NCBI RefSeq assembly: GCF_900105135.1 | Contig: NZ_LT629741.1 | Location: 2,705,001-2,769,000, forward strand | DNA length: 64,000 nt | Source: Gramella sp. MAR_2010_147 | Lineage (GTDB): Bacteria; Bacteroidota; Bacteroidia; Flavobacteriales; Flavobacteriaceae | Direction: 5' to 3' | The notes under the pieces: model-generated | The model's input: the letters and a program-made list of their open reading frames with translations, nothing else | Told to the model about the DNA's origin: nothing | Databases searched by the model: none | Translations under genes and position numbers: made by a program | Part shown: positions 1 through 64,000 of the stretch, one piece after another | How the letters are laid out: every line of letters starts with the position of its first letter | Position numbering within the stretch: position 1 is the stretch's first letter

Positions 1-374
1 CAGGAATTGTAACTGGTAGTGTTAATAATACAAGTGAGGCCAATGGAGATGTTGTGGTAGCTTATGCTTATCTTGAAGGAGCGTTTGAAGAATCAGAAAC
101 AAATATGAATGGCGAAGGAGTAAACTTCTCAAACGCGGTGAGTAGTTCTGTTGTTTCAGATCCCAATGGAGAATTTGAGATCCACTTTCTTGAGGAAGGC
201 GATTATGAATTACATTTCGCTTCTTACTCCGATGAAGATTCAGATGGTAAACTTGAATTCACGAGTATGGTAGAGGCGAATACGGCCAGTAATATAGATT
301 TGAGCGGATTTACTGTAGGAGCTAATTCTGAAGTTAATCTTCAAATTTCCTTTACAGGTCTTTTAGGCTTGTAA
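1..374 (+). CDS. C-terminal part of a secreted/lipoprotein, probably DUF4382 family (partial)
   Basis: The reading frame is open from the left edge (first full codon at base 3) to TAA at 372-374, so only about the last 123 residues are present. They look like a beta-rich carboxypeptidase-regulatory-like module: a stretch of the form AYAYLEGAFEESE, then an alternating hydrophobic segment around LEEGDYELHF, then an acidic tail. In Flavobacteriaceae this arrangement typically ends DUF4382 lipoproteins, which is the basis of the call and is from memory. The N-terminus, any signal peptide and the true start lie outside the window. A strong hairpin terminator follows within about 20 bases, so this is the last gene of its transcript. 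Confidence 0.5.
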   Translation, partial: GIVTGSVNNTSEANGDVVVAYAYLEGAFEESETNMNGEGVNFSNAVSSSVVSDPNGEFEIHFLEEGDYELHFASYSDEDSDGKLEFTSMVEANTASNIDLSGFTVGANSEVNLQISFTGLLGL

Positions 375-395
375 TCCTAGAAAATATGAAATTAG

Positions 396-426
396 AAAGC
401 CCCCGTTAATCGCGGGGGCTTTTTTT
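396..426. terminator. Bidirectional rho-independent terminator between the left-edge gene and gltD
   Basis: A 10-bp GC-rich stem (396-405 with 413-422, core GCCCCCG/CGGGGGC) has an A run on its left and a T run on its right. It can stop transcription of the left-edge gene on + and of gltD on -. The gltD stop codon lies at its edge. Confidence 0.85.
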
Positions 427-1885
427 ATAGGGTAGGAAGATCGCCCTCTCCTTTTATGGGTAATTTTGATTTCCCCATGAGGAACTTATCCACATGATGT
501 GCTGCCTCTCGACCTTCAGAGATTGCCCAAACTATAAGGGACTGACCTCTTCTCATATCTCCGGCAACGAAAATATTCTTTATATTAGTTCTATAGTTTT
601 TAGCGCCTTTTATATTAGTTCTAGCATCTAATTCAAGACCTAATTTTTCACTTAGTGTCTTTTCAGGACCCGTGAATCCTAGAGATAGTAATGCAAGATC
701 ACAAGGCCATTCTTTTTCAGAATCAGAGACTTCTTTTAATTCGGGTCTTTGGCCGGGTCTTCTTACCCATTCTACTTCTACAGTTTTAAGAGCCTTCAAA
801 TTTCCATTTGGATCTTTTACAAATTCTTTTGTTTGGATACTCCAGTTTCTATTCACACCTTCTTCATGAGAAGAACTTGTACTTAAGGTAAAAGGCCAGT
901 AAGGCCAGGGGTTTTCTATTGTTCTGGACTCTGCTGGTATTGGAAGAATTTCAAAATTAGTTACAGAAGTAGCTCCATGCCTGTTGGAAGTTCCCACGCA
1001 ATCAGATCCTGTATCACCACCTCCAATTACAATCACATTTTTGCCCTTTGCATTCAATTTTTCTTCAACTTCATGAAGTCCGTCTACAGCTTCATTGTTA
1101 TGTTTTAAGAATTCCATCGCCTGGACAACACCTTTAGCATCTGCACCTGGAATTGGAAGTTCCCTTCTTGAAGTAGCACCACCACAGAGAACTACGGCAT
1201 CAAAGTTTTTTAATTCTGCTACATCATAATTTTTACCAACTTCAATATTTGTTTTAAACTCAATTCCTTCAGCTATCATTTGTTCCAAACGACGGTCGAT
1301 CACTTTCTTTTCCATTTTAAAATCTGGAATTCCGTACCTTAATAAGCCACCGATCTTTGCATCACGTTCAAAAACAGTCACATGGTGCCCTGCTCTATTT
1401 AATTGTTGCGCGGCTGCCAGACCAGCAGGTCCTGAGCCAATAACCGCAGTTTTTTTACCCGTACGATTTGCAGGCGGTTCAGGCTTTATCCAGCCTTCTT
1501 TAAAGCCTCGCTCCACAATATACTTCTCAATCATTTCAATGGCCACAGGGGGCTCTATAATGCCTAATACACAGGCCGACTCACATGGTGCCGGACATAA
1601 TCTTCCTGTAAACTCCGGAAAATTATTGGTGGCATGTAATATTTTCAGTGCTTTTTGCCATTCATTGCGATAAACCGCATCATTAAAGTCTGGAATTAGA
1701 TTCCCAAGCGGGCAACCACTATGGCAGAATGGAATCCCACAATCCATGCATCGTCCACCTTGTTTTTTAAGTTCTTCGGTGGGAAGCTCTTTATGAAATT
1801 CTTTATAGTTCTTAACCCTTTCTTCGGGTTTGATATCTTCTTCCTGGATACGATCGTATTCTAAAAATCCTCTTATTTCACCCAT
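425..1885 (-). CDS. gltD: Glutamate synthase (NADPH) small subunit
   Basis: Flavoprotein subunit of glutamate synthase: it takes electrons from NADPH via FAD and low-potential 4Fe-4S clusters and passes them to GltB, which makes glutamate from glutamine and 2-oxoglutarate in the cytoplasm. The N-terminal ferredoxin-like part shows the cysteine groups CMDCGIPFCHSGCPLGN and CPAPCESAC. The FAD dinucleotide fold shows GSGPAGLAAA near residue 150 and the NADPH fold GGGDTGSDCVG near residue 290. The length of 486 residues is normal. It starts 2 bases after the gltB stop, so gltB-gltD is one operon read leftward. Nothing is missing. Confidence 0.97.
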   Translation of the reverse strand: MGEIRGFLEYDRIQEEDIKPEERVKNYKEFHKELPTEELKKQGGRCMDCGIPFCHSGCPLGNLIPDFNDAVYRNEWQKALKILHATNNFPEFTGRLCPAPCESACVLGIIEPPVAIEMIEKYIVERGFKEGWIKPEPPANRTGKKTAVIGSGPAGLAAAQQLNRAGHHVTVFERDAKIGGLLRYGIPDFKMEKKVIDRRLEQMIAEGIEFKTNIEVGKNYDVAELKNFDAVVLCGGATSRRELPIPGADAKGVVQAMEFLKHNNEAVDGLHEVEEKLNAKGKNVIVIGGGDTGSDCVGTSNRHGATSVTNFEILPIPAESRTIENPWPYWPFTLSTSSSHEEGVNRNWSIQTKEFVKDPNGNLKALKTVEVEWVRRPGQRPELKEVSDSEKEWPCDLALLSLGFTGPEKTLSEKLGLELDARTNIKGAKNYRTNIKNIFVAGDMRRGQSLIVWAISEGREAAHHVDKFLMGKSKLPIKGEGDLPTL

Positions 1886-1887
1886 TC

Positions 1888-4800
1888 TTATGCTGTTTTA
1901 AGATCTACCTCTTCTTCTTTTCGTTTTTCTGCTTCAATCTTTTGAAGCGCTTTTTTATACTCTGTAGGCATTACCTTTATAAATCCTTTTGAAGTCTGCT
2001 CCCAATTATTTAAAATTTCTTTAGCCACTTCACTTTCGGTATACTGATAATGCTTCACGATAAGCTCTTCCAGTTCCTGTAAATTATTTTCAGAAGGAGC
2101 TTCCAGTTCTATCATTTCCATATTGAAATTATTCCTGTCCAGATTATTCTCCAGATCAAAAATGTAAGCAATTCCACCGCTCATTCCGGCAGCAAAATTT
2201 CTACCTATTTCTCCTAGAATTACGGCTACCCCACCGGTCATATATTCACAACCATGGTCTCCAATTCCTTCTATTACAGCCTTGGCTCCAGAGTTTCTAA
2301 CACAAAAACGTTCTCCTCCAATTCCGTTTATATATGCTTCACCGGTTACAGCTCCGTACAAGGCAACATTCCCAATAATGATGTTTTCATTAGATTTAAA
2401 GGTTGCTTCTTTAGGTTTTCTAATTGAAAGTACTGCTCCGGAAAGTCCTTTACCAAAATAATCATTGGAATTACCTTCAATATTCAGGTTTAAACCTTTG
2501 GCAGCAAATGCGCCGAAACTTTGACCGGCTGATCCATTAAAATTCAGCGTTAAAGTATTTTTCGGTAATCCTATAGAACCGTGAATTTTGGAAATTTCAT
2601 TACTAATGATCGTTCCGGTAGTTCGGTTGGTGTTACTAATGGGATAACTAAGTGTTACAGGTTCTTTCCTGTAAATCGCCGGATGCGCCTGTCTTAAAAT
2701 TTCAAAATCCAGCACCCCTTCAATATTATGCAGTTGCTTTTCAGTATTTGAAAGCGGCACACCAGGCTTGATATTAGGTTTGTGAAGGATGTTAGAAAGG
2801 TCAATTCCCTGGGCTTTATAATGCTTAATGGCTTTATTGGTATCCAGTTTTTGAGACTGACCTACCATTTCTTTCATACTTCTAAAGCCTAATTGAGCCA
2901 TGATTTCTCTCAATTCCTGTGCAATGAAATACATGAAATTGATCACATTTTCAGGAGTTCCTTTAAAATTCTTACGGAGCTCAGGATCCTGAGTGGCAAT
3001 ACCCACGGGACAGGTGTTCAGATGACAGGCACGCATCATGATGCATCCCGTTGCAACAAGAGGAGCCGTAGAGAATCCAAATTCTTCAGCACCTAGTAGA
3101 CAGGCAATCGCCACGTCACGACCTGTTTTTAACTGTCCATCACATTCCACAACAATTCTACTTCTTAGATTGTTTAATAAGAGCGTTTGCTGTGCTTCAG
3201 CAACTCCAAGTTCCCACGGTAATCCCGCGTGTCGCAAGGAAGTTAATGGAGAAGCTCCTGTACCTCCATCATAGCCCGAAATAAGGACTACATCGGCTTT
3301 TGCTTTCGCTACACCAGCGGCAATAGTACCAACGCCAACCTTTGAAACCAGTTTTACATTGATACGTGCCTCTCTATTAGCATTTTTAAGATCAAAAATT
3401 AACTGCGCCAAATCCTCAATAGAATAAATATCATGGTGAGGAGGAGGGGAGATCAATCCTACATATGGCGTAGAATTTCTCGTTTTCGCAATATCCGGAT
3501 TTACTTTTGCTCCGGGTAATTGTCCACCTTCCCCGGGTTTAGCTCCCTGAGCCATCTTTATTTGAATCTCACCTGCACTGGAGAGATAGTCTATACTCAC
3601 CCCAAATCTTCCTGAAGCTACCTGTTTAATAGCAGAATTTCTCCAGTTTCCATTAATGTCTTTCTGAAAACGATCGGCATCTTCACCACCTTCACCAGAA
3701 TTACTTTTCCCCTTGATTCGGTTCATGGCAATGGCCAAATTCTCGTGTGCTTCTTTGCTTATAGATCCAAAAGACATAGCGCCAGTTTTAAATCTTTTTA
3801 CGATCTCCGTCCACGGCTCAACTTCTTCAATTGGAACTGGATTTAGTTCCTTGAATTTGAACATTCCCCTTATGGTCATAAGCTTTTCATTCTGCTCATT
3901 GATGATGTTGGAATATTCAGTATAGGTTTCGTATGAATTCTGTTTTACAGCTTGCTGAAGTTTTGCAACGCTGGCAGGATTAAAAACATGACGTTCTCCA
4001 TTTCTTCTCCAGCGGTAATCTCCTCCCATTTCAAGATCCAGATCGGTTTCAGTTTCGGGTGGAAAGAAAGCGTGTTGATAACGTTTTTGAATTTCCTTCT
4101 CTACTTCGTAAAGGCCAATACCTTCGATTCTTGTGGGTGTATTACAAAAATATTTATTGACGAATTTCTTATTAAGCCCTAAAATTTCAAAGATCTGTGA
4201 TCCCCGATAGGAGAGAAGTGTTGAAATACCAATTTTGTTCATAATTTTCACGATCCCTTTTCCGATGGCGATATTGAAATTTTCAACGGCTACTTCAGGA
4301 TCTTTTACATCGATCTCCTTTCTTTCTACAAGGTCGTAGATCACTTCATTAACCATATAAGGATTAATGGCACTTGCTCCATATCCAAATAAAGCAGCAA
4401 AATGATGTGGTTCCCGTGGTTCGGCAGATTCTATTACTATGCCGAAAGAAGACCTTTTATTATGGTCTTTCGCCCGATGGTGTACAAATGAACAGGCCAG
4501 TAACGATGGAATTGGAGCCAGTTTTGGGTTTACATTCCTGTCTGAAAGTATGATCACATTACAACCATCATCTACAGCATGTTTAATTTCTGTGATCATT
4601 TCCTCCAAACGATCCTCAAGACCGTTCATGCCTTTCTCAGCTTCATAAAGCATAGAAATTGACTTTGCCTTAAAGCCGGGATAATCTATATATTTTATCT
4701 TGTCAAGATCCTCATTGGAAATAACTGGATTCTGAATTTTCAATTTTTTACACTGCTCGGGAATAATTTTGAACAGGTTAATATCTTCTCCAACAGAGAG

Positions 4801-6411
4801 GCTTATATCGGTCACTATTTCTTCCCGGATCCCGTCTAGTGGCGGATTGGTCACCTGCGCAAAAAGCTGCTTGAAATAATTGAATAATAGTTGTGGTTTA
4901 TCAGAGAGTACTGCCAAAGGAATATCGGTACCCATAGAACCAATAGCTTCTTTAGCCTGAGAGGCCATAGGCGATATGATCGTGGAGATATCTTCATAGG
5001 TATATCCAAAAAGTTTGAGTCTTGTGATATACGGGATGTCTTCCACAGGCGTTTTATTACCAGTATAAGGTACCTCTGCCAGGGGCAACAGGTTCTCGTC
5101 AAGCCAGTTCCTATAAGGTCTTTCTGTAACAATTTTCTCTTTTACTTCTTCATCCTCAATAATTCGACCTTCAATCATATCGACTAGAAACATCCTTCCA
5201 GGTTCCAGTCTACCATGTTTTAGTACATTTTCCGGCTTGATGTCCAATACACCGGTTTCAGATGACATTACTACATACCCATCTTTGGTAACCGTATATC
5301 TTGAAGGACGTAATCCATTTCTATCGAGTAAGGCACCTATATAATTTCCATCGGTAAACGGAATAGATGCCGGCCCATCCCATGGTTCCATGATACAGGC
5401 ATTATATTCGTAGAATGCTTTTTTCTTATCCTTCATAGAAGGATTCTTTTCCCAGGCTTCCGGAACCATCATCATGATAGCTTCGGGCAGGGATCTCCCG
5501 GTTTGTAGCAGGAGCTCTAATGCCATATCCATAGAAGCGGAATCAGATTTCCCTTCCATAGTAATAGGAACTATCTTTTTGATGTCTTCTCCAAAAGTGT
5601 CGCTTTCAAAAAGCTCTTCCCGGGCTTTCATTCTACTCAGGTTACCACGCAGGGTATTAATTTCCCCATTGTGACACATATATCTAAATGGTTGTGCCAG
5701 GTCCCAGGTTGGGAAGGTGTTGGTTGAAAATCGCTGGTGCACCAGAGCCAGTTTTGTGATCACATCTGGATCATTAAGGTCTTTATAATATTCATTGATA
5801 TCCTGGGGCATCAAAAGACCTTTATATATAATGGTATTGGTGGAAAGACTTGAGAAGTAAAAATATTCACTCTCGGCAAGACCAGAATTTTCAATGTTGT
5901 GTTCTGCGATCTTACGGGCTGTATAAAGCTTGGCATTAAAATCCCGATCTTCCAGTTTTTCAGGACGTCCAACAAAAACCTGCTGAATTGCAGGTTCTAC
6001 ATTACTTGCCATTTTACCCAGACAGGAATGATTTACCGGAACTTTTCTCCATCCAAGCACTTGCAATTGCTGTTTTTTAATTTCTTTTTCAAAAGTATCT
6101 TTACAGATCGCTGCCTGGCTCTTATTCTTTGGAAGAAAGACCATCCCAACCGCATATTCCCGGGACCCGGGTAAATTGAATTCACATACTTTTTTAAAGA
6201 ATTCGTGCGGTACTTCAATAAGAATACCAGCACCATCCCCTGTTTTTCCATCAGCACTTACGGCACCTCTATGTTCTAGCCGAACAAGGATATCTATAGC
6301 CTTATGAATTATATTATTAGTTCTTTCTCCGTTAAGATTACAAATAAATCCCGCTCCACAATTATCTCTCTCATAAAGAGGGGAGTAGAGTCCCTGTTCT
6401 TTCATTTTCAT
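1888..6411 (-). CDS. gltB: Glutamate synthase large subunit
   Basis: Large subunit of glutamate synthase: the N-terminal glutamine amidotransferase releases ammonia, which is channelled to the FMN site and condensed with 2-oxoglutarate. The nucleophile is Cys18 in DNCGAGF; if the second Met (residue 3) is the true start this becomes Cys16, and a short leader is normally removed. The FMN domain has the GGEGGED and AKPGEGGQLPG segments. The 3Fe-4S cluster is seen as CIMMRACHLNTCPVG. The C-terminal glycine-rich beta-helix (GXGXG) contains the segment MTGGVAVILG. Its 1507 residues are close to the usual 1480-1520. It is the first gene of the gltBD operon; no clear promoter was found upstream. Confidence 0.97.
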   Translation of the reverse strand: MKMKEQGLYSPLYERDNCGAGFICNLNGERTNNIIHKAIDILVRLEHRGAVSADGKTGDGAGILIEVPHEFFKKVCEFNLPGSREYAVGMVFLPKNKSQAAICKDTFEKEIKKQQLQVLGWRKVPVNHSCLGKMASNVEPAIQQVFVGRPEKLEDRDFNAKLYTARKIAEHNIENSGLAESEYFYFSSLSTNTIIYKGLLMPQDINEYYKDLNDPDVITKLALVHQRFSTNTFPTWDLAQPFRYMCHNGEINTLRGNLSRMKAREELFESDTFGEDIKKIVPITMEGKSDSASMDMALELLLQTGRSLPEAIMMMVPEAWEKNPSMKDKKKAFYEYNACIMEPWDGPASIPFTDGNYIGALLDRNGLRPSRYTVTKDGYVVMSSETGVLDIKPENVLKHGRLEPGRMFLVDMIEGRIIEDEEVKEKIVTERPYRNWLDENLLPLAEVPYTGNKTPVEDIPYITRLKLFGYTYEDISTIISPMASQAKEAIGSMGTDIPLAVLSDKPQLLFNYFKQLFAQVTNPPLDGIREEIVTDISLSVGEDINLFKIIPEQCKKLKIQNPVISNEDLDKIKYIDYPGFKAKSISMLYEAEKGMNGLEDRLEEMITEIKHAVDDGCNVIILSDRNVNPKLAPIPSLLACSFVHHRAKDHNKRSSFGIVIESAEPREPHHFAALFGYGASAINPYMVNEVIYDLVERKEIDVKDPEVAVENFNIAIGKGIVKIMNKIGISTLLSYRGSQIFEILGLNKKFVNKYFCNTPTRIEGIGLYEVEKEIQKRYQHAFFPPETETDLDLEMGGDYRWRRNGERHVFNPASVAKLQQAVKQNSYETYTEYSNIINEQNEKLMTIRGMFKFKELNPVPIEEVEPWTEIVKRFKTGAMSFGSISKEAHENLAIAMNRIKGKSNSGEGGEDADRFQKDINGNWRNSAIKQVASGRFGVSIDYLSSAGEIQIKMAQGAKPGEGGQLPGAKVNPDIAKTRNSTPYVGLISPPPHHDIYSIEDLAQLIFDLKNANREARINVKLVSKVGVGTIAAGVAKAKADVVLISGYDGGTGASPLTSLRHAGLPWELGVAEAQQTLLLNNLRSRIVVECDGQLKTGRDVAIACLLGAEEFGFSTAPLVATGCIMMRACHLNTCPVGIATQDPELRKNFKGTPENVINFMYFIAQELREIMAQLGFRSMKEMVGQSQKLDTNKAIKHYKAQGIDLSNILHKPNIKPGVPLSNTEKQLHNIEGVLDFEILRQAHPAIYRKEPVTLSYPISNTNRTTGTIISNEISKIHGSIGLPKNTLTLNFNGSAGQSFGAFAAKGLNLNIEGNSNDYFGKGLSGAVLSIRKPKEATFKSNENIIIGNVALYGAVTGEAYINGIGGERFCVRNSGAKAVIEGIGDHGCEYMTGGVAVILGEIGRNFAAGMSGGIAYIFDLENNLDRNNFNMEMIELEAPSENNLQELEELIVKHYQYTESEVAKEILNNWEQTSKGFIKVMPTEYKKALQKIEAEKRKEEEVDLKTA

Positions 6412-6830
6412 ACGTGTTCATTCTGAATTATTCTGTTAAAGTTAAATAAAAGCCAATGAACTTTAAAAACATTAAGAAGCTTTAAATCAAGTTTTTAGGA
6501 ATTGCTAAAATGAAGCTAAGAAAATATGAATATGGAAAAATATCGTTCTTAATTTGAGAAATAGATAATGCATTTCACTATTTATTTTAGACTGAAGGAG
6601 AAAACTATTAATTTTAGAATTAGCTGAATTTCCATTTAGCAATTAGATGATACTGAATTCTGAAATTAATAGAGCCAACTTTACTTTCAATTCCTTTTTT
6701 ACAGGATTTCCCCCAACAGTTTTTAACGCTAAAATTTTTAATAAAAGTAGTTTTTGAGCTAACTTTAAGAGATTTTGATGGGCACTAAACCATCATTGAA
6801 ACATTGTGTAGGTTGATTTTGAGAATAGTT

Positions 6831-6849
6831 ACTGGATTATTTATCCAGT
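6831..6849. repeat. Short perfect inverted repeat (ACTGGAT-N5-ATCCAGT)
   Basis: Seven-base arms, 6831-6837 and 6843-6849, flank a TATTT loop. There is no T run behind it, so an operator or an mRNA-leader hairpin is more likely than a terminator. It sits about 180 bases before the exoprotein start. It could be chance in AT-rich DNA. Confidence 0.35.
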
Positions 6850-6913
6850 TGTAATTGTCAGGGATATCTTCTGGATATAATTTTCTTTCTTCTTTTTCTT
6901 TGAAGAAGAGATG

Positions 6914-6925
6914 TTTCTTCCCCCC
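6914..6925 (+). promoter_or_regulatory. C-rich leader motif TTTCTTCCCCCC, copy 1
   Basis: This 12-base string stands about 104 bases before the start at 7029 and recurs exactly at 11130-11141, about 171 bases before the second exoprotein start. A run of six C is unusual in this AT-rich DNA. A shared regulatory or leader element is an inference. Confidence 0.35.
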
Positions 6926-7028
6926 TCTTCAGATTTAGTATAATCATATTCATTTTTTATGCCCTAAGCCATACTGTCTCCATACTGTTTATGGGAGTAA
7001 ATATCATTCTAATTTTAATATCAATCGT

Positions 7029-10000
7029 ATGGAAATTATTACATCCCGGATGGGGTCTGCAAAGATTCCTATCCTAAATGAAAAAGACAGGGAACCTGTT
7101 GTGGGTTCTGTTATGAAACAATTATCCAAAAATTGGAGCCTGTTTTTAACAGTAGCTTTTTTACTTTTTGGATATCAGGAAGCGTTAATTGCACAAACTA
7201 ATATTAAGGGACTTGTACCTGTTTTACAACCTCTGGGCGGTCACAATATTGATGGGAATGCATATGTAAATGTTAATGGTGAACCCGGAGGGGACTGGCT
7301 CTTTGAGTTTGGGACAGATCCTGTGAACAAGAATCCAGGAGGAGTATTTCCTCCTTCAGCATCAGACGGGATTGCAGAGGGAATTCCAGATGTTCCGTTT
7401 CCAGATGATTTTTATCTCTATCCCGGGCAAACCACTTTTTTTAGAGATAATATTACTAATAATGATCCTACCATTTTTACCAGCTCCAACAAAATAAATG
7501 ACAATCCCAACACCTATACCTGGGGAACAGGATCTTCACCTAATAAAAACGAGATTCAAAATGCGATCTCGCATTTTTCATTCGCCGATCCCAATTTACC
7601 TCACGGAAATGAAGGAGACCTCTGGTTAATCTTTGCCGCAGACCGGCAGGTAACAAATGGGAGTAGCTATATAGATTTTGAAATTCTTCAGAAACCATTA
7701 ACTGCAGAGCCTGGTGGAACCTTTACATCCTTGGGAACAGAAGGGGGTAGAACGCTTGGAGATATCCTTATCACTATTGAATTTACCAATGGAGGAGGAG
7801 CAGCAAAAGTTGTGACCAGGCGCTGGGTGGCTAACGGAAACGGTTTTATTTATGAAATATTCACACCGGTTATGGGAACCATTTTTGGTACTGAAAACGA
7901 TGTGGCTACCATTGTACCTTATTCTATCTATTTTCAGGATCCTATTAATCCAGCTGGTTTTTATCAATACTCTATCAACCAGTGGGCAGAAGGAGCCGTA
8001 AATGTTACTTCCTTTTTTCCTGAAGATGCTTGTGTGAATTTGAGTACTTTATTCGTAAGAACCCGAACTTCTGGTAATTCAACTCAGTCTGAGTTAAAAG
8101 ACTTTCCAGGTAAACCAATTCAAATTACCATAGACCTTACTCCTCCAGCACCGCAACTTACAGATGTTTCGGCTTGTGATTTATGGGATGATACACTTAT
8201 CGCTGAAGGCTGCGAAGGTACCGTTAATTGGTACGCTCAGGAAGAAGGTGGTTCTTCAATTCATACAGGTGCAAATTTTTCACCTGGCGAAATTACCGAA
8301 ACTACCTCATATTGGGCAAGTTGTACGGTTAATGAATGTGAGGGCCCAAGAGCGAAGGTGACAATTACAATTTATGACTCACCTGCTATAGAAATTGGCT
8401 CTACAGATATAAGTTGTTTTGGAGAAGATGATGGAGTAGTATCTATTGCCAGTGCGAGTGGATATGATCTTCTGGAACTGTATCAGGTAAATAATGAAGG
8501 AGATGATAATTTTATAGACAGTAATACAGATGGAAGTAATTTTACAGGTCTTGGACCTGGTGAGTATTATGTGGTCGCTTCACTTGAGGCAGAAGCAGAG
8601 CTTACTTGTTCCACAACCAGTAATACTGTTGAAATTGAAGAGCCACCACTTCTGGAACTGGTTTTAGATGATGTGATAGATGTTAACTGTTTTGGCTTTG
8701 CCGATGGAGCTATTTCTATAACCGCTTCGGGTGGAACCGGAGCCTATACTTATGATTGGGAAGATATTGAAGGTGATGATAACGTGGAAGATAGATCAGG
8801 TCTTATCGCCGGGTCTTATTCTGTAACCGTTACCGATGATAATGGTTGTACTGCAAGCCTGAATGATATTATGGTAGCCGAGCCAACAGAATTGATGGCT
8901 CAGGTAGATGAAGTGACCCATGTTAGCTGTTTTGGATTTTCCGATGGAGCCATAGATATTTCGGTTAGTGGAGGTACTCCTCCTTATTCCTATGATTGGG
9001 ATGATATCGCCGAAGAAAATGAGCCGGAAGACAGAACAGGTCTTTTCGCAGGCACTTATTCCGTAATCATTACAGATGATAATGGATGTGAAGTAAGTCT
9101 TGACGATATTCTGGTGGATGAACCAACAGAATTGACTGCCCAGGTAGATAATATAGTAGACGCAACTTGTAGTGGCTTCGAGAACGGAGAGATCTATATA
9201 AGTGCTAGTGGAGGAACCCCTCCTTATACTTATGATTGGGCCGATCTTGAAGGTGATGATAATGTGGAAGATCGAATTGGTGTTGCCGCAGGATTCTATT
9301 CAGTAGTGATTACAGATGCAAATGGATGTACTACAGAACTTGAAGATATTGAATTGGAAGATCCTTCAGATCTTGAAGCTCAGGTAGATTCTGTGGAAGA
9401 TGTGAGTTGTTTTGGATTTAGTGATGGAGCTATTAATATAAGTGTGAGTGGAGGAACTCCTCCATATACTTATAACTGGGATGATCTTGAAGGAGACGAT
9501 AATCCGGAAGACCGTACAGGAATTACTGCCGGATCATATTCTGTAACTATTACAGATGATAATGGTTGTATCTATAGTCTTAACGACATTCTGGTTAATG
9601 AGCCACCCGCTTTACAGGGTGAAGTTTCAGATTCTATGAATCCAACATGCTTCGGATTTACAGATGGCTTTATAGATATAACTATTAGCGGAGGTACACC
9701 ACCTTATACCTATGATTGGGCCGATCTTGAAGGTGACAATAACCCTGCAGACAGGACTAATATTGGTGGAGGATCGTATAACGTGACAGCCACCGATGCT
9801 AATGGTTGTGAATTCAAGCTGGAGAATATCATGCTTGATGAACCATTGAAACTTATGGTAGATCTAGTACCCACTCCAGAAAGTTGTGAATTCAATGATG
9901 GAGTGATTACGGTGAATGCTTCTGGAGGCACATCTCCTTACGAGTTTTCTTTAGATGGAGTATCATATCAATTATCTAATATGTTTGACGGATTGGCTGC

Positions 10001-10763
10001 TGGAAATTATACCGTGTATACTCGGGATGCTAACGAATGTATCTCTCAGGATCCTGTAGCTATAGATCCACCTGAAAATTGTATTGTAGATGAAGGTTGT
10101 ACTCTTGGGTATTGGAAAAACCATACAGACAGATGGTGTGATGCTTACGCAACCTGTGATACTTATGGTGATATCTATATAGATGCACCAGCGGCTATAG
10201 CCAGTCTCAGCTTACTGGAAGTATTGAATATTGGAGGTGGAGATATCTATAATCTGGGTCGTCAATCAGTAGCTGCATTGTTAAACACCTGTAGTATAGA
10301 AGTAGGGTTTACATATTCCAGTGTAGAGAGTCTAATCAGTGATGTAAATGACGCTTTTGCCAATGGAGAGGCGGGATCATTTGGAACATATTTAGACGGA
10401 TTAAACCAGGCAGGATGCCCGTTAGGTGGATCTTCGGCAACTACTGCACCTACTTCACCTGAATGTGATGCGCCAGCTGCAAGTCTTCTGGCAGATGTTG
10501 CTTCTAGTGGATTTAGTGTGTCACCGGTGCCCTTTGGTGACCAGGTAAGTGTGAAGTATCATTTTGATTATACTTCGAATGTAAATATTCAGTTCTTTAA
10601 TCTAAGCGGACAAATGCTTCAAAACTTCAAGTTTAAGGGCGTTTCCACCGGGGATATCAATGACTTGAATGTGGGTGCCTTTGTTAGGTCTGGTCAGGCT
10701 TATATTATAAAAGTGAACACCGACAGAGAAAGTTTCTCTAAAACAATTATTTCTTCGGAATAA
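7029..10763 (+). CDS. Large T9SS-exported surface protein with SprB-type repeats
   Basis: A 1244-residue exoprotein. A long positively charged N-region is followed by a hydrophobic stretch (about residues 38-52) ending near ALIAQ, a signal peptide; ATG at 7113 (residue 29) is an alternative start giving a standard-length signal. Residues about 56-370 form an N-terminal domain I do not recognise. An Ig-like linker follows. From about residue 457 to 1017 there are seven SprB-type repeats (CFGFxDGxIxIxxSGGTPPYTYDW), five of them spaced exactly 80 residues apart. A cysteine-rich domain starting GCTLGYWKNHTDRW (about 1021-1150) precedes a C-terminal type A sorting domain (about 1160-1244) that begins SPVPF. 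SprB repeats occur in mobile gliding adhesins, so an adhesive surface role is likely, not shown. Its C-terminal half resembles the next gene, a paralogue. Confidence 0.85.
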   Translation: MEIITSRMGSAKIPILNEKDREPVVGSVMKQLSKNWSLFLTVAFLLFGYQEALIAQTNIKGLVPVLQPLGGHNIDGNAYVNVNGEPGGDWLFEFGTDPVNKNPGGVFPPSASDGIAEGIPDVPFPDDFYLYPGQTTFFRDNITNNDPTIFTSSNKINDNPNTYTWGTGSSPNKNEIQNAISHFSFADPNLPHGNEGDLWLIFAADRQVTNGSSYIDFEILQKPLTAEPGGTFTSLGTEGGRTLGDILITIEFTNGGGAAKVVTRRWVANGNGFIYEIFTPVMGTIFGTENDVATIVPYSIYFQDPINPAGFYQYSINQWAEGAVNVTSFFPEDACVNLSTLFVRTRTSGNSTQSELKDFPGKPIQITIDLTPPAPQLTDVSACDLWDDTLIAEGCEGTVNWYAQEEGGSSIHTGANFSPGEITETTSYWASCTVNECEGPRAKVTITIYDSPAIEIGSTDISCFGEDDGVVSIASASGYDLLELYQVNNEGDDNFIDSNTDGSNFTGLGPGEYYVVASLEAEAELTCSTTSNTVEIEEPPLLELVLDDVIDVNCFGFADGAISITASGGTGAYTYDWEDIEGDDNVEDRSGLIAGSYSVTVTDDNGCTASLNDIMVAEPTELMAQVDEVTHVSCFGFSDGAIDISVSGGTPPYSYDWDDIAEENEPEDRTGLFAGTYSVIITDDNGCEVSLDDILVDEPTELTAQVDNIVDATCSGFENGEIYISASGGTPPYTYDWADLEGDDNVEDRIGVAAGFYSVVITDANGCTTELEDIELEDPSDLEAQVDSVEDVSCFGFSDGAINISVSGGTPPYTYNWDDLEGDDNPEDRTGITAGSYSVTITDDNGCIYSLNDILVNEPPALQGEVSDSMNPTCFGFTDGFIDITISGGTPPYTYDWADLEGDNNPADRTNIGGGSYNVTATDANGCEFKLENIMLDEPLKLMVDLVPTPESCEFNDGVITVNASGGTSPYEFSLDGVSYQLSNMFDGLAAGNYTVYTRDANECISQDPVAIDPPENCIVDEGCTLGYWKNHTDRWCDAYATCDTYGDIYIDAPAAIASLSLLEVLNIGGGDIYNLGRQSVAALLNTCSIEVGFTYSSVESLISDVNDAFANGEAGSFGTYLDGLNQAGCPLGGSSATTAPTSPECDAPAASLLADVASSGFSVSPVPFGDQVSVKYHFDYTSNVNIQFFNLSGQMLQNFKFKGVSTGDINDLNVGAFVRSGQAYIIKVNTDRESFSKTIISSE
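8688..9887 (+). repeat. Five in-phase 240-bp SprB-repeat units
   Basis: The CxGF motif codons recur near 8688, 8928, 9168, 9408 and 9648, one every 240 bases (80 residues). More divergent copies lie on each side (near 8412 and 9886). The DNA of these units differs visibly from copy to copy, so this array is old, unlike the one in the next gene. Confidence 0.85.
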
Positions 10764-10782
10764 TTTAATTGAAATAATTATT

Positions 10783-10813
10783 AAAAAGCAGCCTAATATG
10801 GCTGCTTTTTTTT
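10783..10813 (+). terminator. Rho-independent terminator after the first exoprotein gene
   Basis: An 11-bp stem AAAAAGCAGCC/GGCTGCTTTTT (10783-10793 with 10800-10810) with a 6-base loop and a T run, 20 bases after the stop codon. It separates the two exoprotein genes into different transcripts. Confidence 0.9.
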
Positions 10814-11129
10814 GGAAGTGTTTATATAGGGGGAAACACTTATTTTTTGTTTTTAAGTGCAGTTTTTAGGGTGTAAAATTCTGATATTGAGAAAATTAGT
10901 TCAATTTATTTTATATTTGAAATACTATTGTTACAAAATCAATTCCCTACTATTTTCTAATAGTTGATTTCTTGCCCCCTAAAATTTTTATTTACTCCCC
11001 CCGTTGAAATTTACTGACTGTTTTTAAATAGATCAGATGCAAAAAATTCCTGAAATAGTACTTGCATTGAATTTGTTACATTTTTAGTACATATTCAATT
11101 TTTATTAAAAGGTCCCCTGGATCGTAAAT

Positions 11130-11141
11130 TTTCTTCCCCCC
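11130..11141 (+). promoter_or_regulatory. C-rich leader motif TTTCTTCCCCCC, copy 2
   Basis: Exact match to 6914-6925. It lies ten bases before an inverted repeat (11151-11167) and about 171 bases before the start codon. The function is inferred only from its recurrence before two related genes. Confidence 0.35.
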
Positions 11142-11150
11142 GGTAGATGG

Positions 11151-11167
11151 TATGTCATCACGACATA
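11151..11167. promoter_or_regulatory. Inverted repeat TATGTC-N5-GACATA, possible operator
   Basis: Six-base perfect arms 11151-11156 and 11162-11167 with a 5-base spacer have the geometry of a dimeric regulator site. No matching copy was seen before the first exoprotein gene. A chance match is possible. Confidence 0.3.
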
Positions 11168-11311
11168 ATTCCCTGGCTTTTTATAGCTCAGGTTCTCTGC
11201 CCTACTCTTAAAAATTTTGAGCGATGTTTTCCTCATATCATTGGGAAACGTCACAGTACCCAATCTTCCTTTTTCCTGCACCTATGGTCTAACCATTAAA
11301 AACTATTAATT

Positions 11312-14300
11312 ATGAATGATTTTACATTGAAATCTTTTGATTGGTTTTTAAAATCCAAAAAAAGATTAGTTATAAAACAAACCATTTGGATTATTCCTTT
11401 ACTCCTTTTGGTATTCAATGGTCCGTTTCTTTTCGGACAATCTGCAGATTTGGATCAGGTAAGGAATGGAGGCATTGATAATGTCACTGATCCAGGAGAT
11501 TGGGTAAATGGAAATGCTGGTAAACAAACTTCTCATTATGCTGAGGGTATGTCAATTCCCTATAGAGTAATCATGGAGGATATGACTGCTGGTCAAACCG
11601 TAGAATTAATATTAGAATATGATGTAAAGCATAGTGGAAAACATGCTTTAGATTATTTGACTAGTTACGATAGACTCCAACCTCATGAATTAGCATTTGG
11701 GCATCCCAATCAGGAAGAGATTGATCCAACAATAGGAATTACAGGTTTTTCCGAACCACCTGATGATACTCATCCTATTCCAACTCCGCCGTCTGTTGGT
11801 TCTCCCGTCTCAGGACAACCAGGGGATAGTTTTGAGTTAATTAGTGATGCAGGAGATGCAGAAATGTCCATATGGAATGCTACTCTAACAGATGTGTTCT
11901 ATGGACCTGCAGCAGCAGGAAATTTAAGCGAGGATAAAGTTGCCCAGCAAATCACCGTTTCTTTTACGGTAATCAATTCTGGTACTGTAATTCTTGCATG
12001 GGGAGGTCATATCGCTAGTAGAATAGATTGGGGAGAATTTGGCGGTGTGCCTCAATCAGCAGGTGGTATTTCAGGGTCTCCGTACCATATGAGATTAATT
12101 GATTGGAATTTAAATAATCTTGGTAATCAAGACAGGTCTCTATCTGCTGATGCTGTTGTACCTGCTCCTACCTGTGAACTTGCAGGACCAGATTTGATCT
12201 GCGAAGGACAGGAAGGTGTTATTTATACGTTAACTCCTTTGGGGGCGGAAGATCCCACGTATATCTGGGAAATCTTAAATAATACAGCCGGAGCTTCTTT
12301 TGTAGATCCTGTCCCAAATGATTTGAGTACTCAGGCCGAGATTATAACTACCGCTAGTGGTAGTTATACTGTGAGAGTGACAATTACCTCTGCTTTTGGT
12401 ACTAATATATGTCAAGTGGTTGTAACCGTGGATGAAGCTCCAGTAGTTGCGGACAAGTCCGTGTGTGTTGGTTCGACTGTGGACTTTGGTCCAAGTGGCA
12501 CCTATACATCTTCGGATACTTCGGTAGCGACCATCGACAATGATGGGGTAGCCACTGGAGTAAGTGGAGGTAGTGCGACTATTACGTATACTGATGGCAA
12601 TGGCTGTCAGGGCACAGCGACCATTACGGTCAATGCGCTACCAGTAGTTGCGGACAAGTCCGTGTGTGTTGGTTCGACTGTGGACTTTGGTCCAAGTGGC
12701 ACCTATACATCTTCGGATACTTCGGTAGCGACCATCGACAATGATGGGGTAGCCACTGGAGTAAGTGGAGGTAGTGCGACCATTACGTATACTGATGGCA
12801 ATGGCTGTCAGGGCACAGCGACTATTACAGTAAGTTCGAATCCAGATCTAGGTGATGCTTCCGTATGTGTTGGATCAACGGTGGATATGGGTATTGGAGC
12901 AGGTACATATAGTTCTTCCGACACTTCGGTAGCGACCGTCGATACTGATGGGGTAGTGACCGGTGTAAGTGCTGGTAGTGCGACGATTACTTATAGTGAT
13001 GGTAATACTTGTTCCGACACAGCGACCATTACAGTCAATGCGAACCCAGTAGTTGCGGACAAGTCCGTATGTGTTGGTTCGACTGTGGACTTTGGTCCAA
13101 GTGGCACCTATACATCTTCGGATACTTCGGTAGCGACCATCGACAATGATGGGGTAGCCACTGGAGTAAGTGGAGGTAGTGCGACTATTACGTATACTGA
13201 TGGCAATGGCTGTCAGGGCACAGCGACCATTACGGTCAATGCGCTACCAGTAGTTGCGGACAAGTCCGTGTGTGTTGGTTCGACTGTGGACTTTGGTCCA
13301 AGTGGCACCTATACATCTTCGGATACTTCGGTAGCGACCATCGACAATGATGGGGTAGCCACTGGAGTAAGTGGAGGTAGTGCGACCATTACGTATACTG
13401 ATGGCAATGGCTGTCAGGGCACAGCGACTATTACAGTAAGTTCGAATCCAGATCTAGGTGATGCTTCCGTATGTGTTGGATCAACGGTGGATATGGGTAT
13501 TGGAGCAGGTACATATAGTTCTTCCGACACTTCGGTAGCGACCGTCGATACTGATGGGGTAGTGACCGGTGTAAGTGCTGGTAGTGCGACGATTACTTAT
13601 AGTGATGGTAATACTTGTTCCGACACAGCGACCATTACAGTCAATGCGAACCCAGTAGTTGCGGACAAGTCCGTGTGTGTTGGTTCGACTGTGGACTTTG
13701 GTCCAAGTGGCACCTATACATCTTCGGATACTTCGGTAGCGACCATCGACAATGATGGGGTAGCCACTGGAGTAAGTGGAGGTAGTGCGACTATTACGTA
13801 TACTGATGGCAATGGCTGTCAGGGCACAGCGACCATTACGGTCAATGCACTACCAGTAGTTGCGGACAAGTCCGTGTGTGTTGGTTCGACTGTGGACTTT
13901 GGTCCAAGTGGCACCTATACATCTTCGGATACTTCGGTAGCGACCATCGACAATGATGGGGTAGCCACTGGAGTAAGTGGAGGTAGTGCGACTATTACGT
14001 ATACTGATGGCAATGGCTGTCAGGGCACAGCGACCATTACGGTCAATGCACTACCAGTAGTTGCGGACAAGTCCGTGTGTGTTGGTTCGACTGTGGACTT
14101 TGGTCCAAGTGGCACCTATACATCTTCGGATACTTCGGTAGCGACCATCGACAATGATGGGGTAGCCACTGGAGTAAGTGGAGGTAGTGCGACCATTACG
14201 TATACTGATGGCAATGGCTGTCAGGGCACAGCGACTATTACAGTAAGTTCGAATCCAGATCTAGGTGATGCTTCCGTATGTGTTGGATCAACGGTGGATA

Positions 14301-17300
14301 TGGGTATTGGAGCAGGTACATATAGTTCTTCCGACACTTCGGTAGCGACCGTCGATACTGATGGGGTAGTGACCGGTGTAAGTGCTGGTAGTGCGACGAT
14401 TACTTATAGTGATGGTAATACTTGTTCCGACACAGCGACCATTACAGTCAATGCGAACCCAGTAGTTGCGGACAAGTCCGTATGTGTTGGTTCGACTGTG
14501 GACTTTGGTCCAAGTGGCACCTATACATCTTCGGATACTTCGGTAGCGACCATCGACAATGATGGGGTAGCCACTGGAGTAAGTGGAGGTAGTGCGACTA
14601 TTACGTATACTGATGGCAATGGCTGTCAGGGCACAGCGACCATTACGGTCAATGCGCTACCAGTAGTTGCGGACAAGTCCGTGTGTGTTGGTTCGACTGT
14701 GGACTTTGGTCCAAGTGGCACCTATACATCTTCGGATACTTCGGTAGCGACCATCGACAATGATGGGGTAGCCACTGGAGTAAGTGGAGGTAGTGCGACC
14801 ATTACGTATACTGATGGCAATGGCTGTCAGGGCACAGCGACTATTACAGTAAGTTCGAATCCAGATCTAGGTGATGCTTCCGTATGTGTTGGATCAACGG
14901 TGGATATGGGTATTGGAGCAGGTACATATAGTTCTTCCGACACTTCGGTAGCGACCGTCGATACTGATGGGGTAGTGACCGGTGTAAGTGCTGGTAGTGC
15001 GACGATTACTTATAGTGATGGTAATACTTGTTCCGACACAGCGACCATTACAGTCAATGCGAACCCAGTAGTTGCGGACAAGTCCGTATGTGTTGGTTCG
15101 ACTGTGGACTTTGGTCCAAGTGGCACCTATACATCTTCGGATACTTCGGTAGCGACCATCGACAATGATGGGGTAGCCACTGGAGTAAGTGGAGGTAGTG
15201 CGACTATTACGTATACTGATGGCAATGGCTGTCAGGGCACAGCGACCATTACGGTCAATGCGCTACCAGTAGTTGCGGACAAGTCCGTGTGTGTTGGTTC
15301 GACTGTGGACTTTGGTCCAAGTGGCACCTATACATCTTCGGATACTTCGGTAGCGACCATCGACAATGATGGGGTAGCCACTGGAGTAAGTGGAGGTAGT
15401 GCGACCATTACGTATACTGATGGCAATGGCTGTCAGGGCACAGCGACTATTACAGTAAGTTCGAATCCAGATCTAGGTGATGCTTCCGTATGTGTTGGAT
15501 CAACGGTGGATATGGGTATTGGAGCAGGTACATATAGTTCTTCCGACACTTCGGTAGCGACCGTCGATACTGATGGGGTAGTGACCGGTGTAAGTGCTGG
15601 TAGTGCGACGATTACTTATAGTGATGGTAATACTTGTTCCGACACAGCGACCATTACAGTCAATGCGAACCCAGTAGTTGCGGACAAGTCCGTATGTGTT
15701 GGTTCGACTGTGGACTTTGGTCCAAGTGGCACCTATACATCTTCGGATACTTCGGTAGCGACCATCGACAATGATGGGGTAGCCACTGGAGTAAGTGGAG
15801 GTAGTGCGACTATTACGTATACTGATGGCAATGGCTGTCAGGGCACAGCGACCATTACGGTCAATGCGCTACCAGTAGTTGCGGACAAGTCCGTGTGTGT
15901 TGGTTCGACTGTGGACTTTGGTCCAAGTGGCACCTATACATCTTCGGATACTTCGGTAGCGACCATCGACAATGATGGGGTAGCCACTGGAGTAAGTGGA
16001 GGTAGTGCGACCATTACGTATACTGATGGCAATGGCTGTCAGGGCACAGCGACTATTACAGTAAGTTCGAATCCAGATCTAGGTGATGCTTCCGTATGTG
16101 TTGGATCAACGGTGGATATGGGTATTGGAGCAGGTACATATAGTTCTTCCGACACTTCGGTAGCGACCGTCGATACTGATGGGGTAGTGACCGGTGTAAG
16201 TGCTGGTAGTGCGACGATTACTTATAGTGATGGTAATACTTGTTCCGACACAGCGACCATTACAGTTCTTCCTCTTCCTGAAATCCCAGAAATTGAAACC
16301 CAGCTAGCTGATTGTATTGGTGGAGATGGAAGTTTTATATTCCTTGGAAATCCGCAGAACTTATATATTAGTTTTGATGATGGAGAAACCTTTGATCTAT
16401 ATGTGGGAGCAATTTCACTTTCAGTAGGGCCTCACGATTTTGTAATCAAATATGGAGAAGATGGATGTGTGAGTGATTCTGGACAAGTAGAAATTCAGCA
16501 ACTTCCGGCAACTAACTTCCCTCTTAACCCAACAATTACTCAGCCAGATTGTGAAACTGGTTTAGGAAATGTAGTGATAAGAGTTGGCATAAACACTGAT
16601 ATTGATACAGGATTCTTTACATACAGAATTACTAGTGGAGAAACTGTTTATTATGATCAAAAGCAAACACTAGCCGGATTTGATCTTCCTCCAGGTAACT
16701 ATGTTATCTTTGGTATCAGTGATAATGGTTGTGATTCCGGAAGAATTGAGATAGTTCTAGAAGAACCTATCTGTGAAGAATTCGAAGGTTGTACCTTAGG
16801 TTATTGGAAAAATCATACAGATAGATGGCCTGCTGCTCAACCAGAAGATCCAAGCGACAATATTTGTAATACGTTTGAAACTTGTACTGAGTATGGAAAA
16901 GTGTTTACCAATGCTCCTTCATCGATTAGTGGAATGAGCTTGCTAGAAGCTTTAAATGCAAAAGGTGGCGGAATATATAACTTAGCTCGTCAATCAGTAG
17001 CGGCGTTATTAAATTCCTGTAAAGGCGAAGTGAATTATGAAATAGCTTCACCTGAGGAGGTTATTGCTTATGTAAATGCTAATTTTAACAATGCTGGTGC
17101 TGCCGGTAGTTATTTAGATGAATTGAACAACGCCGGTTGTACGCTTGGAGGATCAAGAGCTACTTCAGCACCAAATGGTGATTGTCCTAATACAGATGAT
17201 ACCAAACCAGGTAAAGGTAAGCCTCGCAATAATAGTAGAATTGCGGAAAATAGTTTTAGTGCTTCTCCAGTGCCATTCAATGACAGGTTAACAATTCAGT

Positions 17301-17515
17301 ATGACTTTGAATATACTTCCAAAAAAGTAGAAATTCAGGTTTATGACCTAAGTGGTAGACTTCTTAGAACTTATCATGACAAGAAAGTGACTAAAGGAGA
17401 CACGAAAGAGCTGAATATTGATTTTGCAATGAAATCGAATCAGGTATATATCCTGAGGATGGTGACAGATCGTGAAGTATTAACTAAAAACGTGATCTCA
17501 TCTTCGAGAAAGTAA
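11312..17515 (+). CDS. Giant T9SS-exported surface protein with 19 near-identical Ig-like (BIG_2) repeats
   Basis: A 2067-residue exoprotein. The signal peptide has a long charged N-region and a hydrophobic core (about residues 24-40) ending near LFGQS. Residues about 42-290 form an unrecognised beta-rich domain, followed by an Ig/PKD-like linker (about 290-375). Residues about 377-1655 are 19 BIG_2-type Ig-like repeats, each with two cysteines (VCVG and GNGC or GNTC). Two more linker domains follow, then a GCTLGYWKNHTDRW domain (about 1825-1950), a basic linker (GKGKPRNNSR) and a type A sorting domain beginning SPVPF. The C-terminal quarter parallels the upstream gene, so these are tandem paralogues with different stalks. 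A long stalk presenting an N-terminal tip domain would suit an adhesin, by inference. The start ATG at 11312 is preceded by an A-rich leader. Confidence 0.85.
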   Translation: MNDFTLKSFDWFLKSKKRLVIKQTIWIIPLLLLVFNGPFLFGQSADLDQVRNGGIDNVTDPGDWVNGNAGKQTSHYAEGMSIPYRVIMEDMTAGQTVELILEYDVKHSGKHALDYLTSYDRLQPHELAFGHPNQEEIDPTIGITGFSEPPDDTHPIPTPPSVGSPVSGQPGDSFELISDAGDAEMSIWNATLTDVFYGPAAAGNLSEDKVAQQITVSFTVINSGTVILAWGGHIASRIDWGEFGGVPQSAGGISGSPYHMRLIDWNLNNLGNQDRSLSADAVVPAPTCELAGPDLICEGQEGVIYTLTPLGAEDPTYIWEILNNTAGASFVDPVPNDLSTQAEIITTASGSYTVRVTITSAFGTNICQVVVTVDEAPVVADKSVCVGSTVDFGPSGTYTSSDTSVATIDNDGVATGVSGGSATITYTDGNGCQGTATITVNALPVVADKSVCVGSTVDFGPSGTYTSSDTSVATIDNDGVATGVSGGSATITYTDGNGCQGTATITVSSNPDLGDASVCVGSTVDMGIGAGTYSSSDTSVATVDTDGVVTGVSAGSATITYSDGNTCSDTATITVNANPVVADKSVCVGSTVDFGPSGTYTSSDTSVATIDNDGVATGVSGGSATITYTDGNGCQGTATITVNALPVVADKSVCVGSTVDFGPSGTYTSSDTSVATIDNDGVATGVSGGSATITYTDGNGCQGTATITVSSNPDLGDASVCVGSTVDMGIGAGTYSSSDTSVATVDTDGVVTGVSAGSATITYSDGNTCSDTATITVNANPVVADKSVCVGSTVDFGPSGTYTSSDTSVATIDNDGVATGVSGGSATITYTDGNGCQGTATITVNALPVVADKSVCVGSTVDFGPSGTYTSSDTSVATIDNDGVATGVSGGSATITYTDGNGCQGTATITVNALPVVADKSVCVGSTVDFGPSGTYTSSDTSVATIDNDGVATGVSGGSATITYTDGNGCQGTATITVSSNPDLGDASVCVGSTVDMGIGAGTYSSSDTSVATVDTDGVVTGVSAGSATITYSDGNTCSDTATITVNANPVVADKSVCVGSTVDFGPSGTYTSSDTSVATIDNDGVATGVSGGSATITYTDGNGCQGTATITVNALPVVADKSVCVGSTVDFGPSGTYTSSDTSVATIDNDGVATGVSGGSATITYTDGNGCQGTATITVSSNPDLGDASVCVGSTVDMGIGAGTYSSSDTSVATVDTDGVVTGVSAGSATITYSDGNTCSDTATITVNANPVVADKSVCVGSTVDFGPSGTYTSSDTSVATIDNDGVATGVSGGSATITYTDGNGCQGTATITVNALPVVADKSVCVGSTVDFGPSGTYTSSDTSVATIDNDGVATGVSGGSATITYTDGNGCQGTATITVSSNPDLGDASVCVGSTVDMGIGAGTYSSSDTSVATVDTDGVVTGVSAGSATITYSDGNTCSDTATITVNANPVVADKSVCVGSTVDFGPSGTYTSSDTSVATIDNDGVATGVSGGSATITYTDGNGCQGTATITVNALPVVADKSVCVGSTVDFGPSGTYTSSDTSVATIDNDGVATGVSGGSATITYTDGNGCQGTATITVSSNPDLGDASVCVGSTVDMGIGAGTYSSSDTSVATVDTDGVVTGVSAGSATITYSDGNTCSDTATITVLPLPEIPEIETQLADCIGGDGSFIFLGNPQNLYISFDDGETFDLYVGAISLSVGPHDFVIKYGEDGCVSDSGQVEIQQLPATNFPLNPTITQPDCETGLGNVVIRVGINTDIDTGFFTYRITSGETVYYDQKQTLAGFDLPPGNYVIFGISDNGCDSGRIEIVLEEPICEEFEGCTLGYWKNHTDRWPAAQPEDPSDNICNTFETCTEYGKVFTNAPSSISGMSLLEALNAKGGGIYNLARQSVAALLNSCKGEVNYEIASPEEVIAYVNANFNNAGAAGSYLDELNNAGCTLGGSRATSAPNGDCPNTDDTKPGKGKPRNNSRIAENSFSASPVPFNDRLTIQYDFEYTSKKVEIQVYDLSGRLLRTYHDKKVTKGDTKELNIDFAMKSNQVYILRMVTDREVLTKNVISSSRK
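12441..16277 (+). repeat. 3,837-bp array of 19 near-identical coding repeats (13 A of 201 bp, 6 B of 204 bp)
   Basis: Units begin at the CAGTAGTTGC or CAGATCTAGG string. Unit A is 201 bp and unit B 204 bp; the order is AAB AAB AAAB AAB AAB AAB. Copies of the same type differ only at a few sites, for example GTGTGT/GTATGT near the first cysteine, GCGACT/GCGACC before ATTACG, and GCGCTA/GCACTA at the A-A junctions. All units keep the reading frame. The near-identity, also at silent positions, indicates very recent amplification or active homogenisation; repeat number is probably variable and may be misassembled. Confidence 0.95.
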
Positions 17516-17534
17516 ATAGATTTTAACCTTAAAA

Positions 17535-17561
17535 AAAAGAGCAGCCATTGGCTGCTCTTTT
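17535..17561. terminator. Bidirectional terminator between the giant exoprotein and the acyl-CoA dehydrogenase
   Basis: A 12-bp stem (17535-17546 with 17550-17561, core GAGCAGCC/GGCTGCTC) with a 3-base loop, A run on the left and T run on the right, placed between two convergent genes. Confidence 0.9.
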
Positions 17562-17583
17562 GCTTTATAATATTTTACAAAAA

Positions 17584-18726
17584 TTAGTCTTTAAGAATGC
17601 TTCTTGAGATCACAATTTTCTGAATCTCAGAAGTACCTTCATAGATCTGAGTGATCTTAGCATCTCTCATTAACCGTTCTACATGATATTCTTTTACATA
17701 ACCATTTCCCCCATGAACCTGAACTGCTTCTACACTAACATCCATGGCTGTTTTCGAAGCATATAATTTTGCCATGGCACCAGAAAGATCATAATTTTGT
17801 CCCTGGTCTTTATCCCATGCCGCTTTCATTACAAGATGCCTCGAAGCCTCAATGGAGGTATACATATCGGCTAACTTAAATGCGATAGCCTGATGGTTGC
17901 AAATTTCGGTTCCAAAAGCTTTTCGTTGCTTGGAGTAATCTTTGGCTAGTTCATAAGCTCCAGAAGCGATACCCAAAGCCTGAGCAGCAATTCCAATTCT
18001 TCCACCAGAAAGCGTTTTCATTGCAAATTTAAATCCGAAACCATCTTCGCCAATTCTGTTCTCTTTTGGAACCTTTACATCATTAAAATTCAATGAATGT
18101 GTATCGCTACCTCTAATTCCTAGTTTTTGTTCTTTAGGGCCTATCTCAAAACCTTCAGAATCTTTTTCAACGATAAAGGCATTAATTCCCTTATGTTTTT
18201 TCTCTTTATCTGTTTGAGCGATCACTAAATAATAATCGGCTGAATTACCGTTGGTAATCCAGTTCTTTGTTCCATTAAGAATATAATGATCTCCCTTATC
18301 TATTGCAGTTGTTCGTTGTGAAGTTGCATCACTTCCTGCTTCTGGTTCTGAAAGACAAAAAGCTCCCAGTTTTTCACCAGTGGTTAATTTAGATAGATAT
18401 TTTTTCTTCTGGTCTTCGTTCCCAAAGGTATCCAGCCCCCAGCATACTAATGAATTATTCACAGATATCATCACTGAGGCCGAAGCATCGATTTTCGAGA
18501 TTTCTTCCATAGCCAGTACATAAGAGATCGTGTCCATTCCCCCACCACCGTATTCCGGAGAAGCCATCATTCCAAGAAATCCAAGATCTCCCATTTTTTT
18601 GACAAGCTCTTTTGGAAATTCCTGTTTTTCATCTCTCTCGATCACACCCGGCAATAATTCTGTTTTTGCAAAATCACGAGCGGCATCGCGTATCATTATA
18701 TGTTCTTCGGTAAGTTTAAAATCCAT
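17584..18726 (-). CDS. Acyl-CoA dehydrogenase (short-chain/butyryl type)
   Basis: FAD enzyme that introduces the 2,3 double bond in acyl-CoA during fatty-acid or branched-chain amino-acid breakdown, handing electrons to electron-transfer flavoprotein. All 380 residues match the usual family length. Seen: the FAD-binding segment LGAFCLSEPEAGSD, the middle beta domain with TKNWITNG, and the C-terminal helix bundle with QVHGGNGYVKEYHVER and IYEGTSEIQ, where the first Glu of YEGTSEIQ is the usual catalytic base of short-chain members. It stands alone, divergent from anmK; the short gap of about 92 bases holds both promoters. The exact substrate cannot be read from the sequence. Confidence 0.93.
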   Translation of the reverse strand: MDFKLTEEHIMIRDAARDFAKTELLPGVIERDEKQEFPKELVKKMGDLGFLGMMASPEYGGGGMDTISYVLAMEEISKIDASASVMISVNNSLVCWGLDTFGNEDQKKKYLSKLTTGEKLGAFCLSEPEAGSDATSQRTTAIDKGDHYILNGTKNWITNGNSADYYLVIAQTDKEKKHKGINAFIVEKDSEGFEIGPKEQKLGIRGSDTHSLNFNDVKVPKENRIGEDGFGFKFAMKTLSGGRIGIAAQALGIASGAYELAKDYSKQRKAFGTEICNHQAIAFKLADMYTSIEASRHLVMKAAWDKDQGQNYDLSGAMAKLYASKTAMDVSVEAVQVHGGNGYVKEYHVERLMRDAKITQIYEGTSEIQKIVISRSILKD

Positions 18727-18805
18727 ATGAAAAAAAATTTGTAAAAAATTGATTTTTGGAGGCCAAAGATAGCTTTTTGATGGCTATTTTTCAATTGATA
18801 TTGAG

Positions 18806-18813
18806 TATTTTTA
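18806..18813 (+). promoter_or_regulatory. Probable -7 element (TATTTTTA) of anmK
   Basis: It matches the Bacteroidota form TAnnTTTG except for the last base, and ends five bases before ATG 18819. If used, transcription would start at or next to the start codon, giving a leaderless or almost leaderless mRNA. No TTG stands at the ideal spacing. Confidence 0.4.
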
Positions 18814-18818
18814 CGAAT

Positions 18819-19883
18819 ATGGAAAAAACAAATTATAGAGCGGTAGGAGTAATGTCTGGAACCTCGCTTGATGGAATTGATCTGGTTTTTACCGAGATCA
18901 GTTTTAAAGACGAAGTTGGTTTTTCTATAATAAACTCTCAAACTATTCCATATTCAGCAGAATGGCGCCAAAAATTATCTTCCGCAATTAATTTGGAGCC
19001 TGCTGAATTGCATCAACTGGATATAGATTATACTTTTTATCTATCTGAAATTATTGTTCAATTTATTCAGAAATATGATATAGATCTTCTGGACGCAGTT
19101 TGTAGTCACGGTCATACAGTTAAACATCGCCCAAAACATGGTATTACCTTGCAGATAGGGAATCTTCCAAAACTTTCTGAAGCATTGGGAATTCCAGTGG
19201 TGTGTGACTTTAGGGTACAGGATGTTGAGCTGGGAGGTCAGGGAGCACCATTAGTTCCCATTGGGGATAGATTGCTATTTGATCAATATAAATATTGTAT
19301 AAACCTGGGGGGGTTTGCCAATATTTCATTGGAAGAGCACTCCCAAAGGATAGCCTATGATATATGTCCGGTTAATACGGTCTTTAATTATTTCATGCAG
19401 AAAATTGGTGAGGAGTATGATGAAAATGGAAAGTTAGCCAGGTCTGGAGAACTAAATGAAGAATTATTGCAGGAGCTTAATTCTCTTAAATTCTACGCTA
19501 AAAAACCACCAAAGTCTTTAGGTATAGAATGGGTAAATTCTGATGTACTTCCAATAATTGAAAAATACAGGATCGAGATTCCTGAAATTCTTAAAACCTA
19601 TGCCGTTCATGTTGCGATGCAAATTGCAAATAGCCTGGATGGTGATTCAAATTCTAATGTGCTTTTAACCGGTGGGGGTGTATTCAATACCTACCTTATA
19701 GAAGAACTAAAATCGAGATCTTCCTGTAATTTTATAATTCCAGATAAAGAGGTAATAGACTTCAAAGAAGCCCTTATTTTCGCATTGCTCGGAATTCTAA
19801 AATTAAGAGGCGAGATAAATGTCTTAAGTTCGGTAACCGGGGCTAAAATTGATCATTCTTCAGGTAGGATTTTTGAACCCTGA
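18819..19883 (+). CDS. anmK: Anhydro-N-acetylmuramic acid kinase
   Basis: Cytoplasmic kinase of peptidoglycan recycling: it hydrolyses and phosphorylates 1,6-anhydro-MurNAc to MurNAc-6-phosphate with ATP. The N-terminal phosphate loop GVMSGTSLDGIDL begins about ten residues after the chosen Met. Further family signs are CSHGHTVKHRP, the segment GGQGAPLVPIGDRLLF, NLGGFANIS and the second nucleotide loop TGGGVFNTYL. The frame is open up to an ATG at 18756, but homologues begin close to the MSGTSLDG loop and a promoter-like element lies at 18806-18813, so ATG 18819 (354 residues) is preferred. The next gene is 65 bases downstream with its own promoter. Confidence 0.92.
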   Translation: MEKTNYRAVGVMSGTSLDGIDLVFTEISFKDEVGFSIINSQTIPYSAEWRQKLSSAINLEPAELHQLDIDYTFYLSEIIVQFIQKYDIDLLDAVCSHGHTVKHRPKHGITLQIGNLPKLSEALGIPVVCDFRVQDVELGGQGAPLVPIGDRLLFDQYKYCINLGGFANISLEEHSQRIAYDICPVNTVFNYFMQKIGEEYDENGKLARSGELNEELLQELNSLKFYAKKPPKSLGIEWVNSDVLPIIEKYRIEIPEILKTYAVHVAMQIANSLDGDSNSNVLLTGGGVFNTYLIEELKSRSSCNFIIPDKEVIDFKEALIFALLGILKLRGEINVLSSVTGAKIDHSSGRIFEP

Positions 19884-19922
19884 AAATTTTGCCAAATTCG
19901 GAAAGGAGCCTGCTTAGTTTTT

Positions 19923-19930
19923 TATATTTG
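19923..19930 (+). promoter_or_regulatory. Promoter -7 element TATATTTG of the amino-acid dehydrogenase gene
   Basis: An exact match to the Bacteroidota TAnnTTTG box, 18 bases before ATG 19949. It lies inside the possible 5' extension of the gene that begins at 19889, and so argues for the later start. Confidence 0.6.
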
Positions 19931-19948
19931 CTTCAAAATATTTCAAAA

Positions 19949-21175
19949 ATGAAAGAATTACTCAAAGTATACGAAAATAAAGAACCTGAAATTGTTTTTA
20001 ACTGGAAAGATTCTGAAACTGAAGCCGAAGGCTGGACAGTGATCAATTCACTTCGTGGCGGAGCTGCTGGTGGTGGAACCAGAATGAGAAAAGGCCTGGA
20101 TCAAAACGAAGTGCTTTCCCTGGCAAAAACCATGGAGGTGAAATTTACAGTTTCAGGACCATCTATTGGTGGTGCAAAATCAGGAATTAACTTTGATCCA
20201 GCAGATCCCCGTAAAAAAGGAGTTCTGGAGCGTTGGTATAAAGCAGTGTCGCCTTTGCTGAAGAGCTATTATGGCACCGGGGGTGACTTAAATGTAGATG
20301 AGATTCATGAAGTAATTCCAATCACTGAAAATTGTGGTGTCTGGCATCCACAGGAGGGGGTTTTTAATGGCCATTTTCATCCTACAGAAGCAGATAAGAT
20401 TAATAGAATAGGTCAGCTAAGGCAGGGCGTGATCAAAGTTCTGGAGAATACTAAATTTTCACCAGATGTGAGTAGAAAATATACGGTAGCAGATATGATC
20501 ACCGGTTATGGGGTTGCTGAAGCTGTTCATCATTACTACACTATTTACGGTGGGGATATTAATGGTAAAAGAGCCATTGTTCAGGGATTTGGAAATGTTG
20601 GATCTGCAGCCGCTTATTATCTTTCCCAGATGGGCGCTAAAATTGTTGGTATTATAGATCGTGCTGGTGGATTAATTAACGAAGATGGTTTCAGTTTTGA
20701 AGAGATCAAGAAAATGTTCCTGGATAAAGACGGGAATGCATTGAGGCATAAGGATGCAATGTCATTTGAAGAGATCAATGAAAAGGTATGGAAGCTTGAT
20801 GCCGAAATATTTGCTCCATGTGCTGCCTCTCGTTTAATTTCAAAAGATCAGATTACTAATCTTATAGATCGTAAACTGGAAGTCATTTCCTGTGGAGCCA
20901 ATGTTCCTTTTGCCGATAAAGAAATTTTCTTTGGTCCTATTATGGAATATACCGACGAAAGAGTAAGTCTTATTCCAGACTTTATCTCTAACTGCGGTAT
21001 GGCGCGTGTATTTGCATATTTTATGGAAAGAAGGGTGCAAATGACCGACGAGGCGATTTTTAATGATACTTCCATGACTATTAAAAATGCAATTCAGAAT
21101 ACTTTTGATAATAACAGAAGCAAAACCAATATTAGCAAAACAGCTTTTGAAGTAGCTCTTAAACAGCTTGTTTAA
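19949..21175 (+). CDS. Glu/Leu/Phe/Val dehydrogenase family protein
   Basis: NAD(P)-dependent oxidative deaminase of an L-amino acid, or the reverse amination, in the cytoplasm. The N-terminal substrate domain has GGAAGGGTRMR and VSGPSIGGAKSGINFDP, with the catalytic-region Lys in GGAKSG. The C-terminal Rossmann domain has VQGFGNVGSAAAYYLSQMG. From ATG 19949 the protein has 408 residues; an ATG at 19889 would add 20 residues but would lie upstream of the probable -7 box at 19923. Glutamate, leucine or valine cannot be told apart here: the GGAKSGI form differs from the more common GGAKGGI, so the substrate is left open. Single-gene transcript, followed about 110 bases later by exbB. Confidence 0.88.
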   Translation: MKELLKVYENKEPEIVFNWKDSETEAEGWTVINSLRGGAAGGGTRMRKGLDQNEVLSLAKTMEVKFTVSGPSIGGAKSGINFDPADPRKKGVLERWYKAVSPLLKSYYGTGGDLNVDEIHEVIPITENCGVWHPQEGVFNGHFHPTEADKINRIGQLRQGVIKVLENTKFSPDVSRKYTVADMITGYGVAEAVHHYYTIYGGDINGKRAIVQGFGNVGSAAAYYLSQMGAKIVGIIDRAGGLINEDGFSFEEIKKMFLDKDGNALRHKDAMSFEEINEKVWKLDAEIFAPCAASRLISKDQITNLIDRKLEVISCGANVPFADKEIFFGPIMEYTDERVSLIPDFISNCGMARVFAYFMERRVQMTDEAIFNDTSMTIKNAIQNTFDNNRSKTNISKTAFEVALKQLV

Positions 21176-21288
21176 AAGTTTGTGCATATAATTTAAAAGT
21201 TCTGGTAAAAGCAGACCACTGATTATTTAAATTTGATTTACAATTAAATTTAGAATAACACGTTACATTAAAAAACCCATTTATACAT

Positions 21289-21990
21289 ATGCTTAATTTT
21301 ATTCAGCAGGACGAGGTTACTGAAGCTGCACAAACAGCAGAACCCATCGTAGAAGAAAAGACCTTATCCTTATTTGATCTTATGTTTAGCGGAGGTCTTG
21401 GTGGCCAGATCATCATTATCATTTTATTCGTTCTGTTATTCGCAGCTGTTTATATTTATTTTGAGAGGCTCTTTGCCGTTAAAGCAGCCAGTAGGGTAGA
21501 TAAGAACTTTATGCTTCAAATTAAAGACAGTGTTCAAAGTGGAAATATTGAATCTGCAAAGATCAGATGTGCACAAAGTGATTCTCCGGTTGCCAGGCTT
21601 ACTGAAAAGGGAATTTCCAGAATTGGAAGTCCTTTAGAGGACATTAATACAGCTATAGAAAATGCTGGTAGATTGGAAGTGTATAAGCTGGAAAAAAATG
21701 TAAGTATTTTGGCGACTATCGCTGGTGCAGCACCAATGATTGGGTTCCTTGGGACGGTAATTGGTATGGTGCTTGCTTTTCATGAACTGGCCACAAGTAG
21801 CGGACAGGCGCAAATGGGAGCATTGGCTGAAGGTATTTATACCGCCATGACTACTACCGTTGCTGGTTTGATCGTTGGGATTATCGCTTATATAGGTTAT
21901 AACCACCTTGTAGTAAAGACAGATAAAGTGGTGCATCAAATGGAAGCTACCGCGGTAGATTTCCTTGACCTTTTAAACGAACCTGCTTAA
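21289..21990 (+). CDS. exbB: MotA/TolQ/ExbB proton-channel family protein
   Basis: Inner-membrane proton-channel subunit which, with ExbD, powers a TonB- or TolA-like protein for outer-membrane transport. Seen: an N-terminal membrane segment (about residues 43-63), a cytoplasmic loop with SPVARLTEKGISRIG, and two C-terminal membrane segments around LATIAGAAPMIGFLGTVIGMV and TAMTTTVAGLIVGIIAYIGY, the conserved core of the family. Length 233. It leads the tight run exbB-exbD-tonB-folC, with exbD one base after its stop. A TAAATTTG box at 21228-21235 may be part of its promoter. Confidence 0.93.
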   Translation: MLNFIQQDEVTEAAQTAEPIVEEKTLSLFDLMFSGGLGGQIIIIILFVLLFAAVYIYFERLFAVKAASRVDKNFMLQIKDSVQSGNIESAKIRCAQSDSPVARLTEKGISRIGSPLEDINTAIENAGRLEVYKLEKNVSILATIAGAAPMIGFLGTVIGMVLAFHELATSSGQAQMGALAEGIYTAMTTTVAGLIVGIIAYIGYNHLVVKTDKVVHQMEATAVDFLDLLNEPA

Positions 21991-21991
21991 T

Positions 21992-22384
21992 ATGAATTTA
22001 AGAGGAAGAAATAAGATAAGTCCGGAGTTTAGCATGAGTTCAATGACAGATGTAGTTTTTCTACTTCTCATTTTCTTCATGTTAACCTCACCGGTAATTA
22101 CTCCTGAAGCTCTGGATCTAATTCTGCCAAAAGCCAAAGGAAAAACTACCAGCAAGCAAACACTATCTGTTAGTATTACAAAAGATCTTCAGGTCTATAT
22201 TAATAGTGAGAGAATAAGCAATAGTTCACTGGAGTCTACACTAAAAAGCCGGTTGGCTGGAGAAGAAAATCCAACGATTATCCTTCGAGCAGAAGAAGGA
22301 GTGCCTATAGAAAAAGCGGTAAACGTAATGGATATTGCAAATAGGAATAGTTACAAGATAGTTTTAGCGGTAAAACCTGAATAG
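21992..22384 (+). CDS. exbD: ExbD/TolR family biopolymer transporter
   Basis: Partner of ExbB in the proton-driven complex. One N-terminal membrane helix follows SMSSMTDVVFLLLIFFML; the Asp of MTDVV is the conserved proton-carrying residue. The rest is a small periplasmic domain ending near KIVLAVKPE. Its 130 residues are typical. It lies between exbB (1-base gap) and the TonB-like gene (1-base gap), so the three are translated from one mRNA. Confidence 0.93.
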   Translation: MNLRGRNKISPEFSMSSMTDVVFLLLIFFMLTSPVITPEALDLILPKAKGKTTSKQTLSVSITKDLQVYINSERISNSSLESTLKSRLAGEENPTIILRAEEGVPIEKAVNVMDIANRNSYKIVLAVKPE

Positions 22385-22385
22385 A

Positions 22386-23210
22386 ATGTCGATGCTGGAA
22401 ACAAAACATGAGAAGAAATCTTTTACGATTACGGTAGTACTACACGTACTACTGATTCTTCTTTTGATTTTTTTCGGTTTAACCTATTTAGATCCGCCAC
22501 CTGAAAATGGGATAGCGATTAATTTTGGAACCTCTGAAGTAGGTTCTGGAAATGAACAGCCAAAGGAGCCTGTGAAATCTGCTCCAAAACAATCTGCAAC
22601 TCAACCTGTAAAGTCTGAACCGGTGATTGAAAAAGAGGTGGTTACCCAGGATATTGAGGAAGCGCCGGTAATTGAAAAGAAAAAAAAGAAACCTACTCCA
22701 GTAGAAACCAAACAGCCTGAACCACCAAAAGAAGACCCCAAGCCGGTTAAAAAACCAGAGCCAAAACCAGATAAGTCTACCAATGATGCTCTAAGCAGTA
22801 TATTAAATGGGCCAGAGAGATCTGGGACCGCTACCGGTGGAGAGGGAAATGAAAATGTTGCCGGAGATAAAGGAAGTCCAGATGGGGATCCAAATGCCAG
22901 TTCTTACTATGGCCAGGGATCAGGTCTTGATGGTGATGGGAATTACAGATTGGGTGGTAGAAAGGCATTAAACAAAGAAAAATTTGTCCAGGATTGCAAT
23001 GAATCTGGAATTGTGGTGGTTAAGATCGTAGTAGATCAATCTGGACGTGTGGTAAGTGCCCAACCGGGAATGAAAGGAACTACCAATAGTGCCTCCTGTT
23101 TAACCGCACCGGCAAAAAGAGCAGCGCTGGCTACAAGATTTAACAGCGATTCCAATGCGCCTTCTCAACAGGTTGGAACCATTATCTACAATTTTAAACT
23201 TACTGAATAG
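22386..23210 (+). CDS. TonB-like energy transducer
   Basis: A 274-residue protein with one N-terminal membrane anchor (about residues 13-34), a long Pro/Lys/Glu-rich periplasmic spacer (KKKKKPTPVETKQPEPPK and similar), a Gly-rich linker, and a C-terminal domain with VVVKIVVDQSGRVVSAQPG and IIYNFKLTE. This is the TonB layout, with the C-terminal domain contacting outer-membrane receptors. Two nearby ATG codons (22386, 22392) are possible starts. Its place directly after exbBD supports a role in the same energy-coupling complex. The partner receptors are not encoded in the window. Confidence 0.85.
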   Translation: MSMLETKHEKKSFTITVVLHVLLILLLIFFGLTYLDPPPENGIAINFGTSEVGSGNEQPKEPVKSAPKQSATQPVKSEPVIEKEVVTQDIEEAPVIEKKKKKPTPVETKQPEPPKEDPKPVKKPEPKPDKSTNDALSSILNGPERSGTATGGEGNENVAGDKGSPDGDPNASSYYGQGSGLDGDGNYRLGGRKALNKEKFVQDCNESGIVVVKIVVDQSGRVVSAQPGMKGTTNSASCLTAPAKRAALATRFNSDSNAPSQQVGTIIYNFKLTE

Positions 23211-24431
23211 GTGAAGATTTATCAAGAAACTGTTGATTGGATGTTTCAACAGTTACCTATGTTTCAAAGAATAGGGAAACAGGCTTTTAAAAAGGATCTT
23301 TCCAACACCCTTAAACTGGCTGAACATCTTGATCATCCAGAAAACAAATTCAAGAGTATCCATGTAGCCGGTACTAACGGTAAAGGTTCTGTAAGCCACA
23401 TGCTTGCCTCGGTATTTCAGTCTGCTGGTTATAAAACCGGTTTGTATACTTCCCCGCATCTTAAAGATTTTAGAGAAAGAATTAGAATTAACGGTAAGAT
23501 GATTCCGGAGAGAAATGTAGTTGATTTTATTGGGAAAAATCAAAGCTTTCTGGAGGATAATAAGCTGAGTTTTTTTGAAATGAGCGTGGGAATGGCTTTC
23601 CATCATTTCGCAGAAGAAGGAGTTGATATTGCTATTATTGAGACCGGAATGGGGGGCAGGCTGGATTCGACTAATATCATTTCCCCGCAACTATCGGTCA
23701 TTACCAATATTGGCCTGGATCATACTGCATTTCTTGGAGAAAACCTTTCAGAGATCGCTCAAGAGAAAGCAGGTATCATTAAGACGAATGTTCCAGTAGT
23801 CATAGGTGAAAAACAAAAGGAAACAGAAACTGTTTTTAGAAAAGTTTCAAAAAACTTAAACTCGAATATTTTTTTTGCGGAAGACTTTAAATTTCAAGAG
23901 TATTCTACCGATTTAAAAGGGGATTATCAGAAAAAGAATTTGAGGACAGTGCTTACATGTATTAAGGTGCTAAGAAAGAATTCCTGGGATATACCGGAAG
24001 AAGCTCTTAAAAATGCTCTTAATAATGTAAAACTCCATACTGGGCTTCAGGGCCGGTGGGATATAATTCGCGAAAGACCGAAAATAATTTGTGATACGGC
24101 ACACAATGCTGAGGGACTCAATCTCGTAATGAAACAGCTCAAAAAAGAAAGCTTTCTTCATCTGCATATAGTTTTGGGGGTAGTTAATGATAAAGATCTT
24201 TCTAAAATATTGCCTTTATTTCCTAAGAGCGCATATTTCTATTTCTCAAAACCAAATGTACCTCGAGGGCTTGATGCTGAGCAGCTTCAAGCTGAGGCAT
24301 CAAAATACAATTTAGAGGGACTGGTTTATAATTCCATCAAGGATGCTTTCCTGGCTGCGGAACAGGAAGCGCTGGATGAAGACCTAATCTACGTTGGAGG
24401 AAGTAATTTTACGGTTGCAGAAGTATTATAA
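23211..24431 (+). CDS. folC: Bifunctional dihydrofolate/folylpolyglutamate synthase
   Basis: Mur-ligase-family enzyme that adds glutamate to dihydropteroate and folate with ATP. The P-loop is GTNGKGSVSHML (about residues 54-65), followed by SPHLKDFRERIRING, the metal-site region IIETGMGGRLDSTN, and VITNIGLDHTAFLGE. The C-terminal Mur domain has CDTAHNAEGL. Length 406. The start codon is GTG, directly abutting the stop of the TonB gene (no gap), so translational coupling is likely. Joining folC to an exbBD-tonB run makes no obvious functional sense and may only reflect transcription economy. Confidence 0.93.
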   Translation: MKIYQETVDWMFQQLPMFQRIGKQAFKKDLSNTLKLAEHLDHPENKFKSIHVAGTNGKGSVSHMLASVFQSAGYKTGLYTSPHLKDFRERIRINGKMIPERNVVDFIGKNQSFLEDNKLSFFEMSVGMAFHHFAEEGVDIAIIETGMGGRLDSTNIISPQLSVITNIGLDHTAFLGENLSEIAQEKAGIIKTNVPVVIGEKQKETETVFRKVSKNLNSNIFFAEDFKFQEYSTDLKGDYQKKNLRTVLTCIKVLRKNSWDIPEEALKNALNNVKLHTGLQGRWDIIRERPKIICDTAHNAEGLNLVMKQLKKESFLHLHIVLGVVNDKDLSKILPLFPKSAYFYFSKPNVPRGLDAEQLQAEASKYNLEGLVYNSIKDAFLAAEQEALDEDLIYVGGSNFTVAEVL

Positions 24432-24601
24432 ATCAAAACTAAATTTTCAGGATAATTTACCTTATCTTTATTAGGCTCTGTAAATAATATGTTGTTTAGT
24501 AACTCCCTTCTACACTTACTTTCTTTGGTTTAACCCATTTTCTATATCATGAGTTGACTTTTTAGCTATGAATATTTATTCACTAAAAAAATCAACTAAA
24601 A

Positions 24602-25426
24602 ATGAAAACAATCACCAAACAATTGGTTCTTGTACTTATGCTCTCCATTATTGGAGCTGCCACGGGTCAGGAAGAGACCAATCAATCAGAAGAGCAGGAG
24701 TACCAGCCTGTTTACATTACAATGACTACCACACACTGGAGTGATGATCCAGAAACAGATTTTTCAGATTGGCTTGACACTGAAAAACAGTATTTCGAGA
24801 ACGTTACTAAAAAGAACGATCTAATTCTTAGTTCGGGCGTTTATACCCATTATTTTACCGCAGACAATTCTGAAGTGATGCTGGTGAATGTATACAGGAC
24901 CTGGGAAGATATTGAAAAAGCGAATGAAATTAATCAAAAACTCGTGGAAGAAGCCTGGCCAGATGAGGATGAAAGACAGAAATTTTTTGAGAAACAGGCT
25001 GGCTATTATGAACCAGATCACAATGATGAGATCTATCAATCCATGGAATACATGATCCCTGAAACTGAAGGAGGGGAGGAGCCTCGTATTTATTATGTTA
25101 GAACTAGCGAGCTTTCTATGAATGGAGAGGGCTCTCCGGAAAAATTCAAAGAATATTTTGAGAAAGTCACTAAAAAGAGCAAAAAACTAAAGGGATACTA
25201 TACCCATAGACATTTATGGGGGTCCAATAGCAGGGAATTTAGTGAAGTTTTTGTGTTTGATAGTCTGGGTGAGATAGAAGATTTCTTTGATGAAGAACAG
25301 GAGTTAACATCTGCCTCCTGGCTAGATGAAAATGAAAGAAATGCTTTTATTGATGATATGGGCAAATTATTTACCGGAAGACACGGAGATTATGTTTACC
25401 GGAGTGTTCCCGAACTAATGAAATAG
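24602..25426 (+). CDS. Secreted protein of unknown function with two copies of one alpha/beta domain
   Basis: I do not recognise a named family. A signal peptide (residues 1-22, ending GAATGQ) is followed by an acidic linker and two similar halves of about 110 residues. The clearest match is YFENVTKKNDLILSSGVYTH in the first and YFEKVTKKSKKLKGYYTHRH in the second; each half then has a beta strand with Val/Tyr or Phe, a helix beginning with an (E/D)IE-type motif, a W-L-D-E-type helix (EEAWPDEDERQKFF and ASWLDENERNAF) and ends near Y-x-S. This suggests a duplicated ferredoxin-like (dimeric alpha-beta barrel, perhaps NIPSNAP-like) fold. The protein is strongly acidic. It is a single-gene transcript with its own terminator. 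Confidence 0.8.
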   Translation: MKTITKQLVLVLMLSIIGAATGQEETNQSEEQEYQPVYITMTTTHWSDDPETDFSDWLDTEKQYFENVTKKNDLILSSGVYTHYFTADNSEVMLVNVYRTWEDIEKANEINQKLVEEAWPDEDERQKFFEKQAGYYEPDHNDEIYQSMEYMIPETEGGEEPRIYYVRTSELSMNGEGSPEKFKEYFEKVTKKSKKLKGYYTHRHLWGSNSREFSEVFVFDSLGEIEDFFDEEQELTSASWLDENERNAFIDDMGKLFTGRHGDYVYRSVPELMK

Positions 25427-25432
25427 AATGCT

Positions 25433-25463
25433 CACCCTGAGGTTTTTACCTCAGGGTGTTTTT
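25433..25463 (+). terminator. Rho-independent terminator
   Basis: An 11-bp stem CACCCTGAGGT/ACCTCAGGGTG (25433-25443 with 25448-25458) with a TTTT loop and a following T run, seven bases after the stop of the duplicated-domain protein gene. Confidence 0.9.
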
Positions 25464-25523
25464 AAATGTTTAGAGGGATAAATTAAATTGACAAAATTAA
25501 ATTCATTTTTCAATGAAATTGTT

Positions 25524-25553
25524 TTGTGTAAATGAAAATCTAGTCTATATTTG
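25524..25553 (+). promoter_or_regulatory. tRNA-Val promoter TTG-N19-TATATTTG
   Basis: TTG at 25524-25526, a spacer of exactly 19 bases, and TATATTTG at 25546-25553: the full Bacteroidota housekeeping promoter form, 17 bases before the first tRNA-Val. Confidence 0.8.
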
Positions 25554-25570
25554 CATCCGCAATCACGCAA

Positions 25571-25645
25571 GGGCGCGTAGCTCAGTTGGTTCAGAGCACT
25601 TGGTTTACACCCAAGGGGTCAGGGGTTCGAATCCCTTCGCGCCCA
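25571..25645 (+). tRNA. tRNA-Val (anticodon TAC), copy 1
   Basis: A 75-nt cloverleaf: acceptor arms GGGCGCG/CGCGCCC, D arm GCTC...GAGC, anticodon stem CTTGG/CCAAG with loop TTTACAC (anticodon TAC, valine), and T arm AGGGG-TTCGAAT-CCCTT. The discriminator base is A; the CCA end is not encoded. Confidence 0.97.
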
Positions 25646-25653
25646 CAGAATCG

Positions 25654-25684
25654 AAAAGGCTTCCAGAATTGGAAGCCTTTTTTT
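25654..25684 (+). terminator. Terminator after tRNA-Val copy 1
   Basis: An 11-bp stem AAAAGGCTTCC/GGAAGCCTTTT (25654-25664 with 25671-25681), loop AGAATT, then a T run. Confidence 0.9.
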
Positions 25685-25744
25685 ATGCATAAAAATTAAA
25701 TTGAAAATCCTTTAAAAAATATATATCAGATTACTCATTTTTGA

Positions 25745-25752
25745 TATATTTG
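25745..25752 (+). promoter_or_regulatory. -7 element TATATTTG of tRNA-Val copy 2
   Basis: The same box and downstream leader as before copy 1, 199 bases later. Unlike copy 1, the expected -33 position (25723-25725) reads ATA, not TTG, so this promoter may be weaker. Confidence 0.6.
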
Positions 25753-25769
25753 CATCCGCAATCACGCAA

Positions 25770-25844
25770 GGGCGCGTAGCTCAGTTGGTTCAGAGCACTT
25801 GGTTTACACCCAAGGGGTCAGGGGTTCGAATCCCTTCGCGCCCA
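25770..25844 (+). tRNA. tRNA-Val (anticodon TAC), copy 2
   Basis: Identical in sequence to the copy at 25571-25645. The match runs from TATATTTG through the leader and tRNA into the terminator with only a few differences, so the whole transcription unit was duplicated in tandem. Confidence 0.97.
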
Positions 25845-25851
25845 CATAATC

Positions 25852-25884
25852 AAAAAGGCTTCCAGAATTGGAAGCCTTTTTATT
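25852..25884 (+). terminator. Terminator after tRNA-Val copy 2
   Basis: The same hairpin as after copy 1 (AAAAGGCTTCC, loop AGAATT, GGAAGCCTTTT), arms about 25853-25863 and 25870-25880, then T-rich DNA. Confidence 0.88.
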
Positions 25885-26057
25885 TTTCTATAATTCAGAT
25901 TGTCCAATTTCATTTCGCCATTAAATTTACTTAAATTCAGGAGGTACTTTTTGATCTTAGAATGAGAGTGTATTTTGAAGTAAAAAAATCTGAGGAAAAT
26001 TGATAAATTCTTAATTGCAGGCACAGGCATTGTTGAAGCAAGAAAAAGCTATTCAGA

Positions 26058-26194
26058 AGGGTTATATCTATTGGTTCTGTACGGATACATAATAGTGAAA
26101 TTATAGTTAGAGGTTATAATAGAAGGGTGTGGTATTTTGCATGGGAGAATGAATGAAACTTTCAAAGGAGTCGTCAGCTTTGAAAAGAAGATAT
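26058..26194 (+). pseudogene. Possible remnant of a GIY-YIG endonuclease-like gene
   Basis: Faint. One frame reads IGSVRIHNS (26070-26096), continues through a Trp-Tyr segment and hits a stop; after a frame change, SKESSALKRR follows at 26162-26191. The order IGS, HNS, W-x-x-Y, SxALKR resembles the small GIY-YIG proteins common in flavobacteria, shortened and broken. The match is by eye and could be chance. Confidence 0.2.
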
Positions 26195-26232
26195 TGATAA
26201 ATAATAGTTTATGGCGGCAATTCTCTTTTTGA

Positions 26233-26240
26233 TATATTTG
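26233..26240 (+). promoter_or_regulatory. -7 element TATATTTG of tRNA-Val(GAC)
   Basis: An exact TAnnTTTG box nine bases before the mature tRNA end. No TTG at the ideal 19-base distance. Confidence 0.6.
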
Positions 26241-26248
26241 TTACAAAC

Positions 26249-26323
26249 GGGTGATTAGCTCAGTTGGTTCAGAGCATTACCTTGACAGGGTAGGGGTCAC
26301 TGGTTCGAATCCAGTATCACTCA
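26249..26323 (+). tRNA. tRNA-Val (anticodon GAC)
   Basis: A 75-nt cloverleaf: acceptor GGGTGAT/ATCACTC (one G-T pair), D arm GCTC...GAGC, anticodon stem TTACC/GGTAG with loop TTGACAG (anticodon GAC, valine), T arm CACTGG-TTCGAAT-CCAGT. With the TAC copies, the window reads all four valine codons. Confidence 0.96.
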
Positions 26324-26325
26324 CA

Positions 26326-26358
26326 AAAAAAGCCTCACTAGAGAAGTGAGGCTTTTTT
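26326..26358. terminator. Terminator after tRNA-Val(GAC), also usable by murF
   Basis: A long stem AAAAAAGCCTCACT/AGTGAGGCTTTTTT (26326-26339 with 26345-26358) with a 5-base loop; the A and T runs make it work on both strands. murF ends at 26409 on the other strand. Confidence 0.9.
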
Positions 26359-26408
26359 GTTTCAGGTTTACAAGAATTAGTTTACCGTACCAATTTCCAA
26401 TCTGGATA

Positions 26409-27701
26409 TTATTTCTTTATAGAGTCTAAAACCCTTTCCAGGGCCATTCCTCTGGATCCTTTGATCATAAAATAACAATTCTGAAAATCTGAATCTGCTA
26501 AATGTTCTTTTAAACTTTCTATAGATTTGAATTTAAAGATGAAATTGCTACTGGTATCAGTGTTTTTAAAATGATCTCCTAGTAAATAAATTTCTGCAAA
26601 ATCACTGTTCTGAACATAATTTGCAATGACCTGATGTTCGGTAGTTGCAGAGCTTCCTAGTTCAAACATATCTCCCAGAATGGCAATTTTCTGCTTGTTT
26701 GTGCGTAGCTGACTAAAATTTTCCAGCGCTGCGTGCATACTGGTTGGATTGGCATTATAGGCATCCATGATAATGGTGTTGGTGCCTGTTTCTAAAACCT
26801 GAGAACGATTATTGTTAGGACTATAATGTTCTATAGCTTCTCTTATTTCTTCAAACTTAACTTTAAAGTATAAGCCTATACATAAAGCTGCAGCCATGTT
26901 CGTGGTATTATACGAACCTGTTAATTTACTTTTGAAATCAGTCTGATTATAATTTAGTTGTGCATGGGGTAGACCGGTATGGTATTGAACTTTTACATTA
27001 GCATCTTTACTTTCTCCAAAGCTAAATACATGACTGTATTTTTCATGTTTTCTCTGGATCTCGTCATCGATATTTAAAAAAATCAATTTATGTCTTTCCT
27101 GTAAATCCTTATAAAGTTCAGTTTTAGCTTTAACAACTCCATCCAGGCTTCCGAAGCCTTCCAGGTGAGCTTTCCCGAAATTTGTAATATAACCGTAATC
27201 TGGATTTGCAATGCTGCACAGAAACTCTATCTCTAAAGGATGATTTGCTCCCATTTCAATAATACCAAACTCAGTTTGAGCATCCATGGATAATAAGGTT
27301 AAAGGAACCCCTATATGATTATTAAGGTTCCCTTTTGTAGCGATGGTTTTAAATTTTCTTGAAAGAACGGAATGGACAAGCTCCTTAGTGGTTGTTTTTC
27401 CGTTACTGCCCGTTATGGCAAGAATGGGAATTTGCAAGTAGTTTCTGTGAAATTTAGCTAGATTCTGAAGTGTTTCAAGAACATTTTTAACTAAGATATA
27501 ATCTTCTTTGTCCTTTGCAAGCTTTTTGTCATCTACCACTACATACCGGGCACCATTTTGAAGTGCAGCTTGAGCAAATTCATTGCCATTAAAGTTTTCG
27601 CCTTTGAGTGCAAAAAACATACTATCCTTTCTGATATTTCTGGTATCTGTGTCAGCGCCTGAGCAAAGCAGGAAGCGTTGATGTAATCTAGCTGTATTCA
27701 T
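26409..27701 (-). CDS. murF: UDP-MurNAc-tripeptide--D-Ala-D-Ala ligase
   Basis: Cytoplasmic Mur ligase adding D-Ala-D-Ala to the peptidoglycan precursor with ATP. The N-terminal domain has SRxIRKD-like DTRNIRKDSMFFALKG, the P-loop is AITGSNGKTTTKELV (about residues 95-109), the central domain has GIIEMGANHPLEI and TNFGKAHLEGFGS, and the C-terminal domain has MDAYNANPTSMHAAL and ILGDMFELG. Length 430 is normal. It lies downstream of gldJ on the same strand, but a terminator (27716-27744) stands between them. murF beside gldJ is, as I recall, common in Flavobacteriaceae. Confidence 0.95.
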   Translation of the reverse strand: MNTARLHQRFLLCSGADTDTRNIRKDSMFFALKGENFNGNEFAQAALQNGARYVVVDDKKLAKDKEDYILVKNVLETLQNLAKFHRNYLQIPILAITGSNGKTTTKELVHSVLSRKFKTIATKGNLNNHIGVPLTLLSMDAQTEFGIIEMGANHPLEIEFLCSIANPDYGYITNFGKAHLEGFGSLDGVVKAKTELYKDLQERHKLIFLNIDDEIQRKHEKYSHVFSFGESKDANVKVQYHTGLPHAQLNYNQTDFKSKLTGSYNTTNMAAALCIGLYFKVKFEEIREAIEHYSPNNNRSQVLETGTNTIIMDAYNANPTSMHAALENFSQLRTNKQKIAILGDMFELGSSATTEHQVIANYVQNSDFAEIYLLGDHFKNTDTSSNFIFKFKSIESLKEHLADSDFQNCYFMIKGSRGMALERVLDSIKK

Positions 27702-27715
27702 AAAATAAATCTATA

Positions 27716-27744
27716 AAAAAAGCCCTAAACAAATTAGGGCTTTA
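27716..27744 (-). terminator. Terminator after gldJ
   Basis: Stem AAAGCCCTAA/TTAGGGCTTT with a 5-base loop; read leftward it ends in a run of T (the A run near 27715-27720). It lies in the 68 bases between gldJ and murF, so murF may have its own promoter or rely on read-through. Confidence 0.85.
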
Positions 27745-27769
27745 AGTTTATTTTATAGTAGTTACTCGT

Positions 27770-29464
27770 TTAATTACTTCTGGCTGTCTTGTTTTTATCT
27801 AAAGATTTAGAGCCAACTCGAGACATTGCATTTCTAAAACCAATATAGTCTGTGGCCATGTCTTGTGGAAAATAGCGGCGCTGAGCTGGGTCTAGCCAAT
27901 AAGCTCTGTCTCTCCAGCTACCTCCTTTATAAACTCTTACTTCATCACTAACCAGTGTGGTTCTTTTTTCTTTGTCGTAACCCCTTTCTGTAATTCCACC
28001 TTCAGATGTGCTATCAGCATAAGTGAAATTGTCGTAAGTAGGAGAATTATACATCCTTTTAGCAGGATCTTCTTCTGTTTCCTGGAAGGGCTGGTAATAT
28101 CTACTGGAGCTTTTATCACCATCACGGTAATCTCTTTGATCACTCTCAGTGAAATTAGTTCTCATGTAAGTGTCTTCTTCAGTAACAGGCACCTGAGCGA
28201 TCTCACCAGGAAGGTTTCGAGCTACCAGTTTTCCATTGCTTAAAGTATCATACACAACATCATCTGTTCCAACAATTTTTACGGTACCATCTTCATTGAT
28301 GGCATGTTTGGTGTAAACGTTACCACGGTAATAATTGAAGTCATTAAATTCATCATCTACGATAGGCCTGTAAACGTCAGCAACCCATTCAGAAACATTT
28401 CCAGCCATATCATATAGACCAAAATCGTTAGGTTCATAAGTTTTTACTTCCGCTGTAATATCGGCACCATCATCACTCCATCCTGCAATTCCGCCATAAT
28501 CACCATCTCCCTGTTTGAAATTGGCAAGTTGATCTCCCATTCTCTTAACATCACCATTTCTGGTGTATTGACCATCCCAAGGATATTTTTTTCTACCTCT
28601 ATAAGTGTTGTAGCTTCTAATTCCCGTTAATCCCAGTGCAGCATATTCCCATTCGGCTTCTGTTGGAAGTCTGTATTCTGGATAAATTAATCCGCTTTCA
28701 CGACCTGGATATACTTTTTTAATTGGATCACCGGCTTCATTGGTTTCATTCAGCCTGTCTTGAGATTCATCACCACCCTGACTAATTTCGGTATTGCCTC
28801 CATAAGCTTTACTCGGGGTGTGAATATATGTTTCAGTATTAAACGTAGAAGAGGCATCTACATCTGTATATCTTGCGCCTTCTTTAATAAAACCTTCTTT
28901 TTCCAGGTTGCTTTCGTTTACACGATCTGTTCTCCATTTACTGAATTCCACAGCCTGAATCCAGCTAACTCCAACAACAGGGTACTCTGCATAAGCTGGG
29001 TGACGTAGGTAATTAGTTACCATCGTTTCATTATATCCTAAACGGTTTCTCCATACCAAGGTGTCTGGAAGAGCTCCGTCATAAATATTCTTATAATTTT
29101 CTTCACTTGGAGGGAAAACACGTCTTAGCCAATCTAGGTATTCCAGATACATTTTGTTGGTAACTTCGGTCTCGTCCATATAAAAGGACTGAACATGTTG
29201 TTGTGTTGGTGTGTTGTTCCAGTCGTGCATAGGGTCATCTTGCACACGTCCCATAGTGTAAGTTCCTCCTTCTACAAATACAAGACCCGGGGCAGCTTCC
29301 TGCTCCTTATAATCGGTGTTGTATTGAAATCCGCCTTCATCCGAATTTATATCCCATCCGGTTGCGCGAGAGGTGTTTTTGTAATTGTTCGATTTATTAC
29401 AGCTTAGTAAGCTAACGCCACAAACTACAGCAATAACGGCTTTTAAAGCTACATTCAATTTCAT
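27770..29464 (-). CDS. gldJ: Gliding motility / T9SS lipoprotein GldJ
   Basis: Essential lipoprotein of the gliding motor and type IX secretion machinery, related to GldK and built on a formylglycine-generating-enzyme (SUMF1) fold. From the chosen Met the signal peptide ends in the lipobox SLLSC with Cys22. The start of the SUMF1 domain is LVFVEGGTYTMG, followed by FYMDETEVTNKMYLEYL, VVGVSWIQAVEFSKWR, RLPTEAEWEYAALG, PNDFGLYDMAGNVSEWVAD and VYKGGSWRDRAYWLDP. The 564 residues match the about 560 of Flavobacterium GldJ. The frame is open to 29503, but that ATG falls inside the promoter -7 box (29500-29507), so 29464 is the start. It is divergent from porV. Confidence 0.93.
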   Translation of the reverse strand: MKLNVALKAVIAVVCGVSLLSCNKSNNYKNTSRATGWDINSDEGGFQYNTDYKEQEAAPGLVFVEGGTYTMGRVQDDPMHDWNNTPTQQHVQSFYMDETEVTNKMYLEYLDWLRRVFPPSEENYKNIYDGALPDTLVWRNRLGYNETMVTNYLRHPAYAEYPVVGVSWIQAVEFSKWRTDRVNESNLEKEGFIKEGARYTDVDASSTFNTETYIHTPSKAYGGNTEISQGGDESQDRLNETNEAGDPIKKVYPGRESGLIYPEYRLPTEAEWEYAALGLTGIRSYNTYRGRKKYPWDGQYTRNGDVKRMGDQLANFKQGDGDYGGIAGWSDDGADITAEVKTYEPNDFGLYDMAGNVSEWVADVYRPIVDDEFNDFNYYRGNVYTKHAINEDGTVKIVGTDDVVYDTLSNGKLVARNLPGEIAQVPVTEEDTYMRTNFTESDQRDYRDGDKSSSRYYQPFQETEEDPAKRMYNSPTYDNFTYADSTSEGGITERGYDKEKRTTLVSDEVRVYKGGSWRDRAYWLDPAQRRYFPQDMATDYIGFRNAMSRVGSKSLDKNKTARSN

Positions 29465-29499
29465 AGTATTCCCTTCTTTATGATAGAAATTTAGGCTTT

Positions 29500-29529
29500 G
29501 CAATATACTAATTAACGATAAATGTACAA
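29500..29529 (-). promoter_or_regulatory. gldJ promoter (TTG-N19-TATATTGC)
   Basis: On the minus strand TTG (29529-29527) is followed after exactly 19 bases by TATATTGC (29507-29500), one base off TAnnTTTG. It is about 36 bases before ATG 29464 and excludes the upstream start at 29503. Confidence 0.65.
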
Positions 29530-29855
29530 GATTATTTTGTTAATTCTAAAAGAGTTGGAAATTACATAACTCCCTGATATGCCATGACCTAAGATCGTTT
29601 TATATTCGGTTTATTATTAGGCTTTTAAGTTTTAGGCCTAAGAAGATTTATAAACGGCTAATTAACTTAAAAATTATATGGAATTCTAATTTTGGTCGAA
29701 TATAATAGTCTCTCGTCCCATGAATGCAATAATTTATATTAATTTGAGTTATATTCATTAAGCCCAAACTTAATTGCCATTTTAAATTTCATGTTTTTAT
29801 AATTGTTGAGAAAGCTTTTTTGTGAAGAGGTTCTTTCTTAACGGGAATATTACTA

Positions 29856-29863
29856 TATATTTG
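29856..29863 (+). promoter_or_regulatory. porV promoter -7 element TATATTTG
   Basis: An exact TAnnTTTG match, 19 bases before ATG 29883. The -33 position is TTC-like, not TTG. Confidence 0.55.
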
Positions 29864-29882
29864 TTTATCATTAACTACTATA

Positions 29883-31037
29883 ATGAAAAAAATTACATTC
29901 TTTTTGATCGTCGCCATTTTGTTTGCCGATCTTTCATTGTTTGCTCAGGAAAATGATAGGGATAGGGTAATTACTACGGCTGTTCCTTTTTTATTGGTTG
30001 CTGCAGATGCGCGTGCTGCCGGGATGGGTGACCAGGGGGTTGCTACCTCTCCAGATGTTTTTTCTCAACAATGGAATCCGGCGAAGTATGCTTTTGCAGA
30101 CAGAGAAAATGGCGTGGCAGTGTCCTACACTCCATATTTAAGTGAGATTGTTAATGATATCTTTCTTGGAAGTCTTAACTACTTCCATAAATTAGATGAT
30201 CGTAGTGCAGTTGCGGCAAGTCTTCGATATTTTAGTTTGGGATCTATTGAGACCCGTCAGGGCTTTGAAGATCTTCCTCTTTTGGTTAGTCCTAATGAAC
30301 TTACATTTGATGTTTCTTATTCTTTGAAATTAAGTGAAACACTATCTATGGCTGTCGCCGGGAGATATCTTAGATCAGATCTTGGACTTCAGGATAGTGA
30401 AGATTTAGGAGCTGCTTCCACTTTTGGGGTAGATGTGGCCGCATATTATGAAGGAGAACAGCTTACGTTAAGTAATTTTGACGGTAGATGGCGTTTGGGT
30501 GCTGCGATTTCCAACATTGGGCCTAAAATGAAATATGATGACGCGGGTCAGGAAAACTTTATTCCAACCAATCTTAAACTTGGTGCTGGTTTCGACTTTA
30601 TTTTTGATGCGGATAATCGTTTAGGAACTTATGTGGAGTTTAATAAGTTGTTGGTGCCAACTCCACAGGATTTTGATGATGACGGGGATATTGATGGTGA
30701 AGATGATGAAGAATATAATTCAGTAGGTTCTATAGAAGGTGTTTTTAAATCTTTTGGGGATGCTCCAGATGGTTTTTCTGAAGAGTTAAAAGAGGTAACA
30801 CTTGCTTTAGGAGCTGAATACTGGTATCAGGAGAAATTTGCTCTTCGCGCAGGATACTTCAATGAAAGTGAAGAAAAGGGGTTTAGAAGATTTTTCTCGT
30901 TAGGTGCTGGTTTTGCCTATGAGAATATTATTATAGACGCCTCTTATTTATTTTCCACGTCTTCTGTTCCAAGTCCTTTAGAAGGAACACTTAGATTTGG
31001 ATTAAGTTTTAATTTTGGAGATAGCTTCAATAATTAA
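29883..31037 (+). CDS. porV: Type IX secretion outer-membrane protein PorV (LptO)
   Basis: Outer-membrane beta-barrel shuttle that binds the C-terminal sorting domain of T9SS cargo and carries it from the translocon to the PorU sortase. Signal peptide residues 1-21 (ending SLFAQ). The barrel shows the family start AVPFLLVAADARAAGMGDQG and SQQWNPAKYAF, then alternating amphipathic strands, ending in a C-terminal strand FGLSFNFGDSF. Length 384 is typical. One acidic loop (DFDDDGDIDGEDDEE) is unusually charged. cdd and the pyruvate dehydrogenase genes follow, the order I recall from other flavobacteria. The type A cargo proteins at 7029-17515 would be its natural clients. Confidence 0.93.
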   Translation: MKKITFFLIVAILFADLSLFAQENDRDRVITTAVPFLLVAADARAAGMGDQGVATSPDVFSQQWNPAKYAFADRENGVAVSYTPYLSEIVNDIFLGSLNYFHKLDDRSAVAASLRYFSLGSIETRQGFEDLPLLVSPNELTFDVSYSLKLSETLSMAVAGRYLRSDLGLQDSEDLGAASTFGVDVAAYYEGEQLTLSNFDGRWRLGAAISNIGPKMKYDDAGQENFIPTNLKLGAGFDFIFDADNRLGTYVEFNKLLVPTPQDFDDDGDIDGEDDEEYNSVGSIEGVFKSFGDAPDGFSEELKEVTLALGAEYWYQEKFALRAGYFNESEEKGFRRFFSLGAGFAYENIIIDASYLFSTSSVPSPLEGTLRFGLSFNFGDSFNN

Positions 31038-31117
31038 TAAAAACATTTCTTAAAACTCTCTTATTGCTACTTGAAACCTTAGGGGTTTCTCTTACCTTGT
31101 TTTTCCAATAATTTTAT

Positions 31118-31600
31118 ATGAAGCCACTTACCATTACTTCACGTTTAGAAGTTTATGAATCTATAGATGAAATTCCTCAGGATGTTCAGGATCTAATGCA
31201 GAAAGCTATTGATGTGAGGGAGCATGCTTATGCGCCATATTCCAGATTTAAAGTAGGGGCTGCTATTCTTTTGGAGAATGAAGAAGTCGTAGTAGGGAGT
31301 AATCAGGAGAATGCGTCCTATCCATCCGGTTTATGTGCTGAGAGAACGGCTATCTATGCAGCTGGGGCTAAGTTTCCTAATTCCCGAATTTTAAAAATTG
31401 CGATCACAGCAAAATCTTTAAGACATAAAGTTGTTTCGCCGGTGCCTCCATGCGGTGCATGCAGACAAGCTATGGTTGAATATGAAGTAAAGCAGGAAGA
31501 TGCCATTGAACTTTATTTCATGGGAGAAACAGGAAAAGTTGTAAAAGCTGAGTCTATAAAGGATTTGTTGCCTTTAGTGTTTGATAATTCCTGTCTATAA
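31118..31600 (+). CDS. cdd: Cytidine deaminase
   Basis: Homotetrameric zinc enzyme that deaminates cytidine and deoxycytidine in pyrimidine salvage. Zinc and catalytic residues are seen in the C-A-E motif of YPSGLCAERTAIY and in PPCGACRQAM. Length 160, complete. It stands 80 bases after porV with no strong terminator between, so it may share the porV transcript; the following pdhA has its own promoter-like box. Confidence 0.95.
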   Translation: MKPLTITSRLEVYESIDEIPQDVQDLMQKAIDVREHAYAPYSRFKVGAAILLENEEVVVGSNQENASYPSGLCAERTAIYAAGAKFPNSRILKIAITAKSLRHKVVSPVPPCGACRQAMVEYEVKQEDAIELYFMGETGKVVKAESIKDLLPLVFDNSCL

Positions 31601-31653
31601 GGTTTTCGTAATTTTTTTGCAGTAAAACTGTTTTCGTTTCTTGTCGAAAATAG

Positions 31654-31661
31654 TATTTTTG
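31654..31661 (+). promoter_or_regulatory. Probable pdhA promoter -7 element TATTTTTG
   Basis: A TAnnTTTG match in the 111-base gap after cdd, about 50 bases before ATG 31712. No TTG at 19 bases. Confidence 0.5.
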
Positions 31662-31711
31662 TTATCCGCTTGGCAAAACCAATCTGTCTGGCCATTAAAT
31701 ATAAATTTTAG

Positions 31712-32713
31712 ATGAAGAAAATTACAAAAGCCACCTACTTAAAGTGGTACGAGGATATGTTGTTTTGGCGCAAATTCGAGGATAAGCTTGCGCAGGTTTA
31801 TATTCAACAAAAAGTTAGAGGATTTTTACATTTATATAACGGGCAGGAAGCTATTTTAGCAGGTGCACTTCATGCGATGGATCTTGAAAAAGACCGTATG
31901 ATTACCGCCTACAGAAACCATGTTCAGCCAATCGGGATGGGAGTGGATCCTAAAAGAGTAATGGCAGAGCTTTATGGAAAGAAGACTGGTACCTCGATGG
32001 GACTTGGGGGCTCTATGCATATTTTCGCCAAAGAACAAAGATTCTATGGTGGTCACGGGATTGTTGGAGGTCAAATTCCTCTGGGAGCTGGACTTGCTTT
32101 TGCCGATAAATACCACAAAAGAGATAATGTAACCTTAACCTTTATGGGTGATGGTGCAGTAAGACAGGGAGCTCTTCATGAAACCCTGAATATGGCTGTA
32201 AACTGGAATTTACCGGTTGTTTTCTGTGTGGAGAATAATGGGTATGCTATGGGAACCTCTGTGGCACGTACTTCCAAGGATACTGAAATATGGAAATTGG
32301 GTAATGGCTATGAGATGCCATGTGGCCCTGTAGATGCAATGGATCCCGTAAAAGTTGCTGAAGCACTGGATGAGGCAATCACCAGAGCGAGAAAAGGAAA
32401 TGGTCCAACTTTCCTTGAGTTAAAAACATATCGATATAGAGGTCATTCTATGAGTGATGCTCAGAAATATCGTACCAAGGATGAAGTTGCTGAATATCAG
32501 AAACTAGATCCTATCACTAAAGTTAAGGAGATAATTAAGGAGAAGAAATACGCTTCAGAAAAAGAAATAAAAGAGATCGATAAACGCGTTAAGGAGAAAG
32601 TTTCAGAATGTGAGAAATTTGCAGATGAATCAGATTTCCCGGATAAGAATATCATGTACGACGTTGTTTACGAACAAGAGGATTATCCTTTTCTAGCACA
32701 TAAATTAGACTAA
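31712..32713 (+). CDS. pdhA: Pyruvate dehydrogenase E1 component, alpha subunit
   Basis: Thiamine-diphosphate subunit that decarboxylates pyruvate and passes the acetyl group to lipoyl-E2, with an E1beta subunit. The cofactor motif runs from GDGAVRQGALHETLNMA to VVFCVENNGYAMGT (GDG...NN). Other family signs are YRNHVQPIGMG and the loop YRYRGHSMSDAQKYRT. Length 333. It is followed three bases later by the E2 gene. The E1beta gene is not in the window; a separate location for it is, to my knowledge, normal in Flavobacteriia. Confidence 0.95.
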   Translation: MKKITKATYLKWYEDMLFWRKFEDKLAQVYIQQKVRGFLHLYNGQEAILAGALHAMDLEKDRMITAYRNHVQPIGMGVDPKRVMAELYGKKTGTSMGLGGSMHIFAKEQRFYGGHGIVGGQIPLGAGLAFADKYHKRDNVTLTFMGDGAVRQGALHETLNMAVNWNLPVVFCVENNGYAMGTSVARTSKDTEIWKLGNGYEMPCGPVDAMDPVKVAEALDEAITRARKGNGPTFLELKTYRYRGHSMSDAQKYRTKDEVAEYQKLDPITKVKEIIKEKKYASEKEIKEIDKRVKEKVSECEKFADESDFPDKNIMYDVVYEQEDYPFLAHKLD

Positions 32714-32716
32714 ACT

Positions 32717-34426
32717 ATGGCAGAAGTTATCAAAATGCCACGTTTGAGCGATACCATGGAAGAAGGTACCGTTGCAAAGTGGCTGAAAAAAAAGGGAGAT
32801 AAAGTAGAAGAAGGTGATATTCTGGCTGAAATCGAAACTGACAAAGCCACGATGGAATTTGAATCTTTTTATGATGGGACTTTACTTCATATTGGGGTTG
32901 AAGAGGGCGATGGCGCCCCGGTGGATGAATTGCTGGCTATAATTGGTGAAGAAGGTGAAGATATTTCTGACCTTATCAATGGAGGTGGCAGTGATGATGA
33001 TTCTGAAGATGATAAGGATGAGAAAAAGGATAAATCTGCAGAGTCTAAGGATAAGAAAAAATCTAAAGACGATTCTGATAAAGATGATGAGTCAGATTCC
33101 GATGATGACGGTGGAGATGATGAAGGTGTTCCCGAGGGTGTGGAAATTATAAATATGCCTCGTTTAAGTGACACGATGGAAGAAGGAACCGTGGCTGCAT
33201 GGCTTAAGCAGGAAGGGGACAAAGTTCAGGAAGGAGATATTCTTGCTGAAATAGAAACCGATAAGGCTACAATGGAATTTGAGTCTTTCTATGAAGGTAC
33301 GCTGTTGAAAATAGGAATCCAGGAAGGGGAGTCTGCAAAAGTAGATAGTCTTCTGGCAATTATTGGCCCTGAAGGAACCGATGTTTCAAAAATTGATACT
33401 TCGGGCGGAAGCGATAAAAAGAAAAAGAAATCTGATTCAGCAGATAAAAAAGAAGAGAATACCGATTCTTCTAAAGATTCAGAAAAACAGGATAAAGAAG
33501 AGAAAAGTTCTTCCAGCCAGTCTGAAGCTAAGGACGGAAAAAGAATTTTTGCTTCTCCATTGGCCAAAAAAATGGCTGAAGATAAGGGAATTGACCTTTC
33601 CAATGTTTCAGGATCTGGTGAGAATGGAAGGATCGTAAAGAAAGATATAGAAAACTATAAAGAGTCTGATAAACCAGCAGAAGCAAAAGCAGATTCAGCT
33701 GAAAAATCTACTGCTGCGGCTCAGCCATATACTCCGGCGGGAGAAGAAAGTTTTGAAGATCGTAAAAATTCACAAATGCGTAAGGTGATTGCCAAGCGTT
33801 TGGGTGAATCTAAATTTACTGCTCCTCATTACTATCTTACTATCGAGGTGAATATGGAGAACGCGATGGCTTCAAGAAAACATATCAACGAAATGCCAGA
33901 TGTGAAGGTGTCTTTCAATGATATGGTGATCAAAGCTTCAGCAATGGCTCTTAGAAAACATCCACAGGTAAACAGTCAGTGGACAGGGGATGCAACTAAA
34001 ATTGCCAGGCATATCCATATGGGTGTGGCTGTAGCGGTAGAAGAAGGTCTTGTGGTTCCTGTGCTTAAGTTTGCAGATCAAATGTCGCTAACGCAAATTG
34101 GCGGGAATGTAAAAGATCTTGCAGGAAAGGCTAGAAATAAAAAGATCCAGCCGGCAGATATGGAAGGAAGTACTTTTACAGTTTCTAACCTTGGAATGTT
34201 TGGAATTGTAGAATTTACCAGTATTATTAATCAACCAAACTCAGCGATACTTTCTGTTGGGACAATCGTAGAGAAGCCGGTGGTTAAGAATGGCGAGATC
34301 GTGGTTGGGAATACCATGAAACTTACACTTGCATGCGATCACAGAACGGTTGATGGTGCAACAGGTGCTGCATTTTTACAAACTTTAAAGACTTATATGG
34401 AAAACCCGGTGACCATGCTGGCTTAA
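32717..34426 (+). CDS. pdhC: Pyruvate dehydrogenase E2, dihydrolipoamide acetyltransferase with two lipoyl domains
   Basis: Core of the pyruvate dehydrogenase complex, moving acetyl from E1 to CoA. Two lipoyl domains carry the same EIETDKATMEFES motif, with lipoyl-lysines at residues 43 and 183. The E1/E3-binding domain (about 275-312) has ASPLAKKMAEDKGIDL. The catalytic acyltransferase domain (about 345-569) ends with DHRTVDGATGA, active His542 and Asp546. The linkers between the domains are extreme: long runs of Asp, Ser, Lys and Glu in place of the usual Ala/Pro-rich hinges. Overlapping alternative frames in this low-complexity DNA are not genes. A terminator follows. Confidence 0.95.
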   Translation: MAEVIKMPRLSDTMEEGTVAKWLKKKGDKVEEGDILAEIETDKATMEFESFYDGTLLHIGVEEGDGAPVDELLAIIGEEGEDISDLINGGGSDDDSEDDKDEKKDKSAESKDKKKSKDDSDKDDESDSDDDGGDDEGVPEGVEIINMPRLSDTMEEGTVAAWLKQEGDKVQEGDILAEIETDKATMEFESFYEGTLLKIGIQEGESAKVDSLLAIIGPEGTDVSKIDTSGGSDKKKKKSDSADKKEENTDSSKDSEKQDKEEKSSSSQSEAKDGKRIFASPLAKKMAEDKGIDLSNVSGSGENGRIVKKDIENYKESDKPAEAKADSAEKSTAAAQPYTPAGEESFEDRKNSQMRKVIAKRLGESKFTAPHYYLTIEVNMENAMASRKHINEMPDVKVSFNDMVIKASAMALRKHPQVNSQWTGDATKIARHIHMGVAVAVEEGLVVPVLKFADQMSLTQIGGNVKDLAGKARNKKIQPADMEGSTFTVSNLGMFGIVEFTSIINQPNSAILSVGTIVEKPVVKNGEIVVGNTMKLTLACDHRTVDGATGAAFLQTLKTYMENPVTMLA

Positions 34427-34450
34427 TTCGAAGCTTTAATAAATTATGAG

Positions 34451-34477
34451 AATCCCGCCTAATCGCGGGATTTTTTT
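34451..34477 (+). terminator. Terminator after pdhC, overlapping the next promoter
   Basis: Stem AATCCCGC/GCGGGATT (34451-34458 with 34465-34472), 6-base loop, T run 34471-34477. The last T is also the first base of the TATCTTTA box of the next operon. Confidence 0.88.
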
Positions 34478-34484
34478 ATCTTTA
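34477..34484 (+). promoter_or_regulatory. Promoter -7 element TATCTTTA of the M28 peptidase operon
   Basis: One base off TAnnTTTG, ending five bases before ATG 34490. The usual distance from box to transcription start would put the first transcribed base at or next to the A of ATG (leaderless). Confidence 0.5.
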
Positions 34485-34489
34485 GCGCT

Positions 34490-35467
34490 ATGAGAAAAAT
34501 AACACAGTTCAATACATTTTGCGGCATGTTCATTATGCTGTTTTCTATCCTGGCATGTACTGGCCAAACCAAAAACAATTCAGAAGTAATAAATGCTGAA
34601 GTTTCTATCGCTGAAGTTCAGAATGATCTCAACTACCTGTCTTCAGATGATTTAATGGGAAGAAAAACAGGAAGCCAGGGGATTGAAGATGCTGCAGTAT
34701 TTATTGAAGATAAATTTCAGACTTATGGGCTGAAACCATATTTTGAGACCTATAGAGATCATTTTATGATCAATGACATTAAGGGATTTAATGTAGTAGG
34801 ATATCTGGAAGGTAGCGATTCCAAGTTGAAAGATGAGTTTATAGTGATAGGGGCGCATTATGATCATATTGGAACTGGAAAAGAAGTTGAAGGAGATACA
34901 ATTGCGAATGGTGCTAACGATAATGCCGCAGGTACCGTTGGAGTAATTCAGCTGGCGAAATATTTTGCTGAAAATGGAGGAAATAAAAGGAGTATTATTT
35001 TCGCTTTGTTCTCAGGGGAAGAAATGGGATTAAAAGGTTCAAAGCATTTGGCTGAAAAGTTGAAAGAAGAAGATCTGAACTTATATGTGATGTTCAACCT
35101 TGAAATGATTGGGGTACCAATGAAGGCGAAAGATTTTAAGGCTTACTTGACCGGATTCGAAAAATCGAATCTCGCTGAAAAATTTAATGAATATTCTGAT
35201 GGAGAACAGGTACTGGGATTTTTGCCACAGGCTCAGCAGATGAGCCTTTTCCAACGAAGTGATAACTATCCGTTCTATCAGGTTTTTGGAGTGCCTTCGC
35301 AAACTGTGAGTACTTTTGATTTTTCTAATTATCCATATTATCATCATGTAGATGACGAATCTGAATTTCTGAATGCTGAATTTATGGCTTCCCTGATAGA
35401 AGATCTCATTCCTGGATTAGTGAAAATGTCCAGTTCTGCTGAGAAGGAAATTAAAATGAACGAGTAA
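34490..35467 (+). CDS. M28-family zinc aminopeptidase, lipoprotein
   Basis: A di-zinc exopeptidase anchored in the envelope. The N-terminal hydrophobic segment ends in the lipobox SILAC (Cys23). Zinc ligands of the M28 family are visible: His and Asp in GAHYDHIG and GANDNAAG, the catalytic Glu pair in FSGEEMGLKGS, Asp replaced by Glu in NLEMIG, and His in YYHHVDDE. Length 325. The Glu in NLEMIG, where Asp is usual, is a mild oddity. It leads a five-gene run in which the next gene overlaps its stop by one base. Substrates are unknown. Confidence 0.9.
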   Translation: MRKITQFNTFCGMFIMLFSILACTGQTKNNSEVINAEVSIAEVQNDLNYLSSDDLMGRKTGSQGIEDAAVFIEDKFQTYGLKPYFETYRDHFMINDIKGFNVVGYLEGSDSKLKDEFIVIGAHYDHIGTGKEVEGDTIANGANDNAAGTVGVIQLAKYFAENGGNKRSIIFALFSGEEMGLKGSKHLAEKLKEEDLNLYVMFNLEMIGVPMKAKDFKAYLTGFEKSNLAEKFNEYSDGEQVLGFLPQAQQMSLFQRSDNYPFYQVFGVPSQTVSTFDFSNYPYYHHVDDESEFLNAEFMASLIEDLIPGLVKMSSSAEKEIKMNE

Positions 35468-36150
35468 TGAAGAATATTGTAGTTACAGGTACCAGCAGAG
35501 GTATTGGGTTTGAACTGGTTTCCATTTTGTCAAAAATGGGGCATAATGTACTGGCCTTATCCCGCAATAAAAAACCCGTGGCAAACATGGAATTATCTAA
35601 TGTAAATGCTTTTTCTTTTGATATCACAGATGAAGACAGTCATATTCGAGCTGAAAGTTTTATTGAAGATCAGTGGAGCTCCAAAGTAGATATTTTAGTT
35701 AATAACGCCGGTGCCTTTTTAAATAAGCCGTTTGAAGAAACAAAGTCAAATGATTTTAGAGAGGTATATGAAGTAAATGTAATTGGGGTTGCCTCCATTA
35801 CCAGAAAATTACTTCGCTTTATGTACAAAGACTCCCATGTGCTAAATATCAGTAGTATGGGCGGAATTCAGGGAAGTATGAAGTTTCCTGGACTAGCGGC
35901 GTACAGTTCCAGTAAAGGTGCGTTGTTAACACTCACTGAATTGCTAGCGGAAGAGTATAAAGAGAGTGGGCCATCTTTTAATGCACTGGCCCTTGGTGCA
36001 GTTCAAACAGAAATGCTCGAAGAGGCTTTTCCCGGGTATAAAGCTCCTGTGAATGCTCAGGAAATGGCCAAATATATTGCAGATTTTAGTTTGAACGGGC
36101 AAAAATTCTATAACGGTAAAATTTTGCAGGTGTCCAATAGTACACCCTGA
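35467..36150 (+). CDS. Short-chain dehydrogenase/reductase
   Basis: NAD(P)-dependent oxidoreductase of the classical SDR type. The cofactor loop is TGTSRGIGFEL (residues 7-17), then NNAGAF, the active Ser in NISSMGG and the YxxxK pair in AYSSSKGALL. Length 227, slightly short, with a compact C-terminus. Its ATG overlaps the TAA of the M28 gene (TAATG), indicating translational coupling. The substrate cannot be read from the sequence. Confidence 0.9.
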   Translation: MKNIVVTGTSRGIGFELVSILSKMGHNVLALSRNKKPVANMELSNVNAFSFDITDEDSHIRAESFIEDQWSSKVDILVNNAGAFLNKPFEETKSNDFREVYEVNVIGVASITRKLLRFMYKDSHVLNISSMGGIQGSMKFPGLAAYSSSKGALLTLTELLAEEYKESGPSFNALALGAVQTEMLEEAFPGYKAPVNAQEMAKYIADFSLNGQKFYNGKILQVSNSTP

Positions 36151-36153
36151 TGA

Positions 36154-36753
36154 ATGAAGGAGATTCTTTCAAAATACCTGCCGGCAAATGCGGTAGAACC
36201 CGTTTCAGAATTGATAAAAATGAATGGGGTTCACTTAAAGATTGTCAATGAACGTGTAACCAGACATGGTGATTACAGAAGATTACCGGATGGCTCTCAG
36301 CAAATCACCATTAATGCAAATTTGAATAAATACCGGTTTTTAATAACCAGTATTCATGAGATCGCTCATTTAATCGCTTTTGAAAAATATGGACGTGAAA
36401 TAAAACCTCATGGATTGGAATGGAAATTTTGTTTTAGAAGTTTGATGTTACCTTTTATAAGACCAGAGATATTTCCAAATTCCTTATTGCCGGTGATCGC
36501 AAATCATTTTAGAAATCCAAAAGCCAGTAGTGATACAGATGCAAAATTATCTGTTGCGCTCAAAAGTTTTGATCCTGAGAATGGTAAAAACTATATTTTT
36601 GAGATTCCTTTAGGAAGTGTGTTCAAGATCCATAACGGGAAGACTTTTAAAAAAGGTCCTAGAAAAGTGAAACGATACGAATGCCTGGAAATCGATTCAG
36701 GAAAAATTTATTTATTTCAGCCAAATGCTGAAGTACATTTAATTAAGGTTTAA
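36154..36753 (+). CDS. SprT-like zinc-metalloprotease-fold protein
   Basis: A cytoplasmic protein of 199 residues with the SprT signature: the HExxH helix IHEIAHLIAF (His68, Glu69, His72) followed by a third ligand in KPHGLEWK (His86). The C-terminal half is beta-rich and lacks the zinc-ribbon cysteines seen in some relatives. Eukaryotic SPRTN with this fold cleaves DNA-protein crosslinks; the bacterial role is unsettled. It is the third gene of the operon, three bases after the SDR gene. Confidence 0.88.
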   Translation: MKEILSKYLPANAVEPVSELIKMNGVHLKIVNERVTRHGDYRRLPDGSQQITINANLNKYRFLITSIHEIAHLIAFEKYGREIKPHGLEWKFCFRSLMLPFIRPEIFPNSLLPVIANHFRNPKASSDTDAKLSVALKSFDPENGKNYIFEIPLGSVFKIHNGKTFKKGPRKVKRYECLEIDSGKIYLFQPNAEVHLIKV

Positions 36754-36759
36754 AAAATT

Positions 36760-37851
36760 ATGACGGGGACTAAAAAAGATAATTACTATGCAATTATTAT
36801 GGCAGGCGGTGTTGGGTCAAGATTTTGGCCAGCAAGTAAAGCATCAAATCCTAAGCAGTTCATAGATATTTTGGGCGTAGGGGAAACGCTTTTTCAAACT
36901 ACTTTTAAAAGACTTTCAAGACTTATTCCTGCTGAAAATATTTATGTGCTAACCAATGAAAAGTATGTAGATATGATCAAAGATCAGGTTCCGCAAATAA
37001 AAAACGAGCAAATTGTTCCGGAGCCCGAAATGAGAAATACTGCACCCAGCATTTTATTAGGGGCATTGAAGATTTTCAAAAAGAATGAGAATGCTTTAAC
37101 AATCGTAGCTCCCAGTGATCACTGGATAAAGGACGAAGACGGTTTTATCGAGTCTATCCAGGAAGCTTTTGACAATGTAGAGAATGATGACAAACTTATA
37201 ACGCTTGGTGTGGAACCAACAATGCCAAATACGGGTTACGGATATATTAAGTATGATAAGGAGCGAAAGGAAAACGTTAAGAAGGTAGATGCTTTTACAG
37301 AAAAACCAAACGTAAAAAAGGCGAAGAAATTTATTGAAGCTGGAAATTATGCCTGGAATGCCGGTATTTTTATATGGAGTGCAAAATTTATTATTGAAAA
37401 TTTTAAGCAGTATCTGCCAGATATGTTTGATATTTTTAATAAAGGAGAAAGAAAGTGGAATACAAATGAAGAACAGCAGTTTTTGAAAGAGAATTACTCC
37501 AAAGCTTCTAATATTTCAATTGATTACGGGATCATGGAGAAATCTGATGATGTGTATGTGATTCCGGTAAGTTTTGACTGGAATGATCTTGGAACCTGGT
37601 CTTCGGTACAAACCGAATTACCTGCAGATGAAGATGATAATACAACGATAAACTGCAGACTTCATTCAGAAGATTCAAAAAATAATATTGTTTCTGCAAT
37701 TGATAAAAAGATCGTAGTTTTAAAAGGGTTGTCAGATTTTATAATAGTTGAAGATAAAGATATTTTAATGATCGTTCCAAAATCTGATGAACAGTATATT
37801 AAAGAATTAAGAGATCAGGTTATGAAAGATTTTGGTGAAGACCTAGGTTAA
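36760..37851 (+). CDS. manC: Mannose-1-phosphate guanylyltransferase
   Basis: Makes GDP-mannose from mannose-1-phosphate and GTP for polysaccharide and glycoprotein synthesis. The nucleotidyltransferase loop is MAGGVGSRFWPASKASNPKQ near the N-terminus, followed by VAPSDHWI (metal-binding Asp), the sugar region FTEKPNVKKAKKFIEAGNYAWNAG, and SFDWNDLGTW. Its 363 residues correspond to the short form without the C-terminal phosphomannose isomerase domain. It is six bases after the SprT-like gene. GDP-mannose feeding T9SS glycans or exopolysaccharide is possible but not shown here. Confidence 0.94.
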   Translation: MTGTKKDNYYAIIMAGGVGSRFWPASKASNPKQFIDILGVGETLFQTTFKRLSRLIPAENIYVLTNEKYVDMIKDQVPQIKNEQIVPEPEMRNTAPSILLGALKIFKKNENALTIVAPSDHWIKDEDGFIESIQEAFDNVENDDKLITLGVEPTMPNTGYGYIKYDKERKENVKKVDAFTEKPNVKKAKKFIEAGNYAWNAGIFIWSAKFIIENFKQYLPDMFDIFNKGERKWNTNEEQQFLKENYSKASNISIDYGIMEKSDDVYVIPVSFDWNDLGTWSSVQTELPADEDDNTTINCRLHSEDSKNNIVSAIDKKIVVLKGLSDFIIVEDKDILMIVPKSDEQYIKELRDQVMKDFGEDLG

Positions 37852-37853
37852 AA

Positions 37854-39287
37854 ATGGCAGAAATAAAGAATACAGAAACTGAGTCTAAGAATTCCAGTGG
37901 AGAAAATCTTAGGGAGGACGCAAAGGAAATTCAGAAAAAGGCACGTACATTTTTAAGCCGCCTTCTGGATATTCGGGAAGATACTGATAGGGAGTCAACG
38001 GTTGAGGCTGTCCAGAAGGATATCTCATTCAAAGGGCATAATGCATGGATTCTAATCTTTTCAATATTTGTAGCATCCATAGGACTTAATGTTAGTAGTA
38101 CTGCTGTGGTTATTGGCGCGATGCTTATTTCTCCTCTTATGGGTCCCATTGTAGGTATAGGAATGGCAGTAGCTATTAACGATGTAGATACTTTAAGACG
38201 CTCTTTTGTCAATCTGGGTATTATGGTGGGCCTAAGTGTAATCACGGCCACTATTTATTTCTTTATTTCACCAGTAAAACAGGAAACTCCTGAATTAATT
38301 GCCAGAACATATCCCACAATTTTAGATGTACTGGTCGCTATTTTTGGCGGACTTGCTCTAATTGTGGCTAAAACTAAAAAAGGAACTATAGCAAGTGTTA
38401 TTCTAGGGGTAGCGATCGCTACAGCACTTATGCCACCGCTTTGTACTGTTGGTTATGGTTTGGCAACTGCAAAATGGGATTTTGCTTTAGGAGCCCTTTA
38501 TTTGTTTTCGATAAATGCGGTATTTATAGCACTGTCTACTTTTGTTGTTTCAAAATTGTTAGGTTTTCCTTTAGTTAAATATGCTAATAGTAAAAGGCGA
38601 AGAAGAACAGCTCAAATAGCTTCTACCGTTGCCATAATTGTAATGATCCCCAGTGTTGTTCTTTTTGTAAAATTGCTCAGGGAGCAGGTTTTCCAGAGTA
38701 AGGCGACAGAATTTATTGAAAATACCGTAAGATATTCGGGTGCTGAAACTTTAAAGTTTACAAGTGACTATAAAGACAGAACGATAGATGTATATATGAT
38801 AGGTAATTCAATTCCTTTAGCAACAATTACTACTTGGCAGGAATCTTTGGATGATGTGGAAGCTTTAAAGGAAACTCAACTTATAGTACATCAGGGTAAC
38901 GATCAGAGTCAGGATATTAATCAACTCTCCACAGAGGTTAGGAGTGGGATACTTGAAGATCTTTATGTGAAGAACCAGGAAGTTTTGCAAAATAAAGATA
39001 GACGAATACAGTTGCTCGAGTCTGAACTCTCTAAGTATAGAGGTGATAAATTTTCTTTTGTTAACTTAAGTAAAGAAGCAAAGATCAATTATGAGAACAT
39101 CGAGGAAATTGGTTATTCTAATTTAATAACTACCAATTTTCAAAAAACCGATACTATTCCAACTTTTACAGTATTGTGGAATACTAAAATATCCAGGCAG
39201 GAGTTAAACTCACAGCAGGAAAAATTTGCAGACTGGATGAGGGTGAGATTAGATCTTGATACGCTTGCGATTAAAAATATTCGCTAA
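37854..39287 (+). CDS. DUF389-family membrane protein (TIGR00341-like)
   Basis: A 477-residue integral membrane protein of unknown function. An acidic cytoplasmic N-terminus is followed by the typical DUF389 core: SVGLN-type segment FVASIGLNVSSTAVVIGAML, ISPLMGPIVGIGMA, a Pro/Gly-rich pair of helices, and VAIATALMPPLCTVGYGL, with about seven membrane segments in residues 60-275. The last 200 residues are soluble with a charged helix (KDRRIQLLESELSKYRGDK). Its stop abuts, without any gap, the stop of the convergent ABC gene, and there is no terminator between them. Confidence 0.88.
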   Translation: MAEIKNTETESKNSSGENLREDAKEIQKKARTFLSRLLDIREDTDRESTVEAVQKDISFKGHNAWILIFSIFVASIGLNVSSTAVVIGAMLISPLMGPIVGIGMAVAINDVDTLRRSFVNLGIMVGLSVITATIYFFISPVKQETPELIARTYPTILDVLVAIFGGLALIVAKTKKGTIASVILGVAIATALMPPLCTVGYGLATAKWDFALGALYLFSINAVFIALSTFVVSKLLGFPLVKYANSKRRRRTAQIASTVAIIVMIPSVVLFVKLLREQVFQSKATEFIENTVRYSGAETLKFTSDYKDRTIDVYMIGNSIPLATITTWQESLDDVEALKETQLIVHQGNDQSQDINQLSTEVRSGILEDLYVKNQEVLQNKDRRIQLLESELSKYRGDKFSFVNLSKEAKINYENIEEIGYSNLITTNFQKTDTIPTFTVLWNTKISRQELNSQQEKFADWMRVRLDLDTLAIKNIR

Positions 39288-40052
39288 CTATAAACCTTTT
39301 AATTGGGCTTTTCTAACTTTTTGGAAAAGATTGGAAGAGTAAACAAAATCGGTTACCGTCTGGTCATCAGTCCTGAAAATTTCTTCTTTAGTACCTTTCC
39401 AGGCTAATTCTCCATCTTTAAGAAATGCAATACGTTCCCCAATTTCTAGAACTGAATTCATATCGTGGGTAATCACAACAGTAGTGATATCATTTTCATG
39501 GGTAAGTTCCTGAATTAAATTATCTATTACAGTGGCCGTTTGCGGATCCAGGCCTGAATTAGGTTCATCGCAAAATAAATATTTAGGCTTATTTACAATC
39601 GCTCTGGCAATGGCAACCCTTTTTTGCATTCCACCACTGATTTCTGAAGGCATTTTGGCTCCCGTCCCATCTAAATTAACACGTTCCAGTACTTCGTGAA
39701 CCCTGGTGAGCATTTCTTTTTTTCGTTGTCTGGTAAACATTCTTAAAGGAAACATCACATTTTCCTCCACAGTCATAGAATCAAATAAGGCGCCTCCCTG
39801 AAAAAGCATTCCCATTTCTGTTCTTAGCTCGCGTTGTTCTTCATCTGAAAATGTTGAATAAGGTTTGCCGTCATATTCAATAGTGCCTTTATCAACTTTA
39901 AAAAGTCCCAGCATGCATTTCAGGAAAACACTTTTACCAGATCCAGACTGCCCGATGATCAAATTGGTTTTCCCTCTTTCAAAGGTATAGTCTATTCCTT
40001 TCAGCACTTCCTGATCGTTAAAACCTTTATGTAAATCTTTTACCTGTATCAT
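39288..40052 (-). CDS. MlaF-like ABC transporter ATPase
   Basis: Cytoplasmic ATPase of an MCE/Mla-type phospholipid transporter. Walker A is IIGQSGSGKSVFLK, the Q loop MLFQGGALFDSMTVEEN, the signature SGGMQKRVAIARA, Walker B YLFCDEPNSGLDPQT, and the switch His in VITHDM. The GALFDS motif after the Q loop is typical of MlaF. Length 254. It follows the permease gene by three bases on the minus strand. The substrate-binding MlaD/MCE gene is not beside it; in Bacteroidota it may be elsewhere. Confidence 0.92.
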   Translation of the reverse strand: MIQVKDLHKGFNDQEVLKGIDYTFERGKTNLIIGQSGSGKSVFLKCMLGLFKVDKGTIEYDGKPYSTFSDEEQRELRTEMGMLFQGGALFDSMTVEENVMFPLRMFTRQRKKEMLTRVHEVLERVNLDGTGAKMPSEISGGMQKRVAIARAIVNKPKYLFCDEPNSGLDPQTATVIDNLIQELTHENDITTVVITHDMNSVLEIGERIAFLKDGELAWKGTKEEIFRTDDQTVTDFVYSSNLFQKVRKAQLKGL

Positions 40053-40055
40053 TCG

Positions 40056-40793
40056 TTAGCTTAATAATAGTTGAGTAACTGCATAATTAGTGATAATTAG
40101 AACCACACTGGTCCATACAAAAGAGGTTGTTGAAGCTTCTCCAACTTCCAGCGCCCCTCCTTTCATATAATAACCATGATAAGAAGGCACTGTTGCCAGG
40201 ATAAACGCAAAAAGAAATGTTTTTATAAAAGCATAGGTAAGGTGAAAGCCATTAAAATCATCCTGAAGTCCCGTTAAAAACTGATCTGAAGTAACAAATC
40301 CACCAAGAACTGCAGCAAAATAGGCCCCTGCGATCCCTAGAAACATTGCTATAGCAATTAAAAAGGGATAGGTTAGCATGGCGATAATCTTAGGTAATAT
40401 AAGGTAATTCTTAGAATTGATACCCATCACCTCCAGCGCATCAATCTGTTCAGTAACTCTCATAGATCCTATACTGGAAGTAATGAAAGAGCCTACTTTA
40501 CCCGCCATGATAATGGATATAAAAGTGGGAGCAAATTCTAAAATTACAGATTGCCTTGCAGCAAATGCTACAAGAGACTTGGGTATAAGAGGATTGTTTA
40601 AGTTTAATGCAGTTTGAATCGCTACTACCGCTCCAATAAAGAACGACAAGAACGCAACGATTCCCAGAGAACCCATGATGAGTTCATTTATTTCTTTAAA
40701 AATAAGATTTTTAAGAACCGAACCTTTGGTCATTCGGCCAAAAACTCCTTTAAGCATTAAAAAATATTCCCCAATGGAGTGCAGGTAGGTCAT
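40056..40793 (-). CDS. MlaE-like ABC transporter permease
   Basis: Inner-membrane permease of the MlaE/TtgX family for lipid traffic between inner and outer membrane. Seen are five to six membrane segments with the family motifs FIGAVVAIQTALNL, VLEFAPTFISIIMAGKVGS and MRVTEQIDALEVMGINS (the EQIDAL motif). Length 245. It is the first gene of the two-gene operon with the ATPase. It is divergent from the PafA phosphatase, the two sharing about 115 bases of upstream DNA. Confidence 0.92.
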   Translation of the reverse strand: MTYLHSIGEYFLMLKGVFGRMTKGSVLKNLIFKEINELIMGSLGIVAFLSFFIGAVVAIQTALNLNNPLIPKSLVAFAARQSVILEFAPTFISIIMAGKVGSFITSSIGSMRVTEQIDALEVMGINSKNYLILPKIIAMLTYPFLIAIAMFLGIAGAYFAAVLGGFVTSDQFLTGLQDDFNGFHLTYAFIKTFLFAFILATVPSYHGYYMKGGALEVGEASTTSFVWTSVVLIITNYAVTQLLLS

Positions 40794-40877
40794 TAATTGA
40801 ATTTTGAAAAGCTAAAATACTAAAATTTCGCGCTAAACTATTTAACGCTTAATTAAACTTTAGCGTTTCAAGTTTAG

Positions 40878-40885
40878 TATTTTTG
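40878..40885 (+). promoter_or_regulatory. pafA promoter -7 element TATTTTTG
   Basis: An exact TAnnTTTG match 24 bases before ATG 40910, in the divergent gap with the MlaE gene. Confidence 0.5.
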
Positions 40886-40909
40886 GGGTCTATTTAAAAA
40901 CTTAACCTA

Positions 40910-42541
40910 ATGAAAAGGTATTTATTAGCAATGTTCTTGCTGCTTCTTATGTCGCCCTTAAAAGCGCAGATTAAAAATGAGAAACCGAAGCTCGTGGTTG
41001 GAATCGTCGTAGATCAAATGCGGTATGACTATTTAACCCGTTTTTGGAATCAGTTTGGGGAAGAAGGTTTTAAGAGGCTGGTGAATAATGGCTATAATTT
41101 TAAGAATAACCATTTTAATTATGTTCCAACGTATACCGGGCCTGGTCATGCTTCAGTTTTTACAGGTACAACGCCGGAATATCACGGAATTATAGGCAAC
41201 GGCTGGTTTGATAAATTTGAGGATAGATCTGTTTATTGTGTTTCAGACGAATCTGTTCAACCAGTAGGAACCGAAAGTGAAGCAGGGAAGATGTCTCCAC
41301 ACCGAATGAAGTCTACTACTTTTACAGATGAAAACCGCCTTCATACTCAAATGAAGGGGAAGACTATTGGGATTGCTCTAAAGGATCGGGGAGCTATTCT
41401 TCCTGCAGGTCATTCTGCAAATGCAGCATATTGGTTTCATGGCCAGGATGAGGCAAAATGGATAAGTAGTAATTATTACATGAGTGATCTTCCTGGCTGG
41501 GTAAAGGAATTTAATAATTCTGGGAAGGCGAAGGCCTATTTGAAAACATGGAATACTTTAAGGGATATCAAATCTTATACAGAAAGTGGAGTAGATGAGA
41601 ATAATTTTGAATTTGGGTACCAGGGGAAAGAAAAGGCTACATTTCCATATGACCTCAAAACACTCGCTGCTGAAAACGGAAATTTTGAGCTAATCAAGGC
41701 AACACCTTTTGGGAATGACCTAACTGCTGAATTTGCAAAAGCGGCAGTTGAAGGAGAATCCCTTGGGGAAGATGATATAACAGATATTTTAACGCTTAGT
41801 TTTTCCAGTACAGATTATGTGGGACATAACTTTGGGGTGAACTCTAAAGAAATTCAGGATACGTATTTACGATTAGATCTTGCCATTGGTGATTTTCTAG
41901 CGTATTTGGATAAGACAGTAGGAGCGGGCGAGTATACCGTTTTTCTAACTGCAGATCATGGTGGAGTAGATGTTCCTGCCTATTTAAAAAGTAGAAAGAT
42001 CCCTTCGGGATATTTTGAGGACGTAAAAATGAATGAGAAAATAGAAAAATTTGTAAACGAAGAATTTAAAGTTGATAGTCTAATTCAGAATATTTCAAAT
42101 ACACAGGTTTTTCTGGACTATAAGGTATTAAAAGAAGAAGATCTTGATGCACATGAAGTGCAGCAAAAAATTGCTCACTACTTACTTCAGCAGAAAAATA
42201 TTTCTCGGGTATATACCAGGGAGCAACTTCAATCTGCAAGTTTTACTGAAGGGATTAGCGCGCTGATTCAAAATGGATTTAATCAGGAACGTAGTGGTGA
42301 TATTCTATTTGTGCTGGATCCCGGGTATATTATTTATCCCGAAAAAGGAACTACTCACGGTTCGGGTTTTATGTATGATACGCATGTGCCATTGATCTTC
42401 TTCGGAAAAGGGATCAAACCTGGAAGTACGTTTGAGCATTCGGTAATTCCAGATATCGCTCCGACGATCTCGGCATTATTAGGAATTTCCTTTCCTGATG
42501 CTTCCATAGGGCGACCTTTGGTTGAGATGCTGGAAGATTAA
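40910..42541 (+). CDS. pafA: PafA-type alkaline phosphatase
   Basis: Exported phosphate monoesterase of the alkaline phosphatase superfamily, calcium-activated and phosphate-insensitive in studied flavobacterial members. Signal peptide 1-20 (ending LKAQ). The metal ligand Asp35 is in VVDQMRYD; the nucleophile Thr76 is in TYTGPGHAS; Asn97 in GIIGNGWFD; a KxR-like pair follows at about 140-160; late metal sites are in STDYVGHNFG, TADHGGVD and GTTHGSG. The 543 residues and residue positions closely follow Elizabethkingia PafA (Thr79, 546 residues, from memory). The stop overlaps by two bases the stop of the convergent glycosyltransferase. Confidence 0.9.
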   Translation: MKRYLLAMFLLLLMSPLKAQIKNEKPKLVVGIVVDQMRYDYLTRFWNQFGEEGFKRLVNNGYNFKNNHFNYVPTYTGPGHASVFTGTTPEYHGIIGNGWFDKFEDRSVYCVSDESVQPVGTESEAGKMSPHRMKSTTFTDENRLHTQMKGKTIGIALKDRGAILPAGHSANAAYWFHGQDEAKWISSNYYMSDLPGWVKEFNNSGKAKAYLKTWNTLRDIKSYTESGVDENNFEFGYQGKEKATFPYDLKTLAAENGNFELIKATPFGNDLTAEFAKAAVEGESLGEDDITDILTLSFSSTDYVGHNFGVNSKEIQDTYLRLDLAIGDFLAYLDKTVGAGEYTVFLTADHGGVDVPAYLKSRKIPSGYFEDVKMNEKIEKFVNEEFKVDSLIQNISNTQVFLDYKVLKEEDLDAHEVQQKIAHYLLQQKNISRVYTREQLQSASFTEGISALIQNGFNQERSGDILFVLDPGYIIYPEKGTTHGSGFMYDTHVPLIFFGKGIKPGSTFEHSVIPDIAPTISALLGISFPDASIGRPLVEMLED

Positions 42542-43386
42542 GCGAATTTCTTTCGGATATTCGCCCAACGTAATTTTCTAATAAAACGGCCTTCTTCTTC
42601 TGAAACAAGAAAAGGTCGTTTCTTATTTTTAGCCGTGAAATATCCAGAGATATAATGTAAAAATGCGAACGGATTCATCTTCATGGCTGCTAATTTAGCC
42701 GAAGCAATAAGACTTAGAAGAGTGCCATATCGTAATCTGTAAAAAGCTTCACCCTGCTTTCTTCCAGAATGTTCAAAATAGTTCATTCCTGTAGGGCGAA
42801 GGTGTTTTACCAAAAGAGAATCATCGGTCACTACTTTCCAGCCATGAAAGCGAGCCAGTAGTTCATCTGCAGTATCCCATCCCATCGCAGGTTTTAATTC
42901 GCCTATCTGGATAAAACAATGTTTTCTATATGCTTTAAGGGCTCCGCGAATGTGATCTTTCCCGGTAAGGTTTTCCGGAATCCATTTATTTTTTTGCTGA
43001 ATGCTGCAAAAACCACCTACTATCCCGGCCAGATTATCATTTTCAAAATATGCTGAAATCTTTTCCAGATAACTCTCAGGAAAAATAAGATCTGCATCAA
43101 ATTTACAGATCACGTCAAAATTATCATCTAATTTATAATAGCCTTTATAAAAAGCATTTATCACTTTACTGCCCGGAGCATGTTCGTTGGAAGAACTGTT
43201 TTTAACTAGTTCGATGAATGGATATTTTGAGGCGAACTTTTCAACAATTTCAGAAGTGTTGTCTTTAGAACTATCATCAACCACTACTATTTTATCCGGC
43301 TTAAGGCTTTGATCTGCCAGAGACTGAAGCGTTTGGCCTATAAAACTGGCTTCATTATGAGCAGGAATGATAATATAGATCTTCAA
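42538..43386 (-). CDS. Family 2 glycosyltransferase
   Basis: GT-A fold transferase using a nucleotide sugar. N-terminal IIIPAHNEASFIGQTLQSL, acidic metal motif DADLIFPE (DxD-like, about residues 95-102), and GWDTADELLARFHGW as the acceptor-side region. C-terminal residues about 215-245 are hydrophobic (SLIASAKLAAMKMNPFAFLHY), perhaps membrane-associated. Length 282. It is third in an operon with a ketosynthase III and a methyltransferase, which hints at a glycosylated lipid or polyketide product. It is convergent with pafA, overlapping by four bases. Confidence 0.88.
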   Translation of the reverse strand: MKIYIIIPAHNEASFIGQTLQSLADQSLKPDKIVVVDDSSKDNTSEIVEKFASKYPFIELVKNSSSNEHAPGSKVINAFYKGYYKLDDNFDVICKFDADLIFPESYLEKISAYFENDNLAGIVGGFCSIQQKNKWIPENLTGKDHIRGALKAYRKHCFIQIGELKPAMGWDTADELLARFHGWKVVTDDSLLVKHLRPTGMNYFEHSGRKQGEAFYRLRYGTLLSLIASAKLAAMKMNPFAFLHYISGYFTAKNKKRPFLVSEEEGRFIRKLRWANIRKKFA

Positions 43387-43437
43387 TTGAAAATTAGTTA
43401 TTATGAGGGGCTAAGATAAAATTTTAGAAGAAGATGT

Positions 43438-43959
43438 TCAGATCTTTTCAGCGTAAACCGCATAATAACGCGGGGTGAATTTTCTAAGTACAGGTCTTAT
43501 TCCAATCTTATTTACGGGATTGGTCCATTTGAGAGTTTTTTTTATTTCCCAACCACTTTTTTCAAATAGCCAGTCAAACTGCCAATCTTCAAATTCATGA
43601 TAATGCCGGTCCCATTTATCGGTTTTACTTTGATATGCCGGAGAAAACCATAGTCTAAGCGGAACGCTGGCGATAATTTTTTTTGCTTTTATTTCCCGGA
43701 GAATATTATAAGGAGCCAGGAGGTGCTCAAAAATTTCAAATGCAGTAACCAGATCATATTCCTCACTTTTTACAGCATCAAAATGATCGTCCAAATCTTC
43801 ACCTGAAGTATTTGAAACATCATAACCATTTTGAGTCATGATCTCAGAAAATGGGTTTTTTACGCCCAGATCAAGAATTCTGGCCGGAGGAGGCACCAGT
43901 TCTTTTAGAAATTCCAGAGTTTTTTGATAACGCTTTTCAGGAAAAGTATTCTCGTACAT
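43438..43959 (-). CDS. SAM-dependent methyltransferase (class I-like)
   Basis: A 173-residue protein with the class I methyltransferase outline: ILDLGVKNPFSEIM as motif I (a degenerate GxGxG), EEYDLVTAFEIFEHLLAP as motif II with the EHL often seen in UbiG/Mettl-like members, and ASVPLRLWF. A conserved Trp/His segment (WDRHYHEFEDWQFDWLFEKSGW) follows. ATG 43959 is chosen because it begins one base after the ketosynthase stop; an upstream ATG at 43983 would overlap that gene by 23 bases. It is the second gene of the operon. The substrate is unknown. Confidence 0.8.
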   Translation of the reverse strand: MYENTFPEKRYQKTLEFLKELVPPPARILDLGVKNPFSEIMTQNGYDVSNTSGEDLDDHFDAVKSEEYDLVTAFEIFEHLLAPYNILREIKAKKIIASVPLRLWFSPAYQSKTDKWDRHYHEFEDWQFDWLFEKSGWEIKKTLKWTNPVNKIGIRPVLRKFTPRYYAVYAEKI

Positions 43960-43960
43960 T

Positions 43961-45019
43961 CTAGATCTGATAAGTGATCGCATTGATGTTCATCCCTGCA
44001 CCCACACTTGCGAACATGACAATGTCACCTTTTTCAAGTTTCTGGTTGTCAATTTTTCCTCTTCGAACAAGATCAAAAAGGGTAGGCACCGTTGCGACGC
44101 TACTGTTGCCTAGTTCATGGATGGTCATTGGCATTACATCATCTGGAGGAGTCATGCCATGCAATTTGTAGAAACGCTGGATAATTGCATAATCCATTTT
44201 TTCATTAGCCTGATGAATAAATACCTTCTTTAGATCTTTGATAGATTTCCCGCTGTTTTCAAGACATTCTTTCATCGCTTTAGGAACGTTTACCAAAGCA
44301 AATTCATAAATCTTCCTGCCGTGCATTTTGATATACTTAATATCTTCTGGTGCAGTGGTATGATTGGATTTCCCAAAATAAATATATTCAGCTTCCTGAA
44401 AAGAATAGGTGGCAGATTCATGGGAAAGTACACCTGAAGCATCCTCAGAAGCTTCAAGGATCACTGCTCCAGCACCGTCTGAAAATATCATGGAATCCCT
44501 GTCATGCTTATCTACAACTCTTGAAAGCGCTTCGGCTCCAATAATAAGGCATTTTTTGGCAATTCCTGCTTTAATAAATGCCTGTGCCTGTATCATTCCT
44601 TCAATCCAGCCCGGGCAACCAAAAAGAAGATCGTAGCCTACGCATTTTGGATTTTTAATTCTTAGATGTGCTTTTACACGGGTAGCTAAACTGGGAACCG
44701 TATCACTTTGAATGGAATTTGACCTTACGTCTCCATAATTATGGGCTACTATAATGTAATCCAGGGTTTCGGGATCTATACCAGAGCTTTCAATGGCTTT
44801 TTGACTTGCAATAACAGCAATATCTGAAGTGTTTAAATTTTCATCTAAATAGCGTCGTTCTTCAATTCCAGTAATCGCTTTGAATTTTCTAATGGTCGTT
44901 TCATTATCATGAGGAAATGAAGAACCGTCAAGATTATAAAATTCGTGTTGATCAAAGTCAGCATTTTTTGTTACGACATTTGGTATATAGCTCCCCGTTC
45001 CGGTTATTTTGCAATTCAT
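43961..45019 (-). CDS. 3-oxoacyl-ACP synthase III-like ketosynthase
   Basis: A KAS III/FabH-type condensing enzyme that joins an acyl-CoA with malonyl-ACP. The catalytic triad is complete: Cys135 in LFGCPGW, His269 in IHQAN, and Asn305 in ELGNSSVAT; the FSDGAGAVILEAS segment follows. At 352 residues it is slightly longer than FabH (about 320-335), as is usual for the specialised Bacteroidota branch. It is the first gene of a three-gene operon with a methyltransferase and a glycosyltransferase and without ACP, ketoreductase or dehydratase genes, so it probably makes a special lipid or head-to-tail product and not housekeeping fatty acids; this is an inference. Confidence 0.9.
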   Translation of the reverse strand: MNCKITGTGSYIPNVVTKNADFDQHEFYNLDGSSFPHDNETTIRKFKAITGIEERRYLDENLNTSDIAVIASQKAIESSGIDPETLDYIIVAHNYGDVRSNSIQSDTVPSLATRVKAHLRIKNPKCVGYDLLFGCPGWIEGMIQAQAFIKAGIAKKCLIIGAEALSRVVDKHDRDSMIFSDGAGAVILEASEDASGVLSHESATYSFQEAEYIYFGKSNHTTAPEDIKYIKMHGRKIYEFALVNVPKAMKECLENSGKSIKDLKKVFIHQANEKMDYAIIQRFYKLHGMTPPDDVMPMTIHELGNSSVATVPTLFDLVRRGKIDNQKLEKGDIVMFASVGAGMNINAITYQI

Positions 45020-45097
45020 CTGACCATAGGTTTTATTCTGGGGGGTAAGTTACTAAATAGCTGATTAAATGCGTTAATTGCTTTTGAAAAATTATTA

Positions 45098-45135
45098 AAA
45101 GTCTGGAGCTCAATCCTGCCTGAGTTCCAGACTTT
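45098..45135 (-). terminator. Terminator of the minus-strand secreted-protein gene
   Basis: A 15-bp stem (45098-45112 with 45121-45135, one G-T pair) with an 8-base loop, just after the stop at 45143 when read leftward; a T-rich stretch follows on that strand. Confidence 0.75.
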
Positions 45136-45142
45136 CATAGAT

Positions 45143-46654
45143 TTACTTGATATTCATCTTCTCCAGATGAGCTGTGATGGTTTTTTCCTTTTTGTCATAT
45201 TCTACGATTAAAACATTTCCTAGTTTTGCTGGTAGAATAGAGGAGTTAATATCTCCTCTTTCTAAATAAATTTTATCTTCAGATATCTCATTATAGTCAT
45301 AGATGAGGGTTTTAAAAGCATTCTTATTCTTTTCCCCTTTAATCCTTTCGTAGTCCACAAAAGAGCTATAAAATCTATTTTTTTCAGGATCATTTTGTGT
45401 GTAGGTATAATCAAATGCTCCATAATTTACTAAAGCTCTGGCGTTCAATTGCGGGCTGCCAAAGTCGGTAGCACATAAAACCCTTGAAGTTCCTTTTTCA
45501 AATGTTTTGATCTCCTGCAACTCAAAATTTGGTTTAAATTCAAAAACCACAGCATCAGAAATAGTAAGCTGAGTTGCGCTTCCTCCGCCCCCCAGGGCAA
45601 GAGAGGCTACACCCAGAGCACTTACTGTTTTTTTGAATTTTTCACCTATGGCAAAAAACTTTCCGTCGCCGGTTTGAATAAGATCATGAAAGAAAACGTA
45701 ACTATTATCTCTTTCTTCTACCTGCATATACGGATAAATATTCTCATCCCAGTTTACAAGACTTTCACGAACACTCTGTCCATTACCGTCCAGTTCTTCA
45801 AGAAATACCCCCTCGCTTTTATCATTCAGAATTTTAGCATTGGGTTTAAAATATTCTCCCATTAGAATAAGATGATTATCATTCTTTAAAAAGGCATTAG
45901 TGATCAACCTGGGATTATCTTCTTCATATTTTTTCTCTATGATGAGTTCTCCTGTAGCTGCATTAAGGATTTTTGTAGTGACATCCACCTGTCGTGACAA
46001 TAATCCACCTTTCTTATATTCAAGAAAAACAATAAACTCCTCGTTTACATCTAGCGGGGTGATAAAGAACATGTCTTTGGCTCCTTCTGGAGAGGAATAT
46101 GACCATGGTTTTGAATCTCCCGTAGGATAGAAATTTATATCGTAGCCAATTTTTTTATCATCAGTTACCTTATTGAAAATAAAGCCTTTATTGGGAATTG
46201 CGTATAGCGGAAAGTATTCATTGCTTACACTATACAGGTTGATTAGCTTGTACTCTCTATTGCTTAAAGAAATAGTTTCATCAGGCAATTTTTGAGCATT
46301 CTTATCAAAGGATACAAGTTTTATCTGCTTTTCTGAATTATCCAGTAAAGCGAACATGATTGCTTCATTATTATACCTCCCATCAATAAGCTGCGTTCTC
46401 TTGTGGGCAACATAAGATTTCAGCGCGAGTTCATTTAGATTTTTATCCAGAATTTGAATTCCAAACTCTCGATCTTTTCGGCTCTTTTTATCTATTTCAT
46501 AAAAGAAGTAGTAACCATCCACATTTTTTTCGTGGCTAAGCATTGCTCCAGAATTTCGGAGTTTGAAATCGGTAATATTGTCTAATGTTCTTGACTGGCC
46601 AAAACATAGTGTAGTTAATAGAAAACAGAAAACAAGAAGTTTTGAATTTTTCAT
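45143..46654 (-). CDS. Secreted protein of unknown function
   Basis: A 503-residue exported protein that I do not recognise. A signal peptide (residues 1-19, ending CFGQ) is followed by a long beta-rich region of alternating strands with no clear enzyme motif, no sorting domain and no lipobox. The spacing of strands and of D-x-N/K turns suggests a beta-propeller-like fold; one hydrophobic Gly-rich stretch (SALGVASLALGGGGSATQ) in the middle is odd for a soluble protein. It follows the secreted M48 peptidase gene by 12 bases on the same strand, so the two are probably co-expressed. Confidence 0.75.
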   Translation of the reverse strand: MKNSKLLVFCFLLTTLCFGQSRTLDNITDFKLRNSGAMLSHEKNVDGYYFFYEIDKKSRKDREFGIQILDKNLNELALKSYVAHKRTQLIDGRYNNEAIMFALLDNSEKQIKLVSFDKNAQKLPDETISLSNREYKLINLYSVSNEYFPLYAIPNKGFIFNKVTDDKKIGYDINFYPTGDSKPWSYSSPEGAKDMFFITPLDVNEEFIVFLEYKKGGLLSRQVDVTTKILNAATGELIIEKKYEEDNPRLITNAFLKNDNHLILMGEYFKPNAKILNDKSEGVFLEELDGNGQSVRESLVNWDENIYPYMQVEERDNSYVFFHDLIQTGDGKFFAIGEKFKKTVSALGVASLALGGGGSATQLTISDAVVFEFKPNFELQEIKTFEKGTSRVLCATDFGSPQLNARALVNYGAFDYTYTQNDPEKNRFYSSFVDYERIKGEKNKNAFKTLIYDYNEISEDKIYLERGDINSSILPAKLGNVLIVEYDKKEKTITAHLEKMNIK

Positions 46655-46666
46655 ATTTAATAGGTG

Positions 46667-48031
46667 TTAGTTAGCGTTAATATTTTCGAAATAATTGATT
46701 AAATCTTTACCCTTAGTGGTGGTACTTAAACTTGCTTTATTGTAAACGCAAAACCAATAACCAATTTTTCTGGTGTTCTTCATTTCTATATTCACTATAA
46801 AGCGTCTTAGCTTGTCTAATTCTTCTTCCTTGGAAAATGGATTTTCAGGGCTTATGTATTTGCCAATGCTATGACTTCCTTTTAATTCATAAATTTTCCT
46901 GAGCAATGTGGCTATTTGAATATTAAACTCTTCGGCATTGATGTTTCCCAACTCATATTGCTGAAGTAGGAAATAAAGCGCGAGGTCAAATTGTTTTCTG
47001 TCTAAGGCTACATGTGTGCTTATTAATGCTGAAATTGATCTAAGCTCAGCAGAATTTGTACTGATTTTAGGTTTGTTTTGATCGATATGTTCTCTTAGGA
47101 TATTTGCACGCTCTTTAACAGCAGGATGAGTTCTCAGGGAATCTTCGTTTAGAGAATACTCGTTATCTGGCTTTTCAATACTAAACAGATTTGTTTCCTC
47201 TTTTTTTGTCCAGTAATCTTTAAACGGATATTCTTCAAAGGAGAAATATTTTTTTAAATCTGTTGGGTGATTAAAGAATGCGCCTTCATCAAAATCCAGT
47301 TTTTCCAATATTTCTGAAGCTGCTTGCGGGGCGTAAGTGGTTTTTGAATAATAAGTATTTCCTAATGAATCGGCAGAAATTTCAGCTTGTCTGGAATTCT
47401 TTCTCATAAGGAAACTCAGATCCTGAAAGAATTCCCTTGCCATAGAAAATTGGCCATATCGCCTCGCTTTAATTTCACTTATCTGGTCTTTAGCTGCCTT
47501 AGACTCTGTATTCCGAAAAAAGGTTTCAATAGATTCATCAATATGTTTTAGTTTATAATGCGCAATTTCATGACACAAAATAAAGGCAATTTCATCGTCG
47601 CTATCTGTAATAGAAAAAAGACCGTTATGAATGGCAAAAATACCATTGCCGTAAGAAGAGGCATTAGGAATAGGGGAGGTTCTAACGACAAATTTAAAAT
47701 CTGAATGATCTATCTCAGGGTTAGATCTATAGATTTTCCTTAAAATATCACCAACTCTTAGGTCTATAGATTCGCTATAAATAAAGAGGCTGTCTTCAAT
47801 ATTTTCAATAAAATTATCCCTTGATTTTTCCCAGTATTCGGTAACTTTTTTATCCTGATTACCCTCGTATCCCTCTATTTTGGCAGTGGTGATTCTATTA
47901 AGATAGTTACCTGTTTCGAGATCTTTTTTCTTTAAATAGCGATAATCTACTTCCTGGGCATATACTGCCATAAAAAAGCAATTTATGCTCATTATTATCA
48001 GGTACACTGATAAAATGGAAGCTTTACTCAC
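46667..48031 (-). CDS. Secreted M48-family metallopeptidase
   Basis: A zinc peptidase exported to the periplasm. The catalytic helix is FILCHEIAHYKLKH (HExxH), with a third ligand region AEISADSLG (Glu), and an Ala-rich stretch after. The C-terminal half (about residues 300-450) is helical without a clear domain. The preferred start is GTG 48031, which gives a normal signal peptide (MSKASILSVYLII...AVYAQ); ATG 47992 would leave only 13 residues of signal, and a more upstream TTG (48085) would start inside the gcvP terminator hairpin. Length from GTG is 454 residues. It pairs with the unknown secreted protein downstream. Confidence 0.82.
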   Translation of the reverse strand: MSKASILSVYLIIMSINCFFMAVYAQEVDYRYLKKKDLETGNYLNRITTAKIEGYEGNQDKKVTEYWEKSRDNFIENIEDSLFIYSESIDLRVGDILRKIYRSNPEIDHSDFKFVVRTSPIPNASSYGNGIFAIHNGLFSITDSDDEIAFILCHEIAHYKLKHIDESIETFFRNTESKAAKDQISEIKARRYGQFSMAREFFQDLSFLMRKNSRQAEISADSLGNTYYSKTTYAPQAASEILEKLDFDEGAFFNHPTDLKKYFSFEEYPFKDYWTKKEETNLFSIEKPDNEYSLNEDSLRTHPAVKERANILREHIDQNKPKISTNSAELRSISALISTHVALDRKQFDLALYFLLQQYELGNINAEEFNIQIATLLRKIYELKGSHSIGKYISPENPFSKEEELDKLRRFIVNIEMKNTRKIGYWFCVYNKASLSTTTKGKDLINYFENINAN

Positions 48032-48070
48032 AACTATATCTAAGTATTTAACAGGAGTTGTGTTAAATAT

Positions 48071-48100
48071 AAAAAAGCTTTTCAATTGAAAAGCTTTTTT
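48071..48100 (-). terminator. gcvP terminator
   Basis: A 13-bp stem AAAAAAGCTTTTC/GAAAAGCTTTTTT (48071-48083 with 48088-48100), loop AATT, A and T runs on each side. It lies 25 bases after the gcvP stop and before the M48 gene. Confidence 0.85.
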
Positions 48101-48124
48101 CGGTAATAAAATTTAATAATTTAT

Positions 48125-50974
48125 CTATGCTTCTGCATATTCTTCTGTTGGGGGGCAGGTACACATAAGATTTCTGTCTCCAAAAGCTTCGTCAACTCTT
48201 CTAACGCTAGGCCAGAATTTATTATCATGAAGATGTGCAAGCGGATAAGCCGCTTTCTCCCTGGAATATGGTAGTTTCCATTCATCTGAAGTTAACATAT
48301 GAATAGTATGCGGTGCATTTTTTAATACGTTATTGGTATCTTCAGATGTTAGCTCATCTATTTCCTGTCTAATAGAGATCAGGGCGTCACAAAAACGGTC
48401 CAATTCAGGTTTACTTTCGCTTTCTGTTGGTTCGATCATCATTGTTCCTGCAACCGGGAAGGAAACAGTTGGAGCATGAAAACCATAATCTATTAGTCGT
48501 TTGGCGATATCGGTTACTTCAATTCCTTGGTCTTTAAAAGGTCTGCAGTCTATGATCATCTCATGAGCAGCTCTTCCTCTTTCCCCTGAATATAAGGTTT
48601 TATAATGGCCGTTGAGCCTGGCCTTAATATAGTTGGCATTTAAAATAGCATACTCAGTGGCTTTTTGAAGACCGCCGGTTCCAAGCATTTTTATATATCC
48701 GTATGAAATAAGGCAAACTAAAGAAGATCCCCATGGTGCAGAAGAAATTGCTCCAATGGCTTTTTCTCCTCCGGTTTTAATTACTGGATTTCCAGGTAAA
48801 AATGGTTTTAACTGTTCTGCAACACAAATTGGTCCAACTCCAGGCCCGCCACCTCCGTGAGGAATGGCAAATGTTTTATGTAAATTTAAGTGACAAACGT
48901 CTGCTCCAATTCTTCCGGGATTGGTCAATCCAACCTGAGCATTCATATTGGCACCGTCCATATACACCTGTCCTCCATTCTCATGGATAATATTTGTAAC
49001 CTCCCTAATGGCAGATTCAAACACCCCATGCGTAGAAGGATATGTAACCATTAATGCGGCAAGGTTATCTTTATGTTTTATAGCTTTTTCTCGTAGATCA
49101 TCAACATCTATATTGCCATTTTCAGAAGCTTTTGTAACCACCACTTTCATTCCGGCCATTACTGCAGAGGCAGGATTGGTTCCGTGTGCAGATGAAGGTA
49201 TAAGACAAACATTTCTATGCCCTTCTCCGTTCGATTCGTGATAAGCTCTGATAACCATCAATCCGGCATATTCTCCCTGCGCACCTGAATTAGGCTGAAG
49301 AGAAGTTGCAGAAAATCCGGTGATTTCAGTTAATTGATCTTCCAGTTCTTTTAAAACTGTTTGATATCCTTCTGCCTGATCTACCGGAGCAAATGGATGC
49401 ATATTCCCCCATTGGGGGTTGCTTAATGGAAGCATTTCTGAAGCTGCGTTGAGCTTCATAGTACATGACCCCAATGAGATCATGGAATGATTCAGAGAAA
49501 GATCCTTGCGTTCCAGTTTTTTGATATAACGCATCAATTCAGTCTCTGAATGATAAAGATTGAATACTTCGTGCGTTAAAAATTCAGTTTTTCTTTCAAG
49601 GTTTTCAGGGATCGCCGATCTTTTAGAAAGCTCTTCGATCTCCGTTTTATTTTTATCGGCAAGTTCAGCAAAAACGGCAACTATCGCATTAAGATCATCG
49701 GTAGTGGTTGTTTCATTTATAGAAATACACGAGCTGTCCGCATCTGGGTAGAAGAAATTGATCTCATGCTTTTCAGCAATCTCTTTTAATTTTGATGCAC
49801 TTGCTTTAACATGAATAGTGTCAAAATATGCTGAATTCAATTGTTCAAAACCAAGTTCCTTTAAACGGTCTTCTAAGGATACCGCCGATGCATGTACGAT
49901 ATTCGCAATATATTCAAGACCTTTTGGTCCATGATACACAGCATACATCCCGGCCATTACAGCCAGTAGAACCTGGGCAGTACAAATATTTGAAGTTGCT
50001 TTATCTCTTTTGATATGTTGCTCTCTTGTTTGAAGAGCCATTCTTAGAGCATTGTTTCCATCCAGATCTTTGGTTAAACCTATAATTCTTCCTGGGAGAT
50101 TACGTTTGTATTCTTCTTTGGTAGCAAAAAAAGCAGCATGAGGTCCTCCGTAACCAAGAGGAATTCCAAAGCGTTGGGTTGTTCCTACAACCACATCCAC
50201 TCCCAATTCTCCGGGCGCCTGAAGTTTTACAAGACTTAAGATGTCTGCAGCAACGGCGGTCTTTATATTTGCTTTTTTACAATTTTCAATAAAATCTCCA
50301 TAATCAAAAATTTGTCCGAATTTCCCTGGATACTGCACTAAAGCACCAAAATAATCTTCAGAAAAATCGAATTCTTCATGATTACCAACCACCATGTCTA
50401 TCCCAAGAAAATCTGCCCTGGTTTCCATTAAAGAGATCGTTTGTGGCAGAGTTTGTTGAGAAACAAAGAACTTATTTACATTATCTTTCTTTTGTTTTCT
50501 ATCGCGAACTGCATGCAATAATGCCATAGCCTCAGCTGCTGCAGTAGACTCGTCAAGTAGAGATGCATTTGCAATCTCCATTCCCGTTAGATCACTAACC
50601 ATGGTTTGGAAATTAAGTAAAGCTTCCAAACGGCCTTGTGCAATCTCTGCCTGATAAGGTGTATAGGCAGTATACCAACCCGGATTTTCAAGAATATTTC
50701 GTTGAATGACGGCAGGGAGAATAGCCTGATGATAACCAAGGCCTATATACGTTTTAAAAACCCTGTTCTTTTCCGAAAGCTTTTTAATATGCTCGGCATA
50801 TTGATTTTCACTCATCGCCTTTGGAAGATTCAAAGCCTCGTTTAGCCTTATATCATCCGGGATCGTCTCGTAAATTAATTGCTCTATAGACTCAACGCCA
50901 ATAGTATCCAGCATTTCCTGTAGATTTTCTGCTTTAGGGCCTATGTGACGTAATGCGAAAGAATCTGTTCTCAT
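48125..50974 (-). CDS. gcvP: Glycine dehydrogenase (glycine cleavage P-protein)
   Basis: PLP enzyme that decarboxylates glycine and loads aminomethyl onto the lipoyl H-protein. A fused, homodimeric form of 949 residues from ATG 50974 ([13 protein letters not shown]), matching the usual 950. The PLP lysine is in [16 protein letters not shown]; other signs are [26 protein letters not shown] and the C-terminal MMIEPTESE. The frame extends to 51022, but homologues begin at the MRTDSF position. No glycine riboswitch was seen in the short leader. gcvT and gcvH are not nearby, which is common in this group. Confidence 0.95.
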
Positions 50975-51096
50975 TAAAATAAATAGTTGTGTTTTTCGTG
51001 CTGCGAAAGTACATAATTTCATGCTAATTTTTTAAAGTTTAGGGGGATACAGTTGTTAAGATTTCGAGGGCTTTAATTACTATGTGATTTTATACG

Positions 51097-51104
51097 TAAT
51101 TTCG
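51097..51104 (+). promoter_or_regulatory. Promoter-like box TAATTTCG directly before the UbiA-like gene
   Basis: Close to TAnnTTTG (C for T near the end); it ends four bases before ATG 51109, so a transcript from it would start at or next to the start codon. Confidence 0.45.
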
Positions 51105-51108
51105 CAGC

Positions 51109-51948
51109 ATGAAGTATTGGAGAAATGCTTTCGAACTTTATCTAAACAGCAGCATTCATGTATCTCTCGCAGTTGTTGCTTTTACATTTATCACTTTTTT
51201 AGAACATGATCTTAACCTTGATCTAATTCTAATATTTTTCATTTTTTTTGCCTCAATTACGGGCTATAATTTTGTGAAGTATGCTGGAATAGCAAAGCTT
51301 CATCATCTCAGCCTGGCTAAAAATCTTAGAATAATCCAGGTCTTTTCTGGAATCTGCTTTATTGCACTGGTTTATTTTTCTTTCCAATTAAAAATGGATG
51401 TTCTAATTGCAACAGGAATATTAGGCATATTTACGTTGCTTTATGTGCTTCCTGTTTTTGGCAGTGGCAATAGTCTTCGCAGTCTACCAGGGATGAAAAT
51501 CTTTATAATAGCAACGGTGTGGGCCGGGAGTACAGTAATACTTCCCCTAATTAATGCTGAGAAATATTTAGGAACAGAATTAATCGTTGATTTTATACAG
51601 AGGCTTCTCTTGGTGATTATTCTCACGCTTCCTTTTGAGATTAGAGATCTAAACTTTGATAATGAGAGGCTGGGCACAATTCCTCAGAAACTTGGGAGTT
51701 TTATGACCAAGGTTTTTGGAACTTTTTTGATCGTTTTGATTTTCTTAATAGAACTATATCAGAAATCGTTTAGATCAAACGAATTTTTGGTGTTGATAGT
51801 AATTCTTATGTTAAGCGGAGTTTTATTGTGGCGGGCTAAAGAAACACAGAAAAAATATTACTGTTCATTCTGGGTGGAAGGGGTTCCAATAGTATACCTT
51901 GGAATATATCTTATTTTTGAGTTCGTTCTTCCGCAAATTCCTTTTTAA
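51109..51948 (+). CDS. UbiA-like integral membrane protein
   Basis: A 279-residue membrane protein with about eight hydrophobic helices. The segment LPFEIRDLNFDNERLGTIPQKLG resembles the second Asp-rich loop of UbiA prenyltransferases (D-x3-D with IP or LP after it). The first UbiA motif (NDxxDxxxD) is not present: at that place the protein has SITGYNFVKYAGIAKLHH. So it is either a divergent, perhaps inactive, UbiA relative or an unusual prenyltransferase. Its end overlaps the anti-sigma gene on the other strand by 38 bases. I am fairly sure of the fold, not of the activity. Confidence 0.7.
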   Translation: MKYWRNAFELYLNSSIHVSLAVVAFTFITFLEHDLNLDLILIFFIFFASITGYNFVKYAGIAKLHHLSLAKNLRIIQVFSGICFIALVYFSFQLKMDVLIATGILGIFTLLYVLPVFGSGNSLRSLPGMKIFIIATVWAGSTVILPLINAEKYLGTELIVDFIQRLLLVIILTLPFEIRDLNFDNERLGTIPQKLGSFMTKVFGTFLIVLIFLIELYQKSFRSNEFLVLIVILMLSGVLLWRAKETQKKYYCSFWVEGVPIVYLGIYLIFEFVLPQIPF

Positions 51949-52183
51949 TTTGCTCACGCCATTGCTGTTTTTTTTCCTCAGGACATGGTTCAAGTTTAGA
52001 CTTGTGTATAAGATTTGTAAGTTTAGAATTCTTGGCTGAGAATTTCCGGCAGGTTCTACAGAAAGCAAGATGTAATAACAATTTTGCCTTTTCAAATAAA
52101 TTCGCTTCGTCGTACTGAGATTTATCGCAACACGTAGCTGCTTCAGAACAGTCAAAAAAAAGAAACTTACCTTTCTTACTCAT
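51911..52183 (-). CDS. Small zinc-binding anti-sigma factor
   Basis: A soluble protein of 90 residues from ATG 52183, two bases after the sigma-factor stop. It has the ZAS-type zinc motif H-x3-C-x2-C (His38, Cys42, Cys45: HLAFCRTC) plus more cysteines (12, 18, 19), and no membrane helix. Such proteins hold an ECF sigma factor inactive and can release it on thiol oxidation. A longer version from 52210 would overlap the sigma gene. The 3' end overlaps the convergent UbiA-like gene by 38 bases. The pairing with the sigma factor is deduced from position and motif. Confidence 0.75.
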   Translation of the reverse strand: MSKKGKFLFFDCSEAATCCDKSQYDEANLFEKAKLLLHLAFCRTCRKFSAKNSKLTNLIHKSKLEPCPEEKKQQWREQIKKEFAEERTQK

Positions 52184-52185
52184 AA

Positions 52186-52737
52186 TTAAAACCAGTTTTT
52201 TTCTAAACAAGCTGCCAGTGCTGTTCTGGCTCTATGTATAATAACCCAGAGGTTAGACGGGGTGATATTAAATTCATTACATATGGCTTCAGTATCTGCA
52301 CCATCGATTGTTTTTCTTTTGAAAATTTCTGCGTGCTTTTCGTTAATAGAATCAAGACAATCTAAAATAGCCAACCCCAGTTCATTATTCTCCATTTCAT
52401 CCTCCGCACTTCTGTCAAATTGATCTGCTACTTGCTCTTCCAGCCATTCACCTTCATTGTAATCGTCAGAATATTTGATCTTTACTTCAGCTTTCCCTTT
52501 TCTTGAATTGATCTTGCGATAGTAATCTATAATTTTTCTCTTTAAAATAGAAATTAACCAGGTTCTTTCACTTGCCTCACCTTTAAAATTTTTAGCCGAC
52601 TTTAATGCTGCCAGAAAAGTTTCTGAAATAAGATCGTTCGCCACCTCACGATTGTTTACCCGAACGATCGTATAATTAAAGAGATAATCTGAATATTTAT
52701 CAACCCATTTATTCGGGTCGAGGGAGTTAGCTGGCAT
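52186..52737 (-). CDS. ECF-type RNA polymerase sigma factor
   Basis: A 183-residue sigma-70 family factor with region 2 (about residues 15-75, containing ANDLISETFLAALKSAKNF and RTWLISILKRKIIDYYRK) and region 4 (about 120-178, containing the helix-turn-helix DTEAICNEFNITPSNLWVIIHRAR). The linker between them is long and acidic (EVKIKYSDDYNEGEWLEE). The zinc-finger anti-sigma gene follows after two bases. A CAAAAATA box (TATTTTTG on the coding strand, 52762-52769) may be its promoter. The regulon is not visible. Confidence 0.93.
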   Translation of the reverse strand: MPANSLDPNKWVDKYSDYLFNYTIVRVNNREVANDLISETFLAALKSAKNFKGEASERTWLISILKRKIIDYYRKINSRKGKAEVKIKYSDDYNEGEWLEEQVADQFDRSAEDEMENNELGLAILDCLDSINEKHAEIFKRKTIDGADTEAICNEFNITPSNLWVIIHRARTALAACLEKNWF

Positions 52738-52761
52738 GATCTAGATTAAAACGATTCTAAT

Positions 52762-52769
52762 CAAAAATA
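52762..52769 (-). promoter_or_regulatory. Probable -7 element (TATTTTTG) of the ECF sigma gene
   Basis: On the minus strand it reads TATTTTTG, about 24 bases before ATG 52737. No matching -33 TTG. The standard housekeeping form argues against strict autoregulation by the ECF sigma. Confidence 0.45.
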
Positions 52770-52833
52770 GCAAAAGAAAGTTTATCTAAAGCTATAGAGA
52801 ACATAAGATTTCTGGTGCCTACACCTGTTTTGG

Positions 52834-54864
52834 CTATTTTGATATTAAACCGGCTCTTCTCAACAATGCATCTGGTTTTGGTTCTTTTCCGCGAAAACGT
52901 TTATAAAGTTCCATTGGGTGTTCAGTTCCACCTTTAGATAGTATATTTTCCCTGAATTTATCGGCTATGTCTTTGCTGAAGATGCCATTTTCGGTAAAGT
53001 ACTCAAAAGTATCAGCATCCAGAACTTCTGCCCATTTATAAGAATAATACCCGGCAGAATAGCCTCCCTGGAAAATATGAGAAAATGCGGTGCTCATACA
53101 ATTTGAAGGTACATCCGGGTAAAGTTTGGTTGCCTCAAAAGCTTTTAATTCATGCTGCTTAACATCTTCAATATTAGAAGGGTCAATCCCATGCCAGCTC
53201 AGATCCAGCATTCCAAAACTCAACTGTCTTAAAGTAGCCATTCCCTCGAGGAAATTTGCTGATTCTTTAATCTTGTCTATATATTGCTGAGGAATGGCTT
53301 CCCCTGTTTTATAATGCCTGGCAAAAAGCTGAAGCGATTCTTTTTCGTAACACCAGTTTTCCAGCACCTGGCTTGGTAACTCTACAAAATCCCAATATAC
53401 GTTAGGTCCCGAAAGGCTGGGATAGGTAGTGTTAGCCAGCATACCATGCAAAGCATGACCAAACTCATGGAAAAGTGTAGTTACCTCATTGAAAGTAAGT
53501 AATGAAGGGGCTTTTTCTGTTGGTTTTGTGAAATTACAAACGATAGAAATATGGGGGCGTTCATTTTTATTATTCTGCACGTATTGATTCTTGTATATGG
53601 TCATCCATGCACCATCTCTTTTTCCTGGGCGTGGGTGGAAGTCAGCATAAAATAAAGCAACCTCTTCACCTAATTCATTTGTGACTTCAAATGTCTTTAC
53701 ATCTTGATGATATTTGTCAATATTCTGAACCTCCTTAAAATTAAGCCCATAGAGCTTTTGGGCTACTGTGAAAACACCATCGATTACATTTTCAAGCTTG
53801 AAATAAGGTTTTAACTTTTCATCGTCAAGCTCAAAAAGCTTTTGTTTTAGTTTTTCTCCGTAATAAGCAGCATCCCATTTTTGAAGCTGATCTATCCCCT
53901 CAAGATCTTTAGCGAAATTTTCAAGTTCTTTGAATTCTCTCTCGGCTGCTGGTTTTGCTTTATCAAGCATTTCATCCAGAAAAGAATTTACCTTTTCTGG
54001 AGTTTCTGCCATACGTTCTTCCAGTACAAAATGAGCATGAGATTCAAAGCCCAATAGTTGAGCTCTCTTATACCTTAATTTTGCAATTTTGAGAACATTC
54101 TCCTGATTGTCTAATTTATCATTATGAAATGCTCTTGAACCAAAAGCCATAGATAGCTCTTCTCGAAGTTCACGATCACTGGCATATTTCATAAAAGGAA
54201 TATAGCTTGGATATTCTAGGGTGAAAACCCAGCCTTCTTTATTCTTAGACTTAGCAACAGATTTGGCTTCATCTTTAAAGCTTTCAGGCAAACCGGTAAG
54301 TCTTGATTCTTCGGTTACAAGTAGTTCGTATTTGTTAGTTTCAGCTAAGACATTCTCTCCAAACTGAAGGCTTAGTTTTGAAAGTTCTTTATCTATTTCC
54401 CTAAGATCATTTTGTTTTTCATTTGGCAGGTTGGCTCCATTGCGAGTAAATGCTTTGTATTTTTTTTCAAGGAGTGTAGTTTGCTCTTTGGTTAGATCTA
54501 GAGAACCAATTTTAGCGTATACCTCTTTAATTCTTTCGAAAAGCTCTTTGTTTAAAATAATATCATTTTTGAATTCTGAAAGAACGGGAGATACTTCCTG
54601 GGCTATCTTCTGGATTTCTTCGTTAGTTTCTGCAGAATTTATATTAAAAAAGATGCTTGTGACTCTATCCAGTTTTTCGCCAGAGAATTCCAGAGCTTCA
54701 ATGGTGTTTTCAAATGTTGGTGTTTCTTCAGAATTTACGATCTCCTTAATTTCTTCTCGGGCAAGCTCTACCGCTTTTAAAATAGCCGGTTGGTAATCCC
54801 CGGTTCTAATTTTTGAGAAGGGGGCGTATTCGAAATCTGTAAGTAGTATATTCTCAGAACTCAT
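52834..54864 (-). CDS. M3-family oligopeptidase (Dcp/OpdA-like)
   Basis: A zinc metallopeptidase cutting short peptides; no signal peptide, so probably cytoplasmic. The zinc motif is FHEFGHALHG (about residues 463-472), followed by the downstream Glu of the thimet-oligopeptidase type and SLSGPNVYWDFVELPSQ. The C-terminal YSYKWAEVLDADTFEYF and GGTEHPMELYKRFRG are typical of the Dcp/OpdA branch. Length 676. Alone on its transcript. Distinguishing peptidyl-dipeptidase from oligopeptidase A is not possible by eye. Confidence 0.93.
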   Translation of the reverse strand: MSSENILLTDFEYAPFSKIRTGDYQPAILKAVELAREEIKEIVNSEETPTFENTIEALEFSGEKLDRVTSIFFNINSAETNEEIQKIAQEVSPVLSEFKNDIILNKELFERIKEVYAKIGSLDLTKEQTTLLEKKYKAFTRNGANLPNEKQNDLREIDKELSKLSLQFGENVLAETNKYELLVTEESRLTGLPESFKDEAKSVAKSKNKEGWVFTLEYPSYIPFMKYASDRELREELSMAFGSRAFHNDKLDNQENVLKIAKLRYKRAQLLGFESHAHFVLEERMAETPEKVNSFLDEMLDKAKPAAEREFKELENFAKDLEGIDQLQKWDAAYYGEKLKQKLFELDDEKLKPYFKLENVIDGVFTVAQKLYGLNFKEVQNIDKYHQDVKTFEVTNELGEEVALFYADFHPRPGKRDGAWMTIYKNQYVQNNKNERPHISIVCNFTKPTEKAPSLLTFNEVTTLFHEFGHALHGMLANTTYPSLSGPNVYWDFVELPSQVLENWCYEKESLQLFARHYKTGEAIPQQYIDKIKESANFLEGMATLRQLSFGMLDLSWHGIDPSNIEDVKQHELKAFEATKLYPDVPSNCMSTAFSHIFQGGYSAGYYSYKWAEVLDADTFEYFTENGIFSKDIADKFRENILSKGGTEHPMELYKRFRGKEPKPDALLRRAGLISK

Positions 54865-55054
54865 TTTGGTATATTTTAGTTTAACGCTATAGATGAAATA
54901 AATTAACGCTAATGATGATTTTTAAGATTTTTTTAATATTTTAGTCGATTCAAGTTAAAATGAACCTATTAAGATATAGTAGTTTACAAAGTTCTGGTTT
55001 TATATTTAGAATGGTTAATAAATAATAAGTACAGATAAAAAATGTTTACTACTC

Positions 55055-55078
55055 GAAAGGCCGCATCAGCGGCCTTTC
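55055..55078. terminator. Hairpin after purE
   Basis: A 10-bp stem GAAAGGCCGC/GCGGCCTTTC (55055-55064 with 55069-55078), loop ATCA, abutting the purE stop. On the purE strand the following T run is weak, so termination may be incomplete. Confidence 0.65.
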
Positions 55079-55564
55079 TTATTTTTTAAGAGATTTTGCT
55101 CCTTCAATAACCTTTTGTTTCAATCCTTCTTTGTACACAAGAATTTTATCTAATACACATTTATCAGAAGTTCCAATGATTTGAGCTGCCAGGATTCCGG
55201 CATTTTTAGCACCATCGAGGGCAACTGTTGCTACAGGGACACCTCCTGGCATTTGAAGTATAGAAAGTACAGAGTCCCAGCCATCAATAGAATTTCTGGA
55301 TTTCACAGGTACACCAATTACGGGAAGCGGAGACAAGGAGGCTACCATTCCTGGCAAATGTGCCGCTCCACCGGCTCCGGCAATAATAACTTTAATTCCT
55401 TTTTCATGGGCTGCTTTGCTGAATTCAAAAAGTTTCTCAGGTGTTCTGTGAGCCGACACGATATCTACTTCTACCTCAAGATCAAAACCTTTTAAAATAT
55501 CGATGGCTTCCTGCATTACCGGCATATCGCTGGTACTACCCATAATAACTGCTACTTTTCCCAT
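55079..55564 (-). CDS. purE: N5-carboxyaminoimidazole ribonucleotide mutase
   Basis: Class I PurE: converts N5-CAIR to CAIR in purine synthesis. Seen: MGSTSDMPVMQEA at the N-terminus, SAHRTPEKLFEF, AGAGGAAHLPGMVAS and GVPVKS. Length 161, complete. Its start is two bases from the purK stop; purK-purE form an operon on the minus strand, the reaction order being PurK then PurE. Confidence 0.96.
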   Translation of the reverse strand: MGKVAVIMGSTSDMPVMQEAIDILKGFDLEVEVDIVSAHRTPEKLFEFSKAAHEKGIKVIIAGAGGAAHLPGMVASLSPLPVIGVPVKSRNSIDGWDSVLSILQMPGGVPVATVALDGAKNAGILAAQIIGTSDKCVLDKILVYKEGLKQKVIEGAKSLKK

Positions 55565-55566
55565 TC

Positions 55567-56730
55567 TTACTGTTGTTTACTTATCACTTTAATACTATTC
55601 TTAACTTTTTCCGCAACCTCACGTGCCTTCTTCAAGTCTTTATCCACAATAGTTACATGTCCCATTTTTCTGAAAGGCCTGGTGATCTTTTTTCCGTAGA
55701 TATGAGGTGTTACTCCGTCCATTTTCATGATCTGTTCAATATTTTCATAAACAACCTCGCCTTCATGATCTTTATCTCCCACTAAATTTACCATGATGCC
55801 GCCTACCTTACTTTCGGTATTTCCCAGGGGAAGATCAAGGATTGCACGTATATGCTGCTCAAATTGATTGGTGTAAGAGGCTTCAATGCTATAATGGCCA
55901 CTGTTATGAGGTCTGGGAGCGACTTCGTTTATTAAAATCTGATCATCTTCGGTCTGGAACATTTCTACGGCTAGTAAGCCTACATGTTGAAAGGCTTCGG
56001 AGACTTTTTCTGCTATTTTCCTGGCCTTACCGGCAATTTTCTCATTAATACGAGCCGGACAGATCACATATTCTACCTGATTGGCTGTTGGATGAAATTC
56101 CATTTCAACCACGGGATAGGTTTTCATTTCTCCGGAAGGATTTCTTGCCACGATCACCGCCAGTTCGTTCTTAAACGGAATCAATTTTTCTGCAATACAT
56201 TCTCCTTCTGGTAAAATTTCTAATTCTTCTTTTTTCTTTATAACAGAAACTCCTTTTCCATCATATCCGCCTGTGGCGCTTTTCCATACAAAAGGAATTT
56301 TTATATTTTCATTCTCTACAGCATTTTTCAAGTCTTGAATAGATTTAAAAACTTTAAATTCTGCGGTTGGAATATCTTTTTCCTGATAAAATTTTTTCTG
56401 AACAGCCTTATTCTGGATTTTTTCCAGAGTGTTTGCTGATGGAAAAGTTTTTATTCCTTCAGATTCAAGTTTTTTGAGTGCATCAATATTTACTCCTTCA
56501 ATTTCGAAGGTAACAACATCTGCTTTTCTACCGAAGGCCAGGACAGTTTCGTAGTCCATAAGATCACCCTGCTCAAAGTGATTGCATGAAATTTTACATG
56601 GAGCTTCCTCACTGGGGTCAAGAACCAGGGTTTGGATATCATATTTTCTGGTCTCATATAACATCATTTTACCTAACTGGCCTCCACCTAGAATTCCAAG
56701 TTTAAAGTCTGAAGAAAAATAATTTACCAT
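55567..56730 (-). CDS. purK: N5-carboxyaminoimidazole ribonucleotide synthase
   Basis: ATP-grasp enzyme that carboxylates AIR with bicarbonate and ATP. N-terminal fold GILGGGQLGKMMLYE; ATP-grasp segments FVWKSATGGYDGKGVSVI and EKLIPFKNELAVIVAR; metal and nucleotide residues in INEVAPRPHNSGHYSIEA. Length 387. It is the first gene of purKE. A CAAAAATA box at 56750-56757 (TATTTTTG on its strand) lies 20 bases before ATG and may be its -7 element. Confidence 0.96.
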   Translation of the reverse strand: MVNYFSSDFKLGILGGGQLGKMMLYETRKYDIQTLVLDPSEEAPCKISCNHFEQGDLMDYETVLAFGRKADVVTFEIEGVNIDALKKLESEGIKTFPSANTLEKIQNKAVQKKFYQEKDIPTAEFKVFKSIQDLKNAVENENIKIPFVWKSATGGYDGKGVSVIKKKEELEILPEGECIAEKLIPFKNELAVIVARNPSGEMKTYPVVEMEFHPTANQVEYVICPARINEKIAGKARKIAEKVSEAFQHVGLLAVEMFQTEDDQILINEVAPRPHNSGHYSIEASYTNQFEQHIRAILDLPLGNTESKVGGIMVNLVGDKDHEGEVVYENIEQIMKMDGVTPHIYGKKITRPFRKMGHVTIVDKDLKKAREVAEKVKNSIKVISKQQ

Positions 56731-56824
56731 AAATTAAATAGGCTTTTCGCAAAAATAACCTATTCGTAATTCCTGCCATAGATATTCAATAAGAAATCAA
56801 GGGGTAAGGCTTATTGAGATTCCT

Positions 56825-56832
56825 TATCTTTG
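56825..56832 (+). promoter_or_regulatory. hpt promoter -7 element TATCTTTG
   Basis: An exact TAnnTTTG match, 23 bases before GTG 56856. A TTG codon at 56844 would leave only 11 bases from this box. Confidence 0.6.
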
Positions 56833-56855
56833 CCACTTAAAATTTGACAATTTTG

Positions 56856-57380
56856 GTGAAATTACATGATCTTGAATTTGAACCCTTCATTTCTGAGGAG
56901 AAAATTATGATTGCGATTACCGAAATTTCAGCAACACTCAACAGAGAATATGCAGATAAGAAGCCGGTTTTCCTTGGAGTTTTAAACGGCTCTTTTATGT
57001 TCGCTTCAGAAATTATTAAGCGATTTAATGGAGATTGCGAGGTCAGTTTTGTGAAAATGGGATCTTATGATGGGACTGAAACTACCGGAAATGTGAGAAC
57101 CCTTCTTGGTTTAAATCAGGATTTGAAAGGGCGACAGGTGATTTTGCTGGAAGATATTGTAGATACAGGAAATACGCTGGTTGAAATTGATCAGATTCTT
57201 AAAAAGGCTGAGGTGAAAGATTATAAAGTAGCTACTCTGTTTTTTAAACCAGAGGCTTATAGCAAGAATATTCCTATTCAGTATAAGGGATTGGAAATAC
57301 CAAATGAATTTATTGTAGGTTTTGGTCTGGATTATGATGGTTTAGGCCGTAATCTCACACAAGTATATAAACGCAAATAA
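56856..57380 (+). CDS. hpt: Hypoxanthine phosphoribosyltransferase
   Basis: Salvages hypoxanthine and guanine to IMP and GMP with PRPP. The PRPP loop is VILLEDIVDTGNTLVE (about residues 96-111), with PPi loop-type VLNGSFMFASE and SFVKMGSYDGTETTGNV. The start is taken as GTG 56856 (about 174 residues), consistent with the -7 box at 56825; a TTG at 56844 would add four residues. It heads hpt-adk-obgE (five- and three-base gaps), so purine salvage, adenylate balance and ribosome assembly share a transcript. Confidence 0.93.
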   Translation: MKLHDLEFEPFISEEKIMIAITEISATLNREYADKKPVFLGVLNGSFMFASEIIKRFNGDCEVSFVKMGSYDGTETTGNVRTLLGLNQDLKGRQVILLEDIVDTGNTLVEIDQILKKAEVKDYKVATLFFKPEAYSKNIPIQYKGLEIPNEFIVGFGLDYDGLGRNLTQVYKRK

Positions 57381-57385
57381 GTAAA

Positions 57386-57967
57386 ATGACAAATTTAGTG
57401 CTTTTTGGCCCTCCGGGCGCAGGTAAAGGAACTCAGGCAACTATTCTTAAAGATAAGTATCAACTTATTCATATCTCTACAGGAGACGTTTTCAGGTTTA
57501 ATATTAAAAACCAAACTGAATTAGGTCTAAGTGCTAAATCTTTTATGGATAAAGGTCAGTTGGTGCCAGATGAGGTAACCATTAATATGCTGCAGGCTGA
57601 GGTGGAGAAGAACGAAGGAGCTAATGGATTTATTTTTGATGGTTTTCCACGTACCGAAGCACAGGCAGAGGCTTTAAGCACTTATCTTAAGTCTAAGGGT
57701 ACAAAAGTTCATGCCATGATCGCTTTAGAAGTGGATGATGAGGTGCTGGTACAGCGATTGCTGGAAAGAGGTAAGACTTCGGGAAGGCCGGATGATGCCG
57801 ATGAAAAAGTGATAAGAAACCGAATTAAGGTATATTATGATGAAACTGCCATTCTGAAGAATTTTTATCAGAAGCAGGATAGGTATTATGGAGTTGATGG
57901 CGTAGGAAGTATTGAGGAGATCACAGAGCGACTAAGCAAGGTGATAGATGATTTAATGAAACAATAA
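57386..57967 (+). CDS. adk: Adenylate kinase
   Basis: ATP + AMP to 2 ADP, cytoplasmic. P-loop GPPGAGKGTQA (residues 8-18), AMP site STGDVFRFNIK and FIFDGFPRTEAQAEAL, and the lid region RLLERGKTSGRPDDADE. At 193 residues it is the short-lid form without zinc cysteines. Second in the hpt operon. Confidence 0.96.
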   Translation: MTNLVLFGPPGAGKGTQATILKDKYQLIHISTGDVFRFNIKNQTELGLSAKSFMDKGQLVPDEVTINMLQAEVEKNEGANGFIFDGFPRTEAQAEALSTYLKSKGTKVHAMIALEVDDEVLVQRLLERGKTSGRPDDADEKVIRNRIKVYYDETAILKNFYQKQDRYYGVDGVGSIEEITERLSKVIDDLMKQ

Positions 57968-57970
57968 AAA

Positions 57971-58978
57971 ATGACTGAAGGGAATTTTGTTGATTACGTA
58001 AAAATCCATGTTTTTTCCGGGAAAGGAGGAAAGGGTTCTGCTCACCTTCACAGGGAGAAATATATAACCAAAGGAGGACCGGATGGCGGTGACGGTGGTC
58101 GCGGTGGTCACGTAATTGTAAAAGGGAATAAAAATCTCTGGACATTATTTCACCTTAAATTTAAACGCCATGTAAAGGCCGAACATGGTGGAAATGGAAG
58201 TAAACAAAGAAGTTCAGGAGCGCAGGGAACAGATGAGTATATCGAGGTTCCTTTGGGAACGGTAATTCGTGATACAGATACTAATGAGATCATTAAAGAG
58301 ATCACAGAAGACGGTCAGGAATTTATCGTGGCAGAAGGTGGAATGGGAGGCCGCGGAAACTGGCATTTTAAGAGCTCAACAAATCAAACTCCGCGTTATG
58401 CCCAACCCGGTATAGATGGCCAGCAAGTAGATATTACACTAGAATTAAAAGTATTGGCAGATGTGGGTCTGGTAGGTTTTCCAAATGCCGGTAAATCAAC
58501 TTTACTTTCTGTGATCACAGCAGCCAAGCCTAAGATCGCTAATTATGAGTTTACCACTTTAAAACCAAATCTTGGAATTGTAGAATATCGTGATTTTAAG
58601 ACTTTTGTAGTGGCAGATATTCCCGGTATTATTGAGGGTGCTGCTGAAGGTAAAGGTTTGGGACATAGATTTTTAAGGCATATTGAGCGAAATTCAACGT
58701 TATTGTTTCTTATTCCAGCTGATGCTAAGAATATTAAAGAGCAGTATGATATCCTGTTAGATGAATTAAAGCGTTATAATCCTGAATTGATGGATAAGGA
58801 CCGGTTGATCGCGATTTCAAAAAGTGATCTTCTGGATGCGGAATTAAAAGCTGAAATGGCTCAAGAACTCGATAGCGAACTCAAACTTCCTTATATCTTC
58901 ATTTCATCTGTAGCGCAAGCAGGACTTACTGAATTGAAGGATAAATTATGGCAAATGCTGAATAAAGAGCCTGTTTAA
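57971..58978 (+). CDS. obgE: GTPase ObgE/CgtA
   Basis: Essential GTPase for late 50S ribosome assembly and stress response. The Gly-rich N-terminal Obg domain (residues 1-160) contains [15 protein letters not shown] and [14 protein letters not shown]; the G domain has [11 protein letters not shown] (G1), TTLKPNLG (G2), DIPGIIEGA (G3), SKSD (G4) and SSVAQ (G5). Length 335; no C-terminal extension domain. Third gene of the operon. Confidence 0.96.
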
Positions 58979-59038
58979 ATCCTGTTAAACCTATAAAGTC
59001 TGGAACTGATTTTGCTTATTTTTAGTAAAAATCAGATT

Positions 59039-59560
59039 ATGAGACTATTAAAATATGCTTTTTTATTCCTGTTTATAGCTGCCTGTAATTCTCCAAAGGC
59101 GGTTTATGATTATGATCAACAGGTAAATTTCAATCAATATAACACCTATTCAATTTTCCCCGATCTGCAAACAGGATTGAGTCAGTTGGATGAAGCCAGA
59201 TTAATGGAAAGTATTCATTCAGGAATGAACGGGAAGGGATTCTCTCAGTCCGAAGATCCAGGCGTGTACGTAAATGTATATACCAAAAGATTCGAGCAGG
59301 ATAACCGCAGTAGAGTAGGGGTTGGAATTGGAGGTGGAGGCGGTAACGTTGGAGTTGGAGTTTCTGGCGGGATTCCTGTTGGCCAAATGGATAGTTACTT
59401 AGAACTTACTTTTGACTTTATAGATGTAGAAAACGACGCACTAATATGGCAGGCGGTAGTTGAAAGTCCTTTTAATATCAATGCCAAGCCACAGGAGAGG
59501 CAGGCTAAGTTTGACAAAATTGTAGCAAAGGCTTTGGAAGCATATCCTCCTGAAAAATAA
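59039..59560 (+). CDS. DUF4136-like lipoprotein
   Basis: A 173-residue lipoprotein from ATG 59039, with lipobox FIAAC (Cys16). The mature part has the DUF4136 shape: YDYDQQVNFNQYNTYSIF at the start, a Gly-rich turn (GVGIGGGGGNVGVGVSGG) and a Trp-containing strand LIWQAVVESPFN near the end. Function unknown; homologues sit in the outer membrane. An ATG at 59012 extends the frame by nine residues without a signal-peptide advantage. A bidirectional terminator follows. Confidence 0.82.
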   Translation: MRLLKYAFLFLFIAACNSPKAVYDYDQQVNFNQYNTYSIFPDLQTGLSQLDEARLMESIHSGMNGKGFSQSEDPGVYVNVYTKRFEQDNRSRVGVGIGGGGGNVGVGVSGGIPVGQMDSYLELTFDFIDVENDALIWQAVVESPFNINAKPQERQAKFDKIVAKALEAYPPEK

Positions 59561-59584
59561 TCTTTTTCTTTTACGCTAAATAAA

Positions 59585-59609
59585 AAAGCCCCGCAAATTG
59601 CGGGGCTTT
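59585..59609. terminator. Bidirectional terminator between the DUF4136 gene and the OmpA gene
   Basis: Stem AAAGCCCCGC/GCGGGGCTTT (59585-59594 with 59600-59609), short loop, A and T runs on each side, between two convergent genes. Confidence 0.88.
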
Positions 59610-59646
59610 CACTTTTTGATTGGTTAGTTAGTATCAGTTAGAAAAC

Positions 59647-61341
59647 TTAGTTTTCGTCTTGATCTTCCATTTCCTCTTCGTCCATTTCTGGTTCTTCCAT
59701 ATCAGTATCTTCATTCATAGATCCATTTCGGTTAGATACTACGAACACACTTCTACGGTTTTTAGCATACTGCTCTTCTGTACAACCTGTTGGTTCAGTA
59801 CAATCATTAGTAGGTCTGCTTTCTCCATATCCTTCAGAGATTAGCCTTCCTTTGTCGATCCCGTTTTCAACAAGATAGTTTACAGTAGAAGCAGCTCTTC
59901 TTTTAGATAAAGCCATATTGTAAGAGTCAGTTCCTCTTGCATCTGCATGAGACTCAACTTTCACTTTAATATTAGGATACTGGTTCATGTAGGTTACAAC
60001 AGAGTCTAATACCGGTTTAGATTCAGGCTTAATTGTCGCCTTGTCGAAATCGAAGTAGATCTTGCTTCCATCAACCGGAATAACATCCTGACCACTTGTT
60101 TCATCAGTTACCGTTGGAGCTTCAATAATTTCGTTCTCTTCACGAGTAAATTGATACAGGTTATCTGTCCCTCTTCTGTTAGAGGCAAAGAATCCCATTT
60201 CTTCACTTTCTTTAATCACGAAAGCAAAATCGTCATTTCCACTATTGATAGATTCACCAAGGTTTTCTACTTCTGAAAAATCTCCTTCAGATCTGTAAAT
60301 ATCAAGATTTCCAAATCCCTGATGTCCATCTGAAGTGAAATAAAGAACGTCTTCATCACTAATAAAAGGGAATTGCTCTCTGTGAGCAGTGTTCACTCCA
60401 GCTCCAAGATTTTGAGGAGTTCCGTAAGTTCCATCTTCATTCACATCTACTACGTAAATATCAAAAGATCCACTTCCGCCAGGCATATCGCTTGAGAAGT
60501 ATAACTTAGTTCCATCAGCACTTAAGCTTGGGTGTTCTACTGAATATTCTTCACTACTAAATGGTAGTTTTTCAACATTTGTCCATTCACCATCTACATT
60601 TTCAGCACGGTAGAGACTGATGTGCGCTACGCGAACATCATTTTCATTTTTAACCCTGTCTTCATTAGTTCTGTCAAAAAACATCACCATACCATCCTGA
60701 CTGAAGGTAGCAGAACTTTCGTGCTCATCAGTATTAATAGCATCAGAGAAAAGAACAATATCGGTCATTTCACCTTCATCATTCATTTCGGCACTGTAAA
60801 GATCTAATGTAGGAAGCTTATTCCATGGGTAGATTGGACGCTCTTGATTTCTTGTGGAAGCAAAAGCTACACGGTCTCCGTAAAATCCAATTCCGAAGTC
60901 TGAAGAAGACTGGTTGTTCATCACCTGGTCATAGTTGAATTTGTGAGGAACCATAGTATCCAGTTCACTTGCAAATTCTTCATGATCCCAGTTTTCGCCA
61001 GTTAATGCATTCATCATTTCATCAGCTTTTACGTAATTACCAGCAGCCATTAAGGTGTGGGCATATCTAAACTGATACTCAGGTTCTACAGCTCCTTCAT
61101 GTCTAAGGAAAAGCAATTCATATACTTCAGCCGCATTCTGCATCTGATTTGTATAGAAATAAGAGTCTCCAAGATTTTGAAGAACCATCTGAGATTTATC
61201 ATTTACATTCTCGTAAGCATCTGCTGCATCTACATAAGCTGCCTGGGCGAAAAACTTGTCTCCATCCCTAATGTCAGACTTTTGAGCGAAAGCAGTAACG
61301 CTTACAAAGAGTATTAAAAGTGTACTATATATATTTTTCAT
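59647..61341 (-). CDS. OmpA-family protein with TPR and PD40 propeller (PorE-like)
   Basis: An envelope protein joining a periplasmic or outer-membrane module to peptidoglycan. Signal peptide 1-19 (ending AFAQ), TPR-like helices (about 20-125), a PD40/WD40-type propeller (about 150-400, motifs SSDMPGGSGSFDIYV and FTSDGHQGFGNLDIYR), then an OmpA peptidoglycan-binding domain (about 430-540: IYFDFDKATIKPESKPVL and SHADARGTDSYNMALSKRRA) and a very acidic tail. This matches PorE/SprE-like accessory genes of T9SS cargo operons. It is the third gene after the adhesin and PorP/SprF genes (12-base gap to the latter). Confidence 0.9.
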   Translation of the reverse strand: MKNIYSTLLILFVSVTAFAQKSDIRDGDKFFAQAAYVDAADAYENVNDKSQMVLQNLGDSYFYTNQMQNAAEVYELLFLRHEGAVEPEYQFRYAHTLMAAGNYVKADEMMNALTGENWDHEEFASELDTMVPHKFNYDQVMNNQSSSDFGIGFYGDRVAFASTRNQERPIYPWNKLPTLDLYSAEMNDEGEMTDIVLFSDAINTDEHESSATFSQDGMVMFFDRTNEDRVKNENDVRVAHISLYRAENVDGEWTNVEKLPFSSEEYSVEHPSLSADGTKLYFSSDMPGGSGSFDIYVVDVNEDGTYGTPQNLGAGVNTAHREQFPFISDEDVLYFTSDGHQGFGNLDIYRSEGDFSEVENLGESINSGNDDFAFVIKESEEMGFFASNRRGTDNLYQFTREENEIIEAPTVTDETSGQDVIPVDGSKIYFDFDKATIKPESKPVLDSVVTYMNQYPNIKVKVESHADARGTDSYNMALSKRRAASTVNYLVENGIDKGRLISEGYGESRPTNDCTEPTGCTEEQYAKNRRSVFVVSNRNGSMNEDTDMEEPEMDEEEMEDQDEN

Positions 61342-61353
61342 GTTATTCGGGTT

Positions 61354-62286
61354 TTAGAAGAATCTAGGTGATTTGTCATATCCTTTTTTAAGACCGAATA
61401 GATCGAAATCAAATAAAAGCATGATCTCGTGTGATCCATCGTTACTTAAATCGTAGGTTGGATAATCGTAAGCATATCCAATTCTAAGGCCTGGAGTAAC
61501 TCTGAAGTTAACCAAACCGGTTATAGTTTCGTCAAATCTATAACCTACACCTGCTTCAAGCCTGTCGTACAACAAAACGTTAGCATTTACGTCAACTGAT
61601 AGTGGAGCTCCCTGTACACCTCTTACCATAGTAGAAGGCTTTAATTTGAAATTCTCACTAATATCAAATACATATCCACCTGTTAAATAGTAATGTATCT
61701 CTTCAGTACCACGGTCACGTAGTAATTGGCTGCTGTCCAGGTGATCTGAAGTTAATAGGTTAGGGGCAGAAACACCTAAATAGTGATTGTCTCCAAACCA
61801 GTAAGCTCCAACTCCGAAAACAGGAAATATCTCACTCACGTTCTCAAATGCAGGGTCATTAGGATCATTGACCACTAAACCAGATAGGTTGGCGTCAAAA
61901 GTTGTAAGACCTGCTTTTGCACCAAAAGACAAATTAGTGCTTTCACCAGTTGGTATTACATAAGCGAAATCTGCAGTAATGTTGTTTGTTTTTTCAACAT
62001 TTCCAATTTCGTCATGAACAACAGTTAGTCCAAGTTCTACTCTCTCGCTAACGGGAGTGTGGGCAAAGAAGTTGAGGGTGCGAGGTGCACCATCAACGTC
62101 TGTCCATTGCATTCTATAAATAGCTCCCAGATCCAGCATTCCCGGATCGTCTGTTGCGTATGCAGGATTCACCATACTCATGTTATACATATACTGAGTG
62201 AAAAGTGGATCTTGCTGGGCGAATCCTTTTATAGAAAAAAGGATAATGCCTGCGAATAATAAATATTTTGTGATTATTTTTTTCAT
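61354..62286 (-). CDS. PorP/SprF-family T9SS outer-membrane protein
   Basis: A 310-residue outer-membrane beta-barrel. Signal peptide 1-23 (ending GFAQ); the family N-terminus QDPLFTQYMYNMSMVNPAYA is clear; barrel strands end near LGLFDFDLFGLKKG. SprF-like proteins help export and attach partner adhesins with a gliding-type (type B) C-terminal domain. It sits directly downstream of such an adhesin gene (22 bases) and before the OmpA/PD40 gene, as expected of a dedicated partner. Confidence 0.92.
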   Translation of the reverse strand: MKKIITKYLLFAGIILFSIKGFAQQDPLFTQYMYNMSMVNPAYATDDPGMLDLGAIYRMQWTDVDGAPRTLNFFAHTPVSERVELGLTVVHDEIGNVEKTNNITADFAYVIPTGESTNLSFGAKAGLTTFDANLSGLVVNDPNDPAFENVSEIFPVFGVGAYWFGDNHYLGVSAPNLLTSDHLDSSQLLRDRGTEEIHYYLTGGYVFDISENFKLKPSTMVRGVQGAPLSVDVNANVLLYDRLEAGVGYRFDETITGLVNFRVTPGLRIGYAYDYPTYDLSNDGSHEIMLLFDFDLFGLKKGYDKSPRFF

Positions 62287-62308
62287 TTCGTTCTCTTATT
62301 TATCCTAA

Positions 62309-64000
62309 TTATCTACTTAAGTATACTGTTCCTCTTACAGGCTCTGTGCTACCATCGTTGTAATTTAGATAGTAGAAGTAAGCCCCCACAGGTAGAACAT
62401 CGCTACCGAAAGAACCTTCGGTGCTAAATCCATCCCAGTCAGGAGTGTTTGCATTTCCTTTGTAAACTACGTCTCCGAATCTATTGCGGATTTCCATAGT
62501 GAAATTAGGATATTTGTCTCTGATATTTCTGATCTCAAATCTGTCATTCAATCCATCGCCGTTAGGAGAGAAACCTTCAGGAATCGTAAGCGGACAATCG
62601 TCATCTATAGTAACTGTCACTGCTAATCTAACTGAACTTTCACATCCTGTGTCAACATTGAATAGAGTTGCATAATATGTCACTCCGTTTTGAAGAGACG
62701 TACCATTGTTTAATGCATTATCTCCATCTGCGGAATCGTACCAGGTAACTGTTCCTGTTTCGTTGATTAGATCTGTAAGATCTGCTAATGTTGCATCATC
62801 AAATTCGCAGAATGTTGGATTTGTCTCAGAAATTGTAGGTGTAGCTGCATCATTAATAGTCACTGAAATCTCAGTAGCTTCAGATTCGCATCCACCATCA
62901 TCATTTCTTTGTGTTACATAGTAAGTACCAGTTGCTAAAGCATCTTCGGCAGCAAGCATCATTGTTAGATCTTCGTCTGAATAAAAAGTTAGATTAGATC
63001 CGGTTGCTGAAAGATCTGCTCCTGTAGCGCCATCTGTTGCACAGAAAGTAAATGGATTGCCATCTACTGTTGGAGCACCAGGTGCTTCTTCAACTGTGAC
63101 AGTGAATTCAGCTGTATCATCTCCACAATCATTAATTGCTTCAACAGTGTAAATTACGGTATACTCACCAGCTGCAAGATCGGCTGGGTTCAACATTCCA
63201 TCTGCAATCACATTTCCATCAAGAGTAAACTCTCCGGTAGTATCAGCATCAATAGATAGGAAAGAGAAAAGATCCTGAGCGTCTTCATCCATACAAACAC
63301 TTAAATCCATATTCATACCTGCAAAAGCAGATTCAAGAACGGTAATAGTGAATGTAGCTGAAGCTTCTCCTACAGTACAAGGTGAATCGTCAGTAAGGGT
63401 GTAGGTAATTTCAAAAGAACCTTCACCTTCCAATCCTGGACTAAATATCCCATCTTCATAGCCTTCAAATGTTCCATTCGGATTTGCATCTTCCGGTAAG
63501 AAAGAGAATAGGTCTACGTCCTCTGCATTTCTACAGATAGGATCTGGATCTGCGATATCGCCGATTTCGGCAGGCAAAGAATCTACAACATTAATTGTAA
63601 GTTCTACTGAATCAGAACAACTTCCATTGCTAATTGTATAAGTAGTTGTGAATTCGTCCTGGTCTGGATTCGAATTATAAGAACTAATCAGCTGTTGAAC
63701 TGTTGGTGCAAAGGTTCCATTTCTAGGCGTTCCATCTTCTAGTAAATCCAAATAGAAATTTCTTACTGAAGAATTATTTGGAAACAAATCATTTACCTCA
63801 ACTCTACAAACGTTTGCGCTATTAGGAGCACCGGCTTCTACTGCCTCATCAATGAAAATTGTAAAAGTGGTTGAGTCGCTTGTGCCTTCTGTAACACAAT
63901 CTGCAGAATCATCAACAGAATATGTTATTTCGTATCCATCTTCGTTTGAGCCTAAGGAAGTATCGAACATATCGCCATCAACACCCATTCCACTGAAAGT
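62309..64000 (-). CDS. Giant adhesin with gliding-motility-type (type B) sorting domain (partial)
   Basis: Open to the right edge; only the last about 563 residues are present. They show repeated Ig-like modules of about 80-90 residues, each with F-x-P-x-A/D, a G-x-F segment, an ITYT or IYTV strand and two cysteines. The C-terminus IPEGFSPNGDGLNDRFEIRN, FGDVVYKG and PVGAYFYYL is the gliding-motility-associated (CHU_C, type B) sorting domain, here complete to the last residue. It is the first visible gene of the operon with PorP/SprF and OmpA-PD40. Its N-terminus, and so its tip function, lies beyond the window. Confidence 0.9.
   Translation of the reverse strand, partial: TFSGMGVDGDMFDTSLGSNEDGYEITYSVDDSADCVTEGTSDSTTFTIFIDEAVEAGAPNSANVCRVEVNDLFPNNSSVRNFYLDLLEDGTPRNGTFAPTVQQLISSYNSNPDQDEFTTTYTISNGSCSDSVELTINVVDSLPAEIGDIADPDPICRNAEDVDLFSFLPEDANPNGTFEGYEDGIFSPGLEGEGSFEITYTLTDDSPCTVGEASATFTITVLESAFAGMNMDLSVCMDEDAQDLFSFLSIDADTTGEFTLDGNVIADGMLNPADLAAGEYTVIYTVEAINDCGDDTAEFTVTVEEAPGAPTVDGNPFTFCATDGATGADLSATGSNLTFYSDEDLTMMLAAEDALATGTYYVTQRNDDGGCESEATEISVTINDAATPTISETNPTFCEFDDATLADLTDLINETGTVTWYDSADGDNALNNGTSLQNGVTYYATLFNVDTGCESSVRLAVTVTIDDDCPLTIPEGFSPNGDGLNDRFEIRNIRDKYPNFTMEIRNRFGDVVYKGNANTPDWDGFSTEGSFGSDVLPVGAYFYYLNYNDGSTEPVRGTVYLSR

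What the first reader, a model, noticed from the sequence alone, without database searches (positions are those of the whole stretch)
12441..16277. Hierarchical, near-identical 19-unit coding repeat array in a giant surface protein
Units A (201 bp) and B (204 bp) follow the pattern AAB AAB AAAB AAB AAB AAB across 3,837 bp. Copies differ at only a few bases, with silent differences reused at the same places. The 606-bp AAB block seems to be the duplicated unit. The upstream paralogue's SprB repeats are much more divergent, so this is fresh amplification or ongoing conversion. All indel steps are multiples of 3, so recombination would change stalk length without breaking the protein: a likely length-variation system for a cell-surface adhesin.
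Basis: partly seen in the sequence, partly recalled or inferred. Interest (0 to 1): 0.75.

Follow-up and report, generated by a model that had tools for sequence, protein, structure and literature searches.

The report
Homogenised protein stalk, swapped between species
A marine bacterium carries a long surface protein whose stalk is made of 19 almost identical Ig-like domains, and related species carry, at the same spot in the chromosome, proteins with similar ends but different stalks, which suggests that stalks and heads are mixed and matched by recombination.

Summary
A 2067-aa ORF contains 19 Big_2 (Ig-like) units, AAB AAB AAAB AAB AAB AAB (12440-16266). The working repeat is a 606-bp A1-A2-B block: blocks 2, 4 and 5 are identical, and only two silent sites vary among blocks (mean pS 0.006; gltB dS to the nearest relative 1.28).

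The array is one state of a wider locus. In 22 of 24 genus genomes (Christiangramia/Gramella) one or more repeat proteins with a related T9SS-type tail lie beside gltB or the acyl-CoA dehydrogenase; one more keeps only a tail remnant, and one has an empty site. They combine five N-domain families with about ten groups of stalk repeats, many internally homogenised. The closest relative keeps the N-domain (90%), but DNA homology stops within 4 bases of the array; stalk and C-half differ. Another sister pair shows the reverse swap. In one sister pair 24 of 24 units match best within species, in another only 4 of 16; unit numbers differ in two sister pairs (15 v 10; 9 v 7).

So: a periscope-like, Alp-like mosaic stalk locus in Bacteroidota. 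Length variation within a species, and adhesion, are not shown.

The parts
11312..17515 (+). Surface-protein gene, 2067 aa: N-domain, 19 Big_2 units, C-terminal region, T9SS tail
11312..12439 (+). N-terminal region, family N2 (376 aa; signal peptide by eye only): beta-sandwich plus one Ig-like domain in the model; 90% identical to that of G007
11128..12443 (+). Stretch with 84.9% DNA identity to G007; homology ends within 4 bases of the array start
12440..16266 (+). Array of 19 Big_2 units, AAB AAB AAAB AAB AAB AAB
12440..13045 (+). Block 1 (A1 A2 B)
13046..13651 (+). Block 2 (A1 A2 B), identical to blocks 4 and 5
13652..14458 (+). Block 3 (A1 A1 A2 B); both A1 share a private silent change at unit position 198, so the extra A1 is most simply a local 201-bp duplication
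14459..15064 (+). Block 4 (A1 A2 B)
15065..15670 (+). Block 5 (A1 A2 B)
15671..16266 (+). Block 6 (A1 A2 B, last 10 bp of B missing)
16787..17185 (+). C-terminal GCTLGYWKNH module (edges approximate); exact GYWKNH string in locus pieces of 12 of 24 genus genomes
17267..17494 (+). T9SS type A sorting tail (PF18962 30.6 bits v cut-off 27; TIGR04183 22.5 v cut-off 23)
7029..10763 (+). Upstream paralogue: N-domain family N1, 6 SprB repeats, same C-module; tail over the NCBIfam cut-off (36.5 v 23), under Pfam's (20.2 v 27)
1888..6411 (-). Left border gene gltB (glutamate synthase large subunit), found in 24 of 24 genus genomes
17584..18726 (-). Right border gene, acyl-CoA dehydrogenase

Best explanation
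The array is the stalk of a T9SS-exported, surface-attached fibrillar protein, and the gltB - acyl-CoA dehydrogenase interval is a mosaic stalk locus. Two processes act on it. (1) Unequal exchange between in-frame units, probably RecA-type recombination or slippage, expands, shrinks and homogenises an array; here its working unit became the 606-bp A1-A2-B block. (2) Less often, recombination with a cut at or near the array edge swaps N-domain against stalk plus C-half, or the reverse, between genes of this locus in related bacteria. Expected effect: related tails carry different heads on stalks of different length and kind. Shown here: the array, its recent homogenisation, concerted evolution in some relatives, unit-number differences between species, mosaic N/stalk/C combinations and a conflicting C-half tree. 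Inferred: the recombination enzymes, the surface position, the stalk function and any benefit.
For: Array and blocks. Domains and tail; SprA (T9SS) once in the own genome. Recent homogenisation. Locus in relatives: query of the last 274 aa matched in 23 of 24 genomes (in nine of them only the last ~50-115 aa), gltB in 24 of 24. Four N families among 26 N-ends (25 linked, E<=1e-10), a fifth from G015 and G001 ends; ten unit groups among 24 arrays (E<=1e-6). G000 v G007, sisters by gltB (100/99): DNA homology 84.9% up to 12443, none in the array, again from 16763 and 16964; in the C-half tree G000 joins G016 (98/98) and G007 joins G022 (100/100), AU rejects G000+G007, p 0.0016. Reverse swap: sisters G003 and G013 (100/98) share array units at 83-90% and C-half plus dehydrogenase at 86.4% DNA (gltB 87.0%), but G003 has N2 and G013 N4; N4 was not found in G003. 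KN1008 (L094): one contiguous 997-aa gene joins an N4 domain (52-54% to two N4s, 26-28% over part of N1) to a stalk and C-end 54% like the window's N1 gene. Concerted evolution: G019_b/G009_c 24 of 24 units best within species, G011/G018 29 of 31. Big_2 array at the same locus in KN1008.
Against: No within-species copy-number data. Concerted evolution is not general: best match within species in 17 of 25 units for G018/G023 and only 4 of 16 for G019_a/G009_b. G003's gene is split over contigs, so its N2-array joint is seen only through the first unit. KN1008's second gene holds a run of N. N1, N4 and N5 show weak mutual similarity (26-37%), so 'families' may be remote relatives, and some stalk groups may be one Ig/PKD superfamily; 'different' means not linked at the stated E-values. 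The shared C-part is the full module in 14 of 24 genomes at most (exact GYWKNH in 12), else only the tail. G020 keeps only a 57-aa tail piece with a stop. The N2 stretch has dS 0.50 v gltB 1.28, so it may itself have moved; direction of each swap is unknown. No recombinase was looked for.
Confidence: 0.75

Rival explanations
1. Ready-made import: the whole Big_2 array arrived as an array from a distant donor, rather than being amplified in place.
For: Array GC3 is 0.098 above the host-codon expectation (0.380 v 0.282). In a search of 299 family genomes 8 matched at E<=1e-8, the own one and seven of other genera, best 53% aa (of the genus only G000 and G003 are named in that list).
Against: A Big_2 array sits at the same locus in KN1008, so the unit type is at home in the genus; GC3 excess is positive in 9 of 18 arrays with both values (of 24) and unrelated to homogeneity, and the array has few independent codons; protein hits elsewhere are 36-53% identical (best 120 of 2994 seen).
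Confidence: 0.2
2. Programmed, high-frequency length variation (a contingency locus) that changes stalk length within a culture.
For: Exact repeats of up to 1610 bp and unit-number differences in two of three sister pairs; periscope proteins vary between similar strains (PMC8201768, section 7 read).
Against: No strain data; blocks already carry two silent sites; G019_b/G009_c have 12 v 12 units.
Confidence: 0.35
3. Assembly artefact: unit number or order wrongly resolved.
For: In 10 of 16 draft relatives I counted gltB and the dehydrogenase as separated by contig ends, and two more hold N runs, so the locus is hard to assemble; the read type of the own genome is unknown.
Against: Own genome is one contig; private silent sites tie copies to positions; the seven other single-contig genus genomes also carry tandem arrays here.
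Confidence: 0.08
4. Identity kept by purifying selection on the protein, with no exchange between units.
For: No non-synonymous difference between the five 606-bp stretches compared.
Against: Silent sites are nearly as invariant (mean pS 0.006) while gltB silent sites have dS 1.28 to G007.
Confidence: 0.02

Closest known systems
Periscope proteins (SasG, Rib, Sgo_0707, CdrA; PMC8201768 section 7 and passages, PMC9704523 passages)
   Same: Single-chain surface protein, N-terminal domain on a stalk of folded, highly identical tandem domains; length in whole units; homologous recombination proposed as cause
   Different: T9SS tail instead of a wall anchor or inverse autotransporter; strain-level length variation not shown; stalk family itself differs between related species at one locus
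Streptococcal alpha-like proteins (Alp/Rib/alpha C; PMC13106166 passages; Lachenauer 2000 seen only as a reference in PMC9704523)
   Same: Mosaics of an N-terminal domain and different types of near-identical ~80-aa repeats; repeat type and number vary
   Different: There: strains and species of Streptococcus, genes on mobile elements in S. dysgalactiae. Here: Bacteroidota, a syntenic place over a genus and some relatives, about ten repeat groups without mutual blastp links, up to three or so genes side by side; mobile elements were not searched for
SprB-type gliding adhesins of Flavobacterium (recalled, no call)
   Same: T9SS-exported giant repeat proteins; SprB repeats in the paralogue
   Different: No gliding role tested; the finding's own array is Big_2, not SprB

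Membership tests
Periscope proteins | Stalk of tandem, folded, highly identical domains in one chain | tested here: met
   19 Big_2 stretches, 606-bp blocks 99-100% alike; folding inferred from the Pfam family
Periscope proteins | Repeat number varies between strains | not testable with these tools
   No second strain listed; between sister species 15 v 10, 9 v 7, 12 v 12
Periscope proteins | Attached to the cell surface | tested here: inconclusive
   T9SS tail over the Pfam cut-off, just under the NCBIfam cut-off; SprA present
Periscope proteins | N-terminal ligand-binding domain | tested here: inconclusive
Periscope proteins | Rod-like array | not tested
   Array not modelled
Alp-like mosaic | Same N-domain with different repeat types and the reverse | tested here: met
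Alp protein family | Homologous Alp N-domain, Rib repeats, LPXTG anchor | tested here: not met
   Pfam at E<=1e-3 lists Big_2 and a T9SS tail, no Rib or Gram-positive anchor; works like, is not a member
Big_2 (PF02368) | Match over the curated cut-off | tested here: met
   422.7 bits v 22.8, 19 stretches; 19 of 19 hits in the own genome lie in this ORF
T9SS type A cargo | C-terminal sorting domain | tested here: inconclusive
   PF18962 30.6 bits v 27 (met); TIGR04183 22.5 v 23 (just missed)

The most novel reading that the evidence does not exclude
A fixed chromosomal place, shared across a genus and at least partly with Salinimicrobium and Gillisia, works as a head-and-stalk exchange site: the array edge is the preferred crossover point, stalk families are replaced wholesale between sister species, and a new stalk is then rapidly homogenised. 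It would be a Bacteroidota, T9SS counterpart of the streptococcal Alp mosaics, running on many more domain families.
Probability: 0.45. Interest if true: 0.62.

Novelty: new variant of a known kind. Interest (0 to 1): 0.5.

Why it matters
The periscope and Alp passages that I saw deal mainly with streptococci, staphylococci and other germs of people and animals, with immune pressure as one driver. Here a similar logic appears in a genus of flavobacteria known (recalled) mostly from the sea, where phage, grazer, particle or competitor contact become candidate drivers (inference). Eight single-contig genomes (own plus seven) make rate and swap questions testable, and draft genomes often hide the locus because assemblies break in it.

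Tried and rejected
GC-biased conversion as the cause of the high array GC: rejected; most of the excess is amino-acid make-up. GC3 excess positive in 9 of the 18 arrays that had both values (of 24 listed), no correlation with homogeneity (rho 0.17, p 0.5).

Strain-level copy number from the protein collection: one search listed the best 120 of 497 proteins, none but the own record over 62% identity; (best 120 of 2484) gave G018's and G023's own records, two member sequences each, and G011's (73%), no further strain.

A close donor for the A/B units: none. No Pfam family for the G003 N2 piece. The automatic unit splitter merged some units (G023, G005_P1, G009_b, G009_c) and understates their identity; the nhmmer split replaces it where used. 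In one search, eleven of 37 gene pieces were left out of the N set and seven out of the C set as lacking that end; one C-set row (G005_b) is really an N-end piece put in by mistake and is the one unlinked C row; it matched none of the N families. In one search one of ten rows (G021_C) was dropped for lack of the module. In one search the 'broken' list was set by hand; G020 is counted as broken although its dehydrogenase was not found, and the empty-site genome G002 is among the 16 drafts; for the 12 better drafts P is 1e-5 to 2.2e-4. VIA-align cannot exclude folds that Foldseek ranked low; the plain Foldseek search did not run.

In print: searches listed no title on this locus (listings only).

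Confidence went from 0.78 to 0.75 for these.
Full report
THE OBSERVATION. The ORF 11312-17515 (2067 aa) holds one tandem array, 12440-16266. Pfam finds 19 Big_2 stretches and a T9SS sorting tail; NCBIfam scores the tail just below its cut-off (22.5 v 23). All 19 Big_2 hits of the own genome lie in this ORF; the genome is a single 3,158,483-bp contig.

BLOCK STRUCTURE. A is of two kinds, A1 (ends NAL) and A2 (ends SSN), so the working block is A1-A2-B, 606 bp. Blocks 2, 4 and 5 are identical over 606 bp. Only two sites vary among blocks, both silent and both in A1; both A1 copies of the AAAB block share a private silent change, so the extra A1 is most simply a local duplication. Mean pS among the five 606-bp stretches compared (for block 3 its last 606 bp) is 0.006. 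A against B has dS 0.74, so A and B are old and the block is young. A short history suffices: a two-block duplication (b1 b2 to b3 b4), further block steps, one 201-bp duplication, two silent changes (inference); conversion is allowed but not required.

THE LOCUS IN RELATIVES. The genus set has 24 genomes, own included, eight of them single-contig: G000, G006, G007, G008, G016, G018, G019, G023. gltB is in 24 of 24. The last 274 aa of the window's protein match in 23 of 24, always with a hit on a contig that also holds gltB or the acyl-CoA dehydrogenase close by. In 14 genomes the match covers the GYWKNH module (exact string in 12); in the other nine only the last ~50-115 aa, the tail; in G020 it is a 57-aa piece with a stop. 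In the 24th genome, G002, the two border genes lie about 230-240 bp apart with nothing between: an empty site. I used G002 as outgroup of the gltB tree, so that it is the earliest branch is an assumption. Elsewhere one to three or so repeat proteins lie there, in drafts as pieces on contig ends. The dehydrogenase also follows the C-module in three Salinimicrobium, two Gillisia and one Flavobacteriaceae MAG records (L086-L088, L082, L096, L098); in S. terrae (L085) the module is on the far side of gltB.

MODULES. Of 26 N-ends compared, 25 fall into four blastp families (E<=1e-10); the odd one (G015_b) and three G001 ends and another G015 end form a fifth. N1, N4 and N5 show weak similarity to one another (26-37%). 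Of 30 C-ends 29 link together, in part only by the tail; the odd one was an N-end piece put in by mistake. Twenty-four arrays fall into ten unit groups (E<=1e-6). Family N2 goes with Big_2 (G000), a 252-bp unit (G007), a 249-bp unit (G003), a 279-bp unit (G010), a 282-bp unit (G022) and, in its distant member G017, a PKD-like unit. SprB stalks go with N1 and N3 and, by likeness to the window's N1 gene, with N4 in KN1008. Many groups probably share an Ig/PKD-like sandwich, so they may be remotely related.

SWAPS. (1) G000 and G007 are sisters by gltB (100/99). Their N2 domains are 90% identical; DNA homology of 84.9% stops at window 12443, the array starts at 12440, and homology returns in a short piece at 16763 and firmly at 16964. 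In the C-half tree G000 sits with G016 (98/98; G016 is a long branch) and G007 with G022 (100/100); the AU test rejects G000+G007 (p 0.0016). G007's array is followed by one diverged unit of the G022 kind, perhaps a relic of an earlier stalk. (2) Sisters G003 and G013 (100/98) share array units at 83-90% and the C-half with the dehydrogenase at 86.4% DNA, like gltB (87.0%), but have N2 and N4 respectively, and N4 is not found in G003 at E<=1e-20. G003 is broken within the array. (3) In KN1008 (L094) one contiguous gene joins an N4 domain (52-54% to G013 and G006 N4; 26-28% over parts of two N1s) to a stalk and C-end 54% alike to those of the window's N1 gene.

HOMOGENISATION AND LENGTH. Best match within the own species: G019_b/G009_c (12 v 12 units) 24 of 24; G011/G018 29 of 31 (the two first units are the exceptions); G018/G023 (15 v 10) 17 of 25, end units orthologous; G019_a/G009_b (9 v 7) only 4 of 16, with the extra units in one inner run. 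So homogenisation is strong in some arrays and weak in others. KN1008 carries a Big_2 array at this locus, about 99% alike inside and 70.6% to unit A. By my count 10 of 16 drafts have the border genes on different contigs and two more have N runs, against 2.7-3.9 breaks expected at random (0 of 400,000 simulations to 3.5e-5; for the 12 drafts with 90 contigs or fewer, 6 broken against 0.7-1.2, P 1e-5 to 2.2e-4).

LITERATURE. Periscope proteins (PMC8201768 section 7 and passages; PMC9704523 passages) are the closest functional class; Alp mosaics (PMC13106166 passages) the closest genetic one. 'Bacteroid' occurs 0 times in the main text of the first two.

VERDICT. Real, correctly described, and best read as a new variant of a known kind: a periscope-like stalk in an Alp-like mosaic locus of Bacteroidota.

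Noticed in passing
window 25546-25647 and 25745-25846: Two identical 102-bp copies, each around a tRNA-Val (TAC) gene.
   Followed up: partly
L195 (G002), between gltB and the acyl-CoA dehydrogenase: Empty site: about 230-240 bp between the two genes and no match to the C-end in that genome.
   Followed up: partly
window 11128-12443 v G007: N2 region has dS 0.50 to G007, against 1.28 for gltB and 1.33 for the C-end: the N-domain may have moved between the two lineages after they split.
   Followed up: no
G007 (L011), unit after the 252-bp array: One diverged unit of the G022 282-bp kind follows the array, perhaps a relic of a former stalk.
   Followed up: partly
L085 (Salinimicrobium terrae): C-module gene lies on the far side of gltB, which is next to the dehydrogenase.
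   Followed up: no
L011 8095-10017 +: A 641-aa open frame runs antisense through the 252-bp array of G007; probably a by-product of the repeat.
   Followed up: no
L190 (G020): A 57-aa tail piece with a stop beside gltB: perhaps a decayed copy of a locus gene.
   Followed up: no
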